The translations under genes were made by a program, and so were the position numbers. DNA of 64,000 bases from Actinacidiphila bryophytorum (lineage in GTDB: Bacteria; Actinomycetota; Actinomycetes; Streptomycetales; Streptomycetaceae). Location: assembly GCF_016916835.1 (NCBI RefSeq), contig NZ_JAFFIX010000026.1, forward strand, positions 1 to 64,000. Reading direction: 5' to 3'. The notes below the pieces were generated by a model. The model made no database searches. It saw nothing but the letters and a program-made list of their open reading frames with translations, and was not told the origin of the DNA. Of the stretch, positions 1 to 64,000 are shown in pieces (positions within the stretch are counted from its first letter, which is position 1; every line of letters starts with the position of its first letter).

Positions 1-1
1 C

Positions 2-73
2 CACTCCACGGCGCCGCACCACCCGGCCGCGCTGTCCGCCTCCCCCGGCCTGCGGGCGGTGCGGGCGGACTGA
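2..73 (+). CDS. C-terminal end of an upstream protein (partial)
   Basis: A reading frame entering from the left edge ends at TGA 71-73 and encodes about 23 residues ending GLRAVRAD. Codon use (G/C at the third position) resembles a real gene, and it stops just before the operator-bearing promoter of the next gene. Too little is present to assign a family. Confidence 0.4.
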   Translation, partial: HSTAPHHPAALSASPGLRAVRAD

Positions 74-80
74 CCGCACA

Positions 81-126
81 TGCAGAGGATCATCTGCAGA
101 GAGTCCTATGCAGAGATTTCTCTGCA
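81..126 (+). promoter_or_regulatory. Two tandem 18-bp palindromic operators
   Basis: Two dyads of the form TGCAGA-N6-TCTGCA lie at 81-98 and 109-126. The second has perfect 8-bp arms (TGCAGAGA/TCTCTGCA). Their starts are 28 bp apart, and the second ends 15 bp before the ATG of the winged-helix regulator at 142. This arrangement fits an autoregulatory operator covering the promoter. The sites are seen directly; the cognate regulator is inferred from position. Confidence 0.7.
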
Positions 127-141
127 AGATAGGCTGCCGGT

Positions 142-747
142 ATGTCCCACGACTCCGGCAGCACCCAGCAGACCCCCGCGCCCACCCGGCGGCTCGACGC
201 GCGCAGCCTGCGCGGCCTCGCACACCCGCTGCGGATGAGCATCTTCGAACTGCTGAGCCTGGACGGACCCGCCACCGCCACGGGCCTGGCTCAGCGGCTC
301 GGCGAGAACACCGGCACCGTCAGCTGGCACCTGCGCCACCTCGCAGAACACGGCTTCATCGAGGAGGAGACCGGGCGGGGCACCAAACGCGAGCGCTGGT
401 GGCGCCGGGTCGGCGTCACCAACGAGCTGAACACCGCCGACTTCCGCGACGACCCCGACAGCCGGGGCGCCCTTTCGGTGTATCTGCACGAGCTGCTGCA
501 GCTGTACTTCAGCCGTGTGGTGACGTACGTCGGGGAGGACTGGGACGACCGCTGGCGCAGCGCGGGCACCATCGCGGACTGGCGCGACCTGCGGCTGACA
601 CCTGAGCAACTGGCCGCGCTCAACGCCGAACTGACGGACGTCGTCGCCCGGCACACCCCGCCGCCGGGCGCCGAGCCGGGTCCTGACGCCCGCCCGGTCG
701 TCGTGCAGCTGCAGTCCTTCCCCCGCAAGGCGCGGGAGACCGGATGA
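142..747 (+). CDS. ArsR-type winged-helix transcriptional regulator
   Basis: A 201-residue DNA-binding protein. Residues about 20-95 form a winged-helix domain: LRGLAHPLRMSIFELL, then a recognition-helix region with GTVSWHLRHLAEHGF and a basic wing rich in Arg (KRERWWRR). This is the ArsR-like HTH_20 layout common in Streptomyces regulators placed beside MFS exporters. No metal-binding Cys cluster is visible, so it is not a classical arsenic sensor. The last codons overlap the MFS start (ATGA at 744-747), so the pair is probably one transcript. Two palindromes directly upstream suggest autoregulation. Confidence 0.85.
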   Translation: MSHDSGSTQQTPAPTRRLDARSLRGLAHPLRMSIFELLSLDGPATATGLAQRLGENTGTVSWHLRHLAEHGFIEEETGRGTKRERWWRRVGVTNELNTADFRDDPDSRGALSVYLHELLQLYFSRVVTYVGEDWDDRWRSAGTIADWRDLRLTPEQLAALNAELTDVVARHTPPPGAEPGPDARPVVVQLQSFPRKARETG

Positions 748-2102
748 GCCGGGTCGCGGGCCGTGGGCTGCTGCGGCGCCACCGCGACTTCCGGCTGCTG
801 TGGTACGGCGAGACGGCGGGCAAGTTCGGTGCGTCGGTCACCGGGGTGGCGATGCCGCTGGCCGCCGTCGCCACCCTGCACGCCGGCACCTTCGAGGTCG
901 GCCTGCTCAGCGCCGCCGCCTGGGCGCCCTGGCTGCTGATCGGGCTGCCGGCCGGCGTCTGGGTGGACCGGATGCGGCGCAGGCCGGTGATGCTGGCCGC
1001 CGCCGCGGTGTCCCTGCTGCTCTACGCGGCCCTGCCGGTCGCCGCGTGGGCGGGGCGGCTCAGCATCGGGCTGCTGCTGGCCGTCGCACTGCTGGCGGGT
1101 ACGGCCGCGGTCTTCTTCCAGACCGCCTACAGCGCCTACCTGCCGGGCGTACTGGCGCCGGAGGACCAGGCGGAGGGCAATGCCAAGCTGCACGGCAGCG
1201 CGTCCGCGGCGCAGATCGCCGGGCTCGGCACCGGCGGCCTGATCGCGCAGGCGGCGGGCGCGGTCAGCGGGATGGCCGCCAACGCCGGGACCTTCCTGGT
1301 CTCGCTGCTGTGCCTGGCGCGCATCCGCCACCGCGAGCCGCCCGCCCCCAGGGCCGAGCGCCCGCGCCACGCCCTGGCACGCGAGGTCGCGGAGGGGCTG
1401 CGGCTGATCGCGCACGACCCGTGGCTGCGGACGCTGACGCTCTTCGGGGCCGCCTCCAACCTGGCACTGATGGGGTACCAGTCGATCCAGGTGGTGTTCC
1501 TGGTGCGCACCGTCGGGCTGGCCCCCGGTACGGTCGGCGTCCTGGTCGCGGCGACCGGTGCCGGCGGGGTCGCCGGGGCCTTCGCCGCCCGCCGGGTGGC
1601 CGGCCGGATCGGTACGGCCCGCGCGACGCTGGTCTTCGAACTCGGCCTTGCGACGCCCGCGGTGCTCATGGCGCTGACCACCGGCGGGGCCGGTGTCCTG
1701 CTCTTCGTGGCCGGCGGCTCCAGCGTGGCGGCGGGCGTCGTGGCGGGCAACGTCGTCAAGGCGGGCTTCCAGCAGCGCTACTGCCCGCCGGAGCTGTTCG
1801 GACGGCTCACCGCGAGCACCGCCTTCGTCAGTTACGGGACCGTCCCGCTCGGCGCGCTGCTGGGCGGTGCGCTGGGCACCGCACTGGGACTGCGCAGCGC
1901 CATGGCGGTCACCACGGCGGGGGTGCCGCTGGCCGCACTGGTCCTGCTCTGCTCCCCGGTCCGCGGCCGCCGGGACCTTCCCGTGTTCTCCGGAGCCCGG
2001 GGTGATGTCCCGGGCGCGGACGAACTCGGCTGCCCCACCGGGGTTGTTGACCGTCGAAGCACCCCTCGACCCGGCGGGGCGAGCTGCCGCCGATCGGGTT
2101 GA
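744..2102 (+). CDS. MFS transporter, probable drug or metabolite exporter
   Basis: A 452-residue membrane protein with about 12 hydrophobic segments. The loop after TM2 carries the MFS motif A region (GVWVDRMRRRPVM). The fold is like the enterobactin-exporter (EntS-type) or macrolide-efflux MFS group. It starts at the ATG overlapping the regulator stop (ATGA), implying translational coupling. The last ~40 residues, after about residue 412, are hydrophilic and Arg/Ser-rich, and look like a read-through tail rather than conserved sequence. The substrate is unknown; pairing with an ArsR-type regulator suggests export induced by its ligand. Confidence 0.85.
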   Translation: MSRVAGRGLLRRHRDFRLLWYGETAGKFGASVTGVAMPLAAVATLHAGTFEVGLLSAAAWAPWLLIGLPAGVWVDRMRRRPVMLAAAAVSLLLYAALPVAAWAGRLSIGLLLAVALLAGTAAVFFQTAYSAYLPGVLAPEDQAEGNAKLHGSASAAQIAGLGTGGLIAQAAGAVSGMAANAGTFLVSLLCLARIRHREPPAPRAERPRHALAREVAEGLRLIAHDPWLRTLTLFGAASNLALMGYQSIQVVFLVRTVGLAPGTVGVLVAATGAGGVAGAFAARRVAGRIGTARATLVFELGLATPAVLMALTTGGAGVLLFVAGGSSVAAGVVAGNVVKAGFQQRYCPPELFGRLTASTAFVSYGTVPLGALLGGALGTALGLRSAMAVTTAGVPLAALVLLCSPVRGRRDLPVFSGARGDVPGADELGCPTGVVDRRSTPRPGGASCRRSG

Positions 2103-2164
2103 ACCGGCCCCCTGGTACCTCTGTCAGGACGAACAGTGGACAAAAGGTCCCTATTGTCCGCTTC

Positions 2165-3565
2165 ATGCGTATTCCATCACTTGCTCCGGCGCTCGTCTGC
2201 GCCTCAGGGCTGGCCGTCGCCTGCCTGGCGGCCCTGCCGTCGGCCGGGACCGCGGCCGCCGCACCCCGGGCGATCGGCAACCCGGTGGCCGGCAACCACG
2301 GCTTCGGCACCATCGTCGAGAACAACGCGCTGCTGGGCAGCACCGAGACCGAGGGGACCGTCGCGCTGGGCGGCGACCTCACCTTCGGCCCCGGCTACAA
2401 CGTGGCCATCCACACGGCCGGGACCTTCGTCGACGACGGCGACGCCAACCCGACCGCCCTGCTGGTCGGCGGCCGGGTCGACATGGCGGGCAGCTCACCG
2501 GTGGGCGTGCTGCGCGTGGAGAACAACGGCTACGTCAAGATCGGCGACCCGACGGGGGTGACGCCCCTGGACCGGGACGCCAACGGCGCCGCGGTCAACA
2601 CCCGCGTGGTCGCCGCGGGTTCCGGCTACGACTCCACCCCGCGCATCGAGCTGACCACCGACCAGCCCCCCGCGTCGGTCGCCCCCCGACCCGGACTGAT
2701 CGACTTCACCTCGCTGTTCGCCACCTACCGCAGCCGCGCCGCCGACATGGCCGCCTGCGCGGCGAACGTCACGCTCGACGACGCCCAGGGCAACCCCCTC
2801 GACCCGCAGACCGGCTTCCCCGACGGCACCCAGGCGTACGTCACCCTCACACCCGGCGAGACCAACGTCCTGCACATCTCCGGGGAGGACCTCAACCGGC
2901 TGTCCGTGCTGACGTTCAGGAACCAGCCGAGTGCGAACACGCCCTTCGTCGTCGTGGTGGACACGACCGCCACGGGCGGCACCGACGCATGGGACAGCGT
3001 CCAGCTCGCCGGGGTCAGCGGCCCGCAGGCTCCGTACATGCTGTGGGACTTCCCGGACGCCGAGAACATCACCATGGAGTCGGGCGACAGCCTTGAGGGC
3101 ACGGTCTACGCCCCCGGTGCGGACTTCACCGACCGCGACGCCTCCAACATCGAGGGCGACATCGTGGTGCGCTCCCTGCAGGCCGGTCCGCGGCTGGCCG
3201 GCGGGGACTACGTGAACGCCGGCGAGATCCACAACTTCCCCTTCGCGGGCACCATCGACTGCGCGGCGTCACCGACCACCCCGCCCACCACACCGCCGAC
3301 GACCGAGCCGACGACACCGCCCACGACGCCGCCGACGACGCCGCCGACGACGCCGCCGACGACACCTCCGACGACACCGCCCACCTCCCCGCCGACGACC
3401 GCCCCCACCACGCCGCCGACTCCACCCACGCCGCCGACTCCGCCGACGCCTCCCACGCCTCCCACGGCACCGCCGACCACACCCCCCACTCCTTCGCCTT
3501 CGCCGACCACCTGCCCGCCCACCGACAAGCCCACCGACAAGCCCACCGCCACGCCCACCTGGTGA
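2165..3565 (+). CDS. Secreted choice-of-anchor A family protein with Pro/Thr-rich tail
   Basis: About 466 residues from ATG 2165 (start MRIPSLAPALVCA), chosen because it begins a clear Sec signal peptide ending near GTAAAAP. An upstream in-frame start at 2099 would put 22 charged residues before it. Residues about 35-370 match the choice-of-anchor A surface domain: GFGTIVENNALL, TEGTVALGGDLTFG, then a late ENITMESGDSLEGTVYAPGA segment. The C-terminal ~90 residues are TTPP/TPP repeats ending PTATPTW. Family members usually finish in a wall or membrane anchor; here neither an LPXTG-like motif nor a terminal TM helix is present. It is probably exported and loosely cell associated. Confidence 0.8.
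   Translation: MRIPSLAPALVCASGLAVACLAALPSAGTAAAAPRAIGNPVAGNHGFGTIVENNALLGSTETEGTVALGGDLTFGPGYNVAIHTAGTFVDDGDANPTALLVGGRVDMAGSSPVGVLRVENNGYVKIGDPTGVTPLDRDANGAAVNTRVVAAGSGYDSTPRIELTTDQPPASVAPRPGLIDFTSLFATYRSRAADMAACAANVTLDDAQGNPLDPQTGFPDGTQAYVTLTPGETNVLHISGEDLNRLSVLTFRNQPSANTPFVVVVDTTATGGTDAWDSVQLAGVSGPQAPYMLWDFPDAENITMESGDSLEGTVYAPGADFTDRDASNIEGDIVVRSLQAGPRLAGGDYVNAGEIHNFPFAGTIDCAASPTTPPTTPPTTEPTTPPTTPPTTPPTTPPTTPPTTPPTSPPTTAPTTPPTPPTPPTPPTPPTPPTAPPTTPPTPSPSPTTCPPTDKPTDKPTATPTW
3268..3510 (+). repeat. Low-complexity Pro/Thr codon repeat
   Basis: Tandem variants of ACGCCGCCGACG encode the TTPP/TPP linker of the choice-of-anchor A protein. Such short repeats are prone to slippage and change linker length. 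It is coding sequence, not a CRISPR. Confidence 0.7.
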
Positions 3566-3587
3566 CCGCGCGCCGCGGCGCCCGCCC

Positions 3588-3618
3588 TTGACCTTCCCCC
3601 TGGGGGAAGCGGCAGCCT
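3588..3618 (+). promoter_or_regulatory. MerR-type promoter with spacer palindrome
   Basis: A -35 TTGACC at 3588-3593 is followed by a perfect 8-bp dyad (CTTCCCCC-T-GGGGGAAG, 3593-3609) within an elongated 19-bp spacer before a weak -10 near 3613-3618. An over-long spacer occupied by a dyad is the hallmark of MerR-activated promoters, and the next gene begins with a MerR domain. This suggests autoregulation. Confidence 0.65.
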
Positions 3619-3659
3619 TGCCCGCACCCGGCCGCGGTGGCCGGGTGCGAGGAGGAGCC

Positions 3660-4787
3660 GTGCGGCAACTGCTGACGATCGGGGCGTTCGCGCGGGCCGT
3701 CCGGCTCTCGCCCAAGGCGCTGCGCCACTACGACGAGCTGGGCCTGCTGCGGCCGGCCGTGGTGGACGGCGACTCCGGCTACCGCTACTACGACCCCGGC
3801 CAGGTGGAGCAGGCCCGGCTGATCGCGTGGCTGCGGCGGGTGGGCATGCCGCTCGCGCGCATCCGCCGGGTGTGCGGGCTCCCCGCCGCGCAGGCGGCGG
3901 AGGAGATCGCCGACTTCTGGCGGCAGGTGCAGGCGGAGACCGCGGCACGCGGGCAGTTGGCCACCTTCCTGGTCGACTACCTGACGGGCAGCGGCAGTTC
4001 GGTGGACGCCGCCCCCGCCGTGCTGGGCATCCGGTACGCCGCCAGGTCGGAGTCCGGGCTGCTGCGCACCAGCAACGAGGACACCGCGTACGCCGGACCC
4101 CGGCTGCTCGCGGTGGCCGACGGGGTCCGCGGCGCCGCGGGCGACCGGGCGAGCGCGGCTGCCGTGGCCGCGCTCCGGCCGCTGGAGGCGCTGCCCGTAC
4201 CGGCCGCCGACCTGCTCGGCGCGCTCGCCGACGCGGTCAGAGCGGCGGACCTGACGATCGCGGAGATCGCCGCCTCGACGGCCGCGGGTGCCGCGGCCAC
4301 GACACTGACCGCCCTGCTGTGGTCGGGCTCCCAGCTCGCACTGGTGCACATCGGCGACACCCGGGCGTATCTGCTGCGCGGCGGCGAGCTCTTCCGTATC
4401 ACCCATGACCACACCTATGTGCAGTCGCTGGTGGACGCGGGCCGGCTGACCCCCGAGGAGGCCGCCTCCCACCCCCAGCGGGCGCTGCTGGTACGGGCGT
4501 TGTCCGGCACCGGCACGGCCAGCCCCGACCTGTCGCTGCACGCGGCGGCCCCCGGCGACCGCTACCTGCTGTGCTCCGACGGGCTGTCCACGGTCGTCCC
4601 CGACACCGCGCTGCGCGACCTCCTGGCGGGCACCGAAAGCCCGCGCCACACCCTCGACGCGCTCCTCGCCCGCGCGTACGCGGCCGGAGCGCCGGACAAC
4701 ATCGCCTGCGCGGTCGCCGAGGTGGTCGCACTGGACGCTCCCCCCGAGCCGGACGCCGCCGGCGTCGGCGCGGGTCCGCACGCATGA
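3660..4787 (+). CDS. MerR regulator fused to PP2C-type phosphatase
   Basis: A 375-residue fusion starting at GTG 3660, directly after GAGGAGG; an earlier in-frame ATG at 3588 lies inside the promoter. Residues 1-70 are a MerR DNA-binding domain (LTIGAFARAVRLSPKALRHY, GYRYYDPGQVEQARLI). A short helical linker follows (about 75-110). Residues about 120-365 are a PP2C Ser/Thr phosphatase: RTSNED near 136-141, VADGV with Asp154, GDTRAYLLR, LLCSDGLS and the terminal GAPDNIACAVAEV. The metal-ligand aspartates all look intact. The stop overlaps the next MFS gene (ATGA). Inference: dephosphorylation or Mn2+ status is coupled to transcription of the exporter operon. Such fusions occur in actinobacteria but their role is not established. 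Confidence 0.85.
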   Translation: MRQLLTIGAFARAVRLSPKALRHYDELGLLRPAVVDGDSGYRYYDPGQVEQARLIAWLRRVGMPLARIRRVCGLPAAQAAEEIADFWRQVQAETAARGQLATFLVDYLTGSGSSVDAAPAVLGIRYAARSESGLLRTSNEDTAYAGPRLLAVADGVRGAAGDRASAAAVAALRPLEALPVPAADLLGALADAVRAADLTIAEIAASTAAGAAATTLTALLWSGSQLALVHIGDTRAYLLRGGELFRITHDHTYVQSLVDAGRLTPEEAASHPQRALLVRALSGTGTASPDLSLHAAAPGDRYLLCSDGLSTVVPDTALRDLLAGTESPRHTLDALLARAYAAGAPDNIACAVAEVVALDAPPEPDAAGVGAGPHA

Positions 4788-6169
4788 CGGCGCCCGAGCG
4801 GGCGAGCGCTCCCCGCGCGGGTGGGCGGCCGCACGACGGGGCCGGCGGACGGTCGGCGTTCAGGGCGGCGGCGGCCTTCACCGTGGACCGGCGGCCGCTG
4901 GGCGTGCCGGCCTACCGGCGGCTGTGGGTGGCGTCCGCGGTGGGGGCGGTGGGCGGGTCGTTCAGTGTCGTCGCGATCCCGACGCAGCTCTTCACCGTGA
5001 CCGGGTCGTCCGCGGTCGTGGGGCTCGCGGCTGCGGTGTCGCTCGCCGCGCTCGTCGTGGCCGCGCTGTGGGCGGGGGCCGTCGCCGATGTGCGCGACCG
5101 CCGCAAGGTGCTGCTGGCCGCGCACTGCGGGCTGGCGGTGACATACGCGGGGCTGTGGACGCAGGCGGTGCTCGGCGGACGCTGCGTGCCCGCCCTGCTG
5201 GCGCTGGTGGCGTGCCAGGGGGTGTCCTTCGGGGCGGTCATGACGACGATGGGCGCCGCGGTGCCGCGCCTGGTCCCGGCCGCGCTGCTGCCCGCGGCGA
5301 GCAGTCTCAGCTCGCTGGTCCGCTACGCCGGGTCGATCCTGGGGCCGGTCCTCGCCGGGGTGCTGATCCCCGTGACGGGGCTCGGAACGCTGTATCTCTT
5401 CGACGCCGCGGCGCTGCTCGCCGTGCTGTGGGCCGTCCTCAGGCTGCCGCCGCTACCGCCGCCGCTCCCGGCGGGTACCGACGCCCGGGCCGCGCAGGCC
5501 CGTTCGGTGCCCGGGCAGGTGGCGGACGGCTTCCGGTGCCTCGCCGCGAGCCGCCTGCTCGTGGCGGTGCTCGCGGTGGACCTGGCCGCGATGGCCTTCG
5601 GGATGCCCGTCGCGCTCTTCCCCGAGCTGGCCCAGCGCACCTACGGCGGCACGGCGGGCGGCGGCCCCGCTCTCGGGCTGCTCTACGCGGCCTACCCGGC
5701 GGGGGTGTTCGCGGTCGGGCTGGTCTCGGGCACCTTCACCCGCGCCCGCAGGCACGGTGCCGTGCTCGCGGCGGCGGCAGCCGCGTGGGGCGCGTGCGTG
5801 GTGCTGCTGGGGCTCGCGCCCGTCCTGTGGCTCGCGGTGGCCGCACTGGCGCTCGGCGGCGCCGTGAACTTCGTGCTGAGCACCTTCCGCAACGCCCTCA
5901 CGCAGTCGCTCACCGACGACGCGCTGCGCGGGCGCGTCCAGGGGTCGCTGACGGTCGTCACGATCGGCGGGCCGCAGATCGGCAACCTGCTGCACGGTGC
6001 GGCCGGTTCCGCCTTCGGCCCGCGCCCGGTGATCTGCGCCGGCGGGCTGCTCACGGTGCTGGCCGTGGGTGCGGTCGTCCGCTCGGTGCCGGAGCTGCAC
6101 CGGTACGCGGCGGGTACGGCACCGGCGCCGGCGCCCGGGACGGCGGGCGTCAGGCGGCGCGTGCCCTGA
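4784..6169 (+). CDS. MFS transporter (EntS-like)
   Basis: A 461-residue protein with about 12 TM segments. The start ATG 4784 overlaps the stop of the MerR-PP2C gene (ATGA), so the two are probably co-translated. The motif A-like loop ADVRDRRKVLL follows TM2. The N-terminal ~45 residues are hydrophilic. The 3' end overlaps the convergent VOC gene by about 20 bp. The substrate cannot be told from sequence; drug or siderophore efflux is typical for this subgroup. Confidence 0.85.
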   Translation: MTAPERASAPRAGGRPHDGAGGRSAFRAAAAFTVDRRPLGVPAYRRLWVASAVGAVGGSFSVVAIPTQLFTVTGSSAVVGLAAAVSLAALVVAALWAGAVADVRDRRKVLLAAHCGLAVTYAGLWTQAVLGGRCVPALLALVACQGVSFGAVMTTMGAAVPRLVPAALLPAASSLSSLVRYAGSILGPVLAGVLIPVTGLGTLYLFDAAALLAVLWAVLRLPPLPPPLPAGTDARAAQARSVPGQVADGFRCLAASRLLVAVLAVDLAAMAFGMPVALFPELAQRTYGGTAGGGPALGLLYAAYPAGVFAVGLVSGTFTRARRHGAVLAAAAAAWGACVVLLGLAPVLWLAVAALALGGAVNFVLSTFRNALTQSLTDDALRGRVQGSLTVVTIGGPQIGNLLHGAAGSAFGPRPVICAGGLLTVLAVGAVVRSVPELHRYAAGTAPAPAPGTAGVRRRVP

Positions 6170-6530
6170 CGATGCAGAAGGGGTGACCCGCCGGGTCGGT
6201 CATGACCCGGTATCGCGCCTCGTCCGGCTGGTAGCCGGGCTTGCCCGCGCCCAGCGCCAGCAGGCGGGACTCGGCCTCGTCGAGGTCGGCGACGGCGAAG
6301 TCCAGGTGGGACTGCTGGGGGACGGTCTGGTCGGGCCACTGCGGCGGGCGGTAGTCCTCGACCCGCTGGAAGCCGAGGAAGAGGCCGTCCGGCCGGGTGA
6401 GGCCCTCGAAGTCGGCGTCGGACTGCGGGTGCGGCTCGTAACCGGTGGCCTCGCGGTAGAAGGCGGCGAGGGCCACCGGGTCGGCGCAGTCGAGGGTGAT
6501 CGCCGTCAACGTCAACAGCGGCTGCTGCAC
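6150..6530 (-). CDS. VOC superfamily (glyoxalase/bleomycin-resistance fold) protein
   Basis: 126 residues with a single-chain pair of beta-alpha-beta-beta-beta units: an N-terminal LTAITLDCADPVALAAFY and a second half SHLDFAVADLDEAESRLLALG, ending in DPAGHPFCIV. This is the Glyoxalase_6-like pattern of small streptomycete VOC proteins. A GTG start at 6530 follows GGGAGG. It converges on and overlaps the MFS gene. No substrate can be assigned. Confidence 0.8.
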   Translation of the reverse strand: MQQPLLTLTAITLDCADPVALAAFYREATGYEPHPQSDADFEGLTRPDGLFLGFQRVEDYRPPQWPDQTVPQQSHLDFAVADLDEAESRLLALGAGKPGYQPDEARYRVMTDPAGHPFCIVRARAA

Positions 6531-6571
6531 CGCGCCTCCCCGCCGGTCGGTGGGCCTGTCCGACGCCCACC

Positions 6572-7918
6572 CTACTGACGGCGGCGGGTGGCGCGTACCG
6601 CGACCCGCGGCGTCAGCAGCGTCTCGGGGCGGCGGTTGAGCGACAGGACCGCGAAGAAGGCGGCGGAGGCGACCGGATCGGTGTTGGCGGCGGCCAGCAC
6701 CCGCGCCAGGTAGTCCTGCTGGATCCTGCCGAGCGCGCCTGGCCTGGGGCCGTCGGTGCTCGCATAGCGGCAGTCCTCGCCGGTGGCGATCATCCAGGCC
6801 GCCTTGACGCAGCGCGCCACCGCCCGCTGCGTCTCACGTGCCCGCTCGGCGATCTCCGCCGGTTCGCGGCCCGCGACCTGGGCACCGATGGCCTGGGCCT
6901 GGAGTGCGGCGACCGTCATGCCGTGCCCGTAGACGGGGTTGAAGCGGCACAGCGCGTCCCCGGTCACCACCAGGCCGCGCGGCCAGCGCTTGGCGCGTTC
7001 GAAGTGCGTCCACTCGTTGGCCGTGGCGCGGAAGGCGACGGCGTCCGAGAGCGGTTCCGCGCCGTCGAGCGCGTCGGACAGCTCCGCCGAGCGCAGCGAC
7101 GAGGCGAAGTCGAGCCAGGCCGCCTCCTCCACGGGCGGCTGGTGCTCGCCCTGCCCGATCAGGGTGACCAGCCACCTGTCGCCGTCGATGGGCACGATCA
7201 CCCCGCCGCGCGGCACCTCGGTGTTGCCCTGCAGGTACATGGCCCGCCAGGTGCCGCCCGCCGCGGGGCGCCGGTAGTAGCGGGAGGAGTAGCCGAGGTG
7301 CGCGTCGATGCGCTCGGGTTCCGGCACCGCATAGCCGAGCCGCAGCAGCCACTCCGCCGTACGGGAGCCGCGCCCGGTGGCGACGACCGCCAGCGCCGAC
7401 GGCAGCGTCATCTCCCGGCCGCCGCCGCCGCGTTCGCGCAGCCGCACCCCGCCCACCGCGCCCTCGCCGGGGGCCGCGGCGAAGCCGGTCGCCTCGTGGC
7501 GGGCCAGCAGGGTGATCCCCGGCCTGCGGAGGATCCGCTGCCGCAGCGTCGACTCCAGCACCTCGCGGGACACCGACAGGTAGCGGGTGCCCGGCACACC
7601 GGCGAACCAGCCCGCGGGCGAGAGCCATCGCATCTGCGCGGGCGCGTCGATGACGGCGGCCCCCGCCGCTTCGAGCTGCGCGCCGACCCCGGGCAGCAGC
7701 TCCTCCAGGGCTTGCATGCCGCGCGACCAGAGGATGTGCACATGCCGGGACTGCGGTACGCCGGCGCGGAACTGCGCCGTGCCTTCCGCCCCTTCGGCGA
7801 CCGCGTCCCGCTCGACCACCGTGACCTGCTCGAACCGCGCGGCCAGCGCATGGGCCGCGAGCAGCCCCGACACTCCGGCCCCGACGACCACCGCATGGCC
7901 CGTCTCCTCGACCGCCAC
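6572..7918 (-). CDS. FAD-dependent oxidoreductase/monooxygenase
   Basis: 448 residues. The N-terminal Rossmann fingerprint HAVVVGAGVSGLLAAHALA binds the FAD ADP moiety, followed by VTVVERD at the end of beta-2. The central NEWTHFERAKRWPRGLVVTGDALCRFNPVYGHGM segment carries the GD motif of group A flavoprotein monooxygenases and squalene-epoxidase-like enzymes. The start is GTG 7918 after AAGGGGG. It is transcribed alone from a promoter region holding a CCGTAT-N8-ATACGG dyad. The substrate is unknown. Confidence 0.8.
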   Translation of the reverse strand: MAVEETGHAVVVGAGVSGLLAAHALAARFEQVTVVERDAVAEGAEGTAQFRAGVPQSRHVHILWSRGMQALEELLPGVGAQLEAAGAAVIDAPAQMRWLSPAGWFAGVPGTRYLSVSREVLESTLRQRILRRPGITLLARHEATGFAAAPGEGAVGGVRLRERGGGGREMTLPSALAVVATGRGSRTAEWLLRLGYAVPEPERIDAHLGYSSRYYRRPAAGGTWRAMYLQGNTEVPRGGVIVPIDGDRWLVTLIGQGEHQPPVEEAAWLDFASSLRSAELSDALDGAEPLSDAVAFRATANEWTHFERAKRWPRGLVVTGDALCRFNPVYGHGMTVAALQAQAIGAQVAGREPAEIAERARETQRAVARCVKAAWMIATGEDCRYASTDGPRPGALGRIQQDYLARVLAAANTDPVASAAFFAVLSLNRRPETLLTPRVAVRATRRRQ

Positions 7919-7977
7919 CGCCTGCCCCCTTCTCCGATGGCCCCCGGTGACTGGTCGTGACCCCGGGTGACGTCACT

Positions 7978-7997
7978 CCGTATCATCCGGTATACGG
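7978..7997 (-). promoter_or_regulatory. Candidate operator of the FAD oxidoreductase
   Basis: A dyad CCGTAT-N8-ATACGG lies 60-80 bp upstream of the GTG at 7918, in the least GC-rich part of this intergenic region. Size and symmetry fit a TetR-type site, but no TetR gene is adjacent. A second dyad, GGCGTAC...GTACGCC, lies just beyond at about 8011-8042. Confidence 0.35.
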
Positions 7998-8080
7998 TGA
8001 GTGAGCAACAGGGCGTACATTTCCGGGCGTTACGTACGCCGGTGTGAGCCGTACACGGCGGGGCGCGCGCCGGGCAGCGC

Positions 8081-8113
8081 GGAGGGCGGGCACGCCGCAC
8101 GTGCCCGCCCTCC
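8081..8113 (-). terminator. Strong hairpin terminator
   Basis: A perfect 14-bp stem (GGAGGGCGGGCACG paired with 8100-8113) with a 5-nt loop lies downstream of the large minus-strand gene ending at 8151. There is no U-tract, as is usual in Streptomyces. Confidence 0.65.
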
Positions 8114-8119
8114 GCCCGG

Positions 8120-8146
8120 CCGCCACCGGGGGTCACCCGGTGGCGG
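8120..8146 (-). terminator. Second hairpin, adjacent to the stop codon
   Basis: A perfect 11-bp stem (CCGCCACCGGG with 8136-8146) and 5-nt loop sits directly before the stop of the minus-strand gene. With the 8081 hairpin it makes a tandem terminator. Confidence 0.65.
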
Positions 8147-8150
8147 CGGT

Positions 8151-11100
8151 TCAGCCGATCCGTATCGTCCTGGACGCCGTGACCGGTCCGAGCGAGTCGG
8201 CGCCGGTGTAGGGGCGCATCGAGTCGTTCGTCACCGACACGGTCACCGTGCCGCGGCGCAGCGCCGTGAGCGTCCCGGTCCGCGGGTCGAGGATCGCGAC
8301 CTTGCCCCTGTGGCGGGCGTCCGCGACCGCCTGCTTGCCGCTGCCGACGGCCAGGCCGGACGAGCCGCCCCAGTCGACCGACATCGGGTAGCGCAGCGGC
8401 ACCACCCGGGTGCCGGCCGAGACGCCCTCGGGCTGCACGATGCTGCCGGACAGCACGGCGGTGCCGCCGACCCGCAGCGCCTCGGGCGCATCCAGCGTGA
8501 CGGACTGCGCGAAGGCGCGCACGTCGCCCTCCAGCCACTGCTGGCCGGCGCCGCGCGCCGAGTCCACCGACCAGTCGACCCAGCCGGTGAAGCCGCCCCG
8601 GTCAGGGGTGCCGTAGGGGTCCTTGCCGGACGAGGGCAGCACCACGTAGGGGACGCCCTCCACGCGGTGCACGTCGGCGATCTGGGCGTGCGAGCCGACC
8701 ATCGCGGCGCCCTTGCCCGTGGAGTTCCTGAAGTCGGTGAGCATGTTCTCGACCAGCGCGGCCTCGTCGCGGTCGCCGAGCTGGCTGGACTTGGTGTCGG
8801 CCGGGTCGTCCACCGGGTGGTGGGCGAAGACCAGCACGTTGTGCACCGACGGGTCCTTCCTGGCGTCGGCGAGCGCCTGCTGCATCATCGGCAGCTGGTC
8901 CCAGGCGGTGCCGCGCAGCGTGCCGAGCGAGCTGGCGAGCAGGATGAAGCGGGTGCCCTTGTGGTCAAAAGTCCGGTAGGGCTGCCCGAACTGGGCGGTG
9001 AAGTTCGTCAGGTCGGACTGGACGTTGTTCAGCCCGTACGACTCGTGGTTGCCCGGCACGTAGTAGCAGGGGATCGACCCGGCCCTGGGGTCGGGCGTGC
9101 TGTTCTCCGCCGGCTCCTGGCCGACCGGGACGAGGTCGCACCCGGCGTCGGTGAGCACCTGGCGGGCCAGCGCCAGGTCCTGCGGCAGGCCGCGGTCGGT
9201 GATGTCGCCGTTGAGGACCAGCAGGTCGGGGTGGGTGGTGCGGATCCGCGCGATGGCGGCCGTCGCGACCTGCGAGAGCGCCGGGTTGTCCGCGGTGAAC
9301 TGCACGTCGGACAGCGTCGCGAACTGCCAGCTGCTGCGGCCCTGCGGCAGCGAGCCGTCGTCGGACACCAGCGGGTCGGCCGTCGGGGGACCCTGCACCG
9401 GCAGGTCGACGGGCGTGGGGATGTCGGCCTCGATGCGGTCCAGGACGAAGGTGCCCGCCTTCTGCTGGGCGACACTGGTGTTGATGCCCTGGAAGCTGGA
9501 GACGGCGATCGGGAAGGCGGTGTTGGCCGGCAGCGTGAAGGTGGCGTACTGCCAGTCCGCGCTGGGCGTCAGGCCGGTGCCGTAGACGCCGTTGCCCTTG
9601 CCGTTGGCGTCGGTGTAGCCGATGTAGGTCAGGCCGCTGGGCACGCTGATGCTCGACTTGAGCCGCATCCGCAGCCGCAGCGGCTGGCCGGGCACCTCGA
9701 CGCGCTGGGCGGCGGACGCCGCGGCGATGCCGACGTTGCGCATCGCGTTGAAGTCGATCCGCAGGCCGTCGGGGTCGGCGGAGAAGGTGGTGGCCGCGGT
9801 GCTGTTGTTGTGCCAGCGGGCCAGCACGTCGTCGCCGAAGTCGTAGACGGTCCGGGTCTGCACCCCGATGGTGATCGGGAGCTGGACGGATCTGCCGCCG
9901 GCCTTCACGGTGAGCAGGGTGCTCGCCGCGGCCAGCGGGGTGATCTTCAGCTTGCCGCCCACCGGCTGGATGTCGACCGCCGCGTGGTCGTAGTCGAGCG
10001 AGAGGTCGCGCGGGTCGACGGGCGCGGTGTAGCCCTGCGCGTCGCGGCCGGTCACCGAGACGGTGGCCGCGTCCTCGGGTGTCGCGTCGGCGATCGACAG
10101 CAGCTTGGAGGACAGCTCGAGGGACGCGACCGGGCCGAGCACCGCGACCTTCTGCCCGGCGTCCTCGCGGCCCACCCGCGCCTCGACGGTGATCGGGCCG
10201 TGCGCCTTGGCGGGGGCGGTGAGCGTACCGTCCTTGACCGAGGCGCCGCGGGCCGACCAGTGCACCGACTTCGCCGTGACCGCGACCGGCGTCTGGTGGT
10301 CGTCGACGCCCTTGGCGACCAGTGCGCGGCGCAGCCCGGGGAAGACCTTCACGCCGCCGTCGGCGGAGGCGGCGCCGGGCGCGGGCCCGACCAGGAGCTG
10401 GTGCAGTCTGCCGTCGCCCTTGGTGACGAAGACGCCGACGCCGTTGGGGTCATTGCGCTCGTGGCCGTCCGAGGGGACGTTGCGTACGGTCGCACTGTCG
10501 TCGCCGAGGGCGCGGGCGACCATCGTGGTGGAGCCGCCGCCGTCGAGGTTGACCGCGGTCTGCACGCCCATCGCGGCCAGGTCGCGGGCCTCCTTGTCGA
10601 TGCCGACGCCGCCCTTTCCGGTGCCGCCCGGGCCGTCCCAGGTGGCGAGCACGAGCGTCCTGCCGCCGTTCTTGAAGCCCAGCGCGGTACGCGGCGCGAT
10701 CGAGGTGTCGAGCCCGCCGACGGGCTTGCCGCCGGTCACGACGGTGCCGCCGTGGCCGAGGGCGAACTTCATGGTCTTGGCAGCGTTGTCAGCCAGCGAG
10801 TAGCCGAGCGAGGCCGGGTCGCCGGGCTGCAGCGTACGGATCGCGGCAGCGGCGGCGCCGCGGCCGACCAGGACGAACCCGCCGTCGGGGACGGCGCCCG
10901 CGCCCGCGGGGCCGCTGGGCGTCACCGAGACGACCTTGCCGCCGACGACCAGGACCTCGGCGACCTGGTCGGCGGCCACGCCGTTCAGGCCGGTGTTGCG
11001 GCTGTAGGTGCCCCACGCGGGGGTGAAGGCGACCAGGCCGTCCGCGGGGACGCCGCCGCCGTTGGCCGCGTTGAGGGAGAGGACCTTGTGCTGTGCGCCG

Positions 11101-11690
11101 CCGAAGGTCGCGCTGGTGTCGACGGTGAGGTCGACGAGCTGGGCGACTCCGTCGGAGCTGACGCCGACGTGCTGCCGGTTGCCCGCGATGTCGGCGGACT
11201 TGACCAGCTGCCCGTCCCTGACCTCGCCGCCGAGCGCCGCGTTGGAGTTGCCGATGTCGAAGAAGTCGCCGTTGACGGCCGCCACGGCGCCCGCCTTGTT
11301 CGCGGCTTCGCTGAGCGGGCCGCCGGACGCGGCGGGACCGGACGTCAGCAGGTCGGTGCCGACCGCGTGGTCGGCCAGGTCCACGGTCAGGAACTGGGCG
11401 TCGTACCAGCCCTTCTGGTCCAGCGCCTTGACGTGCTGCAGGCTGATCCCCGGGCCGGTCTGCTCGACCGTGTTGATCAGCGGGATGCCGCCGGTGACCG
11501 GCGCGGGTGCTCCGGTGGAGACGGGTGTGCCCGCGCCGGGCTGGTGCGCGTGGGCGGCTCCGCCGGCCTTCTGGGCGGGAGTTGCGGTGTCGGCGTACGC
11601 GGCGGCCGGTCCGGCCGCCACGACGGCCGTGGCGGCGAGCACCGCGAGCAGTGGCTTCACACGCCGGCCGTCGATGACCCTCAGTCTCAT
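8151..11690 (-). CDS. Secreted phosphodiester glycosidase / calcineurin-like metallophosphoesterase
   Basis: About 1,179 residues from ATG 11690 (start MRLRVIDGRRVKPLL), chosen because a Sec signal peptide begins there; upstream in-frame residues are not signal-like. Residues about 60-450 form a NAGPA-type phosphodiester glycosidase domain (AVNGDFFD; NLDGGGSTTMVA near 380). A beta-rich region follows. Residues about 790-1010 form a metallophosphoesterase: LSDVQF, NGDITDRG near 825, VPGNHE near 880 and AHHP near 957. The first metal motif reads D-x-Q instead of the usual D-x-H. The C terminus (~1010-1179) resembles Ig-like carbohydrate-contact domains. The two hydrolases may act in series on phosphodiester-linked glycans or teichoic-type polymers outside the cell; that role is inferred. 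Confidence 0.8.
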   Translation of the reverse strand: MRLRVIDGRRVKPLLAVLAATAVVAAGPAAAYADTATPAQKAGGAAHAHQPGAGTPVSTGAPAPVTGGIPLINTVEQTGPGISLQHVKALDQKGWYDAQFLTVDLADHAVGTDLLTSGPAASGGPLSEAANKAGAVAAVNGDFFDIGNSNAALGGEVRDGQLVKSADIAGNRQHVGVSSDGVAQLVDLTVDTSATFGGAQHKVLSLNAANGGGVPADGLVAFTPAWGTYSRNTGLNGVAADQVAEVLVVGGKVVSVTPSGPAGAGAVPDGGFVLVGRGAAAAAIRTLQPGDPASLGYSLADNAAKTMKFALGHGGTVVTGGKPVGGLDTSIAPRTALGFKNGGRTLVLATWDGPGGTGKGGVGIDKEARDLAAMGVQTAVNLDGGGSTTMVARALGDDSATVRNVPSDGHERNDPNGVGVFVTKGDGRLHQLLVGPAPGAASADGGVKVFPGLRRALVAKGVDDHQTPVAVTAKSVHWSARGASVKDGTLTAPAKAHGPITVEARVGREDAGQKVAVLGPVASLELSSKLLSIADATPEDAATVSVTGRDAQGYTAPVDPRDLSLDYDHAAVDIQPVGGKLKITPLAAASTLLTVKAGGRSVQLPITIGVQTRTVYDFGDDVLARWHNNSTAATTFSADPDGLRIDFNAMRNVGIAAASAAQRVEVPGQPLRLRMRLKSSISVPSGLTYIGYTDANGKGNGVYGTGLTPSADWQYATFTLPANTAFPIAVSSFQGINTSVAQQKAGTFVLDRIEADIPTPVDLPVQGPPTADPLVSDDGSLPQGRSSWQFATLSDVQFTADNPALSQVATAAIARIRTTHPDLLVLNGDITDRGLPQDLALARQVLTDAGCDLVPVGQEPAENSTPDPRAGSIPCYYVPGNHESYGLNNVQSDLTNFTAQFGQPYRTFDHKGTRFILLASSLGTLRGTAWDQLPMMQQALADARKDPSVHNVLVFAHHPVDDPADTKSSQLGDRDEAALVENMLTDFRNSTGKGAAMVGSHAQIADVHRVEGVPYVVLPSSGKDPYGTPDRGGFTGWVDWSVDSARGAGQQWLEGDVRAFAQSVTLDAPEALRVGGTAVLSGSIVQPEGVSAGTRVVPLRYPMSVDWGGSSGLAVGSGKQAVADARHRGKVAILDPRTGTLTALRRGTVTVSVTNDSMRPYTGADSLGPVTASRTIRIG

Positions 11691-12045
11691 GCGAACCTCA
11701 GGTTGGTTAAGGACACGGAGGCGGACGCCCCCGCTGCCCCCGGTTCCTCCAGGGGTGCGCACCGATCCAAAGGACCTGCCGAGGAGCGCGGATGACGCCA
11801 CCGCGAGCAGGTGGTGAACCCTGGCGGAAGGAGCGGTGGTCGATCCGCGGATGTGCTGCGGGGCCGCCCCCGATGGCTGATACTCCGTCACCACTGACCG
11901 GGCGCTCCACCGGCGGACTGCTGACATTGCGTCAACTCACAGCGGATCAGGCCGTCCACGGCCGCCGGGAGGCACGGGCGGATAAGATCGTGGGGCGCGA
12001 AGGGCAGTCGGGCGGCACGGGCGCGGACGGGGACCGGGAGGGCGG
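11691..12045. other. Divergent intergenic region
   Basis: About 355 bp separate the secreted hydrolase (minus) from the kinase operon (plus). No convincing gene is seen. A GGATAAGAT element near 11979-11987 could be a -10 for the kinase operon, and GGGAGGG just before 12046 is its ribosome site. No strong palindrome was found. Confidence 0.4.
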
Positions 12046-13422
12046 ATGGCGGCGGAAGGACGGCTGCTGGCCGACCGCTACCGGCTGCTGCGGCGGCTCG
12101 GCTCCGGCGGCAGCAGCAACGTCCACGAGGCGGAGGACCTGGCCCTCGACCGACGCGTCGCCGTCAAGCTGCTGGCCGGCGGCTCCGACCCCGCCGACGC
12201 CGTGGCAGCCGAGCGCTTCCGGCGCGAGGCGGCGACGCTGGCCCGGATCAGCTCCCCTTACGTGGTCGCCGTCCTCGACGCGGGCGCGGACGCCGGCACC
12301 CCCTTCGTGGTGATGGAACTGCTCGACGGCGTCGAACTCGACGCCCTGGTCGGCACCCACGGCGCGCTGCCGCCCGAGGTGGCCGAGGCGGTCGCGGCCA
12401 GCGTCTGCGCGGGACTTGCCGCCGTCCACGAGGCGGGCGTGGTCCACCGCGACGTGAAACCGTCCAACGTCATGATCACCCGGGCGGGCCGGGTCGTGCT
12501 GCAGGACTTCGGGCTGGCCCGCGCCGTCGACAACTCCCCCGTCACAGAACTGGGCGAGGTCGTCGGCACCCCGCGCTACCTGCCGCCCGAGACGCTGCGC
12601 GGCGCCTCGCCCCGGCCCGCCGCCGACCTCTACGGGCTCGGCACCTGCCTCTACACCATGCTCAGCGGGCGGCACCCCTTCGCCGGGGAGGAGGAGATCG
12701 CCCCGATCATCCTCCAGGTCGTCGACACCGGCCTGCCCCGGCTGACCGGCACACCGGGCGTACCGCCGCGGCTGGCCGCACTGGCCGACGCGCTCACCGA
12801 GCGGGACGCCGACCTGCGCCCGGCGAGCGCCGTCGAGGTGCTGGGCCGGCTGGCGACCACCGTCTCGGCCGAGCCGGTACGCCGGCTGCGCTCGCTGGTG
12901 GCCGACTGCATACGCGACCAGGCGCTCGCCACCGTCCACCGGCCGGCAGCGGAAGCCGCGGCGGACCCGGAGGGCGGCACCCTCACCATCCCGCGCCCCG
13001 CGCCGGGCGGCGGCAGGGAGCGCCCGGAGAACATCGCGGGCCTGCACACCACAGCCGTGCCCACCCAGGTGTCCTGGCCCACGACGTCCGCCGACGGCCT
13101 GCCCGGCGGCCACCCGGTGGGGCTGAGCAGCAGCACCCAGCAGATGGTGATGAGCGGCATGACCGAGGCCAAGGCCACCTCGCGGCTGCGCGAGGCGGTC
13201 ACCCTGGTGCACCGTGGCGACCTCCAGGAGGCGGTGCGCATCCTCGGCACCCTGGCCAGGGTCTGCCCCATCTCCCTGGGGACGGCCCACCCCACGACAC
13301 TGGCCGCGCAGTTCTGGCAGGCGATGTGCCTGTCCCGGGAGGGAGCGGGCGGGGAGGCCGTCGTGCTGTTCTCCGCGGTGAGCGAGCGCTGCGAGGCGGA
13401 GAGGAACAGCGGGCGTGGATGA
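12046..13422 (+). CDS. Ser/Thr protein kinase of an EACC1-caspase operon
   Basis: 458 residues. Residues about 10-275 form a Hanks-type kinase: GSGGSSNVHEAE glycine loop, VAVK with Lys41, HRDVKPSN with Asp136, DFG at 154-156, and GTPRYLPPE in the activation segment. All catalytic residues look intact. There is no transmembrane helix, unlike PknB-type sensors. The tail (about 370-458) is helical and TPR-like (EAVTLVHRGDLQEAVRILGTL). The stop overlaps the next gene by 8 bp. Context suggests it is the regulator or activator of the caspase module, probably cytoplasmic. Confidence 0.85.
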   Translation: MAAEGRLLADRYRLLRRLGSGGSSNVHEAEDLALDRRVAVKLLAGGSDPADAVAAERFRREAATLARISSPYVVAVLDAGADAGTPFVVMELLDGVELDALVGTHGALPPEVAEAVAASVCAGLAAVHEAGVVHRDVKPSNVMITRAGRVVLQDFGLARAVDNSPVTELGEVVGTPRYLPPETLRGASPRPAADLYGLGTCLYTMLSGRHPFAGEEEIAPIILQVVDTGLPRLTGTPGVPPRLAALADALTERDADLRPASAVEVLGRLATTVSAEPVRRLRSLVADCIRDQALATVHRPAAEAAADPEGGTLTIPRPAPGGGRERPENIAGLHTTAVPTQVSWPTTSADGLPGGHPVGLSSSTQQMVMSGMTEAKATSRLREAVTLVHRGDLQEAVRILGTLARVCPISLGTAHPTTLAAQFWQAMCLSREGAGGEAVVLFSAVSERCEAERNSGRG

Positions 13423-14023
13423 GACGGGCACGGCCGGCGGCGCCCTTGCCGCCGCCGGTGAGGTGGAGGTGGTCCTCACCCCCGCGGACCCGGCGGCCCC
13501 GGGGACGGCGGAGGACGACCTGCGGTCGCTGCTGCGCTGGCTGCGTGCGGACGAGACGCTGACGGGCCTGTCCGCCGGCCGGATACGGGACGGCGAGCCC
13601 CCGCAGCCGGGCGCCATGGGCCTGGCCTTCGACGTCCTGCAGCTGACGATCGGCTCCGGGCTGTCCGCGGGTGCGCTGGCCGTCTCCGTCGCGCAGTGGC
13701 GGGACGCGCGGCGCCGCCCGCCGGGCATCACGCTGCGGCGGGGGCGGACGACCGTCGAGATCCCCGCGACCGGGCCGGTCGACGTGGCCGCGCTGGCCCG
13801 AGCGCTGCAGGTGCTCGGGGCGCAGCCGGCCGACGTGCCGCTGCCGGCCGCGGCGCCGGCTGCGGCCGCACCTGCGGCGGCACCTGTGCGGGCCGCCGCT
13901 GCCGTACCGCCGATGCCCGCCCGGCCGCCCCTGCCCGCGCAGGAGCCGGCGCCCGTACCGGAACCGGCGCGGGCAGCGAACGTACGCACCGGGGAAGCGG
14001 CGGGTGATGGAACGCCTTCCTGA
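13415..14023 (+). CDS. EACC1 (effector-associated constant component 1) protein
   Basis: 202 residues from GTG 13415. The core (about 17-125) has the EACC1 pattern: DLRSLLRWLRADETL, then PPQPGAMGLAFDVLQ, a hydrophobic helix TIGSGLSAGALAVSVAQW, and RRPPGITLRRG with VEIPATGPVDV. The remaining ~75 residues are Ala/Pro-rich and disordered. EACC1 is a small protein found next to effector peptidases and NTPases in computationally defined actinobacterial conflict systems. It overlaps the kinase gene by 8 bp and the caspase gene by 17 bp. Its molecular action is not known; the hydrophobic helix hints at membrane contact or oligomerisation. Confidence 0.8.
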   Translation: MDETGTAGGALAAAGEVEVVLTPADPAAPGTAEDDLRSLLRWLRADETLTGLSAGRIRDGEPPQPGAMGLAFDVLQLTIGSGLSAGALAVSVAQWRDARRRPPGITLRRGRTTVEIPATGPVDVAALARALQVLGAQPADVPLPAAAPAAAAPAAAPVRAAAAVPPMPARPPLPAQEPAPVPEPARAANVRTGEAAGDGTPS

Positions 14024-15152
14024 TCCGATGGGATCGCGGGCCGTCCTCATCGGCACCGCGGCCTACCGCCAGCTGGAGCAGCTGCCCGCCGTCACCGCCA
14101 ACCTGCGGGACCTGGCGCAGGCGCTGGGCGACCCCATGCTGTGGGGCCTGCCCGACCGGCACTGCGTCGTGGTGACCGATCCGCAGGACTCCTCCGCGCT
14201 GCTCGACCCCGTACAGAGTGCGGGCGAGGACGCCGAGGACACGCTGCTCGTCTACTACGCGGGGCACGGCCTGCGGGACGCCGACTCGTCCGACCTCTAC
14301 CTCGCGCTGACCGGGTCGCGCGCCAACACCGGCTACACGGCGGTGGGTTACCAGCACCTGCGGGCCGTGGTCCGGCAGTCCCGCGCCCGGCGCAAGATCA
14401 TCGTGCTGGACTGCTGCTTCAGCGGGCGGGCCGCGAAGGCGCTGACCGGCGGCATCATCGACGAGGCCGCGGTCGACGGCGCCTACGTGCTGGCCGCCTC
14501 GCCGCGGGACCGGGTGGCGCTGGCCCCCGACGGCGAGATGCACACCGCCTTCACCGGTGAGCTGCTGGACATCCTGCGGGCCGGCATCGCCGACGGCCCC
14601 GAGCTGATCGACCTGGAGACGATCTACCAGGAGCTGGACGCGCGGCTGCGGGCCAAGAACCGGCCCCGGCCGCAGCGGCACCAGGAGAACAACACCGGGC
14701 GGCTGCCGCTGGTCCGCAACCGTGCCGCGACCGCGGAGCCGCTGCCTGCCGGTCCCGTGCTGCGCGAGGAGGTGCGCGCCGCGATGCTCGGCGCGGGGCT
14801 GTCGCTGGCCCGCATGCTGCGCTCGGCCGGCCGCAGCAGGGACGCGCTGCCGGTGCTCCGCCTCGTCCTCCAGGAGGGCACCCCCGAGCCGGGCGCGCAC
14901 AACTTCGCGGTGCAGCTCGAACTGGCCGAGCTGCTGGCCGACACCGGGCAGAGCCGGGAGGCAGTCGAGGTGCTGGAGCAGGCGTTCCTGCAGACCCGCA
15001 AGTCCTTCGGCCCCGAGGCGGTGCTGGTCTGCCGCCGGCTGGCCGACCTGCTCCAGGAGGCCGGCAACCACATCCAGGCCTGCGAGGTGCTCAAGCACGC
15101 CCTCGACCTGATGGAGGTCGGCTCGGCGGTGGCAGCCGAGAGCCCGGAGTAG
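14007..15152 (+). CDS. Caspase-like peptidase with TPR tail (EACC1-associated type)
   Basis: About 381 residues. Residues about 10-240 form a C14 caspase/metacaspase domain: SRAVLIGTAAYRQLEQLPAV, catalytic His87 in YYAGHG, and catalytic Cys137 in LDCCFSG. Residues about 260-375 hold TPR helices (RAAMLGAGLSLARMLRSAG; TGQSREAVEVLEQAF). A start at ATG 14007 overlaps the EACC1 gene by 17 bp; ATG 14028, just after the EACC1 stop, is an alternative. Last gene of the kinase-EACC1-caspase operon. In such operons the peptidase is the likely toxic effector, cutting host proteins after a trigger. That role is inferred from family and context. Confidence 0.87.
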   Translation: MERLPDPMGSRAVLIGTAAYRQLEQLPAVTANLRDLAQALGDPMLWGLPDRHCVVVTDPQDSSALLDPVQSAGEDAEDTLLVYYAGHGLRDADSSDLYLALTGSRANTGYTAVGYQHLRAVVRQSRARRKIIVLDCCFSGRAAKALTGGIIDEAAVDGAYVLAASPRDRVALAPDGEMHTAFTGELLDILRAGIADGPELIDLETIYQELDARLRAKNRPRPQRHQENNTGRLPLVRNRAATAEPLPAGPVLREEVRAAMLGAGLSLARMLRSAGRSRDALPVLRLVLQEGTPEPGAHNFAVQLELAELLADTGQSREAVEVLEQAFLQTRKSFGPEAVLVCRRLADLLQEAGNHIQACEVLKHALDLMEVGSAVAAESPE

Positions 15153-15170
15153 CCCCCCCGCGGCGGGGCT
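15151..15170. terminator. Hairpin between convergent genes
   Basis: AGCCCC (15151-15156) pairs with GGGGCT (15165-15170), with further G/C pairs possible inside. It lies between the convergent caspase and AhpD-like genes and could act in both directions. Confidence 0.4.
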
Positions 15171-15186
15171 GCTCCGGGCGGCGGGC

Positions 15187-15636
15187 TCACCAGGTCCTGC
15201 CCGCCTGCTCGCCGATCGTGCGGTTGATCCGGTTGAAGAAGTTGGTCGTCGCGATCTCCAGGGTGATCGCGGACAGCTGCTCGGGCGTGAAGTGCGCGGC
15301 GGCCTCCTCCCATATCGCGTCGGTCACGCCGTCCGCGCCGTCCTGGAGGCGGGTGGCGGCCTCGGTCAGCGCGAGGGCGGCCCGCTCCTGGTCGGTGTAG
15401 AAGGGCGTGTCGCGCCACGCGGCCACGTGGTGCACCCGCTCGTCGCTCTCCCCGTGCTTCTTCGCCGCGGTGACGGCGGAGAAGACGCAGGGGCTGCAGC
15501 CGTTGATCTGGCTGGCCCGCAGATGGACCAGCGAGAGCAGCCCCGGTGCCACTCCCCCGGCGCCGATCGCCTTGTGCAGGTGCTGGATCGCGGTGATCAG
15601 GTCGGGGTGGGGGGTTCCCTTGGTACGTACGGGCAT
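15187..15636 (-). CDS. AhpD-like carboxymuconolactone decarboxylase family protein
   Basis: 149 residues from ATG 15636 (start MPVRTKGTPHPDLITAI), preceded by GAGGAGCAG. A helical CMD/AhpD domain carries the redox pair in INGCSPCVFS followed by a His (KKHGESDERVHH), the usual alkylhydroperoxidase-like site. Divergent from a SigJ/ECF41-type sigma gene. ECF41 sigma factors are characteristically linked to such COE genes (carboxymuconolactone decarboxylase, oxidoreductase or epimerase), and both genes here share a mirrored promoter. The physiological substrate is unknown. Confidence 0.85.
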   Translation of the reverse strand: MPVRTKGTPHPDLITAIQHLHKAIGAGGVAPGLLSLVHLRASQINGCSPCVFSAVTAAKKHGESDERVHHVAAWRDTPFYTDQERAALALTEAATRLQDGADGVTDAIWEEAAAHFTPEQLSAITLEIATTNFFNRINRTIGEQAGRTW

Positions 15637-15655
15637 CGGCTCTGCTCCTCGGGTC

Positions 15656-15716
15656 GTTACCTGCGGCGCTCCTGCGCCGTCATCCCCCATGACGGGGCGG
15701 AACGCAGGAAGGTAAC
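15656..15716. promoter_or_regulatory. Mirror-symmetric pair of ECF promoters
   Basis: On the plus strand GTTACC (15656-15661), 16 nt, CGTC (15678-15681). On the minus strand the identical GTTACC (15716-15711), 16 nt, CGTC (15694-15691). The -35 elements are outermost and the -10 elements innermost, so the two promoters overlap face to face and read outward to the sigma gene and the AhpD-like gene. CGTC is the -10 known for ECF41/SigJ-type promoters. The inner dyad CCGTCAT-N5-ATGACGG (15677-15695) is part of this symmetry. Confidence 0.7.
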
Positions 15717-15719
15717 TCC

Positions 15720-16640
15720 ATGGCCGACGACAGCAGCCCGCAGGACCCGGCGTCCGGGGACCGGGTGGCCGACGCGTTCGAGTCGCAGCGCGACCGGCTG
15801 CGCTCGGTCGCCTACCGCATGCTCGGTTCGCACGCCGACGCCGAGGACGTGGTGCAGGAGGCCTGGCTGCGGCTGTCCCGGCAGGACCCGGCGGCCATCG
15901 GCAACCTCGCCGGCTGGCTGACCACGGTGGTCGGCAGGATCAGCCTCGACGTGCTGCGCTCGCGCAGGAGCCGCCCCGACGTGTCCTACGACGTCCGGCT
16001 GCCCGAGCTGGCCGAGACCCCGGGCGGCGGTACGGAGCCCGCGGAGGACGCGGCGCTCGCCGAGTCGGTGGGGTTGGCCCTGCTCGTGGTGCTGGACACG
16101 CTCGGGCCGAGCGAGCGGCTGGCGTTCGTGCTGCACGACCTTTTCGCGGTGCCCTTCGACGAGGTCGGGCCGATCCTCGGGAAGTCCACCGCCGCCGCCA
16201 AGATGCTCGCCAGCCGCGCCCGCAGGAAGGTGCAGGAGAACCGGCCGCCCGCGGGCGCGGGGCGGGAGCAGCGCGAGGTCGTCACCGCCTTCCTTGCCGC
16301 GGCCCGGCACGGCGACTTCGAGGGGCTGCTGCGGCTGCTGGACCCCGACGTGCGGCTGACGGTGGACTCCCCCGGCGGCGTGGCGGTGACGCTGGGCGCG
16401 ACAGCGGTGGCCCGCGGCGCGAAGCTGTCCGCGGGCGCGGCAGGCGGCGGCCGGGAGGTGCTGGTCGACGGCCGGCCCGGGGTCGTCTCCTGGCGCGCCG
16501 ACGGCACACCGCTCGCGGTGCTGGCCTTCACCGTGGCCGCGGGGCGGATCACCGAGATGACGGTGGTGACGAACCCGCAGAGCCTGGAGCGGCTGGCACT
16601 GCTCGACCCGCCGCGCCCCGAGCCCGGCGCGGACGCCTGA
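15720..16640 (+). CDS. ECF sigma factor with SnoaL-like C-terminal domain (SigJ/ECF41 type)
   Basis: 306 residues. Sigma region 2 spans about 15-80 (RLRSVAYRMLGSHADAEDVVQEAW). Region 4 spans about 110-170 (LGPSERLAFVLHDLFAVPFDEVGPILG). A C-terminal SnoaL-like domain covers about 185-300, ending TVVTNPQSLERL, a variant of the NPDKL motif that marks this group. The fused domain replaces a separate anti-sigma factor. ATG 15720 follows AGGAAGG. It is divergent from an AhpD-like gene and is likely autoregulated from the mirrored promoter. Confidence 0.87.
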   Translation: MADDSSPQDPASGDRVADAFESQRDRLRSVAYRMLGSHADAEDVVQEAWLRLSRQDPAAIGNLAGWLTTVVGRISLDVLRSRRSRPDVSYDVRLPELAETPGGGTEPAEDAALAESVGLALLVVLDTLGPSERLAFVLHDLFAVPFDEVGPILGKSTAAAKMLASRARRKVQENRPPAGAGREQREVVTAFLAAARHGDFEGLLRLLDPDVRLTVDSPGGVAVTLGATAVARGAKLSAGAAGGGREVLVDGRPGVVSWRADGTPLAVLAFTVAAGRITEMTVVTNPQSLERLALLDPPRPEPGADA

Positions 16641-16650
16641 CGGCCGGGGC

Positions 16651-16731
16651 GCGCCGCTGGTCTCGGCCTTCGTGGTGCTCGCCCTGGGCGCCGGGCTGAT
16701 CGCCCGGCAGGCGTCCGTCGTCCTGAGCTGA
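16651..16731 (+). pseudogene. Remnant of a membrane protein C terminus
   Basis: About 26 codons ending at TGA 16729-16731 encode a hydrophobic helix (PLVSAFVVLALGAGLIARQA) typical of the last TM segment of an MFS-type transporter. There is no start or ribosome site, and it lies in a different frame just after the sigma gene. It looks like the residue of a deleted gene. Confidence 0.4.
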
Positions 16732-16754
16732 CCGCCGCCCGGCCGCCGGCGGGC

Positions 16755-17888
16755 TCAGCCGCAGGGCCGGGCGCAGGGCGAGAGGGGGACGCCGTTGCTG
16801 CGCAGCACCTCGCGGACGTCCAGGATCAGCGGGAAGACCTCATGGTTGCGGTCCTCGCCCTGCTCGTCCCAGGCGCGCTGCTCGGCCTCGACGGCCATCC
16901 GGTCCTCGGCGAACACCCGCTCGGTGAAGCGCCGGATGAGCGGCCACGCCAGATGGACGGCGCCCGGCACCCGCGGCTTCTCGATCATCAGCAGGCCGTA
17001 GACGTGGCAGGTCCGCTGCTCGGCGTCCTCCGGCACGTAGGCGACCCACAGCGAGAAGACCGGGTGGTCGGACTTCTCCGGGACCAGCGTGAGCGTCTGG
17101 TAGGGGTACTCGGTGCGGATCGTCATCACGTCGGCGCTGTCGGAGCCGCCGATGCCCTCGGCCGCGAGCAGGCCCGCGCCGCGGTTGCGCCGGCCGCCGC
17201 CGTGCGTGAACAGGTAGCGGGCCTCGACCGACCGGGCGTCCGCCTCGTAGCCGAGCAGCTTCGGCTGCAGCCGGCCGACCACACCCCGGTGCAGGAACTG
17301 GTGGTTCATGTCGAGCAGGTTCTCGTGCATGAAGGAGTAGTGGCAGCGCACCGTCCGGGAGTACGTCATGGTGCGGTGCCGCGCCGAGCCGTACTCCGGG
17401 AGTACGGGCAGCGCGGTTGCCTCCGCCTTCGCCGGGTCGCCGGGGAAGACGAACACCAGGCCGTACGCCTCCCTGACCGGGAAGGCGCGTACTCCGCGCG
17501 GCGGACGGCCCACCCCCTTGGGGAGGTAGGGGATCTGCGAGATCCGGCCGTCGCCGCGGTAGGCCCAGGCGTGGTAGCAGCAGCGCAGGGCGTCGCCTTC
17601 GACCACTCCCATGCTCAGCGGGACCTGGCGGTGCGCGCACCGGTCCTCCAGCGCGTGGACGGCGCCGCTCGCACCCCGGTAGAGCGCCATGCGCTCGCCG
17701 CCGAAGACCGCGGCCACCGGCTTTCCCCGCACCTGCGACGACAGCGCGACCGGATACCAGTGGTCCGGGTGAGCGCCGACCCGGCGCAGGTCGGGGAGGC
17801 CGCCGGGGCGCGGCTGGGCCGTCGGGGCGGACCCGGGGTCCGGCGCCGCGATACCGGCAGGTCCGCCCGGGGACGTGGTCTCGGTCAT
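16755..17888 (-). CDS. Rieske [2Fe-2S] oxygenase, alpha-subunit type
   Basis: About 377 residues from ATG 17888, preceded by GAGGGAG (a GTG at 17906 is possible). A Rieske domain carries CAHRQ and, 17 residues on, CCYHAW, the C-x-H / C-x2-H cluster ligands. The C-terminal catalytic domain has ENLLDMNHQFLH with the mononuclear iron ligands. The layout resembles Rieske monooxygenases of the vanillate demethylase/pheophorbide a oxygenase type. A ferredoxin reductase partner is not nearby. The substrate is unknown. Confidence 0.83.
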   Translation of the reverse strand: MTETTSPGGPAGIAAPDPGSAPTAQPRPGGLPDLRRVGAHPDHWYPVALSSQVRGKPVAAVFGGERMALYRGASGAVHALEDRCAHRQVPLSMGVVEGDALRCCYHAWAYRGDGRISQIPYLPKGVGRPPRGVRAFPVREAYGLVFVFPGDPAKAEATALPVLPEYGSARHRTMTYSRTVRCHYSFMHENLLDMNHQFLHRGVVGRLQPKLLGYEADARSVEARYLFTHGGGRRNRGAGLLAAEGIGGSDSADVMTIRTEYPYQTLTLVPEKSDHPVFSLWVAYVPEDAEQRTCHVYGLLMIEKPRVPGAVHLAWPLIRRFTERVFAEDRMAVEAEQRAWDEQGEDRNHEVFPLILDVREVLRSNGVPLSPCARPCG

Positions 17889-18002
17889 CGGTGCTCCCTC
17901 GGTCACGCCCCCATCGTGCCGGGACCCGGTCGCCCCGGCCCGCCCGGCGGGTCCGCACGGGTGACGGGGGGGCGGGTCCGTTCCCGCCGGATCGCGATCC
18001 GG

Positions 18003-19094
18003 TCAGCGGCCGCGCCAGGGCGCCCAGCCGTCGGCGCCCGCCAGGTACGCCTCGGGGGTGGCCGACCGGGCCTCCTGCCGGGTCAGTTGGGGGCGGGCGG
18101 CCGGGTCGGTCACGTGTGCGCCGGGGCCGCTGTTGGCGTACTCCCGGAAGCGCATGCTCTGCCAGGGGAAGTCGGCGGACATGTTTGCGTACGGCTGCGC
18201 CGCGTCGATTCCCGGGCCGAGCCAGGTGTCGCGCACGGTCAGCATCGGCACCGCGGTGGTGTCGGAGCTGGGCACCCAGGGGCGGGCCAGTTTGTACGCG
18301 GCGTCCGGGGCGCCGCTGGTGACGCGGCATCCGGTCGCGAGGAAGCCGTGCGGGTCGGGGGCGGTGGTGCTCGGCGCGAAGACGAAGCCGTAGGGCGGCG
18401 CGGCCAGGTCCGTGCGGTCCAGGGTGTGGAGGCGGCAGTGGTCGAAGACGGCGGTGGCGCGGCCGAAGACGAAGTCGACGTCGCCCTCGGCGTAGCAGTC
18501 CCGGTAGTACTGCCGGGCGAAGACGTCCACGGCGAGGGTGTCGGCGTACAGCGTGTCCTGGTGGCCGAGGAAGCGGCAGTGGTGGAAGGCGGAGCGGTCG
18601 CCCTGCACCTTGATCGCGACCGCCTGGGTGCCGGTGACACCGGGGTGGTCGGCGCGCAGCCAGTCGTTGGCGAAGGTGACGTGGCGGGCGGTGAAGTCCG
18701 CGGCCTGGGTCGTGACGGTGGCGGAGCCCGAGGTGCCGTAGGTGCCGCCGGTGGGTTTGGGGGTGCCGTTGGCGCGGTCGAGGACGATGACGGCGTCGCA
18801 CGGGTCGCCCGTCGCACCGAGCAGGGTCAGGCCCTGGGCCGCCGCGGGGACGACGACGGCCTCCCGGTAGGTGCCGGGCGCGAGCACGATCGTCGCGCCC
18901 GGGCCTGGCACGGCGTCCACGGCGTCCTGCACGGAGGTGAAGTCGCCCCGCCCGTCGGGTGACACGTAAAGAGCACGGCTTCCGAGACGCCCCGCACTGG
19001 CGCGGGCCCGGGGCGCGCCGGCGGCCCCCAGCCCCAGGGCGGCGGCCGCACCGGCGGCGCCTGCGGTGAGAACGTCTCTGCGCGTGGGGGCCAT
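18003..19094 (-). CDS. Secreted pectinesterase (CE8)
   Basis: 363 residues from ATG 19094, preceded by CTCCAGGAG. The N terminus has a twin-arginine signal (MAPTRRDVLTAGAAGAAA). The mature part is a pectin methylesterase beta-helix: APGTYREAVVVP, AVAIKVQGDRSAFHHC, FLGHQDTLY, YYRDCYAEGDVDFVFG with the catalytic Asp, and KLARPW. It would remove methyl esters from homogalacturonan, exposing substrate for the pectate lyase encoded divergently. Confidence 0.9.
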   Translation of the reverse strand: MAPTRRDVLTAGAAGAAAALGLGAAGAPRARASAGRLGSRALYVSPDGRGDFTSVQDAVDAVPGPGATIVLAPGTYREAVVVPAAAQGLTLLGATGDPCDAVIVLDRANGTPKPTGGTYGTSGSATVTTQAADFTARHVTFANDWLRADHPGVTGTQAVAIKVQGDRSAFHHCRFLGHQDTLYADTLAVDVFARQYYRDCYAEGDVDFVFGRATAVFDHCRLHTLDRTDLAAPPYGFVFAPSTTAPDPHGFLATGCRVTSGAPDAAYKLARPWVPSSDTTAVPMLTVRDTWLGPGIDAAQPYANMSADFPWQSMRFREYANSGPGAHVTDPAARPQLTRQEARSATPEAYLAGADGWAPWRGR

Positions 19095-19507
19095 GGGTGC
19101 ACTCCTGGAGGGGGTCGTGGTGCGCCGGTGGCGCGGCTCCGATCGTTCCGCAGTATGAACAGGATCCAACTCCTTGCACAACCGTCGTGCGCCCACCACT
19201 CCGGAAAGTAAGCCTTTACCATCCTCGTGAGACGAACCTCCAGGGTCGCTCACGACGATCTGTCGATGCGCTTCACCACCGGCCGCCGCCGTACCGCCAC
19301 CGGCCTGTGCGGGTGTCATGCGCCCTTTCCCCTACCGATGAATGGGGATTTGGCCGACCATCCACGAACCTTGTGAAAACTGTTGCCCGCGTGGCGGGCG
19401 TGTCCTACGGTTCTTGGCACCTCGGCGCTTCGACAGCGCCTGGCGATGGCTCGTTGGCAAGCGCTTGCTACACGACTGACTCATCCCCCCACAAAGGACG
19501 ACCCGCC
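19095..19507. other. Divergent intergenic region of two pectin-degrading genes
   Basis: About 413 bp with no gene. It contains a dyad TCGTGAG-N17-CTCACGA (19225-19255), an AT-richer patch near 19205-19222 likely to hold the pectinesterase promoter, and the GCAAGCGCTTGC palindrome before the pectate lyase. Confidence 0.5.
19457..19468 (+). promoter_or_regulatory. LacI-type operator palindrome
   Basis: The 12-bp perfect palindrome GCAAGCGCTTGC lies 40-51 bp upstream of the pectate lyase ATG. A central CG flanked by A/T-containing arms is typical of LacI-family sites that control sugar genes. A related palindrome (TCGAAGCGCTTCGA) precedes the GH12 gene at 39397. Confidence 0.55.
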
Positions 19508-20347
19508 ATGTCTCCACTCACCAGCCCCCACCGGCAAGGGCGGCAGGACACCGGCCGGCGGCACGCCCGCCGGCGTGCCGCCGTCGGCCTCGGCTCCGCC
19601 ACCGCACTGACCACCGTCGCGATGATGACCGGGGCCTTCGTGCCGTCCGCCGCGGCGGCGACCTGGCCGACGCCGACCAGCAGCCACGGCACCGGCTCGA
19701 CCATCTCGGTCTCCGGCACCAAGGACTACGGGATGGCCCGCTACTACGGCACCGGCGACCTCGGCACCGACGGCCAGTCGGAGGACCAGGGGCCGATCTT
19801 CGACCTCGCGCCCGGTGCCACGCTCAAGAACGTCGTCATCGGCTCCCCGGCCGCCGACGGCGTGCACTGCGAGGGCAGCTGCACCCTGCAGAACGTGTGG
19901 TGGGAGGACGTCGGCGAGGACGCGGCGACCTTCCGCGGCTCGTCGTCGTCCAACGTCTACACGGTCATCGGCGGCGGCGCCCGGCACGCCTCGGACAAGG
20001 TCCTGCAGTTCAACGGCGCCGGCAAGCTGGTCGTCAGCAACTTCGCCGTGCAGGACTTCGGCAAGCTCGTCCGGTCGTGCGGCAACTGCTCGACGCAGTA
20101 CAAGCGCACGATCGAGCTGAACGGCATCGAGGCCACGTACAAGGGCAGCGCGATCGCCGGGATCAACACCAACTACGGCGACACGGTCTCGCTGCGCAAC
20201 ATCACCATCATCGGCGACAGCAGCCACAAGATCGTGCCGTGCCAGAAGTACATCGGCAACAACACCGGGGCCGAGCCGCCGAAGAACGGCTCCGACCCCG
20301 ACGGCCACTACTGCAACTACACGTCCTCGGACATCACGTACCGGTAG
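19508..20347 (+). CDS. Secreted pectate lyase (PL3)
   Basis: 279 residues. The signal peptide has a long basic n-region (RRHARRRAAVGLGSATALTT) and ends near SAAAA. The mature domain has the PL3 signature: DLAPGATLKNVVIG, SPAADGVHCEGSCTLQNVWW, EDVGEDAATFRG, and paired cysteines (RSCGNCSTQY). It cleaves de-esterified polygalacturonate by beta-elimination with Ca2+. It is divergent from the pectinesterase, a matched substrate-preparing enzyme. No carbohydrate-binding module is attached. Confidence 0.9.
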   Translation: MSPLTSPHRQGRQDTGRRHARRRAAVGLGSATALTTVAMMTGAFVPSAAAATWPTPTSSHGTGSTISVSGTKDYGMARYYGTGDLGTDGQSEDQGPIFDLAPGATLKNVVIGSPAADGVHCEGSCTLQNVWWEDVGEDAATFRGSSSSNVYTVIGGGARHASDKVLQFNGAGKLVVSNFAVQDFGKLVRSCGNCSTQYKRTIELNGIEATYKGSAIAGINTNYGDTVSLRNITIIGDSSHKIVPCQKYIGNNTGAEPPKNGSDPDGHYCNYTSSDITYR

Positions 20348-20394
20348 TCCGACGCCAGGACCCGTTCGGGTTCCCCCCACCGAGTCCCGCGCAC

Positions 20395-20425
20395 GCCCCG
20401 GACCGGCCTCCCGCCGGTCCGGGGC
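20395..20425 (+). terminator. Hairpin terminator of the pectate lyase gene
   Basis: A perfect 12-bp stem (GCCCCGGACCGG with 20414-20425) and a 7-nt loop, 48 bp after the stop codon. Confidence 0.65.
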
Positions 20426-20579
20426 GCTGCCGTGTCCGGCCAGGGCATCCGCGGCGGGCGGCGCACTGCACCCCGTGCGGCCGACGCCCCGGTGCCTGCC
20501 CGCCGAGACGCGGGGCGGATCATCGACACCAGCGCGGCCGCCGGGACCGGGGGCGCACCAGCCGAGGGAGGGGCCGTCC

Positions 20580-21857
20580 ATGCCCATGCAGCCGTGGTTC
20601 ACCGACGCCAAGCTCGGCATCTTCGTCCACTACGGGATCTACGCCGTCGACGGCGTGCCGGAGTCCTGGGCCTTCTACGACGGCCGGGTCAGCCGCGAGG
20701 ACTACATGGCCCAGCTCGGCGGCTTCACCGCCGCCCGCTACGACCCGCGGGAGTGGGCGGCGCTCTTCGCGCGGGCCGGTGCGCGCTACGCGGTGCTGAC
20801 CGCCCGCCACCACGACGGGGTGGCGCTGTGGGACAGCGCCCACGGTCCGCTCAACGTCGCGGACCGCACGCCCGCGGGCCGCGACCTGGTCGGCCCGTTC
20901 GCCGAGGCGCTGCGCGAGCAGGGGCTGAAGGTCGGCCTGTACTACTCGCACTCGGACTGGAACCACCCCGACTACCCCGCCGTCGTCCACCCGGACCCGC
21001 ACCCGCGGCACGCGGACGTCCGCACCCACCCGCTGGTCGCACCGCCCGGCGGGCGCGAGGACCCGGCGGCCTGGCGGCGCTACCTCGCCTACCGCGACGG
21101 CCAGGTCGGCGAGCTGGTGCGGCGCTACCGGCCGGACCTGCTGTGGTTCGACGGCGAGTGGGAGCGCAGCGAGGAGCAGTGGGGCATCGACCGGCTCGCC
21201 GAGCGGATTCTCGCCGAGCAGCCGGACACCGTGCTCAACGCCCGGATGCTCTCCCGCGGCGACTACGCCACCCCCGAGCAGGGCCTGCCCGTGCACGCCC
21301 CCGAGGGGCCGTGGGAGCTTTGCCTGACCGTCAACGACTCCTGGGGCCACCAGCCGGCCGACCGCAACCACAAGAGCGTGCGCCAACTGGTGCGCTGGTT
21401 CACCGAGACCGTCGCGATGGGCGGCAACCTGCTGCTGGACGTCGGACCGCGCGAGGACGGCACCATCCCGGCCGAGCACGCCGAGCGGCTCGAAGGCCTC
21501 GGCGGCTGGATCGCCCGGCACGGCGCCGCCGTCCACGGCACCGGCGCGGGCCTGCCCCCGGGCCACCACTACGGGCCGAGCACCCTGTCCGCCGACCGCC
21601 GCACCCTCTACCTGGTCTGCTACGACATCCCCCGCGACGCCCTGGCCGTCCGCGGCCTGCGCAACGCCATCCGGCGGGTCACCGTGCTGGGCAGCGGGGC
21701 GGAGCTGGCCCACCGGGTGACCGGCGGCCTCGGCAACGTACCGGGCCTGAGCTGGATCGACGCACCCGCGGCTGCGGACCTGGACGAGTACGCGACCGTG
21801 CTGGCCGTGGAGCTGGACGGTGAACTCGACCTCTACCGCGGCCAGGGGCGTTCGTGA
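20580..21857 (+). CDS. Alpha-L-fucosidase family protein (GH29)
   Basis: 425 residues from ATG 20580, preceded by GAGGGAGG. The TIM-barrel starts at once with WFTDAKLGIFVHYG, the GH29 hallmark, then YAVLTARHHDGVALWDS and GLYYSHSDWN. LLWFDGEWE near 188-196 contains the nucleophile Asp. There is no signal peptide, so the enzyme is probably intracellular and would act on imported fucosylated oligosaccharides. A C-terminal beta-domain follows about residue 320. It fits the surrounding set of plant-wall genes. Confidence 0.87.
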   Translation: MPMQPWFTDAKLGIFVHYGIYAVDGVPESWAFYDGRVSREDYMAQLGGFTAARYDPREWAALFARAGARYAVLTARHHDGVALWDSAHGPLNVADRTPAGRDLVGPFAEALREQGLKVGLYYSHSDWNHPDYPAVVHPDPHPRHADVRTHPLVAPPGGREDPAAWRRYLAYRDGQVGELVRRYRPDLLWFDGEWERSEEQWGIDRLAERILAEQPDTVLNARMLSRGDYATPEQGLPVHAPEGPWELCLTVNDSWGHQPADRNHKSVRQLVRWFTETVAMGGNLLLDVGPREDGTIPAEHAERLEGLGGWIARHGAAVHGTGAGLPPGHHYGPSTLSADRRTLYLVCYDIPRDALAVRGLRNAIRRVTVLGSGAELAHRVTGGLGNVPGLSWIDAPAAADLDEYATVLAVELDGELDLYRGQGRS

Positions 21858-21972
21858 GCGCACCCCGGGGAGGTTGTCCGAAGATCCCGGGCCGCGCCGT
21901 GGCCGCTGGGTAGGGTCGCCGCAGCAGCCAGGACCGTACGACTCCCGAAGTATCCGAGGAAGGACCACGCAG

Positions 21973-22365
21973 ATGGCCACGGCACTCGACCCCGTAATCC
22001 GCCGCGCACTGGACGAGACCCCGGTCGCCCACCTCGCCAGCGTCCTGCCCGACGGCGCCCCGCATTCCGTTCCGGTCTGGATCGGCACGTACGGCGACCG
22101 GATCGCGGTGCTCACCGGGCCCGAGTCCCGCAAGGCCCGCAATCTGCGCCGCGACCCGCGGGTCGCCCTCTCGCTGACCCCGCCCGACGATCCTTTCCAG
22201 CCGATCTCCATCCGCGGCCGGGTCACCGAGTGGCTGGAGGGCGAGGCGGCCTGGCAGGTCATCGACGAGGTGTCGGCCAAGTACACCGGCCGCCCCTACC
22301 CGCGCGACCGGGAGCGGGTCGTCGCCCTGATCGACCCCGACCGGCAGACAGTCGGCCTCTCCTGA
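21973..22365 (+). CDS. PPOX-class F420-dependent oxidoreductase family protein
   Basis: 130 residues forming a split beta-barrel: TPVAHLASVLPDGAPHSVPVW, RIAVLTGPESRKARNLRRDPRVALSL, then ISIRGRVTEW. This is the small F420/FMN-binding PPOX group abundant in actinobacteria. It is preceded by CGAGGAAGG. It may act on flavin- or F420-linked reductions; no substrate can be named. Confidence 0.83.
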   Translation: MATALDPVIRRALDETPVAHLASVLPDGAPHSVPVWIGTYGDRIAVLTGPESRKARNLRRDPRVALSLTPPDDPFQPISIRGRVTEWLEGEAAWQVIDEVSAKYTGRPYPRDRERVVALIDPDRQTVGLS

Positions 22366-22424
22366 CGGCGGTCGCGCGGGTCACCCTGCCCTGCCTGTAA
22401 TCCGCCCGTTCCCGCTCCGTTAAC

Positions 22425-23861
22425 ATGTTCGATCGGCGATCACCCCCACCGCCGCCCTTGACGGGGAGTCGATTCACCCAGACAGCCGCAATCGAACAAA
22501 TCGACCAAAAATTGATAAACATAACATCGCGGGAATTCCCTCGAATATCGGGTTCGTCCGTCCTCGCCGCTTGGCGCAGGCCGCGGGCACTGCTGTGGAC
22601 GGCCGCGGGTGCGGTGACCGCCGCCTTCCTGGTCGCGCTGGAGATCGCCGCCCGCCACTACGGCATACCGGGGCCGGTCACCAACCAGGCGAAGGAAGTG
22701 GTCTTCGCCCCCAAGTCGGGACCGCTGCTCTACGCCAGCATGGGCCTGATGATGGTGGTGCTCACCTGGCGGCAGCGCCTCGTCGCCGCCGCCGCGGCGG
22801 TCGGCATCGACCTGGTCTTCCTGCTGGTGCGGCTGGCGGCCGGCGCCGGGTTCGCCTGCGGCAACGGCCCGCTGTGGGTGATCATGGGCTGCGCGGTCAT
22901 CGCGGTCACCCGCCGCACGGGCAGCGAGCGGACCCTGCTGCTCAAGGGCGTCGGCCTCGGCCTGCTGCTGGTGACCGGCCGCAAGACCGGTGACACCTGG
23001 CTGCTGATCACCTCCAAGACCCGGCCCGACGTGCTCGACCGGTACGCGGCCACCGCCGACCACGCGCTCGGCGACCCCTCGTGGCTGGCCGGGCGGATCG
23101 TGGACGCCACCGGCCCTGTCGGCAGCCACCTGCTGGACTACGTCTACATCCAGCTCGCCGTCGCCGCGGTCGCCGTGGCGATGTACCAGCTGCGCAATGT
23201 GGCCGCCGAGCGCCGCTTCCCGCGCCACCACCTGGTGCGCACCTTCCTGGTGATAGGCCTGATCGGCCCCGCGATCTACATGCTCTTCCCCACCGTCGGC
23301 CCGGTCTTCGCCTACGGCCCCGACGGCGGCCACTGGGCGCTGGCGAACGTGTGGCCCGCCACCGCCCCGCAGGTCACCACCCCGCACGCGATGCCCTTCG
23401 ACGGGATCACCCCGCGCAACTGCATGCCCAGCCTGCACACCGCCTGGGCCACGGCGATCTTCATCCACTCCCGCAGGGGTCCGCGCAGCCTGCGCTTCGC
23501 GGGGACGTTCTGGCTGGTCGCCACGCTCTGCGCGACGCTCGGGTTCGGCTACCACTACGGCGTCGACCTGGTCGCCGGTGCGGTCTTCTCGATCACCGTC
23601 GAGGCGGCGCTGCGCACGTACGACCGCGGCTGGGACAAGGCCGGCGTCCAGCTGGTCGTGCACGGCGCCGCGGTCTTCACCGCGCTGCTGCTGTCCTACC
23701 GCTTCCTGCCGATGCAGATGGCCCGCCACCCGTACGTCTTCGGGCCGCTGCTGATCGCCGCCCTGGTCTCGGTGATCGCCGGCTACGTCCGCACCACCCG
23801 GCAGTGGGAGCCGGTGCCCGCGCCGGCGCTGCGCAGGAAGCCGCTGCCCGAGCTGGTGTGA
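22425..23861 (+). CDS. PAP2-superfamily membrane phosphatase
   Basis: 478 residues with about 10 TM segments. The catalytic phosphatase motifs lie late: NCMPSLHTAWAT (C2-type Ser-x-His) and GFGYHYGVDLVAGA (C3-type His and Asp). It would hydrolyse a lipid-linked phosphate, or transfer inositol phosphate as Aur1-like members do, at the membrane surface. The start is uncertain. The first ~40 codons (22440-22560) are distinctly AT-richer than the rest (AATCGAACAAATCGACC) and may partly be leader; ATG 22425 is the only ATG in frame before the first TM. Confidence 0.8.
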   Translation: MFDRRSPPPPPLTGSRFTQTAAIEQIDQKLINITSREFPRISGSSVLAAWRRPRALLWTAAGAVTAAFLVALEIAARHYGIPGPVTNQAKEVVFAPKSGPLLYASMGLMMVVLTWRQRLVAAAAAVGIDLVFLLVRLAAGAGFACGNGPLWVIMGCAVIAVTRRTGSERTLLLKGVGLGLLLVTGRKTGDTWLLITSKTRPDVLDRYAATADHALGDPSWLAGRIVDATGPVGSHLLDYVYIQLAVAAVAVAMYQLRNVAAERRFPRHHLVRTFLVIGLIGPAIYMLFPTVGPVFAYGPDGGHWALANVWPATAPQVTTPHAMPFDGITPRNCMPSLHTAWATAIFIHSRRGPRSLRFAGTFWLVATLCATLGFGYHYGVDLVAGAVFSITVEAALRTYDRGWDKAGVQLVVHGAAVFTALLLSYRFLPMQMARHPYVFGPLLIAALVSVIAGYVRTTRQWEPVPAPALRRKPLPELV

Positions 23862-23879
23862 GCCCGGTGCCGCACCGGC

Positions 23880-24938
23880 TCAGGCCGGGGCCGCCTCCAG
23901 GGCGGCGAAGGGCGGCGGCAGCGGGGTGAGCCCGGTGGGGGTGAAGCCGGCGCGGGTCATCAGACCCTCGATCTCGGCGCGGGTGCGGACCCGGCCGCCG
24001 GTGTTGACGAGCATGTTCAGGTCCGACAGGTACGCGCCCGGCGGGGTGCTGCCGTCCACCGCCGGCGGCAGGACGGGCTCGACGACCAGCAGCCGCCCGC
24101 CGTCCGGCACCGCCCGCCGGCACTGGTCGAGGATCGCGACGCAGGCGTCGTCCTCCCAGTCGATGACCACGCTCTTGAGCAGGTAGAGGTCGCCGCCCGC
24201 GGGCACGCCCGCGAAGAAGTCGCCCGCGTGGACCGTGACGCGCTCGGCCACCTGCTCGCGGGCCAGCACCGCGCCCGCCTCCGCGACCCCCTCGGGGGTG
24301 TCGAAGAGCATGCCGCGCAGCCCCGGGTGCCCGCGCAGGATCGCCGCCAGCAGGGTGCCGTCGCCGCCGCCCACGTCCACCACCGTCTTGTACCGGTCGA
24401 AGCCGTAGGCCGCGGCCAGCGCCGCCGCCGGGGCCTTCGTCCCCTGGCTCATCGCCGCGTTGAACTCGGCCGACGCCTGGGGATTCTGCTTGAGGTAGCC
24501 GAAGCAGTCGACGCCGAAGGCCTTCTCGAACGACGGCTCGCCGGTGCGCAGGCTGTCCGCCAGGTGGTCCCAGCCGCTCAGCACCACGGGCCCGGTGAAC
24601 ATCCGGACGAAGGCGGCCATGGAGGTCCCGTCGCCCTCCGGGGACTCCGCATCGCCGTGCAGCAGCGCACCGGCCGGTGCCAGCGCGAAGGAGCCGGGGG
24701 CCGGCTCGGCCAGCAGCTGCAGGGCGGCCAGCGCACGCAGCAGCCGTAGCGTGGCACGGGGTTCGGCCCCGAGTCCGGCGGCGACCTCGGCGGCGGGGCG
24801 GGGGGTGCCGTCGCGGCCGAAGCGGTCCAGGACGCCCAGCCGCAGCGCCGTGCCCACCGCCCGCGCGGCCAGCTGGCCGAACACCAGCCGGGCCAGCTGG
24901 CCCTGGGCTACGTCGATCTCCTGCTGGCTCGCTGGCAC
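23880..24938 (-). CDS. SAM-dependent O-methyltransferase-like protein
   Basis: 352 residues from GTG 24938, which follows GGGGAGG with 5-6 nt spacing. An N-terminal dimerisation winged helix (ARLVFGQLAARAVGTALRLG) is followed by the methyltransferase domain with SAM motif VVDVGGGDGTLLAAIL and DTPEGV. This is the polyketide/aromatic O-methyltransferase (Methyltransf_2) family. Where most members have the catalytic His in LHDW, this one reads VVIDWEDD, so the general base appears lost. It may methylate another atom, act differently, or be inactive. It lies at the left border of the proposed 3-hydroxyanthranilate cluster. Confidence 0.8.
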   Translation of the reverse strand: MPASQQEIDVAQGQLARLVFGQLAARAVGTALRLGVLDRFGRDGTPRPAAEVAAGLGAEPRATLRLLRALAALQLLAEPAPGSFALAPAGALLHGDAESPEGDGTSMAAFVRMFTGPVVLSGWDHLADSLRTGEPSFEKAFGVDCFGYLKQNPQASAEFNAAMSQGTKAPAAALAAAYGFDRYKTVVDVGGGDGTLLAAILRGHPGLRGMLFDTPEGVAEAGAVLAREQVAERVTVHAGDFFAGVPAGGDLYLLKSVVIDWEDDACVAILDQCRRAVPDGGRLLVVEPVLPPAVDGSTPPGAYLSDLNMLVNTGGRVRTRAEIEGLMTRAGFTPTGLTPLPPPFAALEAAPA

Positions 24939-25033
24939 CGCTGGCCTCCCCGCGTCGACACTGCCCGGCGCCCCGCACAGTACTCGGCATTCCGAGTCCG
25001 GCTCCGTGCGGTGCATTGACAGGAACCTGCTAC

Positions 25034-25063
25034 TTGACGATCAATCAGCCGGGAAACTTGAAT
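25034..25063 (+). promoter_or_regulatory. Candidate promoter of the IS701-like gene
   Basis: TTGACG (25034-25039), an 18-nt spacer and TTGAAT (25058-25063), in an AT-richer stretch about 110 bp before ATG 25175. Confidence 0.35.
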
Positions 25064-25174
25064 TGTGAATCGGTTTGGAGTTCGCCTTCTCCGCAGTGCT
25101 GCCCGACACCCCGGTCTCTTCCCGGCTGAATTCTCCTGCAGCCGCATGAGCCGAGTACCGAGGGGTGTCTTCGA

Positions 25175-26431
25175 ATGGCAGACCGGCAGGAAATCCACGC
25201 ATCCGACCGTTTCCCGGAAATTGCGGCACTTTCCAGCGATCCACCGCCCGACCTGCTGGAATCGCTGTTCGCCTCATTGCCGCGGGCCGACCAGCGGCGC
25301 ACCGGCGCCGAGTACGTGATGGGCCTGTTGCGCACACCGGGGCGGAAATCGGCACGGAACATCGCACATCTCATGGGCGGCCGGGGCGCCGACCAGAGCC
25401 TGCACCACTTCGTCAACCAGTCGACCTGGGCCTGGCACCCGGTGCGCCGGGCACTTGCGGAATACTTGGTACCGCGGATTTCGGTGGACGCATGGGTGGT
25501 GCGCAGAACGCTCATTCAGAAGGTCGGCCAGCATTCCGTGGGCGTCCACCGCACCTTCGTGCCCGATGCGGGGCGGGTGCTCAACGCCCAGCAGGCCGTC
25601 GGCGTGTGGGCCGCCTCGGCCGAGGGCAGCGGCCCCGTCGACTGGGAGCTGCGGCTGCCGCGCGGCTGGCTCGACGACGACTTACGCCGCAGGAGGGCGT
25701 CGATCCCGGACAGCGCCTTCCCCGAGACGTACGCCGAGCAGGTCGCCCGGCAGTGCCGCACCGTCGTGCAGGGCTGGGGCCTGCCGGTCCGCCCGGTCGT
25801 CCTGGACGCCCGCGAGATGGACCTCGCCACGGTGCTCGGCCGCCTCGGCCGCGCGGACATCCCGGTGCTCGCGCGCATCGACGCCTCCGTGCCGCTGACG
25901 GTCGCGGACCCGGCGCTGACCGGGCACCCGGTGTCCGCCAGGATGACCGCGGGCGAGGCGGTGCGCGCCGCCCAGGGCACGGCGTGCCCGGCCCGGTGGC
26001 GCGGCCCGGGCGCGCCCGGCGGTGTACGGGCCGGGCAGCTGACCGGCGTCGCCGTCAAGGCCGCGGACGGCGGCGCGGGCGACCACCTGGCAGAGCCGCG
26101 CATCCTGACCCTGATGGGGCTGGCCGAGCGGGGCCGCCCCGAGGCGCAGCAGCTGTGGCTGACCGACATCCCCACCGCCCACCCGGCGTCGCTGCTGCGG
26201 CTGTGCACCCTGCTGGAGCGCGTCGAGTACGACTACGCGGCCACCGCGAAGAGCGTCGGCATCGAGGACTACGCGGGCCGCTCGTTCTGCGGGTGGCACC
26301 GGCACATGACGCTCGCGTCGGTGGCGCACGCCGTCGCGCTGCCGCCGGCCGCTCTGGCGCCCGCCGCGCACGGGGACCTGGTGCTCGGGGGCGCCCTGGA
26401 CGGCGGGCACGCCGCGGCGGGCCGCACCTGA
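25175..26431 (+). CDS. IS701-type transposase homologue with degenerate catalytic site
   Basis: 418 residues. The fold and spacing of the IS701/DDE endonuclease family are clear: LFASLPRADQRRTGAEYVMGLL, QSLHHFVNQSTW, KVGQHSVGVHRTFV, and a C-terminal VEYDYAATAKSVGIEDYAGR followed by GWHRHMTL. The first catalytic Asp, normally in a DDTGFPKKG-like motif, is replaced by VVRRTLIQKVG (Arg110-Arg111). The second acidic position (VVLDARE, Asp211) and a candidate Glu remain. No terminal inverted repeats were seen. The gene is intact and promoter-linked, so it looks domesticated rather than decaying. Related genes occur beside Streptomyces biosynthetic clusters; function unknown. Confidence 0.8.
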   Translation: MADRQEIHASDRFPEIAALSSDPPPDLLESLFASLPRADQRRTGAEYVMGLLRTPGRKSARNIAHLMGGRGADQSLHHFVNQSTWAWHPVRRALAEYLVPRISVDAWVVRRTLIQKVGQHSVGVHRTFVPDAGRVLNAQQAVGVWAASAEGSGPVDWELRLPRGWLDDDLRRRRASIPDSAFPETYAEQVARQCRTVVQGWGLPVRPVVLDAREMDLATVLGRLGRADIPVLARIDASVPLTVADPALTGHPVSARMTAGEAVRAAQGTACPARWRGPGAPGGVRAGQLTGVAVKAADGGAGDHLAEPRILTLMGLAERGRPEAQQLWLTDIPTAHPASLLRLCTLLERVEYDYAATAKSVGIEDYAGRSFCGWHRHMTLASVAHAVALPPAALAPAAHGDLVLGGALDGGHAAAGRT

Positions 26432-26518
26432 CGAAGTAAGGCGGAGCCGCGTTGACGCCCCGGTGGCAGGGACCAAGGGTGGGGGCGTTCCGACCTGCGG
26501 CTGGAGGGAGACGGGGCT

Positions 26519-27292
26519 ATGGAGGGCAGAGTCGCCTTGGTCACCGGGGCTGCCGGCGGCATCGGTGCGGCCGTGGCCGGCGAGCTGTGCCGGCTCGGCG
26601 CCGCCGTCGCCGCGGTGGACTGCGACGAGGACCGGCTGGCGCGCACGGTGGAGAAGCTCACCGCTGACGGGCTGCGCGCCGAGGCCTTCGCGGTCGACCT
26701 CGCGGGACGGACCCAGGTGGACGGCGCGGTCGCCGCGATCGAGGACCGGCTCGGGCCGCTGGACTACCTGGTGAACTGCGCGGGTGTGCTGCGGACCGGC
26801 GAGGTCAGGGACCTCACCGACCAGGACTGGGACGCCACCTTCGCGGTCAACGCCACCGGGGTGTTCGTGATGTCCCGCGCGGTGGTCTCCCGCATGGTGC
26901 CGCGGCGCAGCGGCGCGATCGTCACGGTCGCCTCGAACGCGGCCGGCACCGCACGTATGCAGATGGCCGCCTACGCGGCCTCCAAGGCGGCGGCGACGAT
27001 GTTCACCAAGTGCCTGGGCCTTGAGGTCGCCCGCTACGGCATCCGCTGCAACGTCGTCGCGCCCGGCTCGACGGACACCCCCATGCTCGTGGGCATGGGG
27101 GTGAACGGCGAGGCCGAGCGGGCGGGCATCATCGACGGCATCGCCGAGCACTACAAGGCGGGCATCCCGCTGCGCAAGCTCGGCCGCGCCTGCGACGTCG
27201 CCGACGCCGTCGTCTTCCTGCTGTCCGACCGCGCCTCGCACATCACGCTGCACAGCCTGACGGTCGACGGCGGCGCCACCCTCGGGGTGTGA
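26519..27292 (+). CDS. EntA/DhbA-like SDR, probable 2,3-dihydro-3-hydroxyanthranilate dehydrogenase
   Basis: 257 residues of a classical SDR: TGAAGGIG cofactor loop, NCAG, Ser in ASNAAG, and YAASK with catalytic Tyr and Lys. The stretch RCNVVAPGSTDTPM and the following YKAGIPLRKLG closely resemble 2,3-dihydro-2,3-dihydroxybenzoate dehydrogenases. With PhzE- and PhzD-like enzymes encoded at 36.5-39.2 kb, the likely substrate is the amino analogue, giving 3-hydroxyanthranilate. ATG follows GGAGGGAG. Its stop overlaps a possible GTG start of the next gene. Substrate assignment is inferred. Confidence 0.8.
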   Translation: MEGRVALVTGAAGGIGAAVAGELCRLGAAVAAVDCDEDRLARTVEKLTADGLRAEAFAVDLAGRTQVDGAVAAIEDRLGPLDYLVNCAGVLRTGEVRDLTDQDWDATFAVNATGVFVMSRAVVSRMVPRRSGAIVTVASNAAGTARMQMAAYAASKAAATMFTKCLGLEVARYGIRCNVVAPGSTDTPMLVGMGVNGEAERAGIIDGIAEHYKAGIPLRKLGRACDVADAVVFLLSDRASHITLHSLTVDGGATLGV

Positions 27293-27318
27293 GGGCGGTG
27301 CCCGGACAGGAGCCGGCG

Positions 27319-28158
27319 GTGGCAGGGCCGGGAGCGGGCGGCGAGCAGCCGCTGCTGCAGAGCAGGGACGGCGGGGTGCTCACCCTCACGCTGAACCGGC
27401 CGCACCGCAGGAACGCCATCGACAGCCCGCTGTGGGCCGCCTTCGGCGAGGCCCTGGTGACGGCCGCGGACGACCCGCAGGTGCGGGCGCTGGTCATCAC
27501 CGGTGCGGGCGGCGCCTTCTGCGCCGGCCTGGACCTGGCGGGCGCGGGTGACGGCGGGCACCCGCTGGACGTCTCGGGGCGGGGCCCGGGCTCGCACCCG
27601 CTGGAGGAGATGCGCAGGGCCAACGAACTGGCCCTGCGGCTGCACGACCTGCCGATCCCCGTGGTGGCGAAGGTGACGGGCGCCGCGGTCGGCGCGGGCT
27701 GGAATCTCGCGCTCGGCTGCGACCTGGTCGTCGCCTCCCCGCAGGCGCGCTTCTCGCAGATCTTCGTGCACCGCGGGGTGTCGGTCGACTTCGGCGGCTC
27801 CTGGCTGCTGCCGAAGCTGGTGGGCCTGCAGCAGGCCAAACGCCTGGTGCTGCTGGGCGAGACGCTCGACGCCGACGAGGCGCACCGGCTGGGCCTGGTG
27901 ACCTGGGTGGTGGCCGACGACGAGGTCGACGGCTTCACCGCCGACCTGGCGCGGCGGCTCGCGGCCGGGCCGCCGGTGGCGACGGCGCAGAGCAAGGCGC
28001 TGCTGAACGAGGGCGCGGACCGCAGCCTGCGCGAGGCGCTGGCCGGCGAGGCGCGCGCGCAGACCGTCAACTTCGCCACCGCCGACTCCCGCGAGGGCTT
28101 CACGGCCTTCCTCGACAAGTCCGAACCGGTCTTCACCGGCGAGTGGGCCGTGAAGTGA
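27319..28158 (+). CDS. Enoyl-CoA hydratase/isomerase family protein
   Basis: About 279 residues from GTG 27319, which has AGGAG 6 nt upstream; GTG 27289, overlapping the SDR stop, is an alternative. Crotonase fold: LTLTLNRPHRRNAID, oxyanion-hole GGAFCAGLDLAG and AAVGAGWNLALGCDLVVAS. The usual second glutamate region reads FVHRGVSVDFGGSWLLP, so at least one hydratase acid is substituted, as in crotonases with other chemistries. It probably acts on a CoA thioester made by the ligase encoded downstream. Confidence 0.83.
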   Translation: MAGPGAGGEQPLLQSRDGGVLTLTLNRPHRRNAIDSPLWAAFGEALVTAADDPQVRALVITGAGGAFCAGLDLAGAGDGGHPLDVSGRGPGSHPLEEMRRANELALRLHDLPIPVVAKVTGAAVGAGWNLALGCDLVVASPQARFSQIFVHRGVSVDFGGSWLLPKLVGLQQAKRLVLLGETLDADEAHRLGLVTWVVADDEVDGFTADLARRLAAGPPVATAQSKALLNEGADRSLREALAGEARAQTVNFATADSREGFTAFLDKSEPVFTGEWAVK

Positions 28159-28241
28159 CACCGCGCCGCGGCTGCCGGACCACAGCCGCGTGTATCGTGC
28201 CCCTCCGTCCCAATTCCCTTGCCACTATGAGGAGTTGACCC

Positions 28242-28676
28242 ATGGCAACCACGATGACGGTCGAGGAGCGCGAGGCCTTCCTTGCCGATCTGCACGTCGG
28301 TGTGCTGAGCATCGCCGACGCCGAAGGGCGCGGCCCGCTCCAGGTGCCGATCGGCTACGACTACGCCCCCGGCGGCGACATCCGGATCTCCACCAAGGTC
28401 ACCAGCCGGAAGTTACAACTGGCCCGCGCGGTCGGCCGGGTGTCCTTCCTGGTGCAGACCGAGGTCTTCCCCTACCGCTACGTGTGCGTCGAGGGCCCGG
28501 TCGTCCTGGACGAGCCGACCGACCCGGAGGAGCACCGGGCACGGTCGGTTCGCTACCTGGGCGAGGCGATCGGCGGGGCCTACGCGGACGCCGTCAAGTC
28601 GGTGCTCCCGCAGTTCGTGACGCTCGCGATCCGGCCGGAGCGGTGGCGTACGTACGACGCGAGCAAGAGCATGTGA
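28242..28676 (+). CDS. Pyridoxamine 5'-phosphate oxidase family protein
   Basis: 144 residues of split-barrel FMN-binding fold: EREAFLADLHVGVLSIAD, GPLQVPIGYDYAPGGDIRI, then KLQLARAVGRVSFLVQT and VCVEGPVVL. It is the short actinobacterial PNPOx-like type, not true PdxH. ATG 28242 follows TGAGGAG. It lies within the plus-strand run of cluster genes; role unknown. Confidence 0.8.
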   Translation: MATTMTVEEREAFLADLHVGVLSIADAEGRGPLQVPIGYDYAPGGDIRISTKVTSRKLQLARAVGRVSFLVQTEVFPYRYVCVEGPVVLDEPTDPEEHRARSVRYLGEAIGGAYADAVKSVLPQFVTLAIRPERWRTYDASKSM

Positions 28677-28809
28677 CGCACGGACGCACACGCGCGTGGG
28701 ACGGCGGGCGCCCGTGGCGTACGCCGTACCGCCGTATCCGCGGGCCGACTTGACGGATACGGCGGGCGTTTGTTGACCGGGGCGCGGGGCGCTGGCGACG
28801 CTGCCGGAC

Positions 28810-29358
28810 ATGACCGACACCCCGATGAAGGACGGCCCCCTCTTCGAAGTGCGCGCCGAGGCCGTGATCGCGGCGCCGCCCGAGGCGGTGTACGCCACCG
28901 TGAGCGACCTGCCCCGGTGCGGCGAGTGGAGCGAGGAGTGCAACGGCGGCGAGTGGATCTCCGGTGCCCCCGGCACGGTCGGCGCCGTCTTCCGCGGTGA
29001 GAACTTCCGCAGCCCCGACGTCGTCGCCTGGGCGCCGGTGGTCCGCGGCACCTGGCACACGGAGGCCGAGGTCGTCGCCGCCGAGCCCGGCCGGCGCTTC
29101 GGCTGGGCGATGCGCGACAGCGCCGGGCGGGCGCAGGAGAGCGTGTGGTCCTACGAACTGGCCGCGGGCAACGAGGCGGACAGCACCGTCCTGGTGCACA
29201 GCTTCTGGATGGGCAGGGCCACCGAGGGGATCCGCGGCATCACCGCCGAGATGACCGAGGCGGAGCGCACGGAGTTCTTCTCGGCCTGGGCCGCCAAGCT
29301 CACCGCCGAGATGGCAGCGACCGTCCAGCGCGTCAAAGGCGTCGTCGAGAAGAGCTGA
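28810..29358 (+). CDS. SRPBCC (START-like) family protein
   Basis: 182 residues with a helix-grip fold: FEVRAEAVIAAPPEAVYATV, WSEECNGGEWI, GAVFRGEN, and a long C-terminal helix (FFSAWAAKLTAEMAATVQRV). Members include polyketide cyclases and lipid-binding proteins. Placed 13 bp before the acyl-CoA ligase gene, it may bind or cyclise an intermediate; that is inference. Confidence 0.78.
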   Translation: MTDTPMKDGPLFEVRAEAVIAAPPEAVYATVSDLPRCGEWSEECNGGEWISGAPGTVGAVFRGENFRSPDVVAWAPVVRGTWHTEAEVVAAEPGRRFGWAMRDSAGRAQESVWSYELAAGNEADSTVLVHSFWMGRATEGIRGITAEMTEAERTEFFSAWAAKLTAEMAATVQRVKGVVEKS

Positions 29359-29371
29359 GGGTGGTGACCGG

Positions 29372-30949
29372 ATGTTCCTGCAACGCATAGGCAACCGGGG
29401 GTTGCGGCTCGGGACGCTCTTCGAGCGCGCGGCGGCACGGCATCCGGCGACCCTGATGGTCCTCGACCACGACCTCGACATCGCGCCGGACGCGGGCCGC
29501 CGGCTGACCGTCGGGGAAATGGCCGACATCGTCACGGACTGCGCGACCCGGCTGCGCAAAGCCGGGATCCGGGCCGGTGAGCGGGTGGTGGTCTACAAGT
29601 CCGAGGGCTTCGACATCATGCTGCTGGCCTGCGCGGTGAACCGGATCGGCGCGGTGCCCGTCCTGCTGTCGCCCGCGCTCGACGGGGCGACGGCCACCGA
29701 GCTGGTACGCCGCGCCGAGCGGCCGCACCTGGTCACCGACCGGGCCAAGCTCGACCGGGAGCTGTCCCCCGGCGTCCTCGCGCTCACCCGCACCGTCGTC
29801 CTGACCACCGGCGAGCACCCCGGCACCGTCCCGCTCGCCGACCTCGGCGGCGACCCGCCCGCGCGACCCGTCGCCGTACTCGCCGACCGGCCGATGCTCA
29901 TCACCCACACCTCGGGCACCACCGGCACCCCGAAGCTGGCCGTGCACACCGCACGCAGCATGCAGGCCCGCTACCGCCCGCAGCGCGCCGCCGTCACCCC
30001 GCTGATCCGCGGCCGTGAGACCGTCGCCATCCATGTCTCCTTCGTCCACTCGCGGCTGGTCACCGCGCTGGCCATCGCGCTGCTGCGCGGCTTCCCCGTC
30101 CTCGTGCTGCGCGACGGCGAACCCGGGCACGTCGCCGACCTCTTCGCGCGGCTGCGCCCCGGCATCCTGGAGGCGCACCCCAACGCGTACATGGCCTGGG
30201 AGGGCCTCGCGGACGACCCGCGCGGGCCGCTGGCCAATGTGAAGCTCTTCAGCAGCACCTTCGACGCGATCCACCCGCGTACGGTGCGCCGCCTGCTGGG
30301 CGCCTCGCGGCGGACGCAGCCGCTGTTCGGGCAGATCTACGGGCAGAGCGAGGTCGGCCCCGCGCTGATGCGCGGCTTCACCCGCGGGCGCGCCCCGGAC
30401 GCCGACGGCCGCTGCGTCGGCATGCCCGTCCCCGGGATGACCGAGGCGCGGGTCGTCAGCCGCGGCGGGCGCCCGCCGTCGGCGGACAACCCCGGCTTCA
30501 TCGAGGTGCGCAGCGACGGCCGGATCGTCACCTACCTCGGCGAGCGTGAGCGCTACGCCGAGCAGCTCACCGACGGCTGGTGGCGGATGGGCGACGTCGG
30601 CTACCGCACCCGGTGGGGCTGCTTCCACCTGCTGGACCGGGAGGTCGACATGATCCCCGGCTTCGGCAGCAGCCTGGCCGCGGAAGACGTCCTGTTCACC
30701 CGCCTCGACCAGCTGGCCGAGGTCGTCATCGTGCCCGGCGCGGACGGCGCCCCGCCGATACCCGTCGTGTGCACCAAGGACGACAAGCCGCTGGACCCCG
30801 CGGCCTGGCGGGCCGCCACCGCCCGGCTGCCCGCGATGGCAGAGCCCGTTCACTGGCGCCTCGACGACCTGCCGCAGACCGCGACCCGCAAGATCAAACG
30901 GCTCGACCTCGCCAAGCTCCTGTCGGCGGGCGCCGACCCGGGCGAGTGA
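29372..30949 (+). CDS. AMP-binding acid-CoA ligase
   Basis: 525 residues of the ANL superfamily. Motifs in order: ITHTSGTTGTPKLAVHT (P-loop, about 183), GQIYGQSEVGPAL, WWRMGDVGYR with the ribose-binding Asp, LLDREVDMI, and the late catalytic Lys in TRKIKRLDLAKLL. It would activate a carboxylate as acyl-AMP and transfer it to CoA or a carrier. The neighbouring 3-hydroxyanthranilate genes make an aromatic amino acid a plausible substrate, but a fatty or other aryl acid cannot be excluded. Nine bp separate it from the FAD monooxygenase gene. Confidence 0.85.
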   Translation: MFLQRIGNRGLRLGTLFERAAARHPATLMVLDHDLDIAPDAGRRLTVGEMADIVTDCATRLRKAGIRAGERVVVYKSEGFDIMLLACAVNRIGAVPVLLSPALDGATATELVRRAERPHLVTDRAKLDRELSPGVLALTRTVVLTTGEHPGTVPLADLGGDPPARPVAVLADRPMLITHTSGTTGTPKLAVHTARSMQARYRPQRAAVTPLIRGRETVAIHVSFVHSRLVTALAIALLRGFPVLVLRDGEPGHVADLFARLRPGILEAHPNAYMAWEGLADDPRGPLANVKLFSSTFDAIHPRTVRRLLGASRRTQPLFGQIYGQSEVGPALMRGFTRGRAPDADGRCVGMPVPGMTEARVVSRGGRPPSADNPGFIEVRSDGRIVTYLGERERYAEQLTDGWWRMGDVGYRTRWGCFHLLDREVDMIPGFGSSLAAEDVLFTRLDQLAEVVIVPGADGAPPIPVVCTKDDKPLDPAAWRAATARLPAMAEPVHWRLDDLPQTATRKIKRLDLAKLLSAGADPGE

Positions 30950-30957
30950 GGCCCGGC

Positions 30958-32199
30958 ATGGCCAAGGTCGTCATCGTCGGCGGCGGCATCGGCGGCCTGG
31001 CCGCGGCCCTCGCGGTGGCCGCCCGCGGCCACCGGGCGGTGGTGCTGGAGCGCGGCGGGGAGTTCGCCGAGCTGGGCGCGGGCATCCAGCTGGCCCCCAA
31101 CGGCATCCACGCGCTCGACCGCCTCGGACTCGGCGCGCAGGTGCGCGAACGCGGGGTGCACATCGACGAGTTGCGCTTCATGGAAGGTGTGACCGGCGAA
31201 CACGTGGCGAGCCTGCCGCTCAAGGGCGCCTACCCGCTGCGCTTCGGCAACCCCTATGTCGTGGTGCACCGCGGGGAGTTGTACGGCCTGCTGCTCGCCG
31301 CCTGCCGCGCCGACGACGCGGTGGAGCTGCGCGCCGGCAGCGCCGTCAGGTCCTACTGGCAGGACGGCGCGGCCGCGGCCGTACGGCTGACCAGCGGTGA
31401 GGAGGTCGCCGGCGACGCGGTGATCGGGGCCGACGGCGTCCACTCGGCGGTCAGGCGGCAGCTCGTCGGCGACGGCGAGCCCCGCGTGTCGGGCATCACC
31501 GTCTACCGGACGGTCGTCCCGATGGAGCGTGTCCCGGTCGAGCTGCGCTGGAACGCGGTGACCTGGTGGGCGGGACCCGGCTGCCACTTCGTGCACTACG
31601 CCATCGCCGGCGGCCGCTACCTCAACCTCGCGCCGAGCGTGGAGAACGGCGCCACCGAGGCCGTCTCCGGGGTGCCCGTCGGCGCGGACCAGGTGCTGTC
31701 CGCCTTCGCCCCGCTCGGCCGGGTCGCGCGGCGGCTGCTGGCGCTCGGCGAGGAGTGGAGGTCCTGGGTGCTGGTCGACCGCGACCCGGTCCCGGTGTGG
31801 ACCGACGGCCGGGTGGCGCTGCTCGGCGACGCGGCCCACCCGATGCTGCACTACGCGGCGCAGGGCGCCTGCCAGGCCCTGGAGGACGCGGTCCTGCTCG
31901 GCGACCTGCTCGACGGCGACGCGGACACCGTCCCCGAGCGCCTTTCCGCGTACAACGCGCAGCGCCGCGACCGCACCGCCCGCCTCACCCACCTGGCCCG
32001 CCGGAGCACCCGCCTGTGGCACCCGGCGGGCGAGGCGGCGAAGGCCCGCAACGCGCTGCTGGCGGGCCTGACGGAGTCAGAACTGCACGACCAGGTCGCA
32101 TGGATCCACGGCACCCGCCACTTCGGCACCCCCGAGGACGGTCAGCAGTCCGACACACCGGCTGCCGCCGACGGCCGCGCCGATACGCCGCCGCAGTGA
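30958..32199 (+). CDS. FAD-dependent aromatic monooxygenase (salicylate hydroxylase-like)
   Basis: 413 residues of a group A flavin monooxygenase: VVIVGGGIGGLAAALAVA (FAD), GADGVHSAVRRQL (DG motif) and LLGDAAHPMLHYAAQGACQALED (GD motif). It is closest in layout to salicylate 1- and 3-hydroxybenzoate 6-hydroxylases and PqsH-type enzymes. It probably hydroxylates the aromatic product of this cluster with NAD(P)H and O2. The stop overlaps the start of a truncated ADP-ribosylglycohydrolase (GTGA). Confidence 0.85.
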   Translation: MAKVVIVGGGIGGLAAALAVAARGHRAVVLERGGEFAELGAGIQLAPNGIHALDRLGLGAQVRERGVHIDELRFMEGVTGEHVASLPLKGAYPLRFGNPYVVVHRGELYGLLLAACRADDAVELRAGSAVRSYWQDGAAAAVRLTSGEEVAGDAVIGADGVHSAVRRQLVGDGEPRVSGITVYRTVVPMERVPVELRWNAVTWWAGPGCHFVHYAIAGGRYLNLAPSVENGATEAVSGVPVGADQVLSAFAPLGRVARRLLALGEEWRSWVLVDRDPVPVWTDGRVALLGDAAHPMLHYAAQGACQALEDAVLLGDLLDGDADTVPERLSAYNAQRRDRTARLTHLARRSTRLWHPAGEAAKARNALLAGLTESELHDQVAWIHGTRHFGTPEDGQQSDTPAAADGRADTPPQ

Positions 32200-32378
32200 A
32201 TCGTGTCGAGCGGGCCGTCGGTGCCGTGGTCGGCTCTGCTGTGGGGGACGCGCTGGGGGCGCCGTTCGAGTTCGGACCGGCGGGCATGCTCTCAAGCCGG
32301 TTCCCCGAGCCCGGGGCAGCAGAAGGCGCGGCACGACCTGAGTGGCGGAAAGGGCGCGATCGGCTGCTTCGCGGATGA
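32196..32378 (+). pseudogene. Truncated ADP-ribosylglycohydrolase (N-terminal fragment)
   Basis: 60 codons from GTG 32196. The first ~40 residues (RAVGAVVGSAVGDALGAPFE, then FGPAG) match the N terminus of DraG-type ADP-ribosylglycohydrolases. Similarity ends near residue 40 and a stop follows at 32376. All later catalytic parts, including the WTDDT-type metal motif, are missing. The 3' portion appears to have been deleted or replaced. Confidence 0.65.
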
Positions 32379-32624
32379 GGTAAGCCAAGGCTCGAACGGC
32401 GTTGCCGTATCTCGCCACCGGTCGCGATTACGTCGCGTGCTGCCTTGCACGGGCTCGTCCGGTCAGTGAGCATCGCGCCGACATCAGGGGGACTTGGGTG
32501 CTCGTCCTCGACGGGCATGCGCTGGCTGTAGGAACTGCACCGGGCGGGGATGCACCGGGCTGACCTGACAGAGGTGGGTTGGGGATCGGGGGCGGTCAGG
32601 GTGGGTGGGGGGAGAATCGGGGGT
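32379..32624. other. Degenerate intergenic region
   Basis: About 250 bp after the truncated gene, less GC-biased than its surroundings. Minus-strand frames encode short peptides such as NAVRALAYLIREAAD that hint at an old mobile-element or gene remnant, but no family can be named. Its right end holds the GGGGGA ribosome site of the next gene. Confidence 0.35.
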
Positions 32625-33608
32625 GTGATCGGTGCCTACGTGGACGAGTGCGGGCCGGCGGAGGTCATCAGGGTCGGGGAGGTGGCGGAGCCGCGGGTCG
32701 GGGGGACTGACGTGTTGGTCGACGTCGAGGTCAGTGCCGTCAACGCCGTTGACACCATGGTGCGTTCCGGGGCCTTCCGTACGGCGATGGAGCTCCCCTT
32801 CGTCATAGGGCGGGACCTGGTCGGCACCGTTGCCGCCGCCGGTCCGGGGGTGCCGGGGTTCCGGGTGGGCGACCGGGTGTGGTGCAACAGCATGGGGCAC
32901 GGGGGGCGGCAGGGTGCCGCCGCGCAGCGGGTCGCGGTGCCGGGGGACCGGCTCTACCGGCTGCCCGCGGGGGTGGACCCCGTCGAGGCGGTCGCGGTGG
33001 TGCACCCGGCTGCGACCGCGTACTTGGCGCTGTTCACCCACGGGCGGCTGCGCGCCGGGGAGACGGTGGTGGTCGCGGGGGGCGGGGGCAATGTCGGGGG
33101 CGCCCTGATCACGCTGGCCGTGCACGCGGGTGCCCGGGTCGTCGCGACGGCGGGCGGGCGGGACGCGGAGCGCTGCCGGGCGCTGGGCGCCGTGGAGGTC
33201 GTCGACCACCACGGCCCTGAGCTGGCAGGGGAGTTGGCGGCGGCCTGCCCGCAGGGCGCGGGGCTGTACGTCGACACCTCGGGCCGGGTGGACCTGGATC
33301 TGGCCGTCGGGCTGCTGGCCTGGCGCGGCCGGGTGGTGCTGCTGGCCGGGATGGGTGCGCGGCCGGAACTGCCCGCGGGGCCGCTCTACGTCATGGACCG
33401 CTCGGTGATCGGCTTCGCCATCTCGCACGCCACGACGGCCGAACTCGCCGAGGCCGCCGCCACGGTGAACCGCCTGCTGGCCGGCGGCGCCCTGCGCCCG
33501 TCGGCCACGCACACCCTGCCGCTGAGCGCGGCGGCCGAGGCCCACCGCCGCCTGGAGTCCGGCGGGGTCCGCGGCAAGATCGTCCTCCGCGTCGGCCCGG
33601 AGAGCTGA
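32625..33608 (+). CDS. Quinone oxidoreductase-like medium-chain dehydrogenase
   Basis: About 327 residues from GTG 32625, preceded by GGGGGAG. A GroES-like N-terminal domain (EVSAVNAVDTMVRSGAF, FVIGRDLVGTVAAAG) is followed by a Rossmann domain (VVVAGGGGNVGGALITLAV). The catalytic Cys/His zinc ligands of alcohol dehydrogenases are absent, as in QOR/zeta-crystallin proteins. It probably uses NADPH to reduce a quinone or enone. It may belong to the adjacent cluster. Confidence 0.83.
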   Translation: MIGAYVDECGPAEVIRVGEVAEPRVGGTDVLVDVEVSAVNAVDTMVRSGAFRTAMELPFVIGRDLVGTVAAAGPGVPGFRVGDRVWCNSMGHGGRQGAAAQRVAVPGDRLYRLPAGVDPVEAVAVVHPAATAYLALFTHGRLRAGETVVVAGGGGNVGGALITLAVHAGARVVATAGGRDAERCRALGAVEVVDHHGPELAGELAAACPQGAGLYVDTSGRVDLDLAVGLLAWRGRVVLLAGMGARPELPAGPLYVMDRSVIGFAISHATTAELAEAAATVNRLLAGGALRPSATHTLPLSAAAEAHRRLESGGVRGKIVLRVGPES

Positions 33609-33615
33609 CATATCG

Positions 33616-34374
33616 TCAGATCGGTGCCATCCGCAGCCCCGCGTCCAGCCGCACGGACTCGCCGTTCAGCATCGAGTTGCCGATGACGTGCTCGGCCAGC
33701 GCCGCGAACTCGTCGGCGGCGCCGAGGCGTTTGGGGTGCGGCAGCTGGCCGCGCAGCTGCTCCACCGCCCGCTCGGGGACCGCCTGCATCAGCCGGGTGT
33801 CGAACAGGCCGGGCGCGATGTCGACCACCCGGATGGCGTGCGGGGCCAGTTCGCGGGCCAGCGGCAGCGCCATGCCCGCGATCGCGGCCTTGGAGGCCGC
33901 GTACGCTGACTGCCCGCTCTGGCCGTCCCAGGCGGCGATGGAGGACGTGGTGATCACCACGCCCCGGTCCTCCTCGACCAGCGGCTGCGCCGCGATGCGG
34001 ACGACCGCCTGCCGGACCACGTTGAAGGTGCCGATGAGGTTGGTCCTGACGACCGCCTCGAACTCGTCCAGGCGCATCACCCGCCGGCCCAGGATCTGCT
34101 TGCTGTAGGTGGTGCCTGCGCAGCACACGAGGCTGCGCAGCTCCCCTAGTTCCTCGGCCGCGTCCAGGACCCGGCCGACCGCGTCGTCGTCGGTGACGTC
34201 GCCGGCCACGAAGACCGCCTGCGGGCCGAGTCGGGCGGCGGCGGCCCTGCCGGTCTCCGGCGAGCGGCCCATCACCACCACGCGCGCCCCTGCCGCCACC
34301 AGCCGCCGCGCGGTCGCCAGGCCCAGGCCCGCTGTTCCGCCGGTGACCAGCGCCACCGTGTCCTTGAGCTGCAC
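33616..34374 (-). CDS. SDR family oxidoreductase
   Basis: 252 residues: TGGTAGLGLATARRL cofactor loop, CCAGTTYS, Ser pair in TTSSIAAWDG, YAASK catalytic Tyr-Lys and DIAPGLFDT. The sequence resembles type-2 3-hydroxyacyl-CoA dehydrogenases (HSD17B10-like). It is co-oriented with, and 36 bp after, the FabH-like gene, so it could reduce the 3-ketoacyl product of that enzyme. Confidence 0.83.
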   Translation of the reverse strand: MQLKDTVALVTGGTAGLGLATARRLVAAGARVVVMGRSPETGRAAAARLGPQAVFVAGDVTDDDAVGRVLDAAEELGELRSLVCCAGTTYSKQILGRRVMRLDEFEAVVRTNLIGTFNVVRQAVVRIAAQPLVEEDRGVVITTSSIAAWDGQSGQSAYAASKAAIAGMALPLARELAPHAIRVVDIAPGLFDTRLMQAVPERAVEQLRGQLPHPKRLGAADEFAALAEHVIGNSMLNGESVRLDAGLRMAPI

Positions 34375-34410
34375 CGCAGCCGTCCTCTCCTGGGTCGTGG
34401 AGCCCGCGGC

Positions 34411-35367
34411 TCAGGCCGCGGTGTCCGGGTCGTACCAGCGCACGATCGCGGCGCCCGCGGTCATGCCGGCCCCGACGGCCAGCAGCGCGAAGAGGTCGCC
34501 GTCGCGGAAGGGCCGGTCCGCGTGGGCCATGGAGAAGGCGACCGCCACCGAGGCGCCTGCGGTGTTGCCGGTCAGCCGCCCGTAGTCGGGGGCGACTTCG
34601 GGCGGGATGCCGACGAAGTCGCCGAGCATGCGCACCAGTTTGGGGTTGGCCTGGTGGATGAGGACCCGGTTCAGCTCGTCCAGCCGGACCCCGGCCTTGG
34701 CGAGCGCGGCTTCGAGGATCTTCGGGCCGCGTTCCATGACCACCCTCTTGACCCCGCGCCCGTCCATCTGGAAGTAGCCGTCGTGCCGCGGCATCGTCGC
34801 GATCTCCGACAGCGAGCCGTCGGCCCACAGTTCGAGCGCGAGGATGCCGTATCCGGCGGGTACGGGGCCGAGTTGGACCGCTCCCGCGCCGTCGCCGAAC
34901 AGCGGGGCGATGCGGTGGTCGGTGGGGTCGACGCAGCGGGTCAGGACGTCGGCGGCGACCACGAGCGGGTGCCGGGCGAGGCCCGCGGCGGTCATGGCGG
35001 TGGCGACCGAGAGCGCGTAGAGGAAGCCGGAGCAGCCGGCGCTCACGTCGAAGGCCGGTATGCCGGGCAGCCCGAGCTTCTTCTGCACGTAGCAGGCGGT
35101 GGACGGGGCGAGTTTGTCGGGGGTGCTGGTGCCGAGGACGATCAGGTCGGCGCCGACGGGTGCGCCGGCCAGCGCCAGGGTCGCGGCCTGGGTGGCGAGG
35201 TCGGAGGTCAGGGACTCGGGTGCCGCGTAGTGCCGGCTCTCGATCCCGGTGCGCTCGCGTATCCACTCGATGTCGACGCTCGCGGTCTCGGCCACCGCTT
35301 CGTTGGAAACGGGTGCACCGGGAAGGTAGTGCCCGACTCCGACGATGCCCAACGAGGTTGTGTCCAT
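34411..35367 (-). CDS. FabH-like 3-oxoacyl-ACP synthase III
   Basis: 318 residues from ATG 35367, which has GGAG 6 nt upstream (ATG 35370 is adjacent). Thiolase fold with the KAS III triad: Cys112 in DVSAGCSGFLY, His in LIHQANPKLV, and Asn in LTGNTAGASVA. It condenses an acyl-CoA with malonyl-ACP or malonyl-CoA. In a cluster with an aryl-CoA ligase it could play a PqsD-like role, extending anthraniloyl-type starters. That is inferred; PqsD homologues cannot be separated from FabH by eye. Confidence 0.85.
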   Translation of the reverse strand: MDTTSLGIVGVGHYLPGAPVSNEAVAETASVDIEWIRERTGIESRHYAAPESLTSDLATQAATLALAGAPVGADLIVLGTSTPDKLAPSTACYVQKKLGLPGIPAFDVSAGCSGFLYALSVATAMTAAGLARHPLVVAADVLTRCVDPTDHRIAPLFGDGAGAVQLGPVPAGYGILALELWADGSLSEIATMPRHDGYFQMDGRGVKRVVMERGPKILEAALAKAGVRLDELNRVLIHQANPKLVRMLGDFVGIPPEVAPDYGRLTGNTAGASVAVAFSMAHADRPFRDGDLFALLAVGAGMTAGAAIVRWYDPDTAA

Positions 35368-35499
35368 CATCCGCTCCGTTGTCGTCCAGACGGCCATGGC
35401 CTTTCACGTCGGCGGACGCCGGCGTCGTACGGCAGAGGACCGCCGTTCGAGAAGCACAGTGGCTGCGCGGGAGGGGCGTCCAGCCCGCCCGCGCGGGTT

Positions 35500-35536
35500 T
35501 GTCAGGTGAGCCGGTCGGCGACCTGACGACCTGACA
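35500..35536. promoter_or_regulatory. Candidate operator in the ketosynthase/NAT divergent promoter
   Basis: TGTCAGGT (35500-35507) is followed after 13 nt by ACCTGACG and ACCTGACA in direct tandem (35521-35536). The outer copies form a perfect 8-bp dyad. Three half-sites between two divergent promoters suggest a shared regulator, which is not encoded nearby. Confidence 0.5.
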
Positions 35537-35554
35537 GACTCCGCCGGGTGCCCA

Positions 35555-35583
35555 TTGAGCACACCGATCTCGCGGCATTTACT
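35555..35583 (+). promoter_or_regulatory. Candidate promoter of the NAT-phzD-phzE-like genes
   Basis: TTGAGC (35555-35560), a 17-nt spacer and TTTACT (35578-35583), about 50 bp before GTG 35636 and just downstream of the ACCTGAC half-sites. Confidence 0.4.
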
Positions 35584-35635
35584 GACGGCGTGCCGGATTC
35601 CGGCGGCAATTGGCCGGTCGCGGGAGGGGAGCAGC

Positions 35636-36457
35636 GTGCTGGACGCCGAGTTGAGGGCCGCGTACCTGGAGCGGATCGGGGCCGCACGGCCCGAACGCGC
35701 CGACGCCGCGGCCCTGCGGCTGCTGCACGAACGGCATGTGCTGTCGGTGCCGTTCGACACCCTGGACTTCCACATCCCCCGGGAGATCTTCTACAAGGAC
35801 CTGCGGGTCGTGGAGAAGATCGTGCACGAGCGGCGCGGCGGGGTGTGCGGGGAGACCAACACCGCATTCCACTTCCTGCTGCGGTCCCTGGGATTCGCCA
35901 GCACGATGCACCACGGCAGGGTCTGGTTCGGCGACCGGCTCTACGCGCCCTACAACCACTTCCTGCTGTCGGTGGACATCGACGGGCAGAAGTGGGTGGT
36001 GGACGTGGGATTCGGCAAGATCTCCCGCTATCCGCTGCTGCGCGACACCGAGGAGCCGCAGCGCAATGCGCACGGCGTCTTCCAGGTGCGCAAGGTCGAC
36101 GCCAGGACGTACGACGTGTTCCGCAACGGCAAGCCGCAGTACCGCTTCTACGACGACGAGGTCGACCTGGACGTCGACCTCGACCAGGTCGTGTGGTGGA
36201 TGCGGACGAGCCCGCAGTCGCCGACCCTGCAGAACATGATCTGCTCGCGGCCGACCGAGGACGGCTGGGTGACCCTCAAGGACGACGTGCTCACCGTCGT
36301 CAGCGGCGCCGGGCGGGAGACCGGGCAACTGGCCGGCGACGCCGAGGTGCTCGCGGCGTACGAGAAGTGGTTCGGGTTCACGCTGGAGCGGCGCCCGACT
36401 CCCGGCCCGCACGCGCGCACCGACCCCTCGCGCGTGATGGCGGTCGACCAGGACTGA
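35636..36457 (+). CDS. Arylamine N-acetyltransferase family protein
   Basis: 273 residues from GTG 35636, preceded by GGGAGGGG; the length fits the NAT family. The catalytic triad is intact: Cys71 in [10 protein letters not shown], His108 in NHFLL, Asp123 in WVVDVGFG. NATs acetylate arylamines from acetyl-CoA, and a subset act as amide synthases that release polyketides (RifF type). Directly upstream of PhzD- and PhzE-like genes, its natural acceptor may be the 3-hydroxyanthranilate amine. A resistance or self-protection role is also possible. Confidence 0.85.
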
Positions 36458-36558
36458 GCCGGGTGCCGGGCGGAGCGGGCGGGCACTCCCCCGGCCGCAC
36501 GCCGTCCAGGCGCCCCCGCACCACCCCGACGTCCACCGAACCAGGAGGAGGCAGGGCC

Positions 36559-37242
36559 ATGCCGGCCATACCCCCGATCACGGCCTACCCCGTGCCCACC
36601 CGGGACGACCTGCCGGAGAACACCGCCCGCTGGGAGCTCGATCCGGACCGCGCCGCCCTGCTCATCCACGACATGCAGAACTTCTTCCTGCGGCCCTTCC
36701 CCGAGGACGGCTCGCCCCGGCGCGAACTGCTCGCCAACACCGCCCGGTTACGTGACGCGTGCGCGGGCAGCGGCATGCCCGTCGCCTACACCGAGCAGCC
36801 CGGCGACATGACCGAGGCGGAACGCGGCCTGCTGCGGGACTTCTGGGGACCCGGGATGCGCCGTGCCGAGCACGACCGCGCCGTCACCGGCGCCCTCGCG
36901 CCCAGGGACGGCGACTGGCGGCTGACCAAGTGGCGCTACAGCGCCTTCCAGCGCACCGACCTGCTCGACAGCCTGCGCGCCGCCGGCCGCGACCAGTTGG
37001 TCGTCTGCGGGGTGTACGCCCATGTGGGCATCCTGATGACGTGCGTGGAGGCGTTCAGCCACGACATCCAGCCCTTCCTGGTCGCCGACGCGGTCGCCGA
37101 CTTCACCGCCGACTACCACCGGCTGGCCGTCACCTACGCGGCCGAGCGCTGCGCCGTCGTGCAGACCACCGACGAGACGCTCGCCCGGCTCGCGCGGACC
37201 GGCAGGGCCGCGGGGCTGCCGGCCGCCGAGACCCTGGCCTGA
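36559..37242 (+). CDS. PhzD-like isochorismatase (ADIC hydrolase)
   Basis: 227 residues from ATG 36559, after AGGAGGAGG. Asp38 in [10 protein letters not shown] and Lys124 in TKWRYSAFQ match PhzD positions. [16 protein letters not shown] followed by [16 protein letters not shown] is characteristic of PhzD. The Cys of ordinary isochorismatases (VYAHIGC) is Ile here, as expected for the PhzD subgroup. It would hydrolyse 2-amino-2-deoxyisochorismate to trans-2,3-dihydro-3-hydroxyanthranilate plus pyruvate. The stop shares one base with the next start (TGATG), indicating tight coupling. Confidence 0.87.
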
Positions 37243-39233
37243 TGCCGCGCCCGCCCGAGCCCGAACCACCGGTCCTGGCAGGCCTCGTGGCGCAGCGGCA
37301 CCCGCCGCCCTTCGCCCTGCTGCACCGCCCGCACAGCGGCGCCGACGGACTCGACCTGCTGCTCGGCCAGGTCAGCACGCCCACGGCGCTGGCCGACATC
37401 CCGCTGCCGCCTGCCGGGGGCGCCGGCGGCCCGCGGCAGGACGTGCTCGCGCTCGTCCCCTACCGGCAGATCGCGGAGCGCGGCTTCGCCCACACCGACG
37501 ACGGGGCGCCGCTGCTGGCGATGTCCGTGGACCACCGGGAGCGGGTGCCGCTGCGGACCGCGCTGCGCCTGCTGCCCGACGAGCCGCCGGTCGTGACCGG
37601 CGGCAGGTTCGACGTCAGCGACGAGGACTACGCGGAGACGGTCAAGAAGGTGGTCACCGACGAGATCGGCTGGGGCGAGGGCGCCAACTTCGTCATCCGG
37701 CGCTCGTACGTGGCGGAGCTGGCCGGCGACCGTGCGCGCGCCGCCCTGTCCATCTTCCGCCGGCTGCTGCGCGGCGAGTCCGGAGCCTACTGGACGTACG
37801 TGGTGCACACCGCCGAGCGCACCGTCGTCGGCGCCAGCCCGGAGCGCCATGTCAGCCTCGCTCGGGGCACCGCCGTGATGAACCCGATCAGCGGCACCCT
37901 GCGCCACCCGCCGTCGGGCGCCACCCTCGCGGAGGTCGAGCGCTTCCTGGCCGACCGCAAGGAGACCGACGAGCTGAACATGGTCCTGGACGAGGAACTC
38001 AAGATGATGGCCCGGTTCTGCACCGGCGGCGGCCGCGTCGTGGGTCCGTACCTGAAGGAGATGGCCCGGCTCGCGCACACCGAGTACCTCATCGAGGGGC
38101 GTACGGAGCAGGACCCGCGCACCATCCTGCGGGAGACCATGTTCGCCCCCACGGTGACCGGCAGCCCGCTGGAGAACGCCTGCCGGGTGATCACCCGTTA
38201 CGAGCAGGGCGGGCGCGGCTACTACAGCGGGATCGCGGCGCTCATCGGGCGGGACGAACAGGGCGGGCGCACCCTGGACTCCGCCATCATGATCCGCACC
38301 GCGGACATCGACCCGCGCGGCAGGCTGCGGATCGGTGTGGGCGCCACCCTGGTGCGGCACTCCCACCCGGTCTCCGAGGTCGCCGAGACCGCGGCGAAGG
38401 CAGCCGGGCTGCTGCACGCGCTCGGGGTCGCGCACACCGCCGACGGCGACAGCGCGCCCGCGCCCGTACAGCACGGGACGCCGCGGCCCGGGACGCAACC
38501 GCCCGCGCCCGCCGCCCGTTTCGGCAGCCACCCCCGGGTGCGCTCGGCCCTGGCCCGGCGCAACGGCGGGCTCGCCGGCTTCTGGCTGGCCCCGCAGCAG
38601 GAGCGGGCGCGGCCCGTCCCGCAGCTCGACGGGCGCAGGGCGCTGATCGTGGACGCCGAGGACACCTTCACCGCGATGATCGCCGAGCAGTTGCGCGCGA
38701 TCGGGCTCGGCATCGAGGTGCGTCGCTTCGACGAGCCCCTCCGGGAGCAGGACTGGGACCTGGTGGTCGCGGGCCCCGGACCCGGCGACCCGCGGGAGGA
38801 CGGCGACCCGAAGATCGCGCGGCTGCGCACTCTGCTCGGCACCTTGCTGTCGGACTCGCGGCCCTTCCTCGCCGTGTGCCTGAGCCACCAGGTGCTGTGC
38901 ACGGAACTCGGACTGCCACTGCGCCGCCGTACGGTGCCCAACCAGGGCACGCAGAAGGCGATCGACCTCTTCGGCCGCGCCGAGCGGGTCGGCTTCTACA
39001 ACACCTTCGCCGCCACCAGCGCGTCACCGCAGATCCGGCCGCCCCGGCTCGGCGGCGCCCCCGTGCGGGTGTCGGCCGACGCGGCGACGTCGGAGGTCCA
39101 CGCGCTGCGCGGCCCCGGGTTCGCGTCCTTCCAGTTCCACGCCGAGTCGGTGCTCACCGTCGACGGCCTGCGGCTCCTCACCGCGGCGACCACGCACGCC
39201 CTGGGCGCATCCGGGCAGCAACCCGACCGGTAG
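37242..39233 (+). CDS. PhzE-like 2-amino-2-deoxyisochorismate synthase
   Basis: 663 residues, fused TrpE-like and glutaminase domains. The chorismate-binding part (about 120-410) includes GASPERHVSLARGTAVMNPI, FLADRKETDELNMVLDEEL and the TVTGSPLENACRVI/GYYSGIAALIG region. A Pro/Ala-rich linker (about 410-440) precedes a class I glutamine amidotransferase with nucleophile Cys in FLAVCLSHQVL and His-Glu in FQFHAESVL. Fused synthases with the CLSHQ motif are PhzE type and make ADIC rather than anthranilate. It starts within the TGATG overlap with the PhzD-like gene. Confidence 0.87.
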   Translation: MPRPPEPEPPVLAGLVAQRHPPPFALLHRPHSGADGLDLLLGQVSTPTALADIPLPPAGGAGGPRQDVLALVPYRQIAERGFAHTDDGAPLLAMSVDHRERVPLRTALRLLPDEPPVVTGGRFDVSDEDYAETVKKVVTDEIGWGEGANFVIRRSYVAELAGDRARAALSIFRRLLRGESGAYWTYVVHTAERTVVGASPERHVSLARGTAVMNPISGTLRHPPSGATLAEVERFLADRKETDELNMVLDEELKMMARFCTGGGRVVGPYLKEMARLAHTEYLIEGRTEQDPRTILRETMFAPTVTGSPLENACRVITRYEQGGRGYYSGIAALIGRDEQGGRTLDSAIMIRTADIDPRGRLRIGVGATLVRHSHPVSEVAETAAKAAGLLHALGVAHTADGDSAPAPVQHGTPRPGTQPPAPAARFGSHPRVRSALARRNGGLAGFWLAPQQERARPVPQLDGRRALIVDAEDTFTAMIAEQLRAIGLGIEVRRFDEPLREQDWDLVVAGPGPGDPREDGDPKIARLRTLLGTLLSDSRPFLAVCLSHQVLCTELGLPLRRRTVPNQGTQKAIDLFGRAERVGFYNTFAATSASPQIRPPRLGGAPVRVSADAATSEVHALRGPGFASFQFHAESVLTVDGLRLLTAATTHALGASGQQPDR

Positions 39234-39234
39234 C

Positions 39235-39269
39235 GAGGCCGGTACGGCCGCCGGCCGGAGCCCGGCCTC
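39235..39269 (+). terminator. Hairpin after the PhzE-like gene
   Basis: GAGGCCGG (39235-39242) pairs with CCGGCCTC (39262-39269), with a further GGCCG/CCGGCC stem inside. It begins immediately after the stop codon. Confidence 0.5.
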
Positions 39270-39396
39270 CCCGTTCGACCCGGCGGTATCCAGCCGCCGG
39301 AAAGTCGCACCGTCGCACTCGTTGCGCTTCGACAATTCGACTGTCATCGTATCGGCCAATCCTCCGATGACGGCAGCGAACTGCTTCACCTCACGA

Positions 39397-39410
39397 TCGA
39401 AGCGCTTCGA
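39397..39410 (+). promoter_or_regulatory. LacI-type operator before GH12
   Basis: A 14-bp perfect palindrome TCGAAGCGCTTCGA about 55 bp upstream of the GH12 ATG. It shares the AAGCGCTT core with the palindrome before the pectate lyase. Confidence 0.55.
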
Positions 39411-39463
39411 CTCAGTCAGTCCGTTCGCAGCAGCCGTCACGGCACACGAAACGGAGTCCCCCC

Positions 39464-40177
39464 ATGCGTGCAACCCTCCGGAGCAAACCCCGTACCGTCC
39501 TGGTCGGCCTGGTGGCCGCCGCTGCCGCCGCGGTCGGGCTGGCCGCCGCGCCGGCCCAGGCGGCCACCTGGTCATCGAACGACCAGTGGGCGACATGGTC
39601 CAACGGCGGTTACACCCTCTACAACGACATCTGGGGCAGCGGGGCAGGCCCGCAGACGATCTGGGCCAACTCGTACAGCAACTGGGGTGTGTGGGCGAAC
39701 CACCCCAACACCGGCGGCATCAAGTCGTACCCCAACGCCACCCGCTACATCGGCAAGAAGCTCAGCGCCCTGCACTCGGTGCAGTCCAGCTTCAACGTCA
39801 CGGTGCCCTCCAGCGGCGCGTACGAGACGGCGTACGACATCTGGGACAGCAACAACGCCTACGAGATCATGCTCTGGATGAACAAGACCGGCCCGGTCGG
39901 ACCGCTCGGCACCTCGCAGGGCAACGTCACTGTCGGCGGCAGCAGTTGGACGGTCTACAAGGGCAGCAACGGCGCCAACGCCGTCTTCTCCTTCGTCCGC
40001 ACGTCCAACACCAGCTCCTCCAGCGTGGACGTGCTGGCCGTCATGAACTGGCTGAAGAACACCAAGGGCTGGTTCGGCGATGTCACCCTCGGCAACGTCC
40101 AGTTCGGATACGAGATCACCTCGTCCTCCGGCGGCATGGACTTCAGGACGAACTCCTTCTCCGTGTCGTCCTCCTGA
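39464..40177 (+). CDS. Secreted GH12 endo-beta-1,4-glucanase/xyloglucanase
   Basis: 237 residues. The signal peptide ends near APAQAA. The mature GH12 jelly roll shows YNDIWGSGAGPQTIW, ETAYDIWDSNNAYEIMLW with the nucleophile Glu, and FGYEITSSSGGMDF with the acid/base Glu. It hydrolyses cellulose or xyloglucan backbones outside the cell. No binding module is attached. It is flanked by an AAGCGCTT palindrome and sits beside the sugar-import locus, which would take up its products. Confidence 0.9.
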   Translation: MRATLRSKPRTVLVGLVAAAAAAVGLAAAPAQAATWSSNDQWATWSNGGYTLYNDIWGSGAGPQTIWANSYSNWGVWANHPNTGGIKSYPNATRYIGKKLSALHSVQSSFNVTVPSSGAYETAYDIWDSNNAYEIMLWMNKTGPVGPLGTSQGNVTVGGSSWTVYKGSNGANAVFSFVRTSNTSSSSVDVLAVMNWLKNTKGWFGDVTLGNVQFGYEITSSSGGMDFRTNSFSVSSS

Positions 40178-40276
40178 CCGGGCGCCACCGGCACAGGCGG
40201 GACTGTGAACACGAACGCACAGACGCGTTCACATCCGACCAGCCGGTCCCGTCATGCGGACACCGGGCGGCAGCGG

Positions 40277-41428
40277 TCAGCTGTAGGGAGCGCTGTCGCC
40301 CGCGGGGGCGGTCCAGACCTGGCGGGAGGAGGCGACCGAGGAGTTGCGGATGACCAGCTCGGGCAGGATCAGGACGCGCTGGGCCGGGCGCCGCTTGCCC
40401 TCGATCAGCCGGGACACCATCATCTCCACCGCCACCCGGCCGACCCGGCCCTTGGAGGGGCGCACCGCGGTCATGGCGGGTTCCGCGAGCTGCGCGACCT
40501 CGTCGTCGTAGCTGACCATCGCCATGTCGCCGGGGATGGAGATGCCGACTTCCGCCAGATACTGTGCGATCGAGATCGCATCGGGGTCGCTGTGCACGAT
40601 CAGCGCGGTGGTGCGGTGGTCGCGGCAGCGCTCCAGGACCCGGCCGATGATCTCGCGGTGGCCCGGCACGTCGAGGGCGACACTCTCGCGCACCACGAAC
40701 TCGGCGGGCAGGCCCAGGTCGGCGCACACCCGCCGCCAGCCGACGGCCAGGTGCGCCGAGGTGGGGCTGCCCTTGGACAGCACCAGGCCCATCCGCCGGT
40801 GGCCGTGCTCGTACAGGTGGCGTACCGCCATCTCCAGGCCCAGCGCGTGGTCGCTGCGCACCCACTCCAACTGCCGTGGCGTGGGCGTCCAGTGCGGGGT
40901 CTGCCGCTCGACCAGGATGGTGGGGACCGGCAGGTTGCCGATCCAGTCGATCATCTCCTCGACACCGTCGCCTTCGAGGTTCGGCGCAAGCAGCAGGCCC
41001 TGCACCTGCTGGGCCGCGATCAGCCGGGATATCTGCCGGCGGTCCTCGGCCTGGTCGTAGCTGGAGCCGCGCAGCTGGATCTGCACCCCGAGCGCGGCGG
41101 CCGACGCGCGGGCGCCGCCGACGATCGGCGGCCAGTAGAAGTCCAGCGAGGGCACCACCATGCCGATGGTGAAGCCGGCCGCGGCGGGGCGGGGCCTGCG
41201 GCCGGGCACCGCGGAGGTCGCCGGCTCCAGGTCGGTCGGCAGCGTGGCGCCGCCGTGCACCTTGGTGAGCAGGCCGTCGGCGGCGAGCGCGGCGATGTCG
41301 CGCCGGACGGTCAGCTCGCTGACCGCGAGGATCCTGGCCAGGTCGCGGACCCGTACCGCCCCGTGCCTGCGCAGTTCCTCCATCACCCGCTCGCGCCGCT
41401 GCAGCGCGAAGAGTCGGTCGTCGCCCAT
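40277..41428 (-). CDS. DeoR-type HTH / LacI-type sugar-binding hybrid regulator
   Basis: 383 residues from ATG 41428, after GAGAGG. Residues about 5-62 are a DeoR winged helix (RRERVMEELRRHGAVRVRDL, VSELTVRRDIAAL, KVHGGATLP). Residues about 95-375 are a LacI/periplasmic-binding-like sensor (TIGMVVPSLDFYWPPIVGGA, then GHRRMGLVLSKGSP, then VSYDDEVAQLAEPAMTAVRP). It is probably a sugar-responsive repressor of the divergent dehydrogenase and ABC importer genes. Its promoter carries several GAAC/GTTC half-sites and a GTTCCAA-N5-TTGGAAC dyad. Confidence 0.87.
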   Translation of the reverse strand: MGDDRLFALQRRERVMEELRRHGAVRVRDLARILAVSELTVRRDIAALAADGLLTKVHGGATLPTDLEPATSAVPGRRPRPAAAGFTIGMVVPSLDFYWPPIVGGARASAAALGVQIQLRGSSYDQAEDRRQISRLIAAQQVQGLLLAPNLEGDGVEEMIDWIGNLPVPTILVERQTPHWTPTPRQLEWVRSDHALGLEMAVRHLYEHGHRRMGLVLSKGSPTSAHLAVGWRRVCADLGLPAEFVVRESVALDVPGHREIIGRVLERCRDHRTTALIVHSDPDAISIAQYLAEVGISIPGDMAMVSYDDEVAQLAEPAMTAVRPSKGRVGRVAVEMMVSRLIEGKRRPAQRVLILPELVIRNSSVASSRQVWTAPAGDSAPYS

Positions 41429-41479
41429 CAAGGCGCCTCTCGTTCCGGTGTGCACGTCTGAATGTTTGGTTGCGGTTCT

Positions 41480-41539
41480 GTTCGAACTCTGGTGAACACG
41501 TCCTGAACACCACTATCTCTGTTCCAACGTATTTGGAAC
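41480..41539. promoter_or_regulatory. Clustered GTTC/GAAC half-sites in divergent promoter
   Basis: GTTCGAAC at 41480-41487, GTGAACACG at 41492-41500, CTGAACACC at 41503-41511, and a perfect dyad GTTCCAA-N5-TTGGAAC at 41521-41539. They fill the gap between the DeoR/LacI hybrid regulator and the hydroxyacid dehydrogenase. The 9-mer GTGAACACG recurs at 40205, beyond the regulator's 3' end. Confidence 0.55.
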
Positions 41540-41597
41540 GGAACTCTCAGGAAACACCGGTGCAGCACTCGTTCCGAGGAAAAGGATCCGACGCCCG

Positions 41598-42617
41598 ATG
41601 CCGAACAAGCCGCACGCGCTGGTCGCGATGAGCCGGCAGAGCTTCGACGCGCACTTCGACCGGCAGCGCCTGGACCGGCTCAACGCGCTGGTGACGGTGG
41701 GCGACCCGCTGTGGACCGACGACCTGGACACCCCGGCGGCGCGGACCCGCCTCGCCGACGTCGAGGTCCTGCTCACCTCGTGGGGCGCCCCGCAGCTGAC
41801 ACCGGCCCGGCTGGCCGCGGCACCCCGGCTCCGCGCGGTACTGCACTGCGCCGGCAGCGTCAGGGGCCTGGTCGGCGACGCGGTGTGGCGGCGCGGCATC
41901 CGCGTCACCAGCGGCGCCGACGCCAACGCCATCCCGGTCGCCGAGTACACCCTGGCCGCGATCATCTTCGCCGGGAAGAAGGCCCCCTTCCTCGCGGCCG
42001 ACGAGCAGCGGGCGTACGGCGGCTGGGGCAGCGTCACCGGCTACGGCGACCTGTCCAACTACGGCCGCACCGTCGGGGTCGTCGGCTTCTCCCGGATCGG
42101 GCGCAAGGTCGTCGGCCTGCTGGGGCTGCTCGGCGGCACGACCTGCCTGGTCGCCGACCCGCACGCGGACGCCGAGGAGGTCGCGGCGGCCGGCGGCACC
42201 CTGGTGGCGCTCGACGAGCTGCTGCCCAGGACGGACATCCTCACCCTGCACGCCCCCGAACTCGCCGAGACGCGGCATCTGATCGGGGCCGCGGAGCTGA
42301 GCCTGCTGCCCGACCACGCCACCGTGATCAACACCGCGCGCGGCAGCCTGATCGACGACGCGGCGCTGGCCGCCGAGTGCGCCGCGGGCCGGCTGTTCGC
42401 GATCCTCGACGTCACCGACCCCGAGCCGCTGCCGCTGGACTCCCCGCTGCGGCGGCTGGCCCGGGTCATGGTGACGCCGCACATCGCCGGCTCGCTCGGC
42501 ACCGAGATCGGCCGGCTCACCGACCACACCCTGGACGAACTCGCGCGCTGGACGGCGCACCAGCCGCTGACCGCCGAGATCACCGCCGAGCACTGGGCGC
42601 TGGGCCTGAGCGCCTGA
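41598..42617 (+). CDS. D-isomer-specific 2-hydroxyacid dehydrogenase family protein
   Basis: 339 residues. The NAD-binding loop reads TVGVVGFSRIGRKVVGLL (G-x-S-x-I-G variant). INTARGSLIDDAAL holds the substrate Arg, and TPHIAGSLG the catalytic His. It is the first gene rightward from the hybrid regulator and precedes the sugar ABC operon by about 70 bp. It would oxidise or reduce a sugar-derived 2-keto/2-hydroxy acid; the exact substrate is unknown. Confidence 0.85.
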   Translation: MPNKPHALVAMSRQSFDAHFDRQRLDRLNALVTVGDPLWTDDLDTPAARTRLADVEVLLTSWGAPQLTPARLAAAPRLRAVLHCAGSVRGLVGDAVWRRGIRVTSGADANAIPVAEYTLAAIIFAGKKAPFLAADEQRAYGGWGSVTGYGDLSNYGRTVGVVGFSRIGRKVVGLLGLLGGTTCLVADPHADAEEVAAAGGTLVALDELLPRTDILTLHAPELAETRHLIGAAELSLLPDHATVINTARGSLIDDAALAAECAAGRLFAILDVTDPEPLPLDSPLRRLARVMVTPHIAGSLGTEIGRLTDHTLDELARWTAHQPLTAEITAEHWALGLSA

Positions 42618-42690
42618 CCGCCCGCCGCCTCGGCACACCCGCAACCCTTCCCCCGCACGTCGACCCTCACCTACAAGGAGCCGCACCCCC

Positions 42691-43956
42691 ATGAGAAAGA
42701 CCACCGCGAGAGTTGTCCCCGTCGCCCTGGCCGCGACCCTCTTCGGCGCCGCGGCCTGCGGCAGCGGCGGCGGTTCCGGCACCACGTCGGACGGGCGCAC
42801 CGTCGTCAAGATCGCGCTGTGGAACTACAAGACCACCCCGGAGTTCAAGGCGCTCATCGACGGCTTCGAGGCGAAGTACCCGAAGATCGACGTGCAGCCG
42901 GTCGACATCCTCGCCGACGACTACCCGGACAAGGTCACCACGATGCTCGCCGGCGGCGACAAGACCGACGTGCTGACCATGAAGAACGTCACCGACTACT
43001 CGCGCTACGCCACCCGCGGCCAACTGCTGCCGCTCACCGACTACGTGGGCAAGCTCTCCGACAAGGCCTCCTACGCCGGCCTGGACAACTTCGACATCGA
43101 CGGCAAGTACTACGCCATGCCCTACCGGCAGGACTTCTGGGTCCTCTACTACAACAAGGCGCTGGTCGGGAACGCCGACGTGTCCCACCTGACCTGGGAC
43201 CAGTTCGACACGCTGTCCAAGCAGCTCACCAAGGGGTCGGGCTCGTCCAAGACGTACGGCACCTATCTGCACACCTGGCGCTCGGTGGTGCAGGCCATCG
43301 CCTCCGCGCAGACCGGCGGCGACCTGCTGGGCGGGGACTACTCCTGGATGAAGGACCAGTACGACATCGCCCTGGACATCCAGAAGGCCGGTGCCACCCT
43401 GCCGTTCGGCACCGCCAAGAGCCAGAAGATCACCTACGACTCGCAGTTCACCACCGGCAAGGCCGCCATGGTGCCGATGGGCACCTGGTGGGGCGCGGCC
43501 CTGCTGTCGGAGAAGGCGCAGGGCAAGAACCCCGTCGACTGGGGCATGGCGCCGATCCCGCAGGTCGGCACGGACGGCAAGGTGACCACGTTCGGCTCGC
43601 CGACGGCCTTCGCGGTCAACAAGAAGGCCAAGAACGCCGAGGCGGCGGAGCAGTTCGTCGAGTGGGCCTCGGGTCCCGAGGGCGCGGCGGCCGTGGCGAA
43701 GATCGGGATCGTCCCCTCATACCACAGCGACTCGGTCATGAACACCTTCTTCGGTGTGGCCGGGATGCCGAACGACGCCCTGTCCAAGCAGGCCATGCAG
43801 CCGTCGAAGGTGCAGTTGGAGATGCCGGTCAGCGACAAGTCCTCCGACGTGGACCAGATACTCACCGAGGAGCACGAACTCGTCATGACCGGTGAGAAGT
43901 CGGTCGACGACGGCATCAAGGAGATGGACCACCGCGTGAAGACCGAAGTCCAGTGA
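42691..43956 (+). CDS. Sugar ABC transporter substrate-binding lipoprotein (copy 1)
   Basis: 421 residues. A lipoprotein signal ends in FGAAAC (lipobox Cys near 23). The mature SBP_bac_1-type domain begins VKIALWNYKTTPEFKALI, followed by DDYPDKVTTMLAGGDKTDVL and MGTWWGAALL, the usual order for oligosaccharide-binding proteins. It is anchored outside the membrane and delivers sugar to the two permeases; no ATPase gene is present locally, so a shared MsiK-type ATPase is expected. The stop overlaps permease 1 (GTGA). A close paralogue lies inverted at 46376-47644. Confidence 0.9.
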   Translation: MRKTTARVVPVALAATLFGAAACGSGGGSGTTSDGRTVVKIALWNYKTTPEFKALIDGFEAKYPKIDVQPVDILADDYPDKVTTMLAGGDKTDVLTMKNVTDYSRYATRGQLLPLTDYVGKLSDKASYAGLDNFDIDGKYYAMPYRQDFWVLYYNKALVGNADVSHLTWDQFDTLSKQLTKGSGSSKTYGTYLHTWRSVVQAIASAQTGGDLLGGDYSWMKDQYDIALDIQKAGATLPFGTAKSQKITYDSQFTTGKAAMVPMGTWWGAALLSEKAQGKNPVDWGMAPIPQVGTDGKVTTFGSPTAFAVNKKAKNAEAAEQFVEWASGPEGAAAVAKIGIVPSYHSDSVMNTFFGVAGMPNDALSKQAMQPSKVQLEMPVSDKSSDVDQILTEEHELVMTGEKSVDDGIKEMDHRVKTEVQ

Positions 43957-44873
43957 CGACGGTCCCCTCCCCCTCGGTTCCGGCGCCGGTCAGCAGTGAC
44001 CGGCGCCGGCGCCGGCGTCATGTGCTGGTCGGCTGGAGCTTCATCCTGCCGAACTTCCTCGGCTTCGCCGCCCTGACCCTCGTCCCCGTGGTGGGGACGT
44101 TCGTGGTGGCCTTCACCGACTGGGACTCCTACTCCAGCCCCAAGTGGATCGGCCTGGCCAACTTCCGCCGGATGAAGGACGACGACAACTTCTGGACCGC
44201 CCTGCAGAACACCTGCTGGTACGCGGCGGGGCACATCCCGCTGACCCTCGCCGCGTCGCTGGGCCTGGCGGTGCTGCTCAACCAGAAGCTGCGCGGGGTC
44301 GGCCTGCTGCGCACCGCGTTCTTCTTCCCCTACGTCACCTCGCTCGTCGCGGTGGCCGTGGTGTGGAACATGCTGCTCAGCCCGGACGTCGGTCCGGTCA
44401 ACCAGCTGCTGCGGCACCTGGGCTGGTCGCACCCGCCGGGCTGGACGACGTCCACCGACTGGTCGCTGCCCGCGCTGATCCTGACCAGCGTGTGGCGCGA
44501 CATGGGCTACTACATGGTGCTCTTCCTGGCCGGCCTGCAGACCATCCCGGCCGAGCTGTACGAGGCGGCCCGGGTGGACGGCACGGGCGCGTGGAAGCGG
44601 TTCTGGCACGTGACGCTGCCGGGGCTGCGGCCCACCACCTTCTTCGTGCTGATCATGCTGACCATCTCCAGCTTCAAGGTCTTCGACCTGGTCCAGGTGA
44701 TGACCGAGGGCGGCCCCGGGCGGTCCTCGCTGGTGCTGTCGCAGCTGATCTTCCGCGAGGGCATCACGCACGGCCGGTTCGGCTACTCCTCGGCGGTCTC
44801 GCTCGCGCTGTTCGTGATCGTGCTGGCCGTCACGCTCGTCCAGTTCCAGTTCCAGCGCAGGAGCGAACGATGA
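43953..44873 (+). CDS. Sugar ABC transporter permease (MalF type)
   Basis: 306 residues, six TM segments. The cytoplasmic EAA loop reads ELYEAARVDGTGAWKRFWHV followed by TLPGLRP. A GTG start overlaps the stop of the binding-protein gene, and its own stop overlaps permease 2 (ATGA). It forms the membrane channel with the next gene product. Confidence 0.9.
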   Translation: MTTVPSPSVPAPVSSDRRRRRRHVLVGWSFILPNFLGFAALTLVPVVGTFVVAFTDWDSYSSPKWIGLANFRRMKDDDNFWTALQNTCWYAAGHIPLTLAASLGLAVLLNQKLRGVGLLRTAFFFPYVTSLVAVAVVWNMLLSPDVGPVNQLLRHLGWSHPPGWTTSTDWSLPALILTSVWRDMGYYMVLFLAGLQTIPAELYEAARVDGTGAWKRFWHVTLPGLRPTTFFVLIMLTISSFKVFDLVQVMTEGGPGRSSLVLSQLIFREGITHGRFGYSSAVSLALFVIVLAVTLVQFQFQRRSER

Positions 44874-45694
44874 CCACCACCCTGCTGCGGCGCGGGCTGG
44901 CATACGTGTTCCTGGTCGTGCTGGCCGCGGCGATCCTGCTGCCCTTCGTGTGGATGGCGATCTCCTCGGTCAAGGCCGACCGGGACGTCTTCACCGTGCC
45001 CATCCAGTGGATACCCAAGAGCTACCACTGGTCGAACTTCACCGACATCTGGACGCAGATACCGCTGGCCACATATCTGGAGAACTCGCTGCTGCTCAGC
45101 GTCGTGATCACCTTCCTGCAGGTGCTCACCGGCAGCTTCGCCGCCTACGGCTTCGCGAAGATGCGCTTCCCCGGCCGCGACGCGCTCTTCGTGGGCTACA
45201 TCGCCACCATCGCGGTGCCGTGGCAGGCGTACATGATCCCGCAGTACATCATCATGGACAAACTGGGCCTGGTGAACACCCGCTGGTCGCTGATCCTCAT
45301 CCAGGCCTTCGGGGCCTTCGGGGTGTTCCTGATGCGGCAGTTCTACCTGACCATCCCCGACGAGATCAGCGAGGCGGCCCGGCTCGACGGACTGAGCGAG
45401 TACGGGATCTGGGCGCGGATCATGCTGCCGCTGTCCAAGCCCGCGCTGGCCAGCCTTGCCCTGCTGACCTTCGTCAACACCTGGAACGACTACATGGGTC
45501 CCTTCATCTACCTCACCGACAACAACCTGTGGACCGTGCAGATCGGGCTGCGCTCCTTCATCGGCCAGTACGACGCGCAGTACGCGATGATCATGGCGGG
45601 TTCCGTCATCTCGGTCGTCCCGATCCTGGTCGTCTTCCTGCTCGGCCAGCGCTACTTCGTACGCGGCATCGCCACCACAGGACTGAAGGGCTGA
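44870..45694 (+). CDS. Sugar ABC transporter permease (MalG type)
   Basis: 274 residues from ATG 44870 inside an ATGA overlap. Six TM segments. The EAA loop reads EISEAARLDGLSEYGIWARI followed by MLPLSKPAL. FVNTWNDYMGPFIYL is typical of CUT1 permeases. Confidence 0.9.
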   Translation: MTTTLLRRGLAYVFLVVLAAAILLPFVWMAISSVKADRDVFTVPIQWIPKSYHWSNFTDIWTQIPLATYLENSLLLSVVITFLQVLTGSFAAYGFAKMRFPGRDALFVGYIATIAVPWQAYMIPQYIIMDKLGLVNTRWSLILIQAFGAFGVFLMRQFYLTIPDEISEAARLDGLSEYGIWARIMLPLSKPALASLALLTFVNTWNDYMGPFIYLTDNNLWTVQIGLRSFIGQYDAQYAMIMAGSVISVVPILVVFLLGQRYFVRGIATTGLKG

Positions 45695-45699
45695 CCGCC

Positions 45700-46395
45700 A
45701 TGGCGACTTCGAGTGCGGCATCCGGCGCCAGGCGCCGGCTGCCGACCAACGTGTCCTACGGGTCCTGGGAGTTGATCTGGTCCCACGTCCACCAGGTGCT
45801 GGTGGTGAACACCGGCGTCGCGGCGGGCTGCCTTCCGCTGCTCGCGGCGCTGGCGGCCACCCACCAGCCGTGGCGCCACCCGGTGCCCTTCACCGTGCTG
45901 TGGATGTGCGTCGGGCCCGCGCTCGCCGGTGCCTTCGGCTACCTCGAACGGGCCGCGGACGAGGGAGCCGACACCGCCCACGCGGTCGAACTCCCGCGCG
46001 CCTACCGCCGGCTGTTCCGCCGGGCGGCGGCGCTGTGGGTGCCGTACGCCCTGCTCGCCGCGGTGAGCGGCACCGACGCGGTGCTGCTGCGGAACACCGC
46101 GATCGGGCCTGCCGTGTGCCCGGCGCTCGCCCTGGTCGCGGCGCTCTCCGCACTGTCGGGAGTGCATGCGATGGCCCTGCTGGCGGGTGAGCAGGAGCCC
46201 GGCCGGCTCACACCCGCCGCGTACCTGGCGGCGCCCTACGGGGTGCTGCGCCGCTGGCCGCTCGCGCTGACCGACGCGGTGCTGCTGCTCGCGGCGGCGG
46301 CCCTGGTCGTACGCTCCCCGCTGCTGGGCCTGGCCACGCTGCCCGGGTGCGCGCTCTACGTGGTGTGGCGCAACGTCAGGGGGCCTCGGACCTGA
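45700..46395 (+). CDS. YesL/DUF624-like integral membrane protein
   Basis: 231 residues with about five TM segments (GVAAGCLPLLAALAA, then FTVLWMCVGPALAGAFGYLE). Size, topology and the place directly after CUT1 permeases match YesL (DUF624) proteins. Their role in sugar uptake is not settled. ATG 45700 is 6 bp after the permease stop. The last 20 bp overlap the convergent second binding-protein gene. Confidence 0.65.
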   Translation: MATSSAASGARRRLPTNVSYGSWELIWSHVHQVLVVNTGVAAGCLPLLAALAATHQPWRHPVPFTVLWMCVGPALAGAFGYLERAADEGADTAHAVELPRAYRRLFRRAAALWVPYALLAAVSGTDAVLLRNTAIGPAVCPALALVAALSALSGVHAMALLAGEQEPGRLTPAAYLAAPYGVLRRWPLALTDAVLLLAAAALVVRSPLLGLATLPGCALYVVWRNVRGPRT

Positions 46396-47644
46396 CCCGT
46401 CTGCCCATCTCCTTGATGCCCTTGTCGACCGACTTCTCGCCGGTCATGACGAGTTCGTGCTCCTCGGTGAGTATCTGGTCCACGTCGGAGGACCTGACGC
46501 TCACCGGCAGCTCCAGCCGTACGGTCGAGGGCTGCATCGCGCGCCGGGTGAGGGCGTCCCCCGGCATGCCCGCGACCCGGAAGAAGGCCTCGGTGATCGA
46601 CGCGTCGGTGTAGGACGGGACGATCCCGATCCTGGCCACCGTCGCGGCGCCCTCGGGGCCTGCCGCCCACTCGACGAACTTCTCGGCGGCGTCCGCGTTG
46701 TGCGAGCGCATGTTGACCCCGAAGGCGGTGGGCGACCCGAAAGTGGTGGCCTTGCCGTCGGCGGTGATCTGCGGCAGCGGTGCCATGCCCCAGTCGACGG
46801 GGTTCTTGCCCTGCGCCTTCTCCGACAGCAGCGCCGCGGCCCACCAGGTGCCCATCGGGACCATGGCGGCCTTGCCGGTGGTGAACTGCGCGTCGTAGCC
46901 GACCTTCTGGGTGGTCGCGGTCGCGAACGGCAGGGTGGCACCGGCCTTCTGCACGTCCAGGGCGATGTCGTACTGGTCCTTCATCCAGGAGTAGTCCCCG
47001 CCCAGCAGGTTCCCGCCGGTCTGCGCCGAGGCCACCGCCTGCACCACCGAGCGCCAGGTGTGCAGGTAGGTGCCGTACGTCTTCGACGCACCCGACCCGG
47101 TCGTCAGCTGCTTGGCCAGGGCGTCGAAGTCGCTCCAGGTCAGGTGCGACAGGTCCGCGTTCCCCACCAGCTTCTTGTTGTAGAACAGCACCCAGAAGTC
47201 CTGCCGGTAAGGCACCGCGAAATAGCGGCCGTTGAACTCGAAGTCGGACAGTCCGCCGTAGGCCGACTTGTCGATGAGCCCCTGCACGACACCGGTCAGC
47301 GGGCGCAGTTCGCCGCGGGTGGCGTACCGGGCGTAGTCCGTCACGTTCTTGAGCGTCAGCACATCGGTGGCGTCGCCGCCGGCCAGCATGGCCGTGACCT
47401 TGTCGGAGTAGTCGTCGGCGAGGATGTCGACCGGCTCGACGTGGATCTGCGGGTACTTCGCCTCGAAGCCGTCGATGAGCGCCTTGAACTCGGGGGTGGT
47501 CTTGTAGTTCCACAGCGCGATCTTGATGGTGGTCCGCTCGTCGGCCCCGGTATCCGAGCTGCCGGTGCTACCGCCGCAGGCGGACACCCCGCACAGCAGG
47601 GTCGCAAGAGCTAAGGGCAGGAATCTGGCGGCTGTTCTTCCCAT
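46376..47644 (-). CDS. Sugar ABC transporter substrate-binding lipoprotein (copy 2, inverted paralogue)
   Basis: 422 residues with lipobox GVSAC. It is strikingly similar to the protein at 42691-43956. Shared stretches include ALWNYKTTPEFKALIDGF, YLHTWRSVVQ, GGDYSWMKDQYDIALD, MVPMGTWW, LLSEKAQGKNPVDWGMAP and SSDVDQILTEEHELVMTGEK. The differing positions look like normal divergence, not decay. It has its own promoter facing the GH5 gene and no permeases of its own, so it probably shares the neighbouring channel with a different or tuned ligand preference. Confidence 0.9.
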   Translation of the reverse strand: MGRTAARFLPLALATLLCGVSACGGSTGSSDTGADERTTIKIALWNYKTTPEFKALIDGFEAKYPQIHVEPVDILADDYSDKVTAMLAGGDATDVLTLKNVTDYARYATRGELRPLTGVVQGLIDKSAYGGLSDFEFNGRYFAVPYRQDFWVLFYNKKLVGNADLSHLTWSDFDALAKQLTTGSGASKTYGTYLHTWRSVVQAVASAQTGGNLLGGDYSWMKDQYDIALDVQKAGATLPFATATTQKVGYDAQFTTGKAAMVPMGTWWAAALLSEKAQGKNPVDWGMAPLPQITADGKATTFGSPTAFGVNMRSHNADAAEKFVEWAAGPEGAATVARIGIVPSYTDASITEAFFRVAGMPGDALTRRAMQPSTVRLELPVSVRSSDVDQILTEEHELVMTGEKSVDKGIKEMGRRVRSEAP

Positions 47645-47750
47645 GGTGTGCGCTGCTCCTCGGGGGGCGGACCGGACCGGATGTGGTGTTCCAGCAGGGA
47701 TAGCGGCGGCGGTGCACCGCCCACCAGAGGACGTTCGGCATCGCTCCGAT

Positions 47751-47804
47751 ACGCACAGATACGAAAGCGCTGCGCGGATGTTCGCATCCAGACGTTTGTG
47801 TGCG
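47751..47804. promoter_or_regulatory. Inverted CGCACA-N3-ACG motifs between the SBP2 and GH5 genes
   Basis: CGCACAGATACG (47752-47763) and its inverted relative CGTTTGTGTGCG (47793-47804) flank a GTTCGCATCC word at 47780. ACGCACAGA and GTTC(A/G)CATCC also occur together at 40215-40236. The repeats suggest a regulator shared across the locus. Confidence 0.4.
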
Positions 47805-47900
47805 CTTCGGTTCGCGGCGTAGCGAGCGGGTGTGACGGTCCGTTATCGATGCTTCAGACCGCAGCGGTCGAACCATCAGGAGCCGCACGAAGGATGGCTG

Positions 47901-49361
47901 ATGAGATCCCCTCACTTCGCGATACCCCATGCACACGTGTCTGCGCTGGTCAGGTTGCTCGCCGTGCTCGCACTGGCGCTCGGCACACTGACGACCGTCG
48001 GATCGGGTCCGGCACACGCGGCGACCAACCAGTTCAAGGGCGTGAACTGGGCCGACCAGCGTGACAACTTCGTCAACGGTGTGCTGTACCCCTCGGGGCT
48101 CAGCGCGTCCGACACGCACGCCTCCGCGGCGACCGTCGCGGACCGGGTGGTCGGCCAGATGTACTCGATCACCGGCGCCAACACCGTCCGCATGCCGATC
48201 AACGAGCCGACCGTCGCCGGCTACTGGTCGGCCTACACCGGTGCGATCGACACCGCGCTCAGCAAGGGCAAGGTGATCCTGGCGTACTGGGCGTACGCCA
48301 ACGGCAGGCCGGCCAGCACGGCGGGCTTCGACCAGATGTGGGACACCGTCGTCGCCGCCTACGGCAGCAACCCGAACGCCTACTTCGAGGTGATCAACGA
48401 GCCGTACGCGTACGGCACCACCGACCTCGACAACTTCTACAACGACTGGCTGAACCGGTACCCGAGCGTGCCCCGCGGCCGGGTGATCCTCGACGGCGCG
48501 GGCTACGCCCAGAACGTCGCGGCCGTCGGCGGCGACAGCCGGCTGAACAACACCCTGCTCGCCGTGCACGACTACTCGTTCTTCGCCGGCTACGAGGACG
48601 AGACCGAGTGGGCCAACCACATCGCGGGCTACATCGGCGGCTACGCGAGCCGCACCATCGCCACCGAATGGGGCGGCCCCATGAGCCCCGGCAGCAAGAA
48701 CGGCGTCAACTACGGCACCATCGACTACAGCATCCCCAGCGGGTCCTTCTTCGCCGACTACATCCGCGGTGTCAGCAGCGAGCTGCGCACCCTCGGCATG
48801 GGCAGCGTGTTCTGGCCGGGGCTGCGTGACGGCGACTGGTACAGCCTGACCAGCAAGACCGGCAGCGGCTCCGGCATCAACCTGTCGCTGGTCAACGCCT
48901 CGGGCCTGACCCGCCTGCAGTACGCCTGGGGCATCGGCTCGGGAGGCGGCACGTACGTCAGGATCGGCAACGCCGCCAGCGGGCTCTACGTCGACGGCGC
49001 CGGCAGCACTGCCAACGGCGCCAACGCCGACCAGTACAGCAGCAACTCGGGCCGCTACGAGGAGCAGTGGGTCATCGAGAACGACGGCAACTACGTCCGG
49101 ATCAAGAACCGCGCCACCGGGCTCTACCTCGACGGCATGGGCCGCACAGCCAACGGCTCGGCGGTCGGCCAGTACGCGTCGAGCAGCAGCACCAACCAGC
49201 AGTGGACGGTGCTGACCGACGCCGACAACGTCCGCATCAGGAACCGCGCCACCGGCCTGTACATCGACGGCATGGGACGCAGCGGCTCGGGCTCCGACCT
49301 GGGGCAGTACAGCGACAGCAACAGCACCAACCAGCAGTGGCGGATCACCGCCGCCGGCTGA
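47901..49361 (+). CDS. Secreted GH5-type glycoside hydrolase with C-terminal beta-trefoil domain
   Basis: 486 residues from ATG 47901, after GAAGGA. The signal peptide ends near GPAHAA. The catalytic TIM barrel (about 30-345) has GANTVRMPINEPTV, acid/base Glu in FEVINEPYAY, HDYSFFAGY and nucleophile Glu in TIATEWGGPMSP, as in GH5 cellulase/mannanase-like enzymes. About 355-486 hold three similar ~42-residue repeats (YVRIGNAASGLYVDGAG; YVRIKNRATGLYLDGMG; NVRIRNRATGLYIDGMG), each ending in QQW or EQW: a ricin-type beta-trefoil carbohydrate-binding domain. It probably supplies sugars to the adjacent importer. Confidence 0.87.
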   Translation: MRSPHFAIPHAHVSALVRLLAVLALALGTLTTVGSGPAHAATNQFKGVNWADQRDNFVNGVLYPSGLSASDTHASAATVADRVVGQMYSITGANTVRMPINEPTVAGYWSAYTGAIDTALSKGKVILAYWAYANGRPASTAGFDQMWDTVVAAYGSNPNAYFEVINEPYAYGTTDLDNFYNDWLNRYPSVPRGRVILDGAGYAQNVAAVGGDSRLNNTLLAVHDYSFFAGYEDETEWANHIAGYIGGYASRTIATEWGGPMSPGSKNGVNYGTIDYSIPSGSFFADYIRGVSSELRTLGMGSVFWPGLRDGDWYSLTSKTGSGSGINLSLVNASGLTRLQYAWGIGSGGGTYVRIGNAASGLYVDGAGSTANGANADQYSSNSGRYEEQWVIENDGNYVRIKNRATGLYLDGMGRTANGSAVGQYASSSSTNQQWTVLTDADNVRIRNRATGLYIDGMGRSGSGSDLGQYSDSNSTNQQWRITAAG

Positions 49362-49370
49362 TCCCCGTAC

Positions 49371-49403
49371 GGCGGGCGGCGCCGCGGTCCGGCGCCGCCC
49401 GCC
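49371..49403. terminator. Bidirectional hairpin terminator
   Basis: A perfect 14-bp stem (49371-49384 with 49390-49403) and 5-nt loop between the convergent GH5 and VOC genes. Confidence 0.65.
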
Positions 49404-49409
49404 CGCGGT

Positions 49410-49763
49410 TCAGTAGTACTGCGACAGGCAGAACTCGTGGTCCTCGGGGTCGGCCATCACCACGACGACGCCCTCGTCGTACTCGTGGCGCTCGCCGGTC
49501 TCGCGCCCGCCGAGGGCGATCACCTGGGCGATGCCCCGCCCGATGTCGTCCACGGCGACGTCCAGGTGCAGGCGCACCTTGCCCTGCTTGGGCTCGGCCA
49601 CCGGCTGGAAGACCAGCCGCGGCTGCGGGTCGTCCAGGTCTCCGAGGTAGATCCAGCCGGGCATCGACGGCCCCTTCGGACGGCCGAGCAGCTCGCTCCA
49701 GAAAGCGGCCACGCGCTCCACGTCGACGCAGTCGACGGTCACTCCGACCCAGCGGTTCACCAT
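49410..49763 (-). CDS. VOC family protein
   Basis: 117 residues: GVTVDCVDVERVAAFWSELL and VRLHLDVAVDDIGRGIAQVI, the paired beta-alpha-beta halves, ending MADPEDHEFCL. A Glyoxalase_6-like protein with no assigned substrate. ATG 49763. Confidence 0.8.
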   Translation of the reverse strand: MVNRWVGVTVDCVDVERVAAFWSELLGRPKGPSMPGWIYLGDLDDPQPRLVFQPVAEPKQGKVRLHLDVAVDDIGRGIAQVIALGGRETGERHEYDEGVVVVMADPEDHEFCLSQYY

Positions 49764-49814
49764 GTCGTCAGCACTCCAGGGGTGTCGTGTGCGGGATACG
49801 TGGCGGCCCGCCCG

Positions 49815-50633
49815 TCAGTCGAGGGGCTTGGCCGCGTGCAGGATCTGCAGTCCGCGCGGCCCGCTCTGCGCCCGCACGACGTCCAGGCCCGCGGCCCCGC
49901 ACTGCTCGGCCAGCCAGGACGGGGCGAGCCGCAGCTTGGGGTAGCTGCTGGTGCGCAGGTCCCAACTGCCGTCCGCCGCACGCGCGTACAGCAGGTCGTG
50001 GACCTGGACGGTGTCGGCGTCGGTGTAGTCGAGGAAGCAGGTCAGCAGCCGGTCGTCGGTGCTGCGCACCGGGATGAAGCGGTCGGTGCCGGCGAGTTCC
50101 GCGGTCAGGTCGCGGTAGGTGGCGAGGAACTGCCCGCCGGGGCGCAGGGCGGCGGCCACGTCGCCGAGCAGCCGGGGCACGTCCCCGCGGGTCGGGAGGT
50201 GCGGCAGGGTGTCGCCCATGCACACGACGACGTCGGCGGTGCCGGGCGCCACGGACTGCGCCAGCGCGTGCCGCATGTCACCGTGCACGGGGCGGACAGC
50301 GGCGGACAGGCCCGCGCGGGCGGCGTGCGCGCCGAGTTCCGCCAGCAGCCGGGCGCTGGTGTCGACCGCGACGACCGGTGCGTACCCGAGGCGGGCCAGC
50401 GCGAGGGTCTGCGGCCCGGGGCCGCACCCGAGATCGACGGCGATCGCGGCGCGGGAGGCGGTGGCGCCCGGGGTGGAACCGGCGGTGGTACTCCCGGCGG
50501 TGTCGTCGGGCCGCAGGCCCGCCTCCCGCAGGAGTACGGCCTGGGCGGCGGCCGCGGCCTCGATGTCGTCGCCGAGCATCCAGGTGTAGTGCTCGGCGAG
50601 CAGCCGCTCGTAGTGTTCCGCCGCGGTCGTCAT
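49815..50633 (-). CDS. Class I SAM-dependent methyltransferase
   Basis: 272 residues. The SAM-binding motif is AVDLGCGPGPQTLALARLG, then VVAVDTS, HGDMRHAL and VVVCMGDTLPHLP. A Thr/Gly-rich insertion (about 45-62) precedes motif I. Its start overlaps the stop of the MarR gene (4 bp), so both are on one transcript. The target is unknown; a small molecule is likely given the MarR partner. Confidence 0.82.
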   Translation of the reverse strand: MTTAAEHYERLLAEHYTWMLGDDIEAAAAAQAVLLREAGLRPDDTAGSTTAGSTPGATASRAAIAVDLGCGPGPQTLALARLGYAPVVAVDTSARLLAELGAHAARAGLSAAVRPVHGDMRHALAQSVAPGTADVVVCMGDTLPHLPTRGDVPRLLGDVAAALRPGGQFLATYRDLTAELAGTDRFIPVRSTDDRLLTCFLDYTDADTVQVHDLLYARAADGSWDLRTSSYPKLRLAPSWLAEQCGAAGLDVVRAQSGPRGLQILHAAKPLD

Positions 50634-51121
50634 CGTCCGGTGTCCTCCGTCGGCCGCAGGTCGGCAGCCGACTGCCCGGACAGCACCCAGCCGGCCAGGT
50701 CGGCGAGGTAGACGTTGGCCAGCGAGTCGCCCAGGGCGGCGCCGAGCGCCGTGCGGTAGGCGGGCGTCGCCTCGGCGTAGCGGCGGCGCCCCGCGTCCGT
50801 GATGCCCGCGGCCACGGCCCGCCCGTCACCGGGTGCGGCGGTCCGCTCGGCCAGGCCCATCGCCTCCAGCCGGGCGACGAGACGGGTGACGGTGCTGTCC
50901 TTGAGGCCGATGCGCGCGGCCAGTTCCCCCATGCGCAGGGCGGGTCCGCTGTCGGGCCGCGCGAGGGCGCACAGCGCCCGGTACTCCGACAGCGGCAGCC
51001 CGTGCTGCCGCTGGAGCGTCTCGTCGAGCTGCTTCTCCACCTGCCCGAGCAGGCGTACGGCCATGCACCAGCGGTCGTCCTGGGCGTCGTCGACGGCGGC
51101 TTGCGGCGGCGGCGAGGTCAT
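50630..51121 (-). CDS. MarR family transcriptional regulator
   Basis: 163 residues. The winged helix shows PLSEYRALCALARP, MGELAARIGLKDSTVTRLVA and the wing APGDGRAVAAGITDAGRRR. It probably represses itself and the coupled methyltransferase through the TGCTTG-CC-CAAGCA palindrome 15-28 bp upstream of its start. Confidence 0.87.
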   Translation of the reverse strand: MTSPPPQAAVDDAQDDRWCMAVRLLGQVEKQLDETLQRQHGLPLSEYRALCALARPDSGPALRMGELAARIGLKDSTVTRLVARLEAMGLAERTAAPGDGRAVAAGITDAGRRRYAEATPAYRTALGAALGDSLANVYLADLAGWVLSGQSAADLRPTEDTGR

Positions 51122-51135
51122 GCCGCGATGATATC

Positions 51136-51149
51136 TGCTTGCCCAAGCA
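51136..51149 (-). promoter_or_regulatory. MarR operator candidate
   Basis: A perfect dyad TGCTTG-CC-CAAGCA lies 15-28 bp before the MarR start codon and next to an AGATAT -10-like element. Size and place fit a MarR dimer site blocking its own promoter. Confidence 0.6.
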
Positions 51150-51184
51150 AGTAAAGCCCCCGGGGGCCTTCTGCACCCCAGGCG

Positions 51185-51556
51185 CTACGGACCCTGCCGG
51201 CGTACGGGGGACGGCTCCTCGCGGGCCATGCGCTGCCGGTGCCGCTGGCAGCGGTAGACCAGCCAGCACACGACACCGAGCAGTGCGGTCACACTCGCCC
51301 CGAGCAGCAGCCCGGCCGCCGACAGGGCGAGCGCCACACACAGCAGCATCAGCGCCAGCGCGCTCGACCACGACGTGATCCTGCGGGCGCGGACCGCCGT
51401 CCGCTCCTCCGGCGGGGCCTCGACCGGCGGCGCCCGCAGCGGTTCGGGGCGCGGGGCACCGAAGTCCGCGAGCGTTTTGGACAGCTCGGGTTCCTCCCGG
51501 GTGAGCGACCGCTCCAGGTCGGCGATCACTCGTCGCTCGTGCAGGGAAAGGACCAT
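51185..51556 (-). CDS. DUF3040 membrane protein
   Basis: 123 residues from ATG 51556, after GAGGAGG. It begins VLSLHERRVIADLERSLTRE, the DUF3040 signature, followed by two adjacent TM segments (ALALMLLCVALALSAAGLLL; ALLGVVCWLVY) and a basic tail. A common actinobacterial family without known function. Confidence 0.85.
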   Translation of the reverse strand: MVLSLHERRVIADLERSLTREEPELSKTLADFGAPRPEPLRAPPVEAPPEERTAVRARRITSWSSALALMLLCVALALSAAGLLLGASVTALLGVVCWLVYRCQRHRQRMAREEPSPVRRQGP

Positions 51557-51845
51557 CGTGCGCCTCCTCACCGCAGGAGCCCGGCGACCGTCGCGCACGC
51601 CCACCGGCCGTACCGACGGCTCGGACCCGTCACGAACGACGGGTACCCGGTACAGAACCGACCAATCCCCCCTATACCTGCTGTTTACCGATGAGTCACC
51701 ATTCGGGATATGCCACGCCGGTCCGGGTACGCGCCCGGGTGACCGCGTCGCACCGTCGTCGCACCGTCGTCGTCGCATCGTCGTGTCCGGGAGGAGTGCC
51801 TGCCATGGCCGCAGACCACGCCGGGCCGGGCGGAAGGCCCGGCTC
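51557..51845. other. Divergent intergenic region
   Basis: About 290 bp between DUF3040 and the DNA ligase. A short direct repeat of CGTCGTCGCAC occurs at about 51747-51783. A relatively AT-rich patch (CCTATACCTGCTGTTTACCG) at about 51672-51691 may hold promoters. No gene was seen. Confidence 0.4.
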
Positions 51846-52853
51846 ATGAGGCCCGACCTGCTCCAGCGGCTCCCCGAGGGGCAGCGCAGGCTGCTGCGGC
51901 CCGCCGACGACGACCCGGGGGCGCCGATGCTCGCCCGGCTCACCGACCTCAGGGACTTCGGCGACGACTGGCTCTTCGAACGCAAGCTGGACGGTATCCG
52001 GATGCTGGCGTCCCTCCGGGACGGCCGGGTGGAGCTGTGGTCCCGCACAGGCCAGCGGCTGAACGCCACCTACCCCGAGGTCGCGGAGGCGCTGGCCGCT
52101 CAGCCGTGCCCGGACTTCGTCGTGGACGGCGAGGTCGTCGCGCTGCACCGCGGCCGTACCGACTTCGCCCTCCTCCAGCAGCGCAGCGGCCTGACCGCGC
52201 CCGCCGCCGTCCGCGCGAGCGGTGTGGCCGTGACCTACTACGTCTTCGACCTGCTGCGGGTCGGCGGCATCGACACCACCCGGCTGCCGCAGCGGCTGCG
52301 CAAGACGCTGCTGCGCGACGTCCTGGACTTCCGGGCGCCGCTGCGCTTCACCCCGCACCGCAACCACGGCGGGCAGCAACTGCTCGACCAGGCGTGCGGC
52401 CGCGGCTGGGAGGGGCTGATCGCAAAGCGCGCCTCGGCCCCGTACACGCACGGCCGCTCGCCGAACTGGCTCAAGCTGAAATGCGAGGCCGGGCAGGAGC
52501 TGGTCGTCGGCGGCTTCACCGAGCCGTCCGGCAGCCGGGTCGGCTTCGGCGCCCTGCTGCTGGGCTACCACCAGGGCGGGCGGCTGCGGTACGCGGGCAA
52601 GGTCGGCACCGGCTACGACACCGCGACCCTGCGGTCGCTGCGCGCCCGGCTCGACGCGATCGAGGTGGACCGCCCGCCCTTCGGCGAGCCCGTCAGGGAG
52701 CGGGGCGCCCACTGGGTGCGGCCCGAACTCGTCGCGCAGGTCGGCTTCACCGAGTGGACCCGCGACGGCCGCCTGCGCCACCCCCGCTACCTGGGGCTGC
52801 GCGAGGACAAGGCGGCGGCCGACGTGGTCCGCGAGACCCCGCGGGGGCGCTGA
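51846..52853 (+). CDS. LigD-type ATP-dependent DNA ligase (ligase domain only)
   Basis: 335 residues from ATG 51846. Nucleotidyltransferase motifs in order: ERKLDGIRM (adenylated Lys), VVDGEVVAL, WEGLIAKRA and NWLKLKC. An OB-fold follows (AGKVGTGYDTATLRSL; EWTRDGRLRHPRYLGLRED). This is the stand-alone ligase module of bacterial non-homologous end joining. No Ku, polymerase or nuclease domain is encoded next to it, so partners must be elsewhere. Confidence 0.88.
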   Translation: MRPDLLQRLPEGQRRLLRPADDDPGAPMLARLTDLRDFGDDWLFERKLDGIRMLASLRDGRVELWSRTGQRLNATYPEVAEALAAQPCPDFVVDGEVVALHRGRTDFALLQQRSGLTAPAAVRASGVAVTYYVFDLLRVGGIDTTRLPQRLRKTLLRDVLDFRAPLRFTPHRNHGGQQLLDQACGRGWEGLIAKRASAPYTHGRSPNWLKLKCEAGQELVVGGFTEPSGSRVGFGALLLGYHQGGRLRYAGKVGTGYDTATLRSLRARLDAIEVDRPPFGEPVRERGAHWVRPELVAQVGFTEWTRDGRLRHPRYLGLREDKAAADVVRETPRGR

Positions 52854-52882
52854 ACGCCGCCCGGGTCGCTGACCGCAGGCGG

Positions 52883-52981
52883 CACACCGGGCCTGCGGCC
52901 GCCGGCCGCTGAGGTCACACCGGACCGGTGCCCACCGGCCGCTGAGGTCACACCGGGCCTGCGGCCGCTCGCTCACCACGT
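52883..52981 (+). repeat. Three-unit 33-bp tandem repeat
   Basis: Units start at 52883, 52916 and 52949, each beginning CACACCGG. Units 1 and 2 share CGGCCGCTGAGGT at their ends; units 1 and 3 share GGGCCTGCGGCCGC after CACACC. It lies in the non-coding gap after the ligase gene and can fold into G/C-rich stems, perhaps acting as terminator. Confidence 0.75.
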
Positions 52982-53024
52982 GCGCGACCGCTCAGGGGGC
53001 CGGTCGCCGTCGGCCCCGCCCCCG

Positions 53025-53273
53025 TCAGCTGCCCGGGTCGTCGTCGCCGCCGTGCAAGCGCGCCGAGTGGTGGGTCTCGGTGCGCTGCGGCTCGTGCCAC
53101 GACGTGGCGCCCGGCTGCGGGTCGCGCGGCGGCATCCGCCGACGCCGCGCCCGCCGGCCGCCCCACCAGAAGGCCAGCAGCAGCACCACCACGACGAGCA
53201 CCCCGAAGACCACCGCCCACCCGGTGACCGCCGCAGAGGCCAGCTGGTCCGCCTGCCGTACCGCCGTGTCCAT
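53025..53273 (-). CDS. DUF6479-like small membrane protein
   Basis: 82 residues from ATG 53273, after GGAGGCGGAG. One TM helix (GWAVVFGVLVVVVLLLAFWW) is followed by GGRRARRRRMPPRDPQP and a hydrophilic tail. This matches the short streptomycete DUF6479 pattern. Function unknown. Confidence 0.7.
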   Translation of the reverse strand: MDTAVRQADQLASAAVTGWAVVFGVLVVVVLLLAFWWGGRRARRRRMPPRDPQPGATSWHEPQRTETHHSARLHGGDDDPGS

Positions 53274-53460
53274 ACGCTCCGCCTCCCTCGGCCGCCACCG
53301 ACCGGATGCCGCAATTCCCTCTCGGCCCGCGCGTACCCGTCCTGCCGCCCGGCAACCAGGACGGGTCACCCGGCCGGGCCTGCGACCGGCGGCGGAATGC
53401 ATGGCGGGCGGCCGCACCGGGCACCCGTGGGAGGCGAGGCGGCGAGGGAAGGAGCGGCCC

Positions 53461-55053
53461 ATGCCCATGGCCGGCGACGAAAGGCGGGACGAGGTCCTGG
53501 CAGCGCCTGGCCCCGGAAACGGCCCGGGCTCAAGCCCCGAGGTCCACCGCTGGTGGACGCTGACCGCCGTGTGCGTGGGCACCTTCATGCTGCTGCTGGA
53601 CATCACGATCGTGAACGTGGCGCTGCCCGACGTCCAGAAGGAGCTGCACAGCAGCTTCTCCGGGCTGCAGTGGGTCGTCGACGCCTACGCCCTCACCCTC
53701 GCCTCGACCCTGCTGACCTGCGGGTCGCTCGCCGACCTCTTCGGGCGCCGGCGGGCGTACGTGGCCGGGCTCATGCTCTTCACGGCCGCCTCGCTGCTGT
53801 GCGGCCTGGCCAACAGCATGCTCTTCCTCGAACTGGCCCGCGGAGCGCAGGGCGTCGGCGGCGCGGCCATGTTCGCGGTGTCGCTCGCGCTGCTCGCGCA
53901 GACCTTCCGCGGCAAGGACCGCGGCATCGCCTTCGGCGTGTGGGGCGCGGTGACCGGGCTGGCGGTCGCGGTCGGCCCCGTCGTCGGCGGCGCGCTGACC
54001 TCGGGGCTGTCCTGGCGCTGGATCTTCTTCGTCAACGTGCCGGTCGGCGCCGCCGCCCTGGCGATCACCTGGACCCGGGTCCGCGAATCGCGCGACCCGC
54101 GCCCGCGGCGGCCCGACTGGTGGGGCTTCGTCTGCTTCACCGCCTCGCTCGCCTTCCTGGTCTTCGCGCTCATCAAGTCCGGCGAGCGCGGCTTCTCCGA
54201 CCCGCTGGTGCTGGGGTGCTTCGCCACGTCGGCGGTGCTCCTCGCGGTGTTCCTGGTGGTCGAGGTCGCGGGACGCGAGCCGATGTTCGACCTGTCGCTG
54301 CTGTCGAAGCCCACCTTCTCCGGCGGACTGATCGCGGCCTTCGGGATGTCCGCGTCGATGTTCGCGATGCTGCTGTACCTGACGCTGTACCTGCAGGACG
54401 TGCTCGGCTACTCCGCCTTCGGCACGGGCCTGCGGCTGCTGACGGCCTCGGCGACGATCTTCGTGGTCTCCGCCGTCGCCGGACGGCTGTCCTCGCACGT
54501 CCCGGTGCGGCTGCTGATCGGCCCCGGCGGCATCGTGATCGGGCTGAGCCTGCTGTGGATGCGCGGCCTCGACGCCGGCTCGCAGTGGACCCACCTCGTA
54601 CCGGGCCTGCTGCTCGGCGGCGCCGGCATCGGCATGATCAACCCGCCGCTGGCCTCGACCGCGGTCGGCGTCGTACCGCCGCGGCAGGCGGGCATGGCCT
54701 CCGGCGTCAACTCCACCTTCCGGCAGGTCGGCGTCGCCACCGGGATCGCCCTGCTGGGCTCGCTGTTCGCCGCCCGGGTGCAGTCGGTGGTGACCGACCG
54801 GCTGGACCGGGTGCCAGGGCTCGGCCCCCGCGCCCCGCAGATCGCCTCCTCGCTCACCGACGGCCGCTTCTCCGCGGCCCTGGCCGGCGTCCCCGCCCGG
54901 CAGCGGCCCGCCGCCGCGCTGGCCGCCCGCTCGGCCTTCACCGCGGGCCTGAACCACATCCTGCTGGTGGCGGCGGTCATCGCCCTGGTCAGCGGCGTCC
55001 TGTCGCTGCTGCTCATCCGCAGCCGGGACTTCGTCCCTGCGACGCAGGAGTGA
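53461..55053 (+). CDS. DHA2-family MFS exporter (EmrB/QacA type)
   Basis: 530 residues from ATG 53461, after GAAGGAG. 14 TM segments. TM1 reads FMLLLDITIVNVALPDV, with the DHA2 motif D1; LADLFGRRRAYVAGL is motif A, and GVWGAVTGLAVAVGPVVGG the antiporter motif C. A proton-driven drug exporter; substrate unknown. Transcribed alone. Confidence 0.88.
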   Translation: MPMAGDERRDEVLAAPGPGNGPGSSPEVHRWWTLTAVCVGTFMLLLDITIVNVALPDVQKELHSSFSGLQWVVDAYALTLASTLLTCGSLADLFGRRRAYVAGLMLFTAASLLCGLANSMLFLELARGAQGVGGAAMFAVSLALLAQTFRGKDRGIAFGVWGAVTGLAVAVGPVVGGALTSGLSWRWIFFVNVPVGAAALAITWTRVRESRDPRPRRPDWWGFVCFTASLAFLVFALIKSGERGFSDPLVLGCFATSAVLLAVFLVVEVAGREPMFDLSLLSKPTFSGGLIAAFGMSASMFAMLLYLTLYLQDVLGYSAFGTGLRLLTASATIFVVSAVAGRLSSHVPVRLLIGPGGIVIGLSLLWMRGLDAGSQWTHLVPGLLLGGAGIGMINPPLASTAVGVVPPRQAGMASGVNSTFRQVGVATGIALLGSLFAARVQSVVTDRLDRVPGLGPRAPQIASSLTDGRFSAALAGVPARQRPAAALAARSAFTAGLNHILLVAAVIALVSGVLSLLLIRSRDFVPATQE

Positions 55054-55104
55054 CGGCGGGCACGGCCGGGTAGCCGAGGGGCCTACCCACGGGAGGTGGT
55101 CCCA

Positions 55105-55761
55105 GTGACCCGCACCACCCAGCGGGATGTCGTGCACGCGCTCGTCGACGGATACGGCCGTACGTACGCCGCCCAGGCGGGGATACGGCTGCGCGACACC
55201 CCGCAGCCGCTCTACCAGCTGCTCGTACTGGCCTGCCTGCTCAGCGCCCGCATCAGGGCCGACGCCGCCGTCGGGGCGTCCCGCGAACTGTCGCAGGCCG
55301 GCATGCGCGACCCGCGCCGGATGGCCGCGGCGACCTGGCAGCAGCGGGTCGACGCGCTCGGGCGCGGCGGCTACCGGCGCTACGACGAGCGCACCGCCAC
55401 GCAGCTCGGCGAGGGCGCGGAGCTGGTGAGCCGCCGCTACGGCGGCGACCTGCGCCGGCTGCGCGACGAGGCGCACGGCGACCGCGAGGCGATGCGCCGC
55501 GCCCTCCAGGACTTCCCCGGCCTCGGCCCGGCCGGAGCGGACATCTTCCTGCGCGAGGCCCAGGCGGTCTGGCCGCAGGCGTCCCCGTACATCGACAGCA
55601 AGGCCCTCCAGGGCGCCCGCGCCCTGGACCTTCCCCCGTCGCCCGCCCGCCTGCTCCGCCTTGCCGACGACACCGCCCCCGCCGTCCTGGCGGCGGCCCT
55701 GGTCCGCGTGGCCCTGGACAAGAAGGCCCCCGCCGCGGTCCGCGAGGCCGCGGCCGCCTGA
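55105..55761 (+). CDS. Helix-hairpin-helix endonuclease III-like protein
   Basis: 218 residues from GTG 55105, placed 6 nt after GGGAGG. The HhH motif LQDFPGLGPAGADIFL is followed by an Asp in YIDSKAL, corresponding to the catalytic Asp of the HhH-GPD superfamily. The Lys of bifunctional EndoIII (PGVGRKTA) is Ala here and the FeS cysteines are missing, so it would be at most a monofunctional glycosylase. Common in actinobacteria as 'endonuclease'. Confidence 0.75.
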   Translation: MTRTTQRDVVHALVDGYGRTYAAQAGIRLRDTPQPLYQLLVLACLLSARIRADAAVGASRELSQAGMRDPRRMAAATWQQRVDALGRGGYRRYDERTATQLGEGAELVSRRYGGDLRRLRDEAHGDREAMRRALQDFPGLGPAGADIFLREAQAVWPQASPYIDSKALQGARALDLPPSPARLLRLADDTAPAVLAAALVRVALDKKAPAAVREAAAA

Positions 55762-55773
55762 CCCTGCCGGCTG

Positions 55774-55948
55774 GGCCGTGTTTTGGAAGTAGCGCCGTCC
55801 GCCCACAGGGCGGGCCCCGCGGCGTCCGGTGCGTGCGATCGCAAGGCGGAGGGTCGTCCTCGTAGTGGGCCTACTCGGACGACTCCGACAACGCAGCGAG
55901 CGTGCGTGCCAGGCGCCGCGGGGCAGGCGGGACTTCCAAAACACGGCC
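55774..55948. mobile_element. MITE-like element, 175 bp
   Basis: Perfect 17-bp terminal inverted repeats: GGCCGTGTTTTGGAAGT at 55774-55790 and its complement at 55932-55948. There is no coding capacity. The interior has a near-palindrome (GTCGTCC...GGACGAC, about 55852-55894). Flanking CTGG and CTAG could be an imperfect 4-bp target duplication of the IS5 type. It separates two convergent genes and abuts the HEAT gene stop codon. It is probably mobilised by a transposase encoded elsewhere. Confidence 0.8.
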
Positions 55949-57459
55949 TAGAGGTCGGGGTTGTAGACCTTCAGCTTCCCCTGGACCTCGGCCAGCAGCT
56001 CCCATTCGAGCTCGGCCGTGAGCACCGGCACCGCCTCGGCGCGGCCTGTCGCGGCCAGGGCCTTGAGGATGCCGTCCCGGGCGGAGTCGTACGGGCCTGC
56101 CGCCCGCAGGGCACCGACGAGGGCAGCGGCGCTCTCACCGCCGCCGATCGCACCGACCACCTGGGCGGCGTCCGCGGCAGTCTCGCCGGTCAGCAGCGGG
56201 ACGAGCAGCGGGAGCAGCGACGGGTCGGGGCGGTCGGCGAGCAGGCCGGCCGCCGCCCGTGCCCACCGGTAGTCGCCGCTTGCAAGCAGGTCCAGCAGTT
56301 CCGGGGTCAGCGCGGGTCCGGCGATCGCGGCGAGCAGTTCTGTGCGCTGCGTGGGACGCTCAGTGCCTACGACCTCGGCCAGGAAGGCGGTCCTTGCTCG
56401 AGCCTGCACGGTAGCCTGCGCCCCGCTGCGGGCGAGTTCCGCGCGGATCAGCCGGCCGAGGCCTTCGCTGATCCTCTCCGCCGCCGGGTCGCCGGTCAGC
56501 ACGGCCTCGATCAGCCATTCGCCCACCGGCACCTCGCCCATGCCCGTCAGGGCCTGCACCGCCGACAGGACCACGCCCGGATCCTCGTCCATCGCCAGGG
56601 GCACCAGCAGCGAGGCTGCATTCCGGCTCCCGGTGTCCCCCAGCGCGTAGGCGCAGAGGATTCGCAGCGTGTCGTCCTCGTCGCGGGCCAGCGGTTCCAG
56701 GGCGAGCACCGCCGCCTCCCCCGCCGTCCCCCAGCGCCCGGCCGGCGGGATCGCCGCGGCGCCGGGGAAGTGCGCGAGCAGCACCTCACGGGCCCGCGGC
56801 CCGCCGATCTCCGCCAGCGAATACGCCGCGAGCGCCACGGTCTGCCGGCTGCCGTCGCCGCCCGCCAGCAGGCCGGCCAGGCCCTCGACGGCCGCCTCGC
56901 CGCCGATGTGCACCAGGCTTGCCGCCGCTGCCCAGCGGGTCCAGGTGTCCTCGTCCGCGCCAGCCGTCCGCACCAGAGCCTGGACGACCTCCGCTGTCGG
57001 CCAGCCCTCCAGCGCCCATGCCGCGGAGTTGCGGGACTTCGAGTCGGCCGAGCGCAGGTCCGCGAGCAGCCGCGCCGGTTCGTCGCCCGGCTCGGGATCC
57101 GCGGCGGACGTGCGGCAGGTCCGCGATCCGATACGGGCCACCGCCTCCGCGACCGCGGAGCGCATGTCCTCGTCAGGCGCGTCCCGGTAGCGGTCGAGCA
57201 GCGGCAGATCCGATGCGTCACCGAGTTCGCCGAGCGCCTTGGCCGCGAACCCACTGATCCGACCGGGCTCGTCCAGCAGGCCCGCCAGCGCGCTCCTGGC
57301 CCCCGGGGCCGCCGGCTGCCTGCGCTCGCCGATCTTCTCCAGCGCGAGGCACGCGTTCTCCCGTATGTGCTCGTTCGGGTGGGCCAGGCAGCGGACCAGG
57401 CCCTCGTCCCCCGCCGGGCCGAGATCGAGCAGGAGATCGATCACGGGATTACCGAGCAA
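55948..57459 (-). CDS. HEAT-repeat protein partnered with a NACHT NTPase
   Basis: 503 residues from TTG 57459, which has AAGGAG 7 nt upstream. The whole length is HEAT-like helical pairs, e.g. EHIRENACLALEKIGE, ISGFAAKALGELGD, DDTLRILCAYALGDTG, EDPGVVLSAVQALTGMGE. There is no enzymatic domain or TM. It overlaps the 3' end of the NACHT gene by 11 bp, so they are translationally coupled, and the HEAT array probably acts as the ligand-sensing or scaffold part. The stop TAG uses the first base of the MITE-like element, so the original C terminus may have been longer. Confidence 0.82.
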   Translation of the reverse strand: MLGNPVIDLLLDLGPAGDEGLVRCLAHPNEHIRENACLALEKIGERRQPAAPGARSALAGLLDEPGRISGFAAKALGELGDASDLPLLDRYRDAPDEDMRSAVAEAVARIGSRTCRTSAADPEPGDEPARLLADLRSADSKSRNSAAWALEGWPTAEVVQALVRTAGADEDTWTRWAAAASLVHIGGEAAVEGLAGLLAGGDGSRQTVALAAYSLAEIGGPRAREVLLAHFPGAAAIPPAGRWGTAGEAAVLALEPLARDEDDTLRILCAYALGDTGSRNAASLLVPLAMDEDPGVVLSAVQALTGMGEVPVGEWLIEAVLTGDPAAERISEGLGRLIRAELARSGAQATVQARARTAFLAEVVGTERPTQRTELLAAIAGPALTPELLDLLASGDYRWARAAAGLLADRPDPSLLPLLVPLLTGETAADAAQVVGAIGGGESAAALVGALRAAGPYDSARDGILKALAATGRAEAVPVLTAELEWELLAEVQGKLKVYNPDL

Positions 57460-59326
57460 TGCGGGGCTCCTTCGGACACTCCGTCAGGAGCGAGGCCAGC
57501 AGGTGGGGAACGGCGTGGTCGGAACGGGTCAGGGTCATCAACTCCAGCTGCCTGCGGTACGGCCCCATGGGCCAGTCGAGCCAACTCCCGTCGGAGAAGG
57601 GCACCGTGGCCCGTCTGCGCTCTGCGGGCAGCGCCGCGACGAGTTCCACGGCGAGCCGCTGCGCCGCGTCGCCGCCGGCCGCGCCCAGCCTGGCGCCGAC
57701 CACGGGGTCGATGCGGGCGAAGGCGAGCCGGACCAGGCGCGCCTGCGTGGCCGGGTCGCCGGTGAGGCCCATGGCCAGGATCAGGGACTCGGTCCACTTG
57801 AGCTGGTTGAGATAGGACGCGCACAACGTGTCGTCGTCGAGTGCGGGCAGGATGCGGAGCAGGTGCTCGGCGGCGTAGTAGTCCTGCAGGACCTGGTGGG
57901 GAAACTGCAGGCGGCCCGACACCTCGGTGAGCAGGTGGCAGCGGCGCAGCGCTTCGAGGCACCGGGCGGCAAGGTCGGCCGCGTGCAGTGAGCGCTCCGC
58001 GAGATGGCCGGTGACGGCCCGCAGCGCGCTGTCGGCGGCGACCGTCAGACTCGCGTCGAGGCTGCCGCCGTTGGCCGTCATCTCGTGTGCCAGGACGGCC
58101 AGGGCCTGCGACCACCACAGCCGCACGCTGTCGTCCACGTACACCTCGGCTTTCAGGCGGCGCTCGTAGACCTGGTCGAACCAGCGCAGTGCCAGGCCGA
58201 GGTTGGCGGGCAGTTCGTCGCGCTCCCGGTAGATGGTGCACAGCATCATCAGCAGCAGCGGGATCCCGGACATGCCCGCGGTGCGCTCGGAGGCCGCCGC
58301 CCAGAAGGACGCGCTGCGCCCGCCGAGCCGGCTGCGGGTGAACTGCTCGGCACTCCGTCGGCTCATCGGCAGCACCCTGAGGACCTGGGCGCCTTTGATG
58401 GGGGCACAGTCCAGCGGGTCGCGGCCCGTGCCGACCACCTGCGGCCGGTAGGTGTCGAGGAAGGCGGCCAGCGCCTTGCGGGCCGCGGCGGACGGCAGCT
58501 CGTTCATGCCGTCGAGCAGCACCAGCAGCCGCCGGGCCGCGAACAGTTCGCGCACCTCGGCCTCCGGGACGGTGCACCGGTGCCGTAGGAAAACCGCGGC
58601 CGCGAGATCGGGAACCGAGCCGCCGAGGTGACGCAGGGGCAGTACGACGGGCAGCGGCAAGGTGCTGTCCTCCGCCCAGCGGTCGGCCTGTGCCAGCGCG
58701 ACCCGCTCCAGCAGGGTGGACTTGCCCGCCCCGGGCCCGCCGACGAGTGCCGCGTTGCCCTGGCGCAGGCCGGAGAGCCGTTGCAGGGCGTCGAAGGGTG
58801 CGGGCTCCAGGTCCGGTGCGAGGTCGGACCGGCTGCTGCGGAAGCTTTCCAGGACCTCCCGCTCGGTGGGCAGCAGCTCAGCTTCGCGCTCGCTCCTGGC
58901 CGGTCGCGGCACGGTGGCCTGCAAGGGGACGAAGGCCCGGCGCAGCGGGGCCAGTTCCTCGCGCAGCGACCTGAGGTAGGCGTCGGCCCAGGCGGGTGCC
59001 GCCGACCCGGGCGGTGCGGTCCTGGCCCGGCGCAGCAGCCGGGTCCAGCCGGCCTCGTCCAGCAGCTCGCCGCCGGCGTGGCCCGACGCGGCACGCCCGC
59101 GGGCCTGTTCCGTGAGGACGCGGACCAGCATGAGGAAGGCGTCGTCCACGGCGGGCAGGTGGCTGCCGTTCTTCCACGCGCTGATCTGCCGGCCCGTCAC
59201 CGCCCAGGACGCGCCGCGCGGGCGGCGTCGCATCGTGCGGGCGGCGGCCTGCTGCTGCTGGAGCCCCGAGGCGTCGAGCAGCGCGCCCAGCCGATCGCTG
59301 AACTCGGCACGGGCGCCCCGGGTCAC
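57449..59326 (-). CDS. NACHT-domain STAND NTPase with N-terminal HTH
   Basis: 625 residues from GTG 59326; the next start is uncertain because the ribosome site is weak. Residues about 5-75 form an XRE-like HTH region (SDRLGALLDASGLQQQQAAA; VTGRQISAWKNGSHLP). NACHT: P-loop VGGPGAGKSTLLERV at 196-203, Walker B LLVLLDGMNEL at 267-277, followed by sensor residues and a winged-helix region (LLTEVSGRLQFPHQVLQDYYAAEHLL). The C terminus is helical. STAND NTPases of this type are switches in defence or programmed death; the coupled HEAT gene supplies a repeat-containing partner. Confidence 0.85.
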   Translation of the reverse strand: MTRGARAEFSDRLGALLDASGLQQQQAAARTMRRRPRGASWAVTGRQISAWKNGSHLPAVDDAFLMLVRVLTEQARGRAASGHAGGELLDEAGWTRLLRRARTAPPGSAAPAWADAYLRSLREELAPLRRAFVPLQATVPRPARSEREAELLPTEREVLESFRSSRSDLAPDLEPAPFDALQRLSGLRQGNAALVGGPGAGKSTLLERVALAQADRWAEDSTLPLPVVLPLRHLGGSVPDLAAAVFLRHRCTVPEAEVRELFAARRLLVLLDGMNELPSAAARKALAAFLDTYRPQVVGTGRDPLDCAPIKGAQVLRVLPMSRRSAEQFTRSRLGGRSASFWAAASERTAGMSGIPLLLMMLCTIYRERDELPANLGLALRWFDQVYERRLKAEVYVDDSVRLWWSQALAVLAHEMTANGGSLDASLTVAADSALRAVTGHLAERSLHAADLAARCLEALRRCHLLTEVSGRLQFPHQVLQDYYAAEHLLRILPALDDDTLCASYLNQLKWTESLILAMGLTGDPATQARLVRLAFARIDPVVGARLGAAGGDAAQRLAVELVAALPAERRRATVPFSDGSWLDWPMGPYRRQLELMTLTRSDHAVPHLLASLLTECPKEPRIAR

Positions 59327-59697
59327 CGCAACCCGCCCGGAGCACGGTGCCGGGCTCCGGCCCGGACGCCTTCCGGGGCACCGCCCGCGGCGCGGCGTGT
59401 CCGGTCCGTTCCGGTCCGGAAAACAACTCCCCGGCGCTGACCAGGGCTTACGCCCTGTACACGGGCGCACGGCGGGCCGGCGTGCCGCGGGCTGCGGCTT
59501 GCTGGTCTCACCGCGCCAGGTCCGACCCGAGGGAGCTTCGCATGACCACCATTCTCGCCGTCATCGGCGCCGCCGTCGTCGTCTTCGGTGCGCTTGCCGA
59601 GATTCCGCCCGCCCTCGCCGCGCTCGTACGCGCCTGCATCCCGGTCGTCGCCGCCGTACGCGAGCTGCGGGCGGCCCTGAGCAGGGCAGAAGGCCGG
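59327..59697. other. Intergenic region upstream of the NACHT gene
   Basis: About 370 bp between the NACHT start (minus) and the histidine kinase stop (minus). It must hold the NACHT promoter; no clear operator was seen. A possible small plus-strand gene begins at 59542. Confidence 0.4.
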
Positions 59698-60219
59698 TCA
59701 GCCCGGCAGGGTGACGGTGAAGACCGTGGCGCCCGGGCGGCTGCGGACCGTGGCCGTGCCGCCGTGGGCCGCGGTCACCGCCGTGACGATCGCCAGGCCC
59801 AGGCCCGCGCCGTGGGGCTCGGGGGAGCCGGGGGGCGGGGGGTGGGCGCGGGTGAAGCGGTCGAAGACGGTGGCGCGGATGTCCTCGGGGATGCCGGGGC
59901 CGTCGTCCTCGACGGCCAGGCAGGCGGCGGATGCGTCCTGGCGGAGCCGGACGGTGACCCGGGTCCCGGGCGGGGTGTGGCGGCGGGCGTTGGCGAGCAG
60001 ATTGCCGGTGATCTGCTGGAGCCGCAGCGGGTCGCCGGTCGTGGTGACCGGGGACTGCGGCAGGTCCAGGACCCAGCGGTGGCCGGGTCCCGCGGCCCGC
60101 GCGTCGTCCACGGCGTCCAGGACCAGCCGGGTCAGGTCGACCGGCTCGCTGGCCAGCGGCCGGCCGGCGTCGAGGCGGGCGAGCAGCAGCAGGTCGTCGA
60201 CCATGCCGCCCATGCGTGA
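59542..60219 (+). CDS. Possible small membrane protein gene (doubtful)
   Basis: ATG 59542 follows GAGGGAG. The first ~50 residues look like a real protein: a hydrophobic segment MTTILAVIGAAVVVFGALAE and an amphipathic stretch ending VRELRAALSR. After codon ~52 the frame runs antisense into the histidine kinase gene and is probably not conserved, so either the true gene was cut by rearrangement or the frame is fortuitous. Confidence 0.25.
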   Translation: MTTILAVIGAAVVVFGALAEIPPALAALVRACIPVVAAVRELRAALSRAEGRSARQGDGEDRGARAAADRGRAAVGRGHRRDDRQAQARAVGLGGAGGRGVGAGEAVEDGGADVLGDAGAVVLDGQAGGGCVLAEPDGDPGPGRGVAAGVGEQIAGDLLEPQRVAGRGDRGLRQVQDPAVAGSRGPRVVHGVQDQPGQVDRLAGQRPAGVEAGEQQQVVDHAAHA

Positions 60220-61133
60220 GGACTCGGCCGTGATCCGCTCCAGCGCGCGCGACACGCCCGGCGGCACCGGGTCGGGGTGGAGCCTGGCCAGCTCGGCGTG
60301 GCCGCGGATCGAGGCGACCGGGGTGCGCAGCTCGTGGCTTGCGTCGGCGGCGAAGCGCCGCAGCCGCTCCTCGCCCGCGTGCCGCTTGGCCAGCGCGCTC
60401 TCGACGTGGCCGAGCATCCGGTTGAGCGCGATGCCGACCTGGCCGACCTCGGTGCGCGGGTCGGTGTCGGGGACCCGGTCGGGCAGCGCCACCTCGCCGC
60501 TGGCCAGCGGCAGCGCGGTCACCGATGCCGCGGTGGCCGCGACCCGCCGCAGCGGGCGCAGCGACCAGCGCACCCACAGCGCCCCGGCCGCGCCCGCGAC
60601 GAGCAGCGCGCCGCCGAAGACCGCGGCCTCGACGGCGACCAGCCGGGTCACGGCGTCCTCGACGCCGCTCAGCGGCAGCCCGGTGACCAGGACGTCCCCG
60701 TCGTCCCCGACGACGGCCCGCACCCGGTAGTCGTCGAGCGCGGACAGCTCGACGCGGTGGCTGCGCCCGTCGACGGGCACCGCGGCGAGGGCTGCCCGGT
60801 CGCCCGCGGTCAGCGACACCGTGGTGCCCGCGCCGGAGCGCACGACGCCCGCCGCGGTGACCTGGCCGTGCAGCAGCCGGGCGCCGAAGGTGCCGGGGGC
60901 CTGCCTGCGGGTGTCGACGTGCGCGTTGTCCGCGTCGGGTTCCTGCGGTCCGCGGTGTTCGAGGCTGGCGGGGAAGGTGCCGCCGGCCTCGGCGAGCTGC
61001 TGGTCGAGCCGGTCGGTGAGGAAGGAGCGCAGCGTGACGACGGCGGCGATGCCCACCGCGGCGCAGCTGAGCGCGAGCAGCACCACCAGGCCGCAGGTGA
61101 GCCTGGCCCGCAGGGTGCGCGGCAGCAGCCGCC

Positions 61134-61137
<4 letters not shown>
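59698..61137 (-). CDS. Two-component sensor histidine kinase
   Basis: 479 residues from GTG 61137, overlapping the response-regulator stop (GTGA). TM1 (LTCGLVVLLALSCAAVGIAA), an extracellular sensor (~45-165), TM2 (AAVFGGALLVAGAAGALWV), HAMP, HisKA with phospho-acceptor His in FAADASHELRTPVAS, and HATPase_c (GNLLANARRHTP; DDGPGIP; GAGLGLAIV). This is OmpR-partner class. It probably controls the divergent flavocytochrome genes. Confidence 0.88.
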
Positions 61138-61979
<842 letters not shown>

Positions 61980-62028
61980 GGTCCTCCCAGCATGCCTCGC
62001 CCGGGCCGCGGCAAGGGCGGGCCGCCGG

Positions 62029-62083
62029 CTCTGAATCGGCTGTGAGCTTCCGCTTCGCGGGCGGACTCAGAGCTGATTGAGAG
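62029..62083 (+). promoter_or_regulatory. Candidate response-regulator sites in the divergent promoter
   Basis: CTCTGAATCGGCTGTGAG (62029-62046) and CTCAGAGCTGATTGAGAG (62066-62083) are similar 18-bp words about 37 bp apart, between the response regulator and the ferric-reductase-like gene. Paired direct repeats are usual for OmpR-type regulators. Confidence 0.35.
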
Positions 62084-62131
62084 GTTTCGCCTGCACAGTG
62101 GCCCTGCAAGACCAAGGAGAGGAGCCGCCGC

Positions 62132-63496
62132 ATGACCACCACCTACAGCCCGCGCCCGGCGCGGCACGCGGTGGCGCCCGCCGGCCGGCGCTCCCCCGCC
62201 GCCGTGGTCCTCGCTCTGTGCTGGGCGGGCGCCGCCGGGGCGGTGGCCCTGTGGTGGCAGGACACCGGGGCCGTCGTAGGCCGCGCCGACTGGCTGCTCG
62301 GCGCCGGCCGCATCGCGGGCCTGCTGTGCGGCTACAGCTGCGCGCTGCTGGTCGGCCTGATGGCCCGGGTCCCGGTCCTGGAGCGGGGTGTGGGCAGCGA
62401 CCGGGTGGCCCGCTGGCACGCGGCGCTGGGCCGCTACACGGTGTGCCTGCTGGCCGTCCACGTCACGCTGGTCCTGTGGGGTTACGCGGTCCAGGCCCGC
62501 ACCGGCGTGCTCGGCGAGACGGCGACGGTCGTGCTGACATACCCCGAGATGCTCAAGGGCACGGTCGGCGGGGTGGTCCTGCTCGCCGTCGGCGTCCTCT
62601 CGGTACGGGCGGTACGCCGCACGGTCCGCTACGAGACCTGGTACCACCTGCATCTGCTCACCTACCTGGCGGTCTTCCTTGCCTTCTGGCACCAGCTGGC
62701 CCTGGGCGCCGACTTCGCCGCGCACCCGGCGGCCCGGGCCTTCTGGTACGCGCTCTACGGCTCGGCGGCCGCGGCGGTGCTCTGGTACCGGCTCGCGGCG
62801 CCGCTGCGGCTGAACCTGCGGCACCGGCTGCGGGTGCACCGGGTGGTGCCGGAGGCGCCGGGCGTGGTGTCGGTCATCGTGACCGGCGAGCGGCTGCCGG
62901 AACTGGCCGCCCGGGCAGGCCAGTTCCTGCGCTGGCGCTTCCTGGCGCCCGGGCTGCGGTGGACGGCGAGCCCGTACTCGCTGTCCACGGCGCCGCGGCC
63001 CGACCTGCTGCGCATCACCGTCAAGGCGGTAGGCGGCCACAGCGCGGCCCTGGCCGGGCTGCGGCCCGGCACCCGGATCTGGGCGGAGGGTCCGTACGGC
63101 GCGCTCACCGCGGACCGCAGGACCCGGCAGAAGGTGCTGCTGCTCGCGGGCGGGGTGGGGGTCACGCCGCTGCGTGCCCTCTTCGAGTCGCTGCCTGCCA
63201 GGCCCGGCGACCTGACGCTGGTCTACCGGGCGCGCAGCGCGGAGGACCTGGCGCTGCGCGGCGAGCTGGAGGCGATAGCCCGCTCCCGCGGCGCCCGCCT
63301 GCACTACCTGCTCAACCAGGCCGGCGGCCGCAGCCCGCGGCTGACCGCGCAGGCCCTGCGCGGCTGGCTGCCGGACGTCGCCGGGCACGACGTCTACCTG
63401 TGCGGGCCGCCCGGCATGGCCGCCGCCTCCTACGAGGCGCTGCGTGCCGCGGGTGTCCCGGCCCGCCGCATCCACCACGAGTCCTTCGAACTGTGA
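62132..63496 (+). CDS. Ferric-reductase-like transmembrane flavocytochrome
   Basis: 454 residues. The N-terminal ~220 hold six TM segments with paired His on haem-binding helices (WHAALGRYTVCLLAVHVTLV; WYHLHLLTYLAVFLAFWHQL). Then an FAD domain (SPYSLSTAP) and an NAD(P)H domain (LLLAGGVGVTPLRALFESL; YLCGPPGMA), ending HHESFEL. It would pass electrons from NAD(P)H across the membrane. GGAGAGGAG precedes ATG. The following gene encodes an FMN-binding protein, a probable electron acceptor. Confidence 0.88.
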   Translation: MTTTYSPRPARHAVAPAGRRSPAAVVLALCWAGAAGAVALWWQDTGAVVGRADWLLGAGRIAGLLCGYSCALLVGLMARVPVLERGVGSDRVARWHAALGRYTVCLLAVHVTLVLWGYAVQARTGVLGETATVVLTYPEMLKGTVGGVVLLAVGVLSVRAVRRTVRYETWYHLHLLTYLAVFLAFWHQLALGADFAAHPAARAFWYALYGSAAAAVLWYRLAAPLRLNLRHRLRVHRVVPEAPGVVSVIVTGERLPELAARAGQFLRWRFLAPGLRWTASPYSLSTAPRPDLLRITVKAVGGHSAALAGLRPGTRIWAEGPYGALTADRRTRQKVLLLAGGVGVTPLRALFESLPARPGDLTLVYRARSAEDLALRGELEAIARSRGARLHYLLNQAGGRSPRLTAQALRGWLPDVAGHDVYLCGPPGMAAASYEALRAAGVPARRIHHESFEL

Positions 63497-63503
63497 GCCG
63501 CCG

Positions 63504-64000
63504 GTGAACTCCCCGACCCGCCGCCCGCTGCGGCGCATCCTGCTCAGCACCCTGGCGACCGCCACGGGCGTGCTGCTCCTGCTCAGCCTCAAGCCGCACA
63601 CGACGGGAGGAGCGGCGGCCGCGGGCGGTGCGGCAGCGACCGGCGCGCCCGCACCCTCCCCTTCCGCGACGGCGGGCCCGGGTACGGGCGCCGGCTCCGG
63701 TACGGGTGCGGGTACCGCCTCCGGCACCCGCACCGTCGAGGGCGACACCGTGCAGACCCGCTACGGCCCCGTCCAGGTGCGGGTCACCCTGCAAGGCGGC
63801 AGGATCACCGCGGTGACGGCCGTGCAGGTACCCCAGGACAGCCCCCGCGACCAGGAGATCAGCGGCTTCGCCGTGCCCCAGCTCACGCAGGAGGCCCTGG
63901 CGGCGCAGAGCGCGCACATCGACACCGTCTCGGGGGCGACGTACACCAGCGAGGGCTACGTCCAGTCCCTGCAGAGCGCCCTGGACCGGTCAGGTGGCTG
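63504..64000 (+). CDS. FMN-binding domain protein, exported (partial at window end)
   Basis: At least 165 residues from GTG 63504. A signal/anchor helix (ILLSTLATATGVLLLLSL) precedes a Gly/Ala/Thr-rich linker and an FMN_bind domain. DTVSGATYTSEGY contains the S-G-A-T motif whose Thr is covalently flavinylated by ApbE enzymes. The sequence ends in frame as GGC-TG at the border, so a stop may follow immediately. It lies 7 bp after the flavocytochrome gene; together they form an extracytoplasmic electron-transfer pair. Confidence 0.85.
   Translation, partial: MNSPTRRPLRRILLSTLATATGVLLLLSLKPHTTGGAAAAGGAAATGAPAPSPSATAGPGTGAGSGTGAGTASGTRTVEGDTVQTRYGPVQVRVTLQGGRITAVTAVQVPQDSPRDQEISGFAVPQLTQEALAAQSAHIDTVSGATYTSEGYVQSLQSALDRSGG

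Follow-up and report, generated by a model that had tools for sequence, protein, structure and literature searches.

The present study analyzes a divergent gene pair and the short region between its members in a window of 64,000 nucleotides from Actinacidiphila bryophytorum. Domain and structure matches identify 15720–16640 (+) as the gene of an ECF41/SigJ-like stress sigma factor of 306 amino acids. Its sigma2 and sigma4 regions both exceeded the Pfam cut-offs (Sigma70_r2, 3.4e-13; Sigma70_r4_2, 2.8e-06), while a SnoaL-like C-terminal extension matched SnoaL_2 (E 8e-05) with 23.6 bits, under the 27-bit cut-off, and the NCBIfam SigJ model gave 244 bits, under its cut-off of 271. The best solved relative was SigJ of M. 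tuberculosis (PDB 5xe7, E 5e-43), with a match spanning sigma2, sigma4 and the SnoaL domain, and the closest named relative found was Actinacidiphila cocklensis, whose sigma factor is 84% identical. The source genome contained 14 matches to the sigma profile. On the other strand, 15187–15636 (−) encodes a CMD/AhpD-like protein, an antioxidant-type enzyme, of 149 amino acids with a CxxC motif (PF02627, E 3e-15); positioned divergently from the sigma gene, it is the type of neighbor (CMD, oxidoreductase or epimerase) by which ECF41 loci are recognized. The start at 15636, with which orthologue starts agree, was preferred over an in-frame ATG at 15690 (−) that lies inside the promoter core described below. 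No viral relatives of the CMD protein were confirmed. Adjoining the sigma locus, 13671–15152 (+) is an open frame for a caspase-like domain (Peptidase_C14) with TPR repeats after it; its listed GTG start may be too far upstream. Upstream of this gene, 12046–13422 (+) resembles a serine/threonine protein kinase on visual reading. The opposite strand downstream of the sigma gene carries a Rieske/VanA_C oxygenase gene (16755–17906, −) and a pectinesterase gene (18003–19319, −).

The CMD and sigma genes are separated by 83 bp. Direct reading of 15656–15716 confirmed what the initial annotation had described, GTTACC-N16-CGTC on both strands with the -10 boxes face to face and 9 bp apart (15682–15690), a pair far beyond chance. 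For the sigma gene, the predicted promoter comprises a -35 box at 15656–15661 (+), kept as GTTACC or GTTACG in loci whose sigma factor is of the KM type (residues 161–162, below), and the -10 box CGTC at 15678–15681 (+), at the conserved spacing of 16 bp. For the CMD gene, sequence and relatives point to a -35 GTTACC at 15711–15716 (−), overlapping the Shine-Dalgarno of the sigma gene (AGGAAGG, 15706–15712, +), and a -10 CGTC 16 nt further on at 15691–15694 (−); the CMD gene has its own Shine-Dalgarno, GAGGAG, at 15645–15650 (−). From GGTAAC to the sigma start codon there are usually 3 nt in relatives. Both -10 boxes fall within a shared core, CGTCAT-N5-ATGACG (15678–15694), which is the predicted melting region for either orientation of polymerase and in which almost every relative has a gap of 8 or 9 bp. 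Transcription is predicted to start near 15689 (+) and 15683 (−), in both cases between the -10 boxes. The mirror symmetry concerns boxes and spacings only and does not extend to the sequences of the two 16-bp spacers. Published ECF41 promoters have a CGTC -10 and a spacer of 16 ± 1 bp, and stand ahead of an enzyme gene and often of the sigma gene too (PMC3426412). Both features were found here on both strands, but the ECF41 -35 TGTCACA was absent from the element, with GTTACC in its place, tracking the KM state of the recognition helix.

A single copy of the motif is no more than chance would give. The lone pattern GTTACC-N16-CGTC occurred 8 times in the 8.05-Mb genome versus 4 for a reversed control, and at up to one mismatch the window held 4 single sites versus 3.1 expected. 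The interlocked pair, in contrast, is not chance: the full pattern was found in 10 of 150 family genomes and a looser one in 66 of 258, with the control at 0 in each case. In a set of 80 relatives chosen by protein similarity plus ten loci chosen by pattern, the mirrored element occurred at 66 of the 67 related loci where a CMD gene lies divergently and at none of the 23 lacking one, so that the symmetry, whose presence upstream of orthologues the initial annotation had proposed as a check, is indeed conserved there. A DNA search restricted to the class of the window genome, with 5–14 bp allowed in the center and one spacer fixed at 16, returned symmetric matches of 60–61 bp, and 43 of the 44 fetched adjoin an ECF41/SigJ-like sigma gene. 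Two matches, L120 (class level, no adjoining sigma gene) and L254 (family level), were set aside as chance or doubtful matches. Even though the parsing permitted spacers of 14–18 and gaps of 4–14 bp, spacings were 16/8–9/16 in 105 of 110 actinobacterial loci, a count of loci related to one another and not of independent trials. The layout was kept across several sigma clades and with different partner genes, namely CMD, DoxX_2, NmrA/epimerase, Flavodoxin_2, MMPL, DUF1059 (below cut-off), MFS and MarR, a list that omits some loci (L125, L127, L131, L138, L146–L148, L169). CGTC/GACG and the 16-bp spacings persisted across loci, while the inner AT and the center varied, as did the length of the CMD leader among relatives. 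Among 80 SigJ-like genes sampled by protein without bias, the interlocked layout was seen at only about 6, the others having back-to-back promoters (a few) or none recognized; the layout is therefore recurrent but not general. At a second sigma locus in the source genome (L169/L194, contig C20 near 85363–85420), a left GTCACA-N16-CGTC is followed 8 bp on by GACG and the right half is degenerate. In one 76%-complete genome (L017) the sigma frame appears shifted and the mirrored element is intact.

Close relatives of the sigma factor also occur in tandem operons, and there GTTACC-N16-CGTC was found one-sided and once, before the upstream gene, at 22 of 22 loci where 0.006 would be expected per locus. 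It lies 440–595 nt upstream of the sigma gene, all 22 sigma factors are KM, and the upstream gene belonged to the glyoxalase family in the one locus tested. The element is thus best read as the promoter of the sigma factor itself, used in both directions at the window locus. The tandem sites (e.g. L064, L079 and L101, about 500 nt upstream of sigma) retain CGTC-AT and, in most cases, a single GACG 8–9 bp after CGTC, with no opposite -35. This GACG may be a remnant of an ancestral mirrored element or may act in initial transcription, and its retention by one-sided promoters means that some of the central symmetry may have a role for the forward promoter only.

The suggestion of the initial annotation that the -35 departs from the ECF41 sequence by co-variation with this sigma factor was borne out. 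The residue pair identified by covariation is K161-M162 in the sigma4 recognition helix, encoded at 16200–16205 (+). In the first set of loci, all 74 tree rows with GTTAC-type -35 boxes on both sides had M at residue 162, and all 26 with GTCAC-type boxes on both sides had Q or K there. For both residues together, KM occurred with GTTACC or GTTACG, KK with GTCACC or, on one side, GTCACT, and RQ or RK with GTCACA. There were exceptions: five KM loci combined a GTTAC with a GTCAC box, and the last base differed on one side at a few RQ loci. The three-class rule was derived from this set, and 52 further loci, held out and picked by DNA pattern, agreed with it. In a formulation by side, made after the held-out data had been seen, the third base of the sigma-side -35 was T at 11/11 KM loci (four of these had GTCACC on the partner side), and the partner-side -35 ended in A at 19/19 RQ loci and was GTCACC at 22/22 KK loci. 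In a sigma tree built by a quick method and containing some long branches, most GTTACC loci formed one strongly supported clade, with GTCACA and GTCACC loci elsewhere. Because loci cluster by clade, the number of independent origins is small; two loci, L154 and L162, seem to be KM cases in their own right. A visual alignment anchored on the R-x-R motif matches residues 161 and 162 to K170 and T171 of SigW, which contact positions -31 and -34. A study on ECF promoter specificity was reportedly made by Todor et al. in 2020. The three-class rule allows the -35 of an ECF41-type sigma factor to be predicted from sequence and points to orthogonal pairs of sigma factor and promoter for actinobacteria.

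The spacer of the sigma promoter contains an inverted repeat, GGCGC-TCCT-GCGCC (15665–15678, −), which if transcribed towards the CMD gene as predicted would form a hairpin near the 5′ end of the partner mRNA, in its leader. Stems of at least 4 bp were counted in the sigma-side spacers of 64 of 98 distinct loci versus 14 expected from shuffles, and in 0 of 98 partner-side spacers versus 2 expected. At loci with other partners, paired positions had changed on both sides, at several pairs.

Other explanations could account for parts of these patterns. One is ordinary compaction, two independent ECF41 promoters squeezed together with an overlap of no function, which is consistent with an intergenic region of only 83 bp, with the divergent ECF41 loci already known to have motifs ahead of both genes, and with the existence of back-to-back layouts. 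Compaction would leave unexplained, however, why the gap keeps to 8 or 9 bp when 4–14 bp was permitted, across several sigma clades and partners and with CMD leaders of varying length, and we consider it rather unlikely. The near-perfect inverted symmetry, including CGTCAT-N5-ATGACG, might instead mark the operator of a dimeric regulator, with the likeness to promoters secondary, but a half-element conserved alone before operons with the same kind of sigma factor counts against an operator palindrome, as do outer boxes that track sigma4 residues and the persistence of CGTC/GACG and of the 16-bp spacings around a variable inner AT and center. This possibility is very improbable and was rejected because the half-element alone serves tandem operons. 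Alternatively, the fixed gap could reflect initially transcribed sequence or leaderless micro-ORFs, given that ATG or GTG is common at the predicted +1 (ATG on both sides at 58 of 98 loci) and that one-sided promoters retain AT after CGTC and the lone GACG. Against micro-ORFs, AT after CGTC is found in one-sided promoters too, some loci are without any start codon, and the frame, to a TAA inside GGTAAC, is dictated by the spacing, for which reason they were judged weak; as an account of the gap, this explanation is improbable overall.

The element is very probably a bidirectional, autoregulated ECF41-type promoter with mutually exclusive orientations, co-inducing its two genes at a fixed ratio rather than acting as a two-state switch, and with a -35 that is GTTACC because the recognition helix has K161-M162. 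Layout, conservation, one-sided use in tandem operons and covariation with the sigma factor are observed, and we infer start sites, activity, exclusion in the cell, control of the ratio and the effect on feedback. Polymerase carrying this sigma factor would bind in two opposed orientations, melting one common core of about 17 bp, with the sigma transcript produced from one and the CMD/AhpD transcript from the other. Because polymerases at both promoters would occupy one stretch of DNA and open one common core, they should exclude each other, and each productive binding would thus give one transcript or the other. The initial annotation had held that one sigma factor drives its own and the AhpD-like gene, which is most likely, and that two polymerases could not initiate together, which the geometry supports. 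Enzyme and sigma factor would be co-induced in a ratio fixed by the strengths of the two promoters, and the enzyme promoter would draw initiations away from the positive feedback of the sigma factor.

The same annotation had proposed that the arrangement could act as a built-in competitive switch. Under such a reading, exclusion would force the cell into either high sigma or high CMD expression. Exclusion does follow from the geometry, and at bidirectional promoters of E. coli strong activation one way represses the other way, but competition there mattered only at high activity, being negligible at basal activity, and noise was reduced (Warman et al. 2026, PMC12825309). At the window locus both promoters would be served by the same holoenzyme, so competition would partition initiation instead of selecting a state. 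The response with one holoenzyme on both sides is hyperbolic, and a minimal one-sigma model had a single stable state with or without exclusion, which lowered the steady level of sigma. A switch would need an extra asymmetric regulator, and none was seen. It is therefore quite unlikely, and a fixed-ratio splitter that brakes autoregulation is the likelier interpretation. We propose more tentatively that such elements may constitute a widespread, distinct class of bidirectional promoter, with face-to-face ECF promoters around one melting site and a selected gap of 8–9 bp, the sigma factor apportioning each initiation either to its own gene or to its target, and the target-leader hairpin being a further part. 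This would be a natural, often repeated case in which the positive feedback of an alternative sigma factor competes on DNA with its own target gene, so that the effect of polymerase exclusion is directly testable.

Face-to-face overlapping divergent promoters occur in argECBH and bioABFCD under an operator-binding repressor. The window locus resembles these systems in its opposed, overlapping promoters and divergent genes and differs in that no repressor-type regulator is indicated. It shares with the ECF41 promoters, given as TGTCACA-N16-CGTC by Wecke et al. (2012, PMC3426412), a putative SnoaL-type C-terminal extension, the neighboring CMD gene, the CGTC -10, the 16-bp spacer and, as in many divergent loci, the motif ahead of both genes; the -35 GTTACC is different, and promoters interlocked face to face at a fixed gap of 8–9 bp are not described in the portion of that work considered here. 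SigJ of M. tuberculosis (PDB 5xe7) has RQ in the recognition helix, where the window sigma factor has KM. ECF41 promoters ahead of both divergent genes and bidirectional promoters are thus already known, while the interlocked geometry and the -35 residue rule were not found in open-access full-text literature, an absence that, with coverage confined to such text, is weak evidence of novelty. The bidirectional promoters of E. coli (PMC12825309) are similar in their near-symmetric DNA, two mutually exclusive polymerase orientations and divergent RNAs, the first of which is seen and the other two predicted at the window locus. In E. coli the two directions share one -10, with starts beside or within it, most often 18 bp and in other cases 10 or 23 bp apart, whereas the window element has two separate -10 boxes 9 bp apart, starts predicted between them, and a sigma factor that would serve its own gene.

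What the first reader, a model, noticed from the sequence alone, without database searches (positions are those of the whole stretch)
25175..26431. Domesticated IS701-type transposase at a biosynthetic cluster
The gene is full length and has a promoter-like region but no visible inverted repeats. The first catalytic Asp is replaced by Arg-Arg while the surrounding fold is preserved. Selection for a DNA-binding, non-transposing role, for instance regulation of the adjacent cluster, would explain this.
Basis: partly seen in the sequence, partly recalled or inferred. Interest (0 to 1): 0.55.

Follow-up and report, generated by a model that had tools for sequence, protein, structure and literature searches.

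The report
Domesticated, catalytically dead IS701-type transposase family
A gene labelled as a jumping-gene enzyme has lost its cutting site and its mobile ends, has relatives in many soil bacteria that sit beside the same kind of antibiotic-type gene cluster, and most likely works as a DNA-binding regulator.

Summary
The gene at 25175-26431 is an IS701/DDE_5-fold protein (NF033540, 278 bits, cut-off 150) with DD changed to RR at residues 110-111 and no terminal inverted repeats. The dead state is not private to it: 0 of 77 clade members keep the full DDE triad, against 17 of 17 distant intact IS701 copies, and all 79 triad-less rows lie on one side of a fully supported branch. The clade is under purifying selection (median dN/dS 0.33, 52 pairs). 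In the stretches around the window gene and its 60 closest relatives, 42 of 61 have a DAHP synthase, PhzD or PhzE gene of the 3-hydroxyanthranilate type, against 0 of 20 shifted controls and 0 of 20 IS701 loci; 48 of 61 carry a GAF-PucR, SARP or ScbR-type regulator gene. The link weakens in more distant relatives. The Tn5-like N-terminal DNA-binding region is kept, basic and well conserved. Best reading: one ancient exaptation of an IS701 transposase into a cluster-situated DNA-binding regulator. Exaptation is strongly supported; DNA binding and regulation are inferred. Ten searches of open-access papers found no description.

The parts
25175..26431 (+). Catalytically dead IS701/DDE_5-fold protein, 418 aa; 236-bp gap upstream, next gene co-directional 87 bp downstream
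25502..25507 (+). Codons for R110-R111, in place of the first catalytic Asp (and its neighbour) of intact IS701
   Evidence: sequence; alignment
25805..25807 (+). D211, aligned with second catalytic Asp, kept here and in 67 of 77 clade members
26225..26227 (+). E351, aligned with catalytic Glu, kept here; Glu in only 21 of 77 clade members (Asp in 35)
25250..25480 (+). N-terminal helical domain (residues 26-102), inside the part that matches Tn5 from its residue 5 on; basic, as conserved as the best core segments
25045..25055 (+). TCAGCCGGGAA, left arm of a candidate operator pair upstream of the gene
   Evidence: kept with one change in the G004 orthologue
25119..25129 (-). TCAGCCGGGAA on the - strand, right arm; these are the only two exact copies in the window
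26519..27292 (+). DhbA-like dehydrogenase (TIGR04316, 334.7 bits, cut-off 300)
   Evidence: adjacent in G004 too
27298..28158 (+). enoyl-CoA hydratase/isomerase family
   Evidence: start by gene caller
28242..28676 (+). PPOX-class protein
28810..29358 (+). SRPBCC/polyketide cyclase-like protein
29372..30949 (+). AMP-binding ligase (clusters with ANL genes of other loci)
30958..32199 (+). FAD-dependent monooxygenase
32625..33608 (+). quinone oxidoreductase/zinc-type dehydrogenase
33616..34374 (-). second short-chain dehydrogenase
34411..35397 (-). ketoacyl-ACP synthase III
35636..36457 (+). arylamine N-acetyltransferase
36559..37242 (+). PhzD-like isochorismatase
   Evidence: homologues near the dead IS701 gene
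37242..39233 (+). PhzE-like ADIC/anthranilate synthase (chorismate-binding + GATase)

Best explanation
The protein belongs to a clade that arose once from an IS701-type DDE transposase and was taken over by the host. It has lost the catalytic triad and the mobile ends, so it should no longer transpose. It keeps a Tn5-like fold with the N-terminal DNA-binding region. It most likely works as a cluster-situated transcription factor that binds DNA upstream of its own gene and of a 3-hydroxyanthranilate-type biosynthetic cluster. In many relatives it appears wired together with a GAF-PucR regulator or a SARP/gamma-butyrolactone module. Shown by computation: fold, triad loss, absence of terminal repeats at this gene, purifying selection, one clade, linkage. 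Inferred: DNA binding, targets, sign of regulation.
For: Triad: 0 of 77 clade members intact, against 17 of 17 distant intact IS701. One side of a branch with SH-aLRT 100, 79 rows to 20. dN/dS median 0.33, max 0.52 in 52 pairs; window versus its 83% orthologue 0.25, neighbouring genes 0.135-0.44. No terminal repeats at the window gene. Core genes in 42 of 61 loci against 0 of 20 in each control; 51 of 61 with extra flanks, for which there is no matched control. 69 of 150 listed hits have a PhzD homologue within 30 kb, about 1 expected. Regulator genes (GAF-PucR, SARP or ScbR) in 48 of 61 loci. Upstream gap, measured from the alignment start, at least 87 bp in 61 of 61, median 315; next gene convergent in 40 of 59. 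N-terminal region: identity 0.63 in the dead set, equal to the best core segments (0.63, 0.62), against 0.42 beside 0.59 and 0.59 in the intact set; net charge +4.4 against +1.6. Tn5 match Z 24.1, rmsd 4.3, 334 aligned, model 19-397. No Pfam DNA-binding regulator among the 12 other called genes of 25175-39233. Paired 11-bp inverted sites upstream.
Against: No binding or expression data exist. In the window the next gene follows at 87 bp, so co-transcription with the cluster is possible. In loci without the GAF-PucR gene no convincing shared upstream motif was found. The palindrome that was found tracks the GAF-PucR gene (33 of 38 against 1 of 39), so it is more likely that protein's site. The site pair of the window is weaker in G004 (longest perfect repeat 9, 30 of 100 shuffles as long) and absent in the 60% relatives. 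The linkage weakens with distance from the window protein (PhzD within 30 kb: 22/30, 23/30, 14/40, 10/50 by rank). The own-genome paralogue shows none of these links. L111 and L127 have neither cluster core nor these regulators in 20 kb.
Confidence: 0.65

Rival explanations
1. It is a decayed IS701 copy or passive passenger that happens to sit in the cluster.
For: It scores above the IS701 family cut-off, and similar genes are annotated as transposase (PMC9323291 Table 3, passages seen).
Against: Purifying selection, one clade, no terminal repeats at this gene, conserved neighbours in many species, 0 of 20 linkage for IS701 loci.
Confidence: 0.05
2. It is an RNase H-fold protein recruited as an enzyme, chaperone or scaffold in 3-hydroxyanthranilate chemistry, not as a regulator.
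For: Tight linkage with PhzC/D/E and DhbA-like genes; the second Asp is kept in 67 of 77; in the window the next gene lies only 87 bp downstream.
Against: In most loci it looks like a unit of its own (long upstream gap in 61 of 61; next gene convergent in 40 of 59). The limazepine and caboxamycin papers, whose clusters use 3-HAA, never use a word beginning 'transpos' in the main text (passages seen; their sequences were not examined). Triad-less members also stand beside a type I PKS, a SARP/ScbR/ScbA cluster and an isoprenoid gene set.
Confidence: 0.12
3. It is a DNA-binding protein of another kind: a structural, insulating or anti-transposition factor that binds IS701 ends, kept near clusters to limit IS701 activity.
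For: The N-terminal region is shared with intact IS701; an inhibitor form of Tn5 transposase exists (1b7e, Z 17.1).
Against: Linkage to one biosynthetic set and to regulator genes is not predicted.
Confidence: 0.1

Closest known systems
IS701 family transposases (NF033540; Pfam DDE_5)
   Same: Homologous over residues 27-387, same family fold
   Different: First catalytic Asp lost in 75 of 77 clade members, Glu in 56 of 77; no terminal repeats at the window gene; one copy; conserved neighbours
Tn5 transposase and its inhibitor (PDB 1mm8, 1b7e)
   Same: Fold including the N-terminal DNA-binding region, Z 24.1, rmsd 4.3, 334 aligned
   Different: About 14% identity; first catalytic residue changed; alignment ends at Tn5 residue 372, so the Tn5 C-terminal region is not matched
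pzm10 'transposase' of the penzonemycin cluster (PMC9323291)
   Same: Transposase-labelled 432-aa gene between DAHP synthase (pzm9) and nitrosuccinate lyase (pzm11) in a 3-HAA cluster
   Different: Sequence not examined here; I saw it only as a table entry
TldR proteins, nuclease-dead TnpB exapted as transcription factors (recalled, no call)
   Same: Transposon protein with dead nuclease turned regulator
   Different: RNA-guided RuvC protein; not a DDE transposase
Cluster-situated regulators of Streptomyces (SARP, PucR, ScbR types)
   Same: Position in biosynthetic clusters
   Different: A different fold as far as recalled; such genes lie near the dead IS701 gene in 48 of 61 loci

Membership tests
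IS701 insertion sequence transposase | profile score above curated cut-off | tested here: met
   278 bits, cut-off 150
IS701 insertion sequence transposase | intact D-D-E triad | tested here: not met
   R110, D211, E351; distant intact copies D,D,E in 17 of 17
IS701 insertion sequence transposase | terminal inverted repeats | tested here: not met
   65 of 200 shuffles as good; intact copies positive in 7 of 8
IS701 insertion sequence transposase | mobility (several near-identical copies) | tested here: not met
   one copy plus a 35% homologue in the assembly of 96 contigs; some intact types occur in near-identical copies
Tn5/IS4-like DDE fold | same three-dimensional fold | tested here: met
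   predicted model, pLDDT 89; Foldseek E 1.9e-12, VIA Z 24.1
Domesticated transposase | purifying selection after loss of mobility | tested here: met
   median dN/dS 0.33 in 52 pairs, NG86
Domesticated transposase | conserved synteny across species | tested here: met
   42 of 61 loci against 0 of 20 and 0 of 20
Domesticated transposase | a demonstrated host function | not testable with these tools
   needs genetics
Cluster-situated transcription regulator | lies in a biosynthetic cluster | tested here: met
Cluster-situated transcription regulator | binds DNA at cluster promoters | not testable with these tools
   only a candidate site pair
Cluster-situated transcription regulator | changes cluster expression | not testable with these tools
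   no expression data

The most novel reading that the evidence does not exclude
A single ancient exaptation turned a bacterial DDE transposase into a large family of cluster-specific transcription factors, spread mainly through one family of actinomycetes together with its target clusters, in many genomes forming a two-regulator circuit with a convergent GAF-PucR protein that acts on a GTGGTCCGGCCAC palindrome upstream of the transposase-derived gene.
Probability: 0.5. Interest if true: 0.85.

Novelty: new variant of a known kind. Interest (0 to 1): 0.7.

Why it matters
Genes of this clade are labelled transposase (seen in one plasmid record and one cluster table) and so are easily left out of cluster annotations. 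If they are regulators, they are switches for a large set of aromatic-amine clusters, a signature for finding them, and a case of a bacterial DDE transposase turned transcription factor, with intact relatives at hand for comparison.

Tried and rejected
A shared upstream motif in loci without the GAF-PucR gene: scores only slightly above three shuffled sets, AT-rich or GC-rich and not convincing. The motif GTGGTCCGGCCAC was first considered as the site of the transposase-like protein; it was reassigned to the GAF-PucR protein because it follows that gene. Terminal repeats in dead members: 9 loci tested including the window; L070 (0/100 shuffles as good), L071 (2/100) and L073 (5/100) gave borderline repeats, which I read as chance because the sequences differ from each other. 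Relaxed decay: not supported by dN/dS, with the caution that NG86 in GC-rich codons is crude; the neighbouring genes are the fair yardstick. PDB by sequence: nothing up to E 10. Integrase matches (Z about 8-10) reflect the common RNase H fold. Literature: ten searches gave no report of a dead IS701 family or of a knock-out of such a gene; passages of PMC5867642 (no 'transpos') and PMC11019849 (an unrelated transposase gene) did not help; subscription papers and supplements were not seen.

Limits: the 61 loci are the window plus the 60 closest listed hits, so linkage is overstated for the wider family. The window was given 30 kb, the other stretches up to 20 kb (some cut by contig ends). The shifted controls come from 20 of the 61 loci. 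Extra flanks were fetched for 16 of the 19 loci without a core gene (one side only for L078 and L113) and for no control. 'Intact' means intact motif, not proven activity; of the 20 IS701 loci four stretches are only 10-12 kb, and one (L165) gave no full-length frame. HMM cut-offs were set by eye from score distributions that were clearly split for most families. The gene caller is home-made; it missed the IS gene in 2 of 61 loci and starts some genes late, so upstream gaps were measured again from the alignment start. The two hit lists are capped at what searches printed.

Full report
Observation. The ORF at 25175-26431 codes for 418 aa. It is an IS701/DDE_5 protein. Aligned with IS701 copies that keep the motif, residues 110-111 are RR where those have D followed by D, E or (once) P; D211 and E351 are kept. 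Its flanks hold no paired terminal repeat beyond chance (65 of 200 shuffles as good), while 7 of 8 intact copies tested do. The assembly has this one copy and one 35% homologue.

Relatives. A search of 394 genomes of the window's family found matches at E 1e-60 or better in 120. A sample of 396 genomes across the phylum, at E 1e-55, found them in 3, the window's own and two of its family. Outside the family the clade also has a Nocardia member (L003) and one from another family of the order (L203); both lack the triad. I fetched stretches of up to 20 kb around the 60 closest listed hits, 20 control stretches shifted by 100 kb and 20 IS701 loci. Of 99 full-length sequences, the 77 in the clade (HMM score at least 340) show D at the first catalytic position in 2 (the own-genome paralogue and its orthologue, which lost the other two residues), R in 47, Q in 17, H in 6; the second Asp in 67; Glu in 21. 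The 17 distant intact copies show D, D, E in all 17; of 5 sequences between the groups 3 have the triad. In the tree all 79 rows without a full triad lie on one side of a branch with support 100, and the 20 with it on the other (quick method, midpoint root, several long branches). The simplest reading is one loss of transposition.

Selection. In 52 pairs of 70-99.5% identity dN/dS is 0.04 to 0.52, median 0.33. The window gene against its orthologue in G004 (83% identity) gives 0.25; its neighbours in the same two genomes give 0.135-0.44.

Neighbourhood. The window gene is followed by a DhbA-like dehydrogenase, ligase, oxygenase and other genes, then by PhzD- and PhzE-like genes 10-14 kb away, relatives of the set said to make 3-hydroxyanthranilate in described clusters (PMC5958127 and PMC9323291, passages and one section seen). 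Clade-wide, a DAHP synthase, PhzD or PhzE gene lies in the stretch in 42 of 61 loci, and in 51 of 61 when flanks fetched for 16 of the 19 negative loci are added. Controls without extra flanks: 0 of 20 and 0 of 20. After collapsing at 70% identity, 31 of 41 groups have the core in at least one member. A separate count from coordinates gives 69 of 150 listed hits with a PhzD homologue within 30 kb, about 1 expected if placed at random; of the 40 PhzD homologues closest to the window's, 29 have the gene nearby, then 23 of 40, 13 of 40 and 4 of 30. The link also falls with distance from the window protein (22/30, 23/30, 14/40, 10/50).

Regulators. A GAF-PucR protein (Pfam on one member) is present in 36 of 61 loci, convergent and next to the gene in 35. 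SARP genes occur in 10, ScbR-like in 9, ScbA-like in 8, any of GAF-PucR, SARP or ScbR in 48. The 20 shifted controls have none of these; the 20 IS701 loci have one SARP. Two named Streptomyces plasmids show the same with triad-less members (R, D, D in both): in NZ_CP108239 the gene, annotated 'transposase', stands before a SARP gene with ScbR and ScbA genes after it; in NZ_CP108444 it is absent from the gene table and convergent with an HTH protein beside type I PKS genes. The gene usually looks like a unit of its own: upstream gap at least 87 bp in 61 of 61, median 315; next gene convergent in 40 of 59, and of 19 co-directional next genes 15 lie more than 100 bp away. The window is among the other four: its next gene follows at 87 bp. 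In the window cluster no other DNA-binding regulator was found by Pfam among the called genes from 25175 to 39233.

Structure. The AlphaFold2 model (pLDDT 89, pTM 0.88) matches Tn5 transposase (Foldseek E 1.9e-12; VIA Z 24.1, rmsd 4.3, 334 residues, model 19-397 on Tn5 5-372), so the N-terminal DNA-binding region is kept. In the dead set (65 rows) that region has a pairwise identity of 0.63, level with the best core segments (0.63, 0.62); in the intact set (20 rows) it is 0.42 where those segments have 0.59. Its mean net charge is +4.4 against +1.6.

Candidate sites. In loci with the GAF-PucR gene the palindrome GTGGTCCGGCCAC lies upstream of the transposase-derived gene with at most 2 mismatches in 33 of 38 cases, against 1 of 39 without that gene; in 8 loci two sites stand 63-65 bp apart. 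It is probably the GAF-PucR site and would put the transposase-derived gene under that regulator. In the window, which lacks that gene, two exact inverted copies of TCAGCCGGGAA stand 74 bp apart at 25045 and 25119, the only exact copies in 64 kb; a perfect repeat of this length arose in 1 of 100 shuffles. The pair is kept in G004 with one change, where its perfect part of 9 is not unusual (30 of 100 shuffles), and is not seen in the 60% relatives. This is suggestive only.

Verdict. Exaptation is strongly supported (I put it near 0.95); a role as DNA-binding cluster regulator is the best mechanism (0.65). An enzyme role is less likely: the limazepine and caboxamycin papers name no such gene in their main text, and triad-less members also stand beside other cluster types. 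In print I saw only a table entry, pzm10 'transposase' between DAHP synthase and nitrosuccinate lyase genes (PMC9323291).

Noticed in passing
L189 (G000:C3:193898-195013) and L190 (G004:C56:62021-63157): A second triad-less IS701-like gene in the same assembly, 98.8% identical to its orthologue in G004 (dN/dS 0.04), with none of the core or regulator genes in its 20-kb stretch: perhaps a separate host function.
   Followed up: partly
L075, L083, L090, L098, L109, L112, L119: Two triad-less IS701-like genes in the same locus, adjacent in five of the seven loci, falling in different subclades: a possible hetero-partner.
   Followed up: no
36 of 61 loci, e.g. L100:10688-12655 (-): Convergent GAF-PucR regulator next to the gene and a GTGGTCCGGCCAC palindrome, in 8 loci as pairs 63-65 bp apart.
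   Followed up: partly
L069 (G004:C67:36701-56700): The orthologous cluster in G004 seems reduced: no PhzE-like or ketosynthase III gene among the called genes and a short N-acetyltransferase call (98 aa).
   Followed up: no
L072:15692-18479: An adenylosuccinate-lyase C-terminal piece and a 679-aa FAD-NAD(P)-binding protein near the gene; from recall they suggest CreD/CreE of the nitrous-acid pathway and diazo chemistry.
   Followed up: no
window 29372-30949: The AMP-binding ligase weakly matches the 3-aminoavenalumate diazotase model (90.9 bits, far below its cut-off of 975).
   Followed up: no
L111:11041-15966: A clade member lies beside LytB/ispH-, polyprenyl synthase-, dxs- and GcpE/ispG-like genes, an isoprenoid set.
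   Followed up: no
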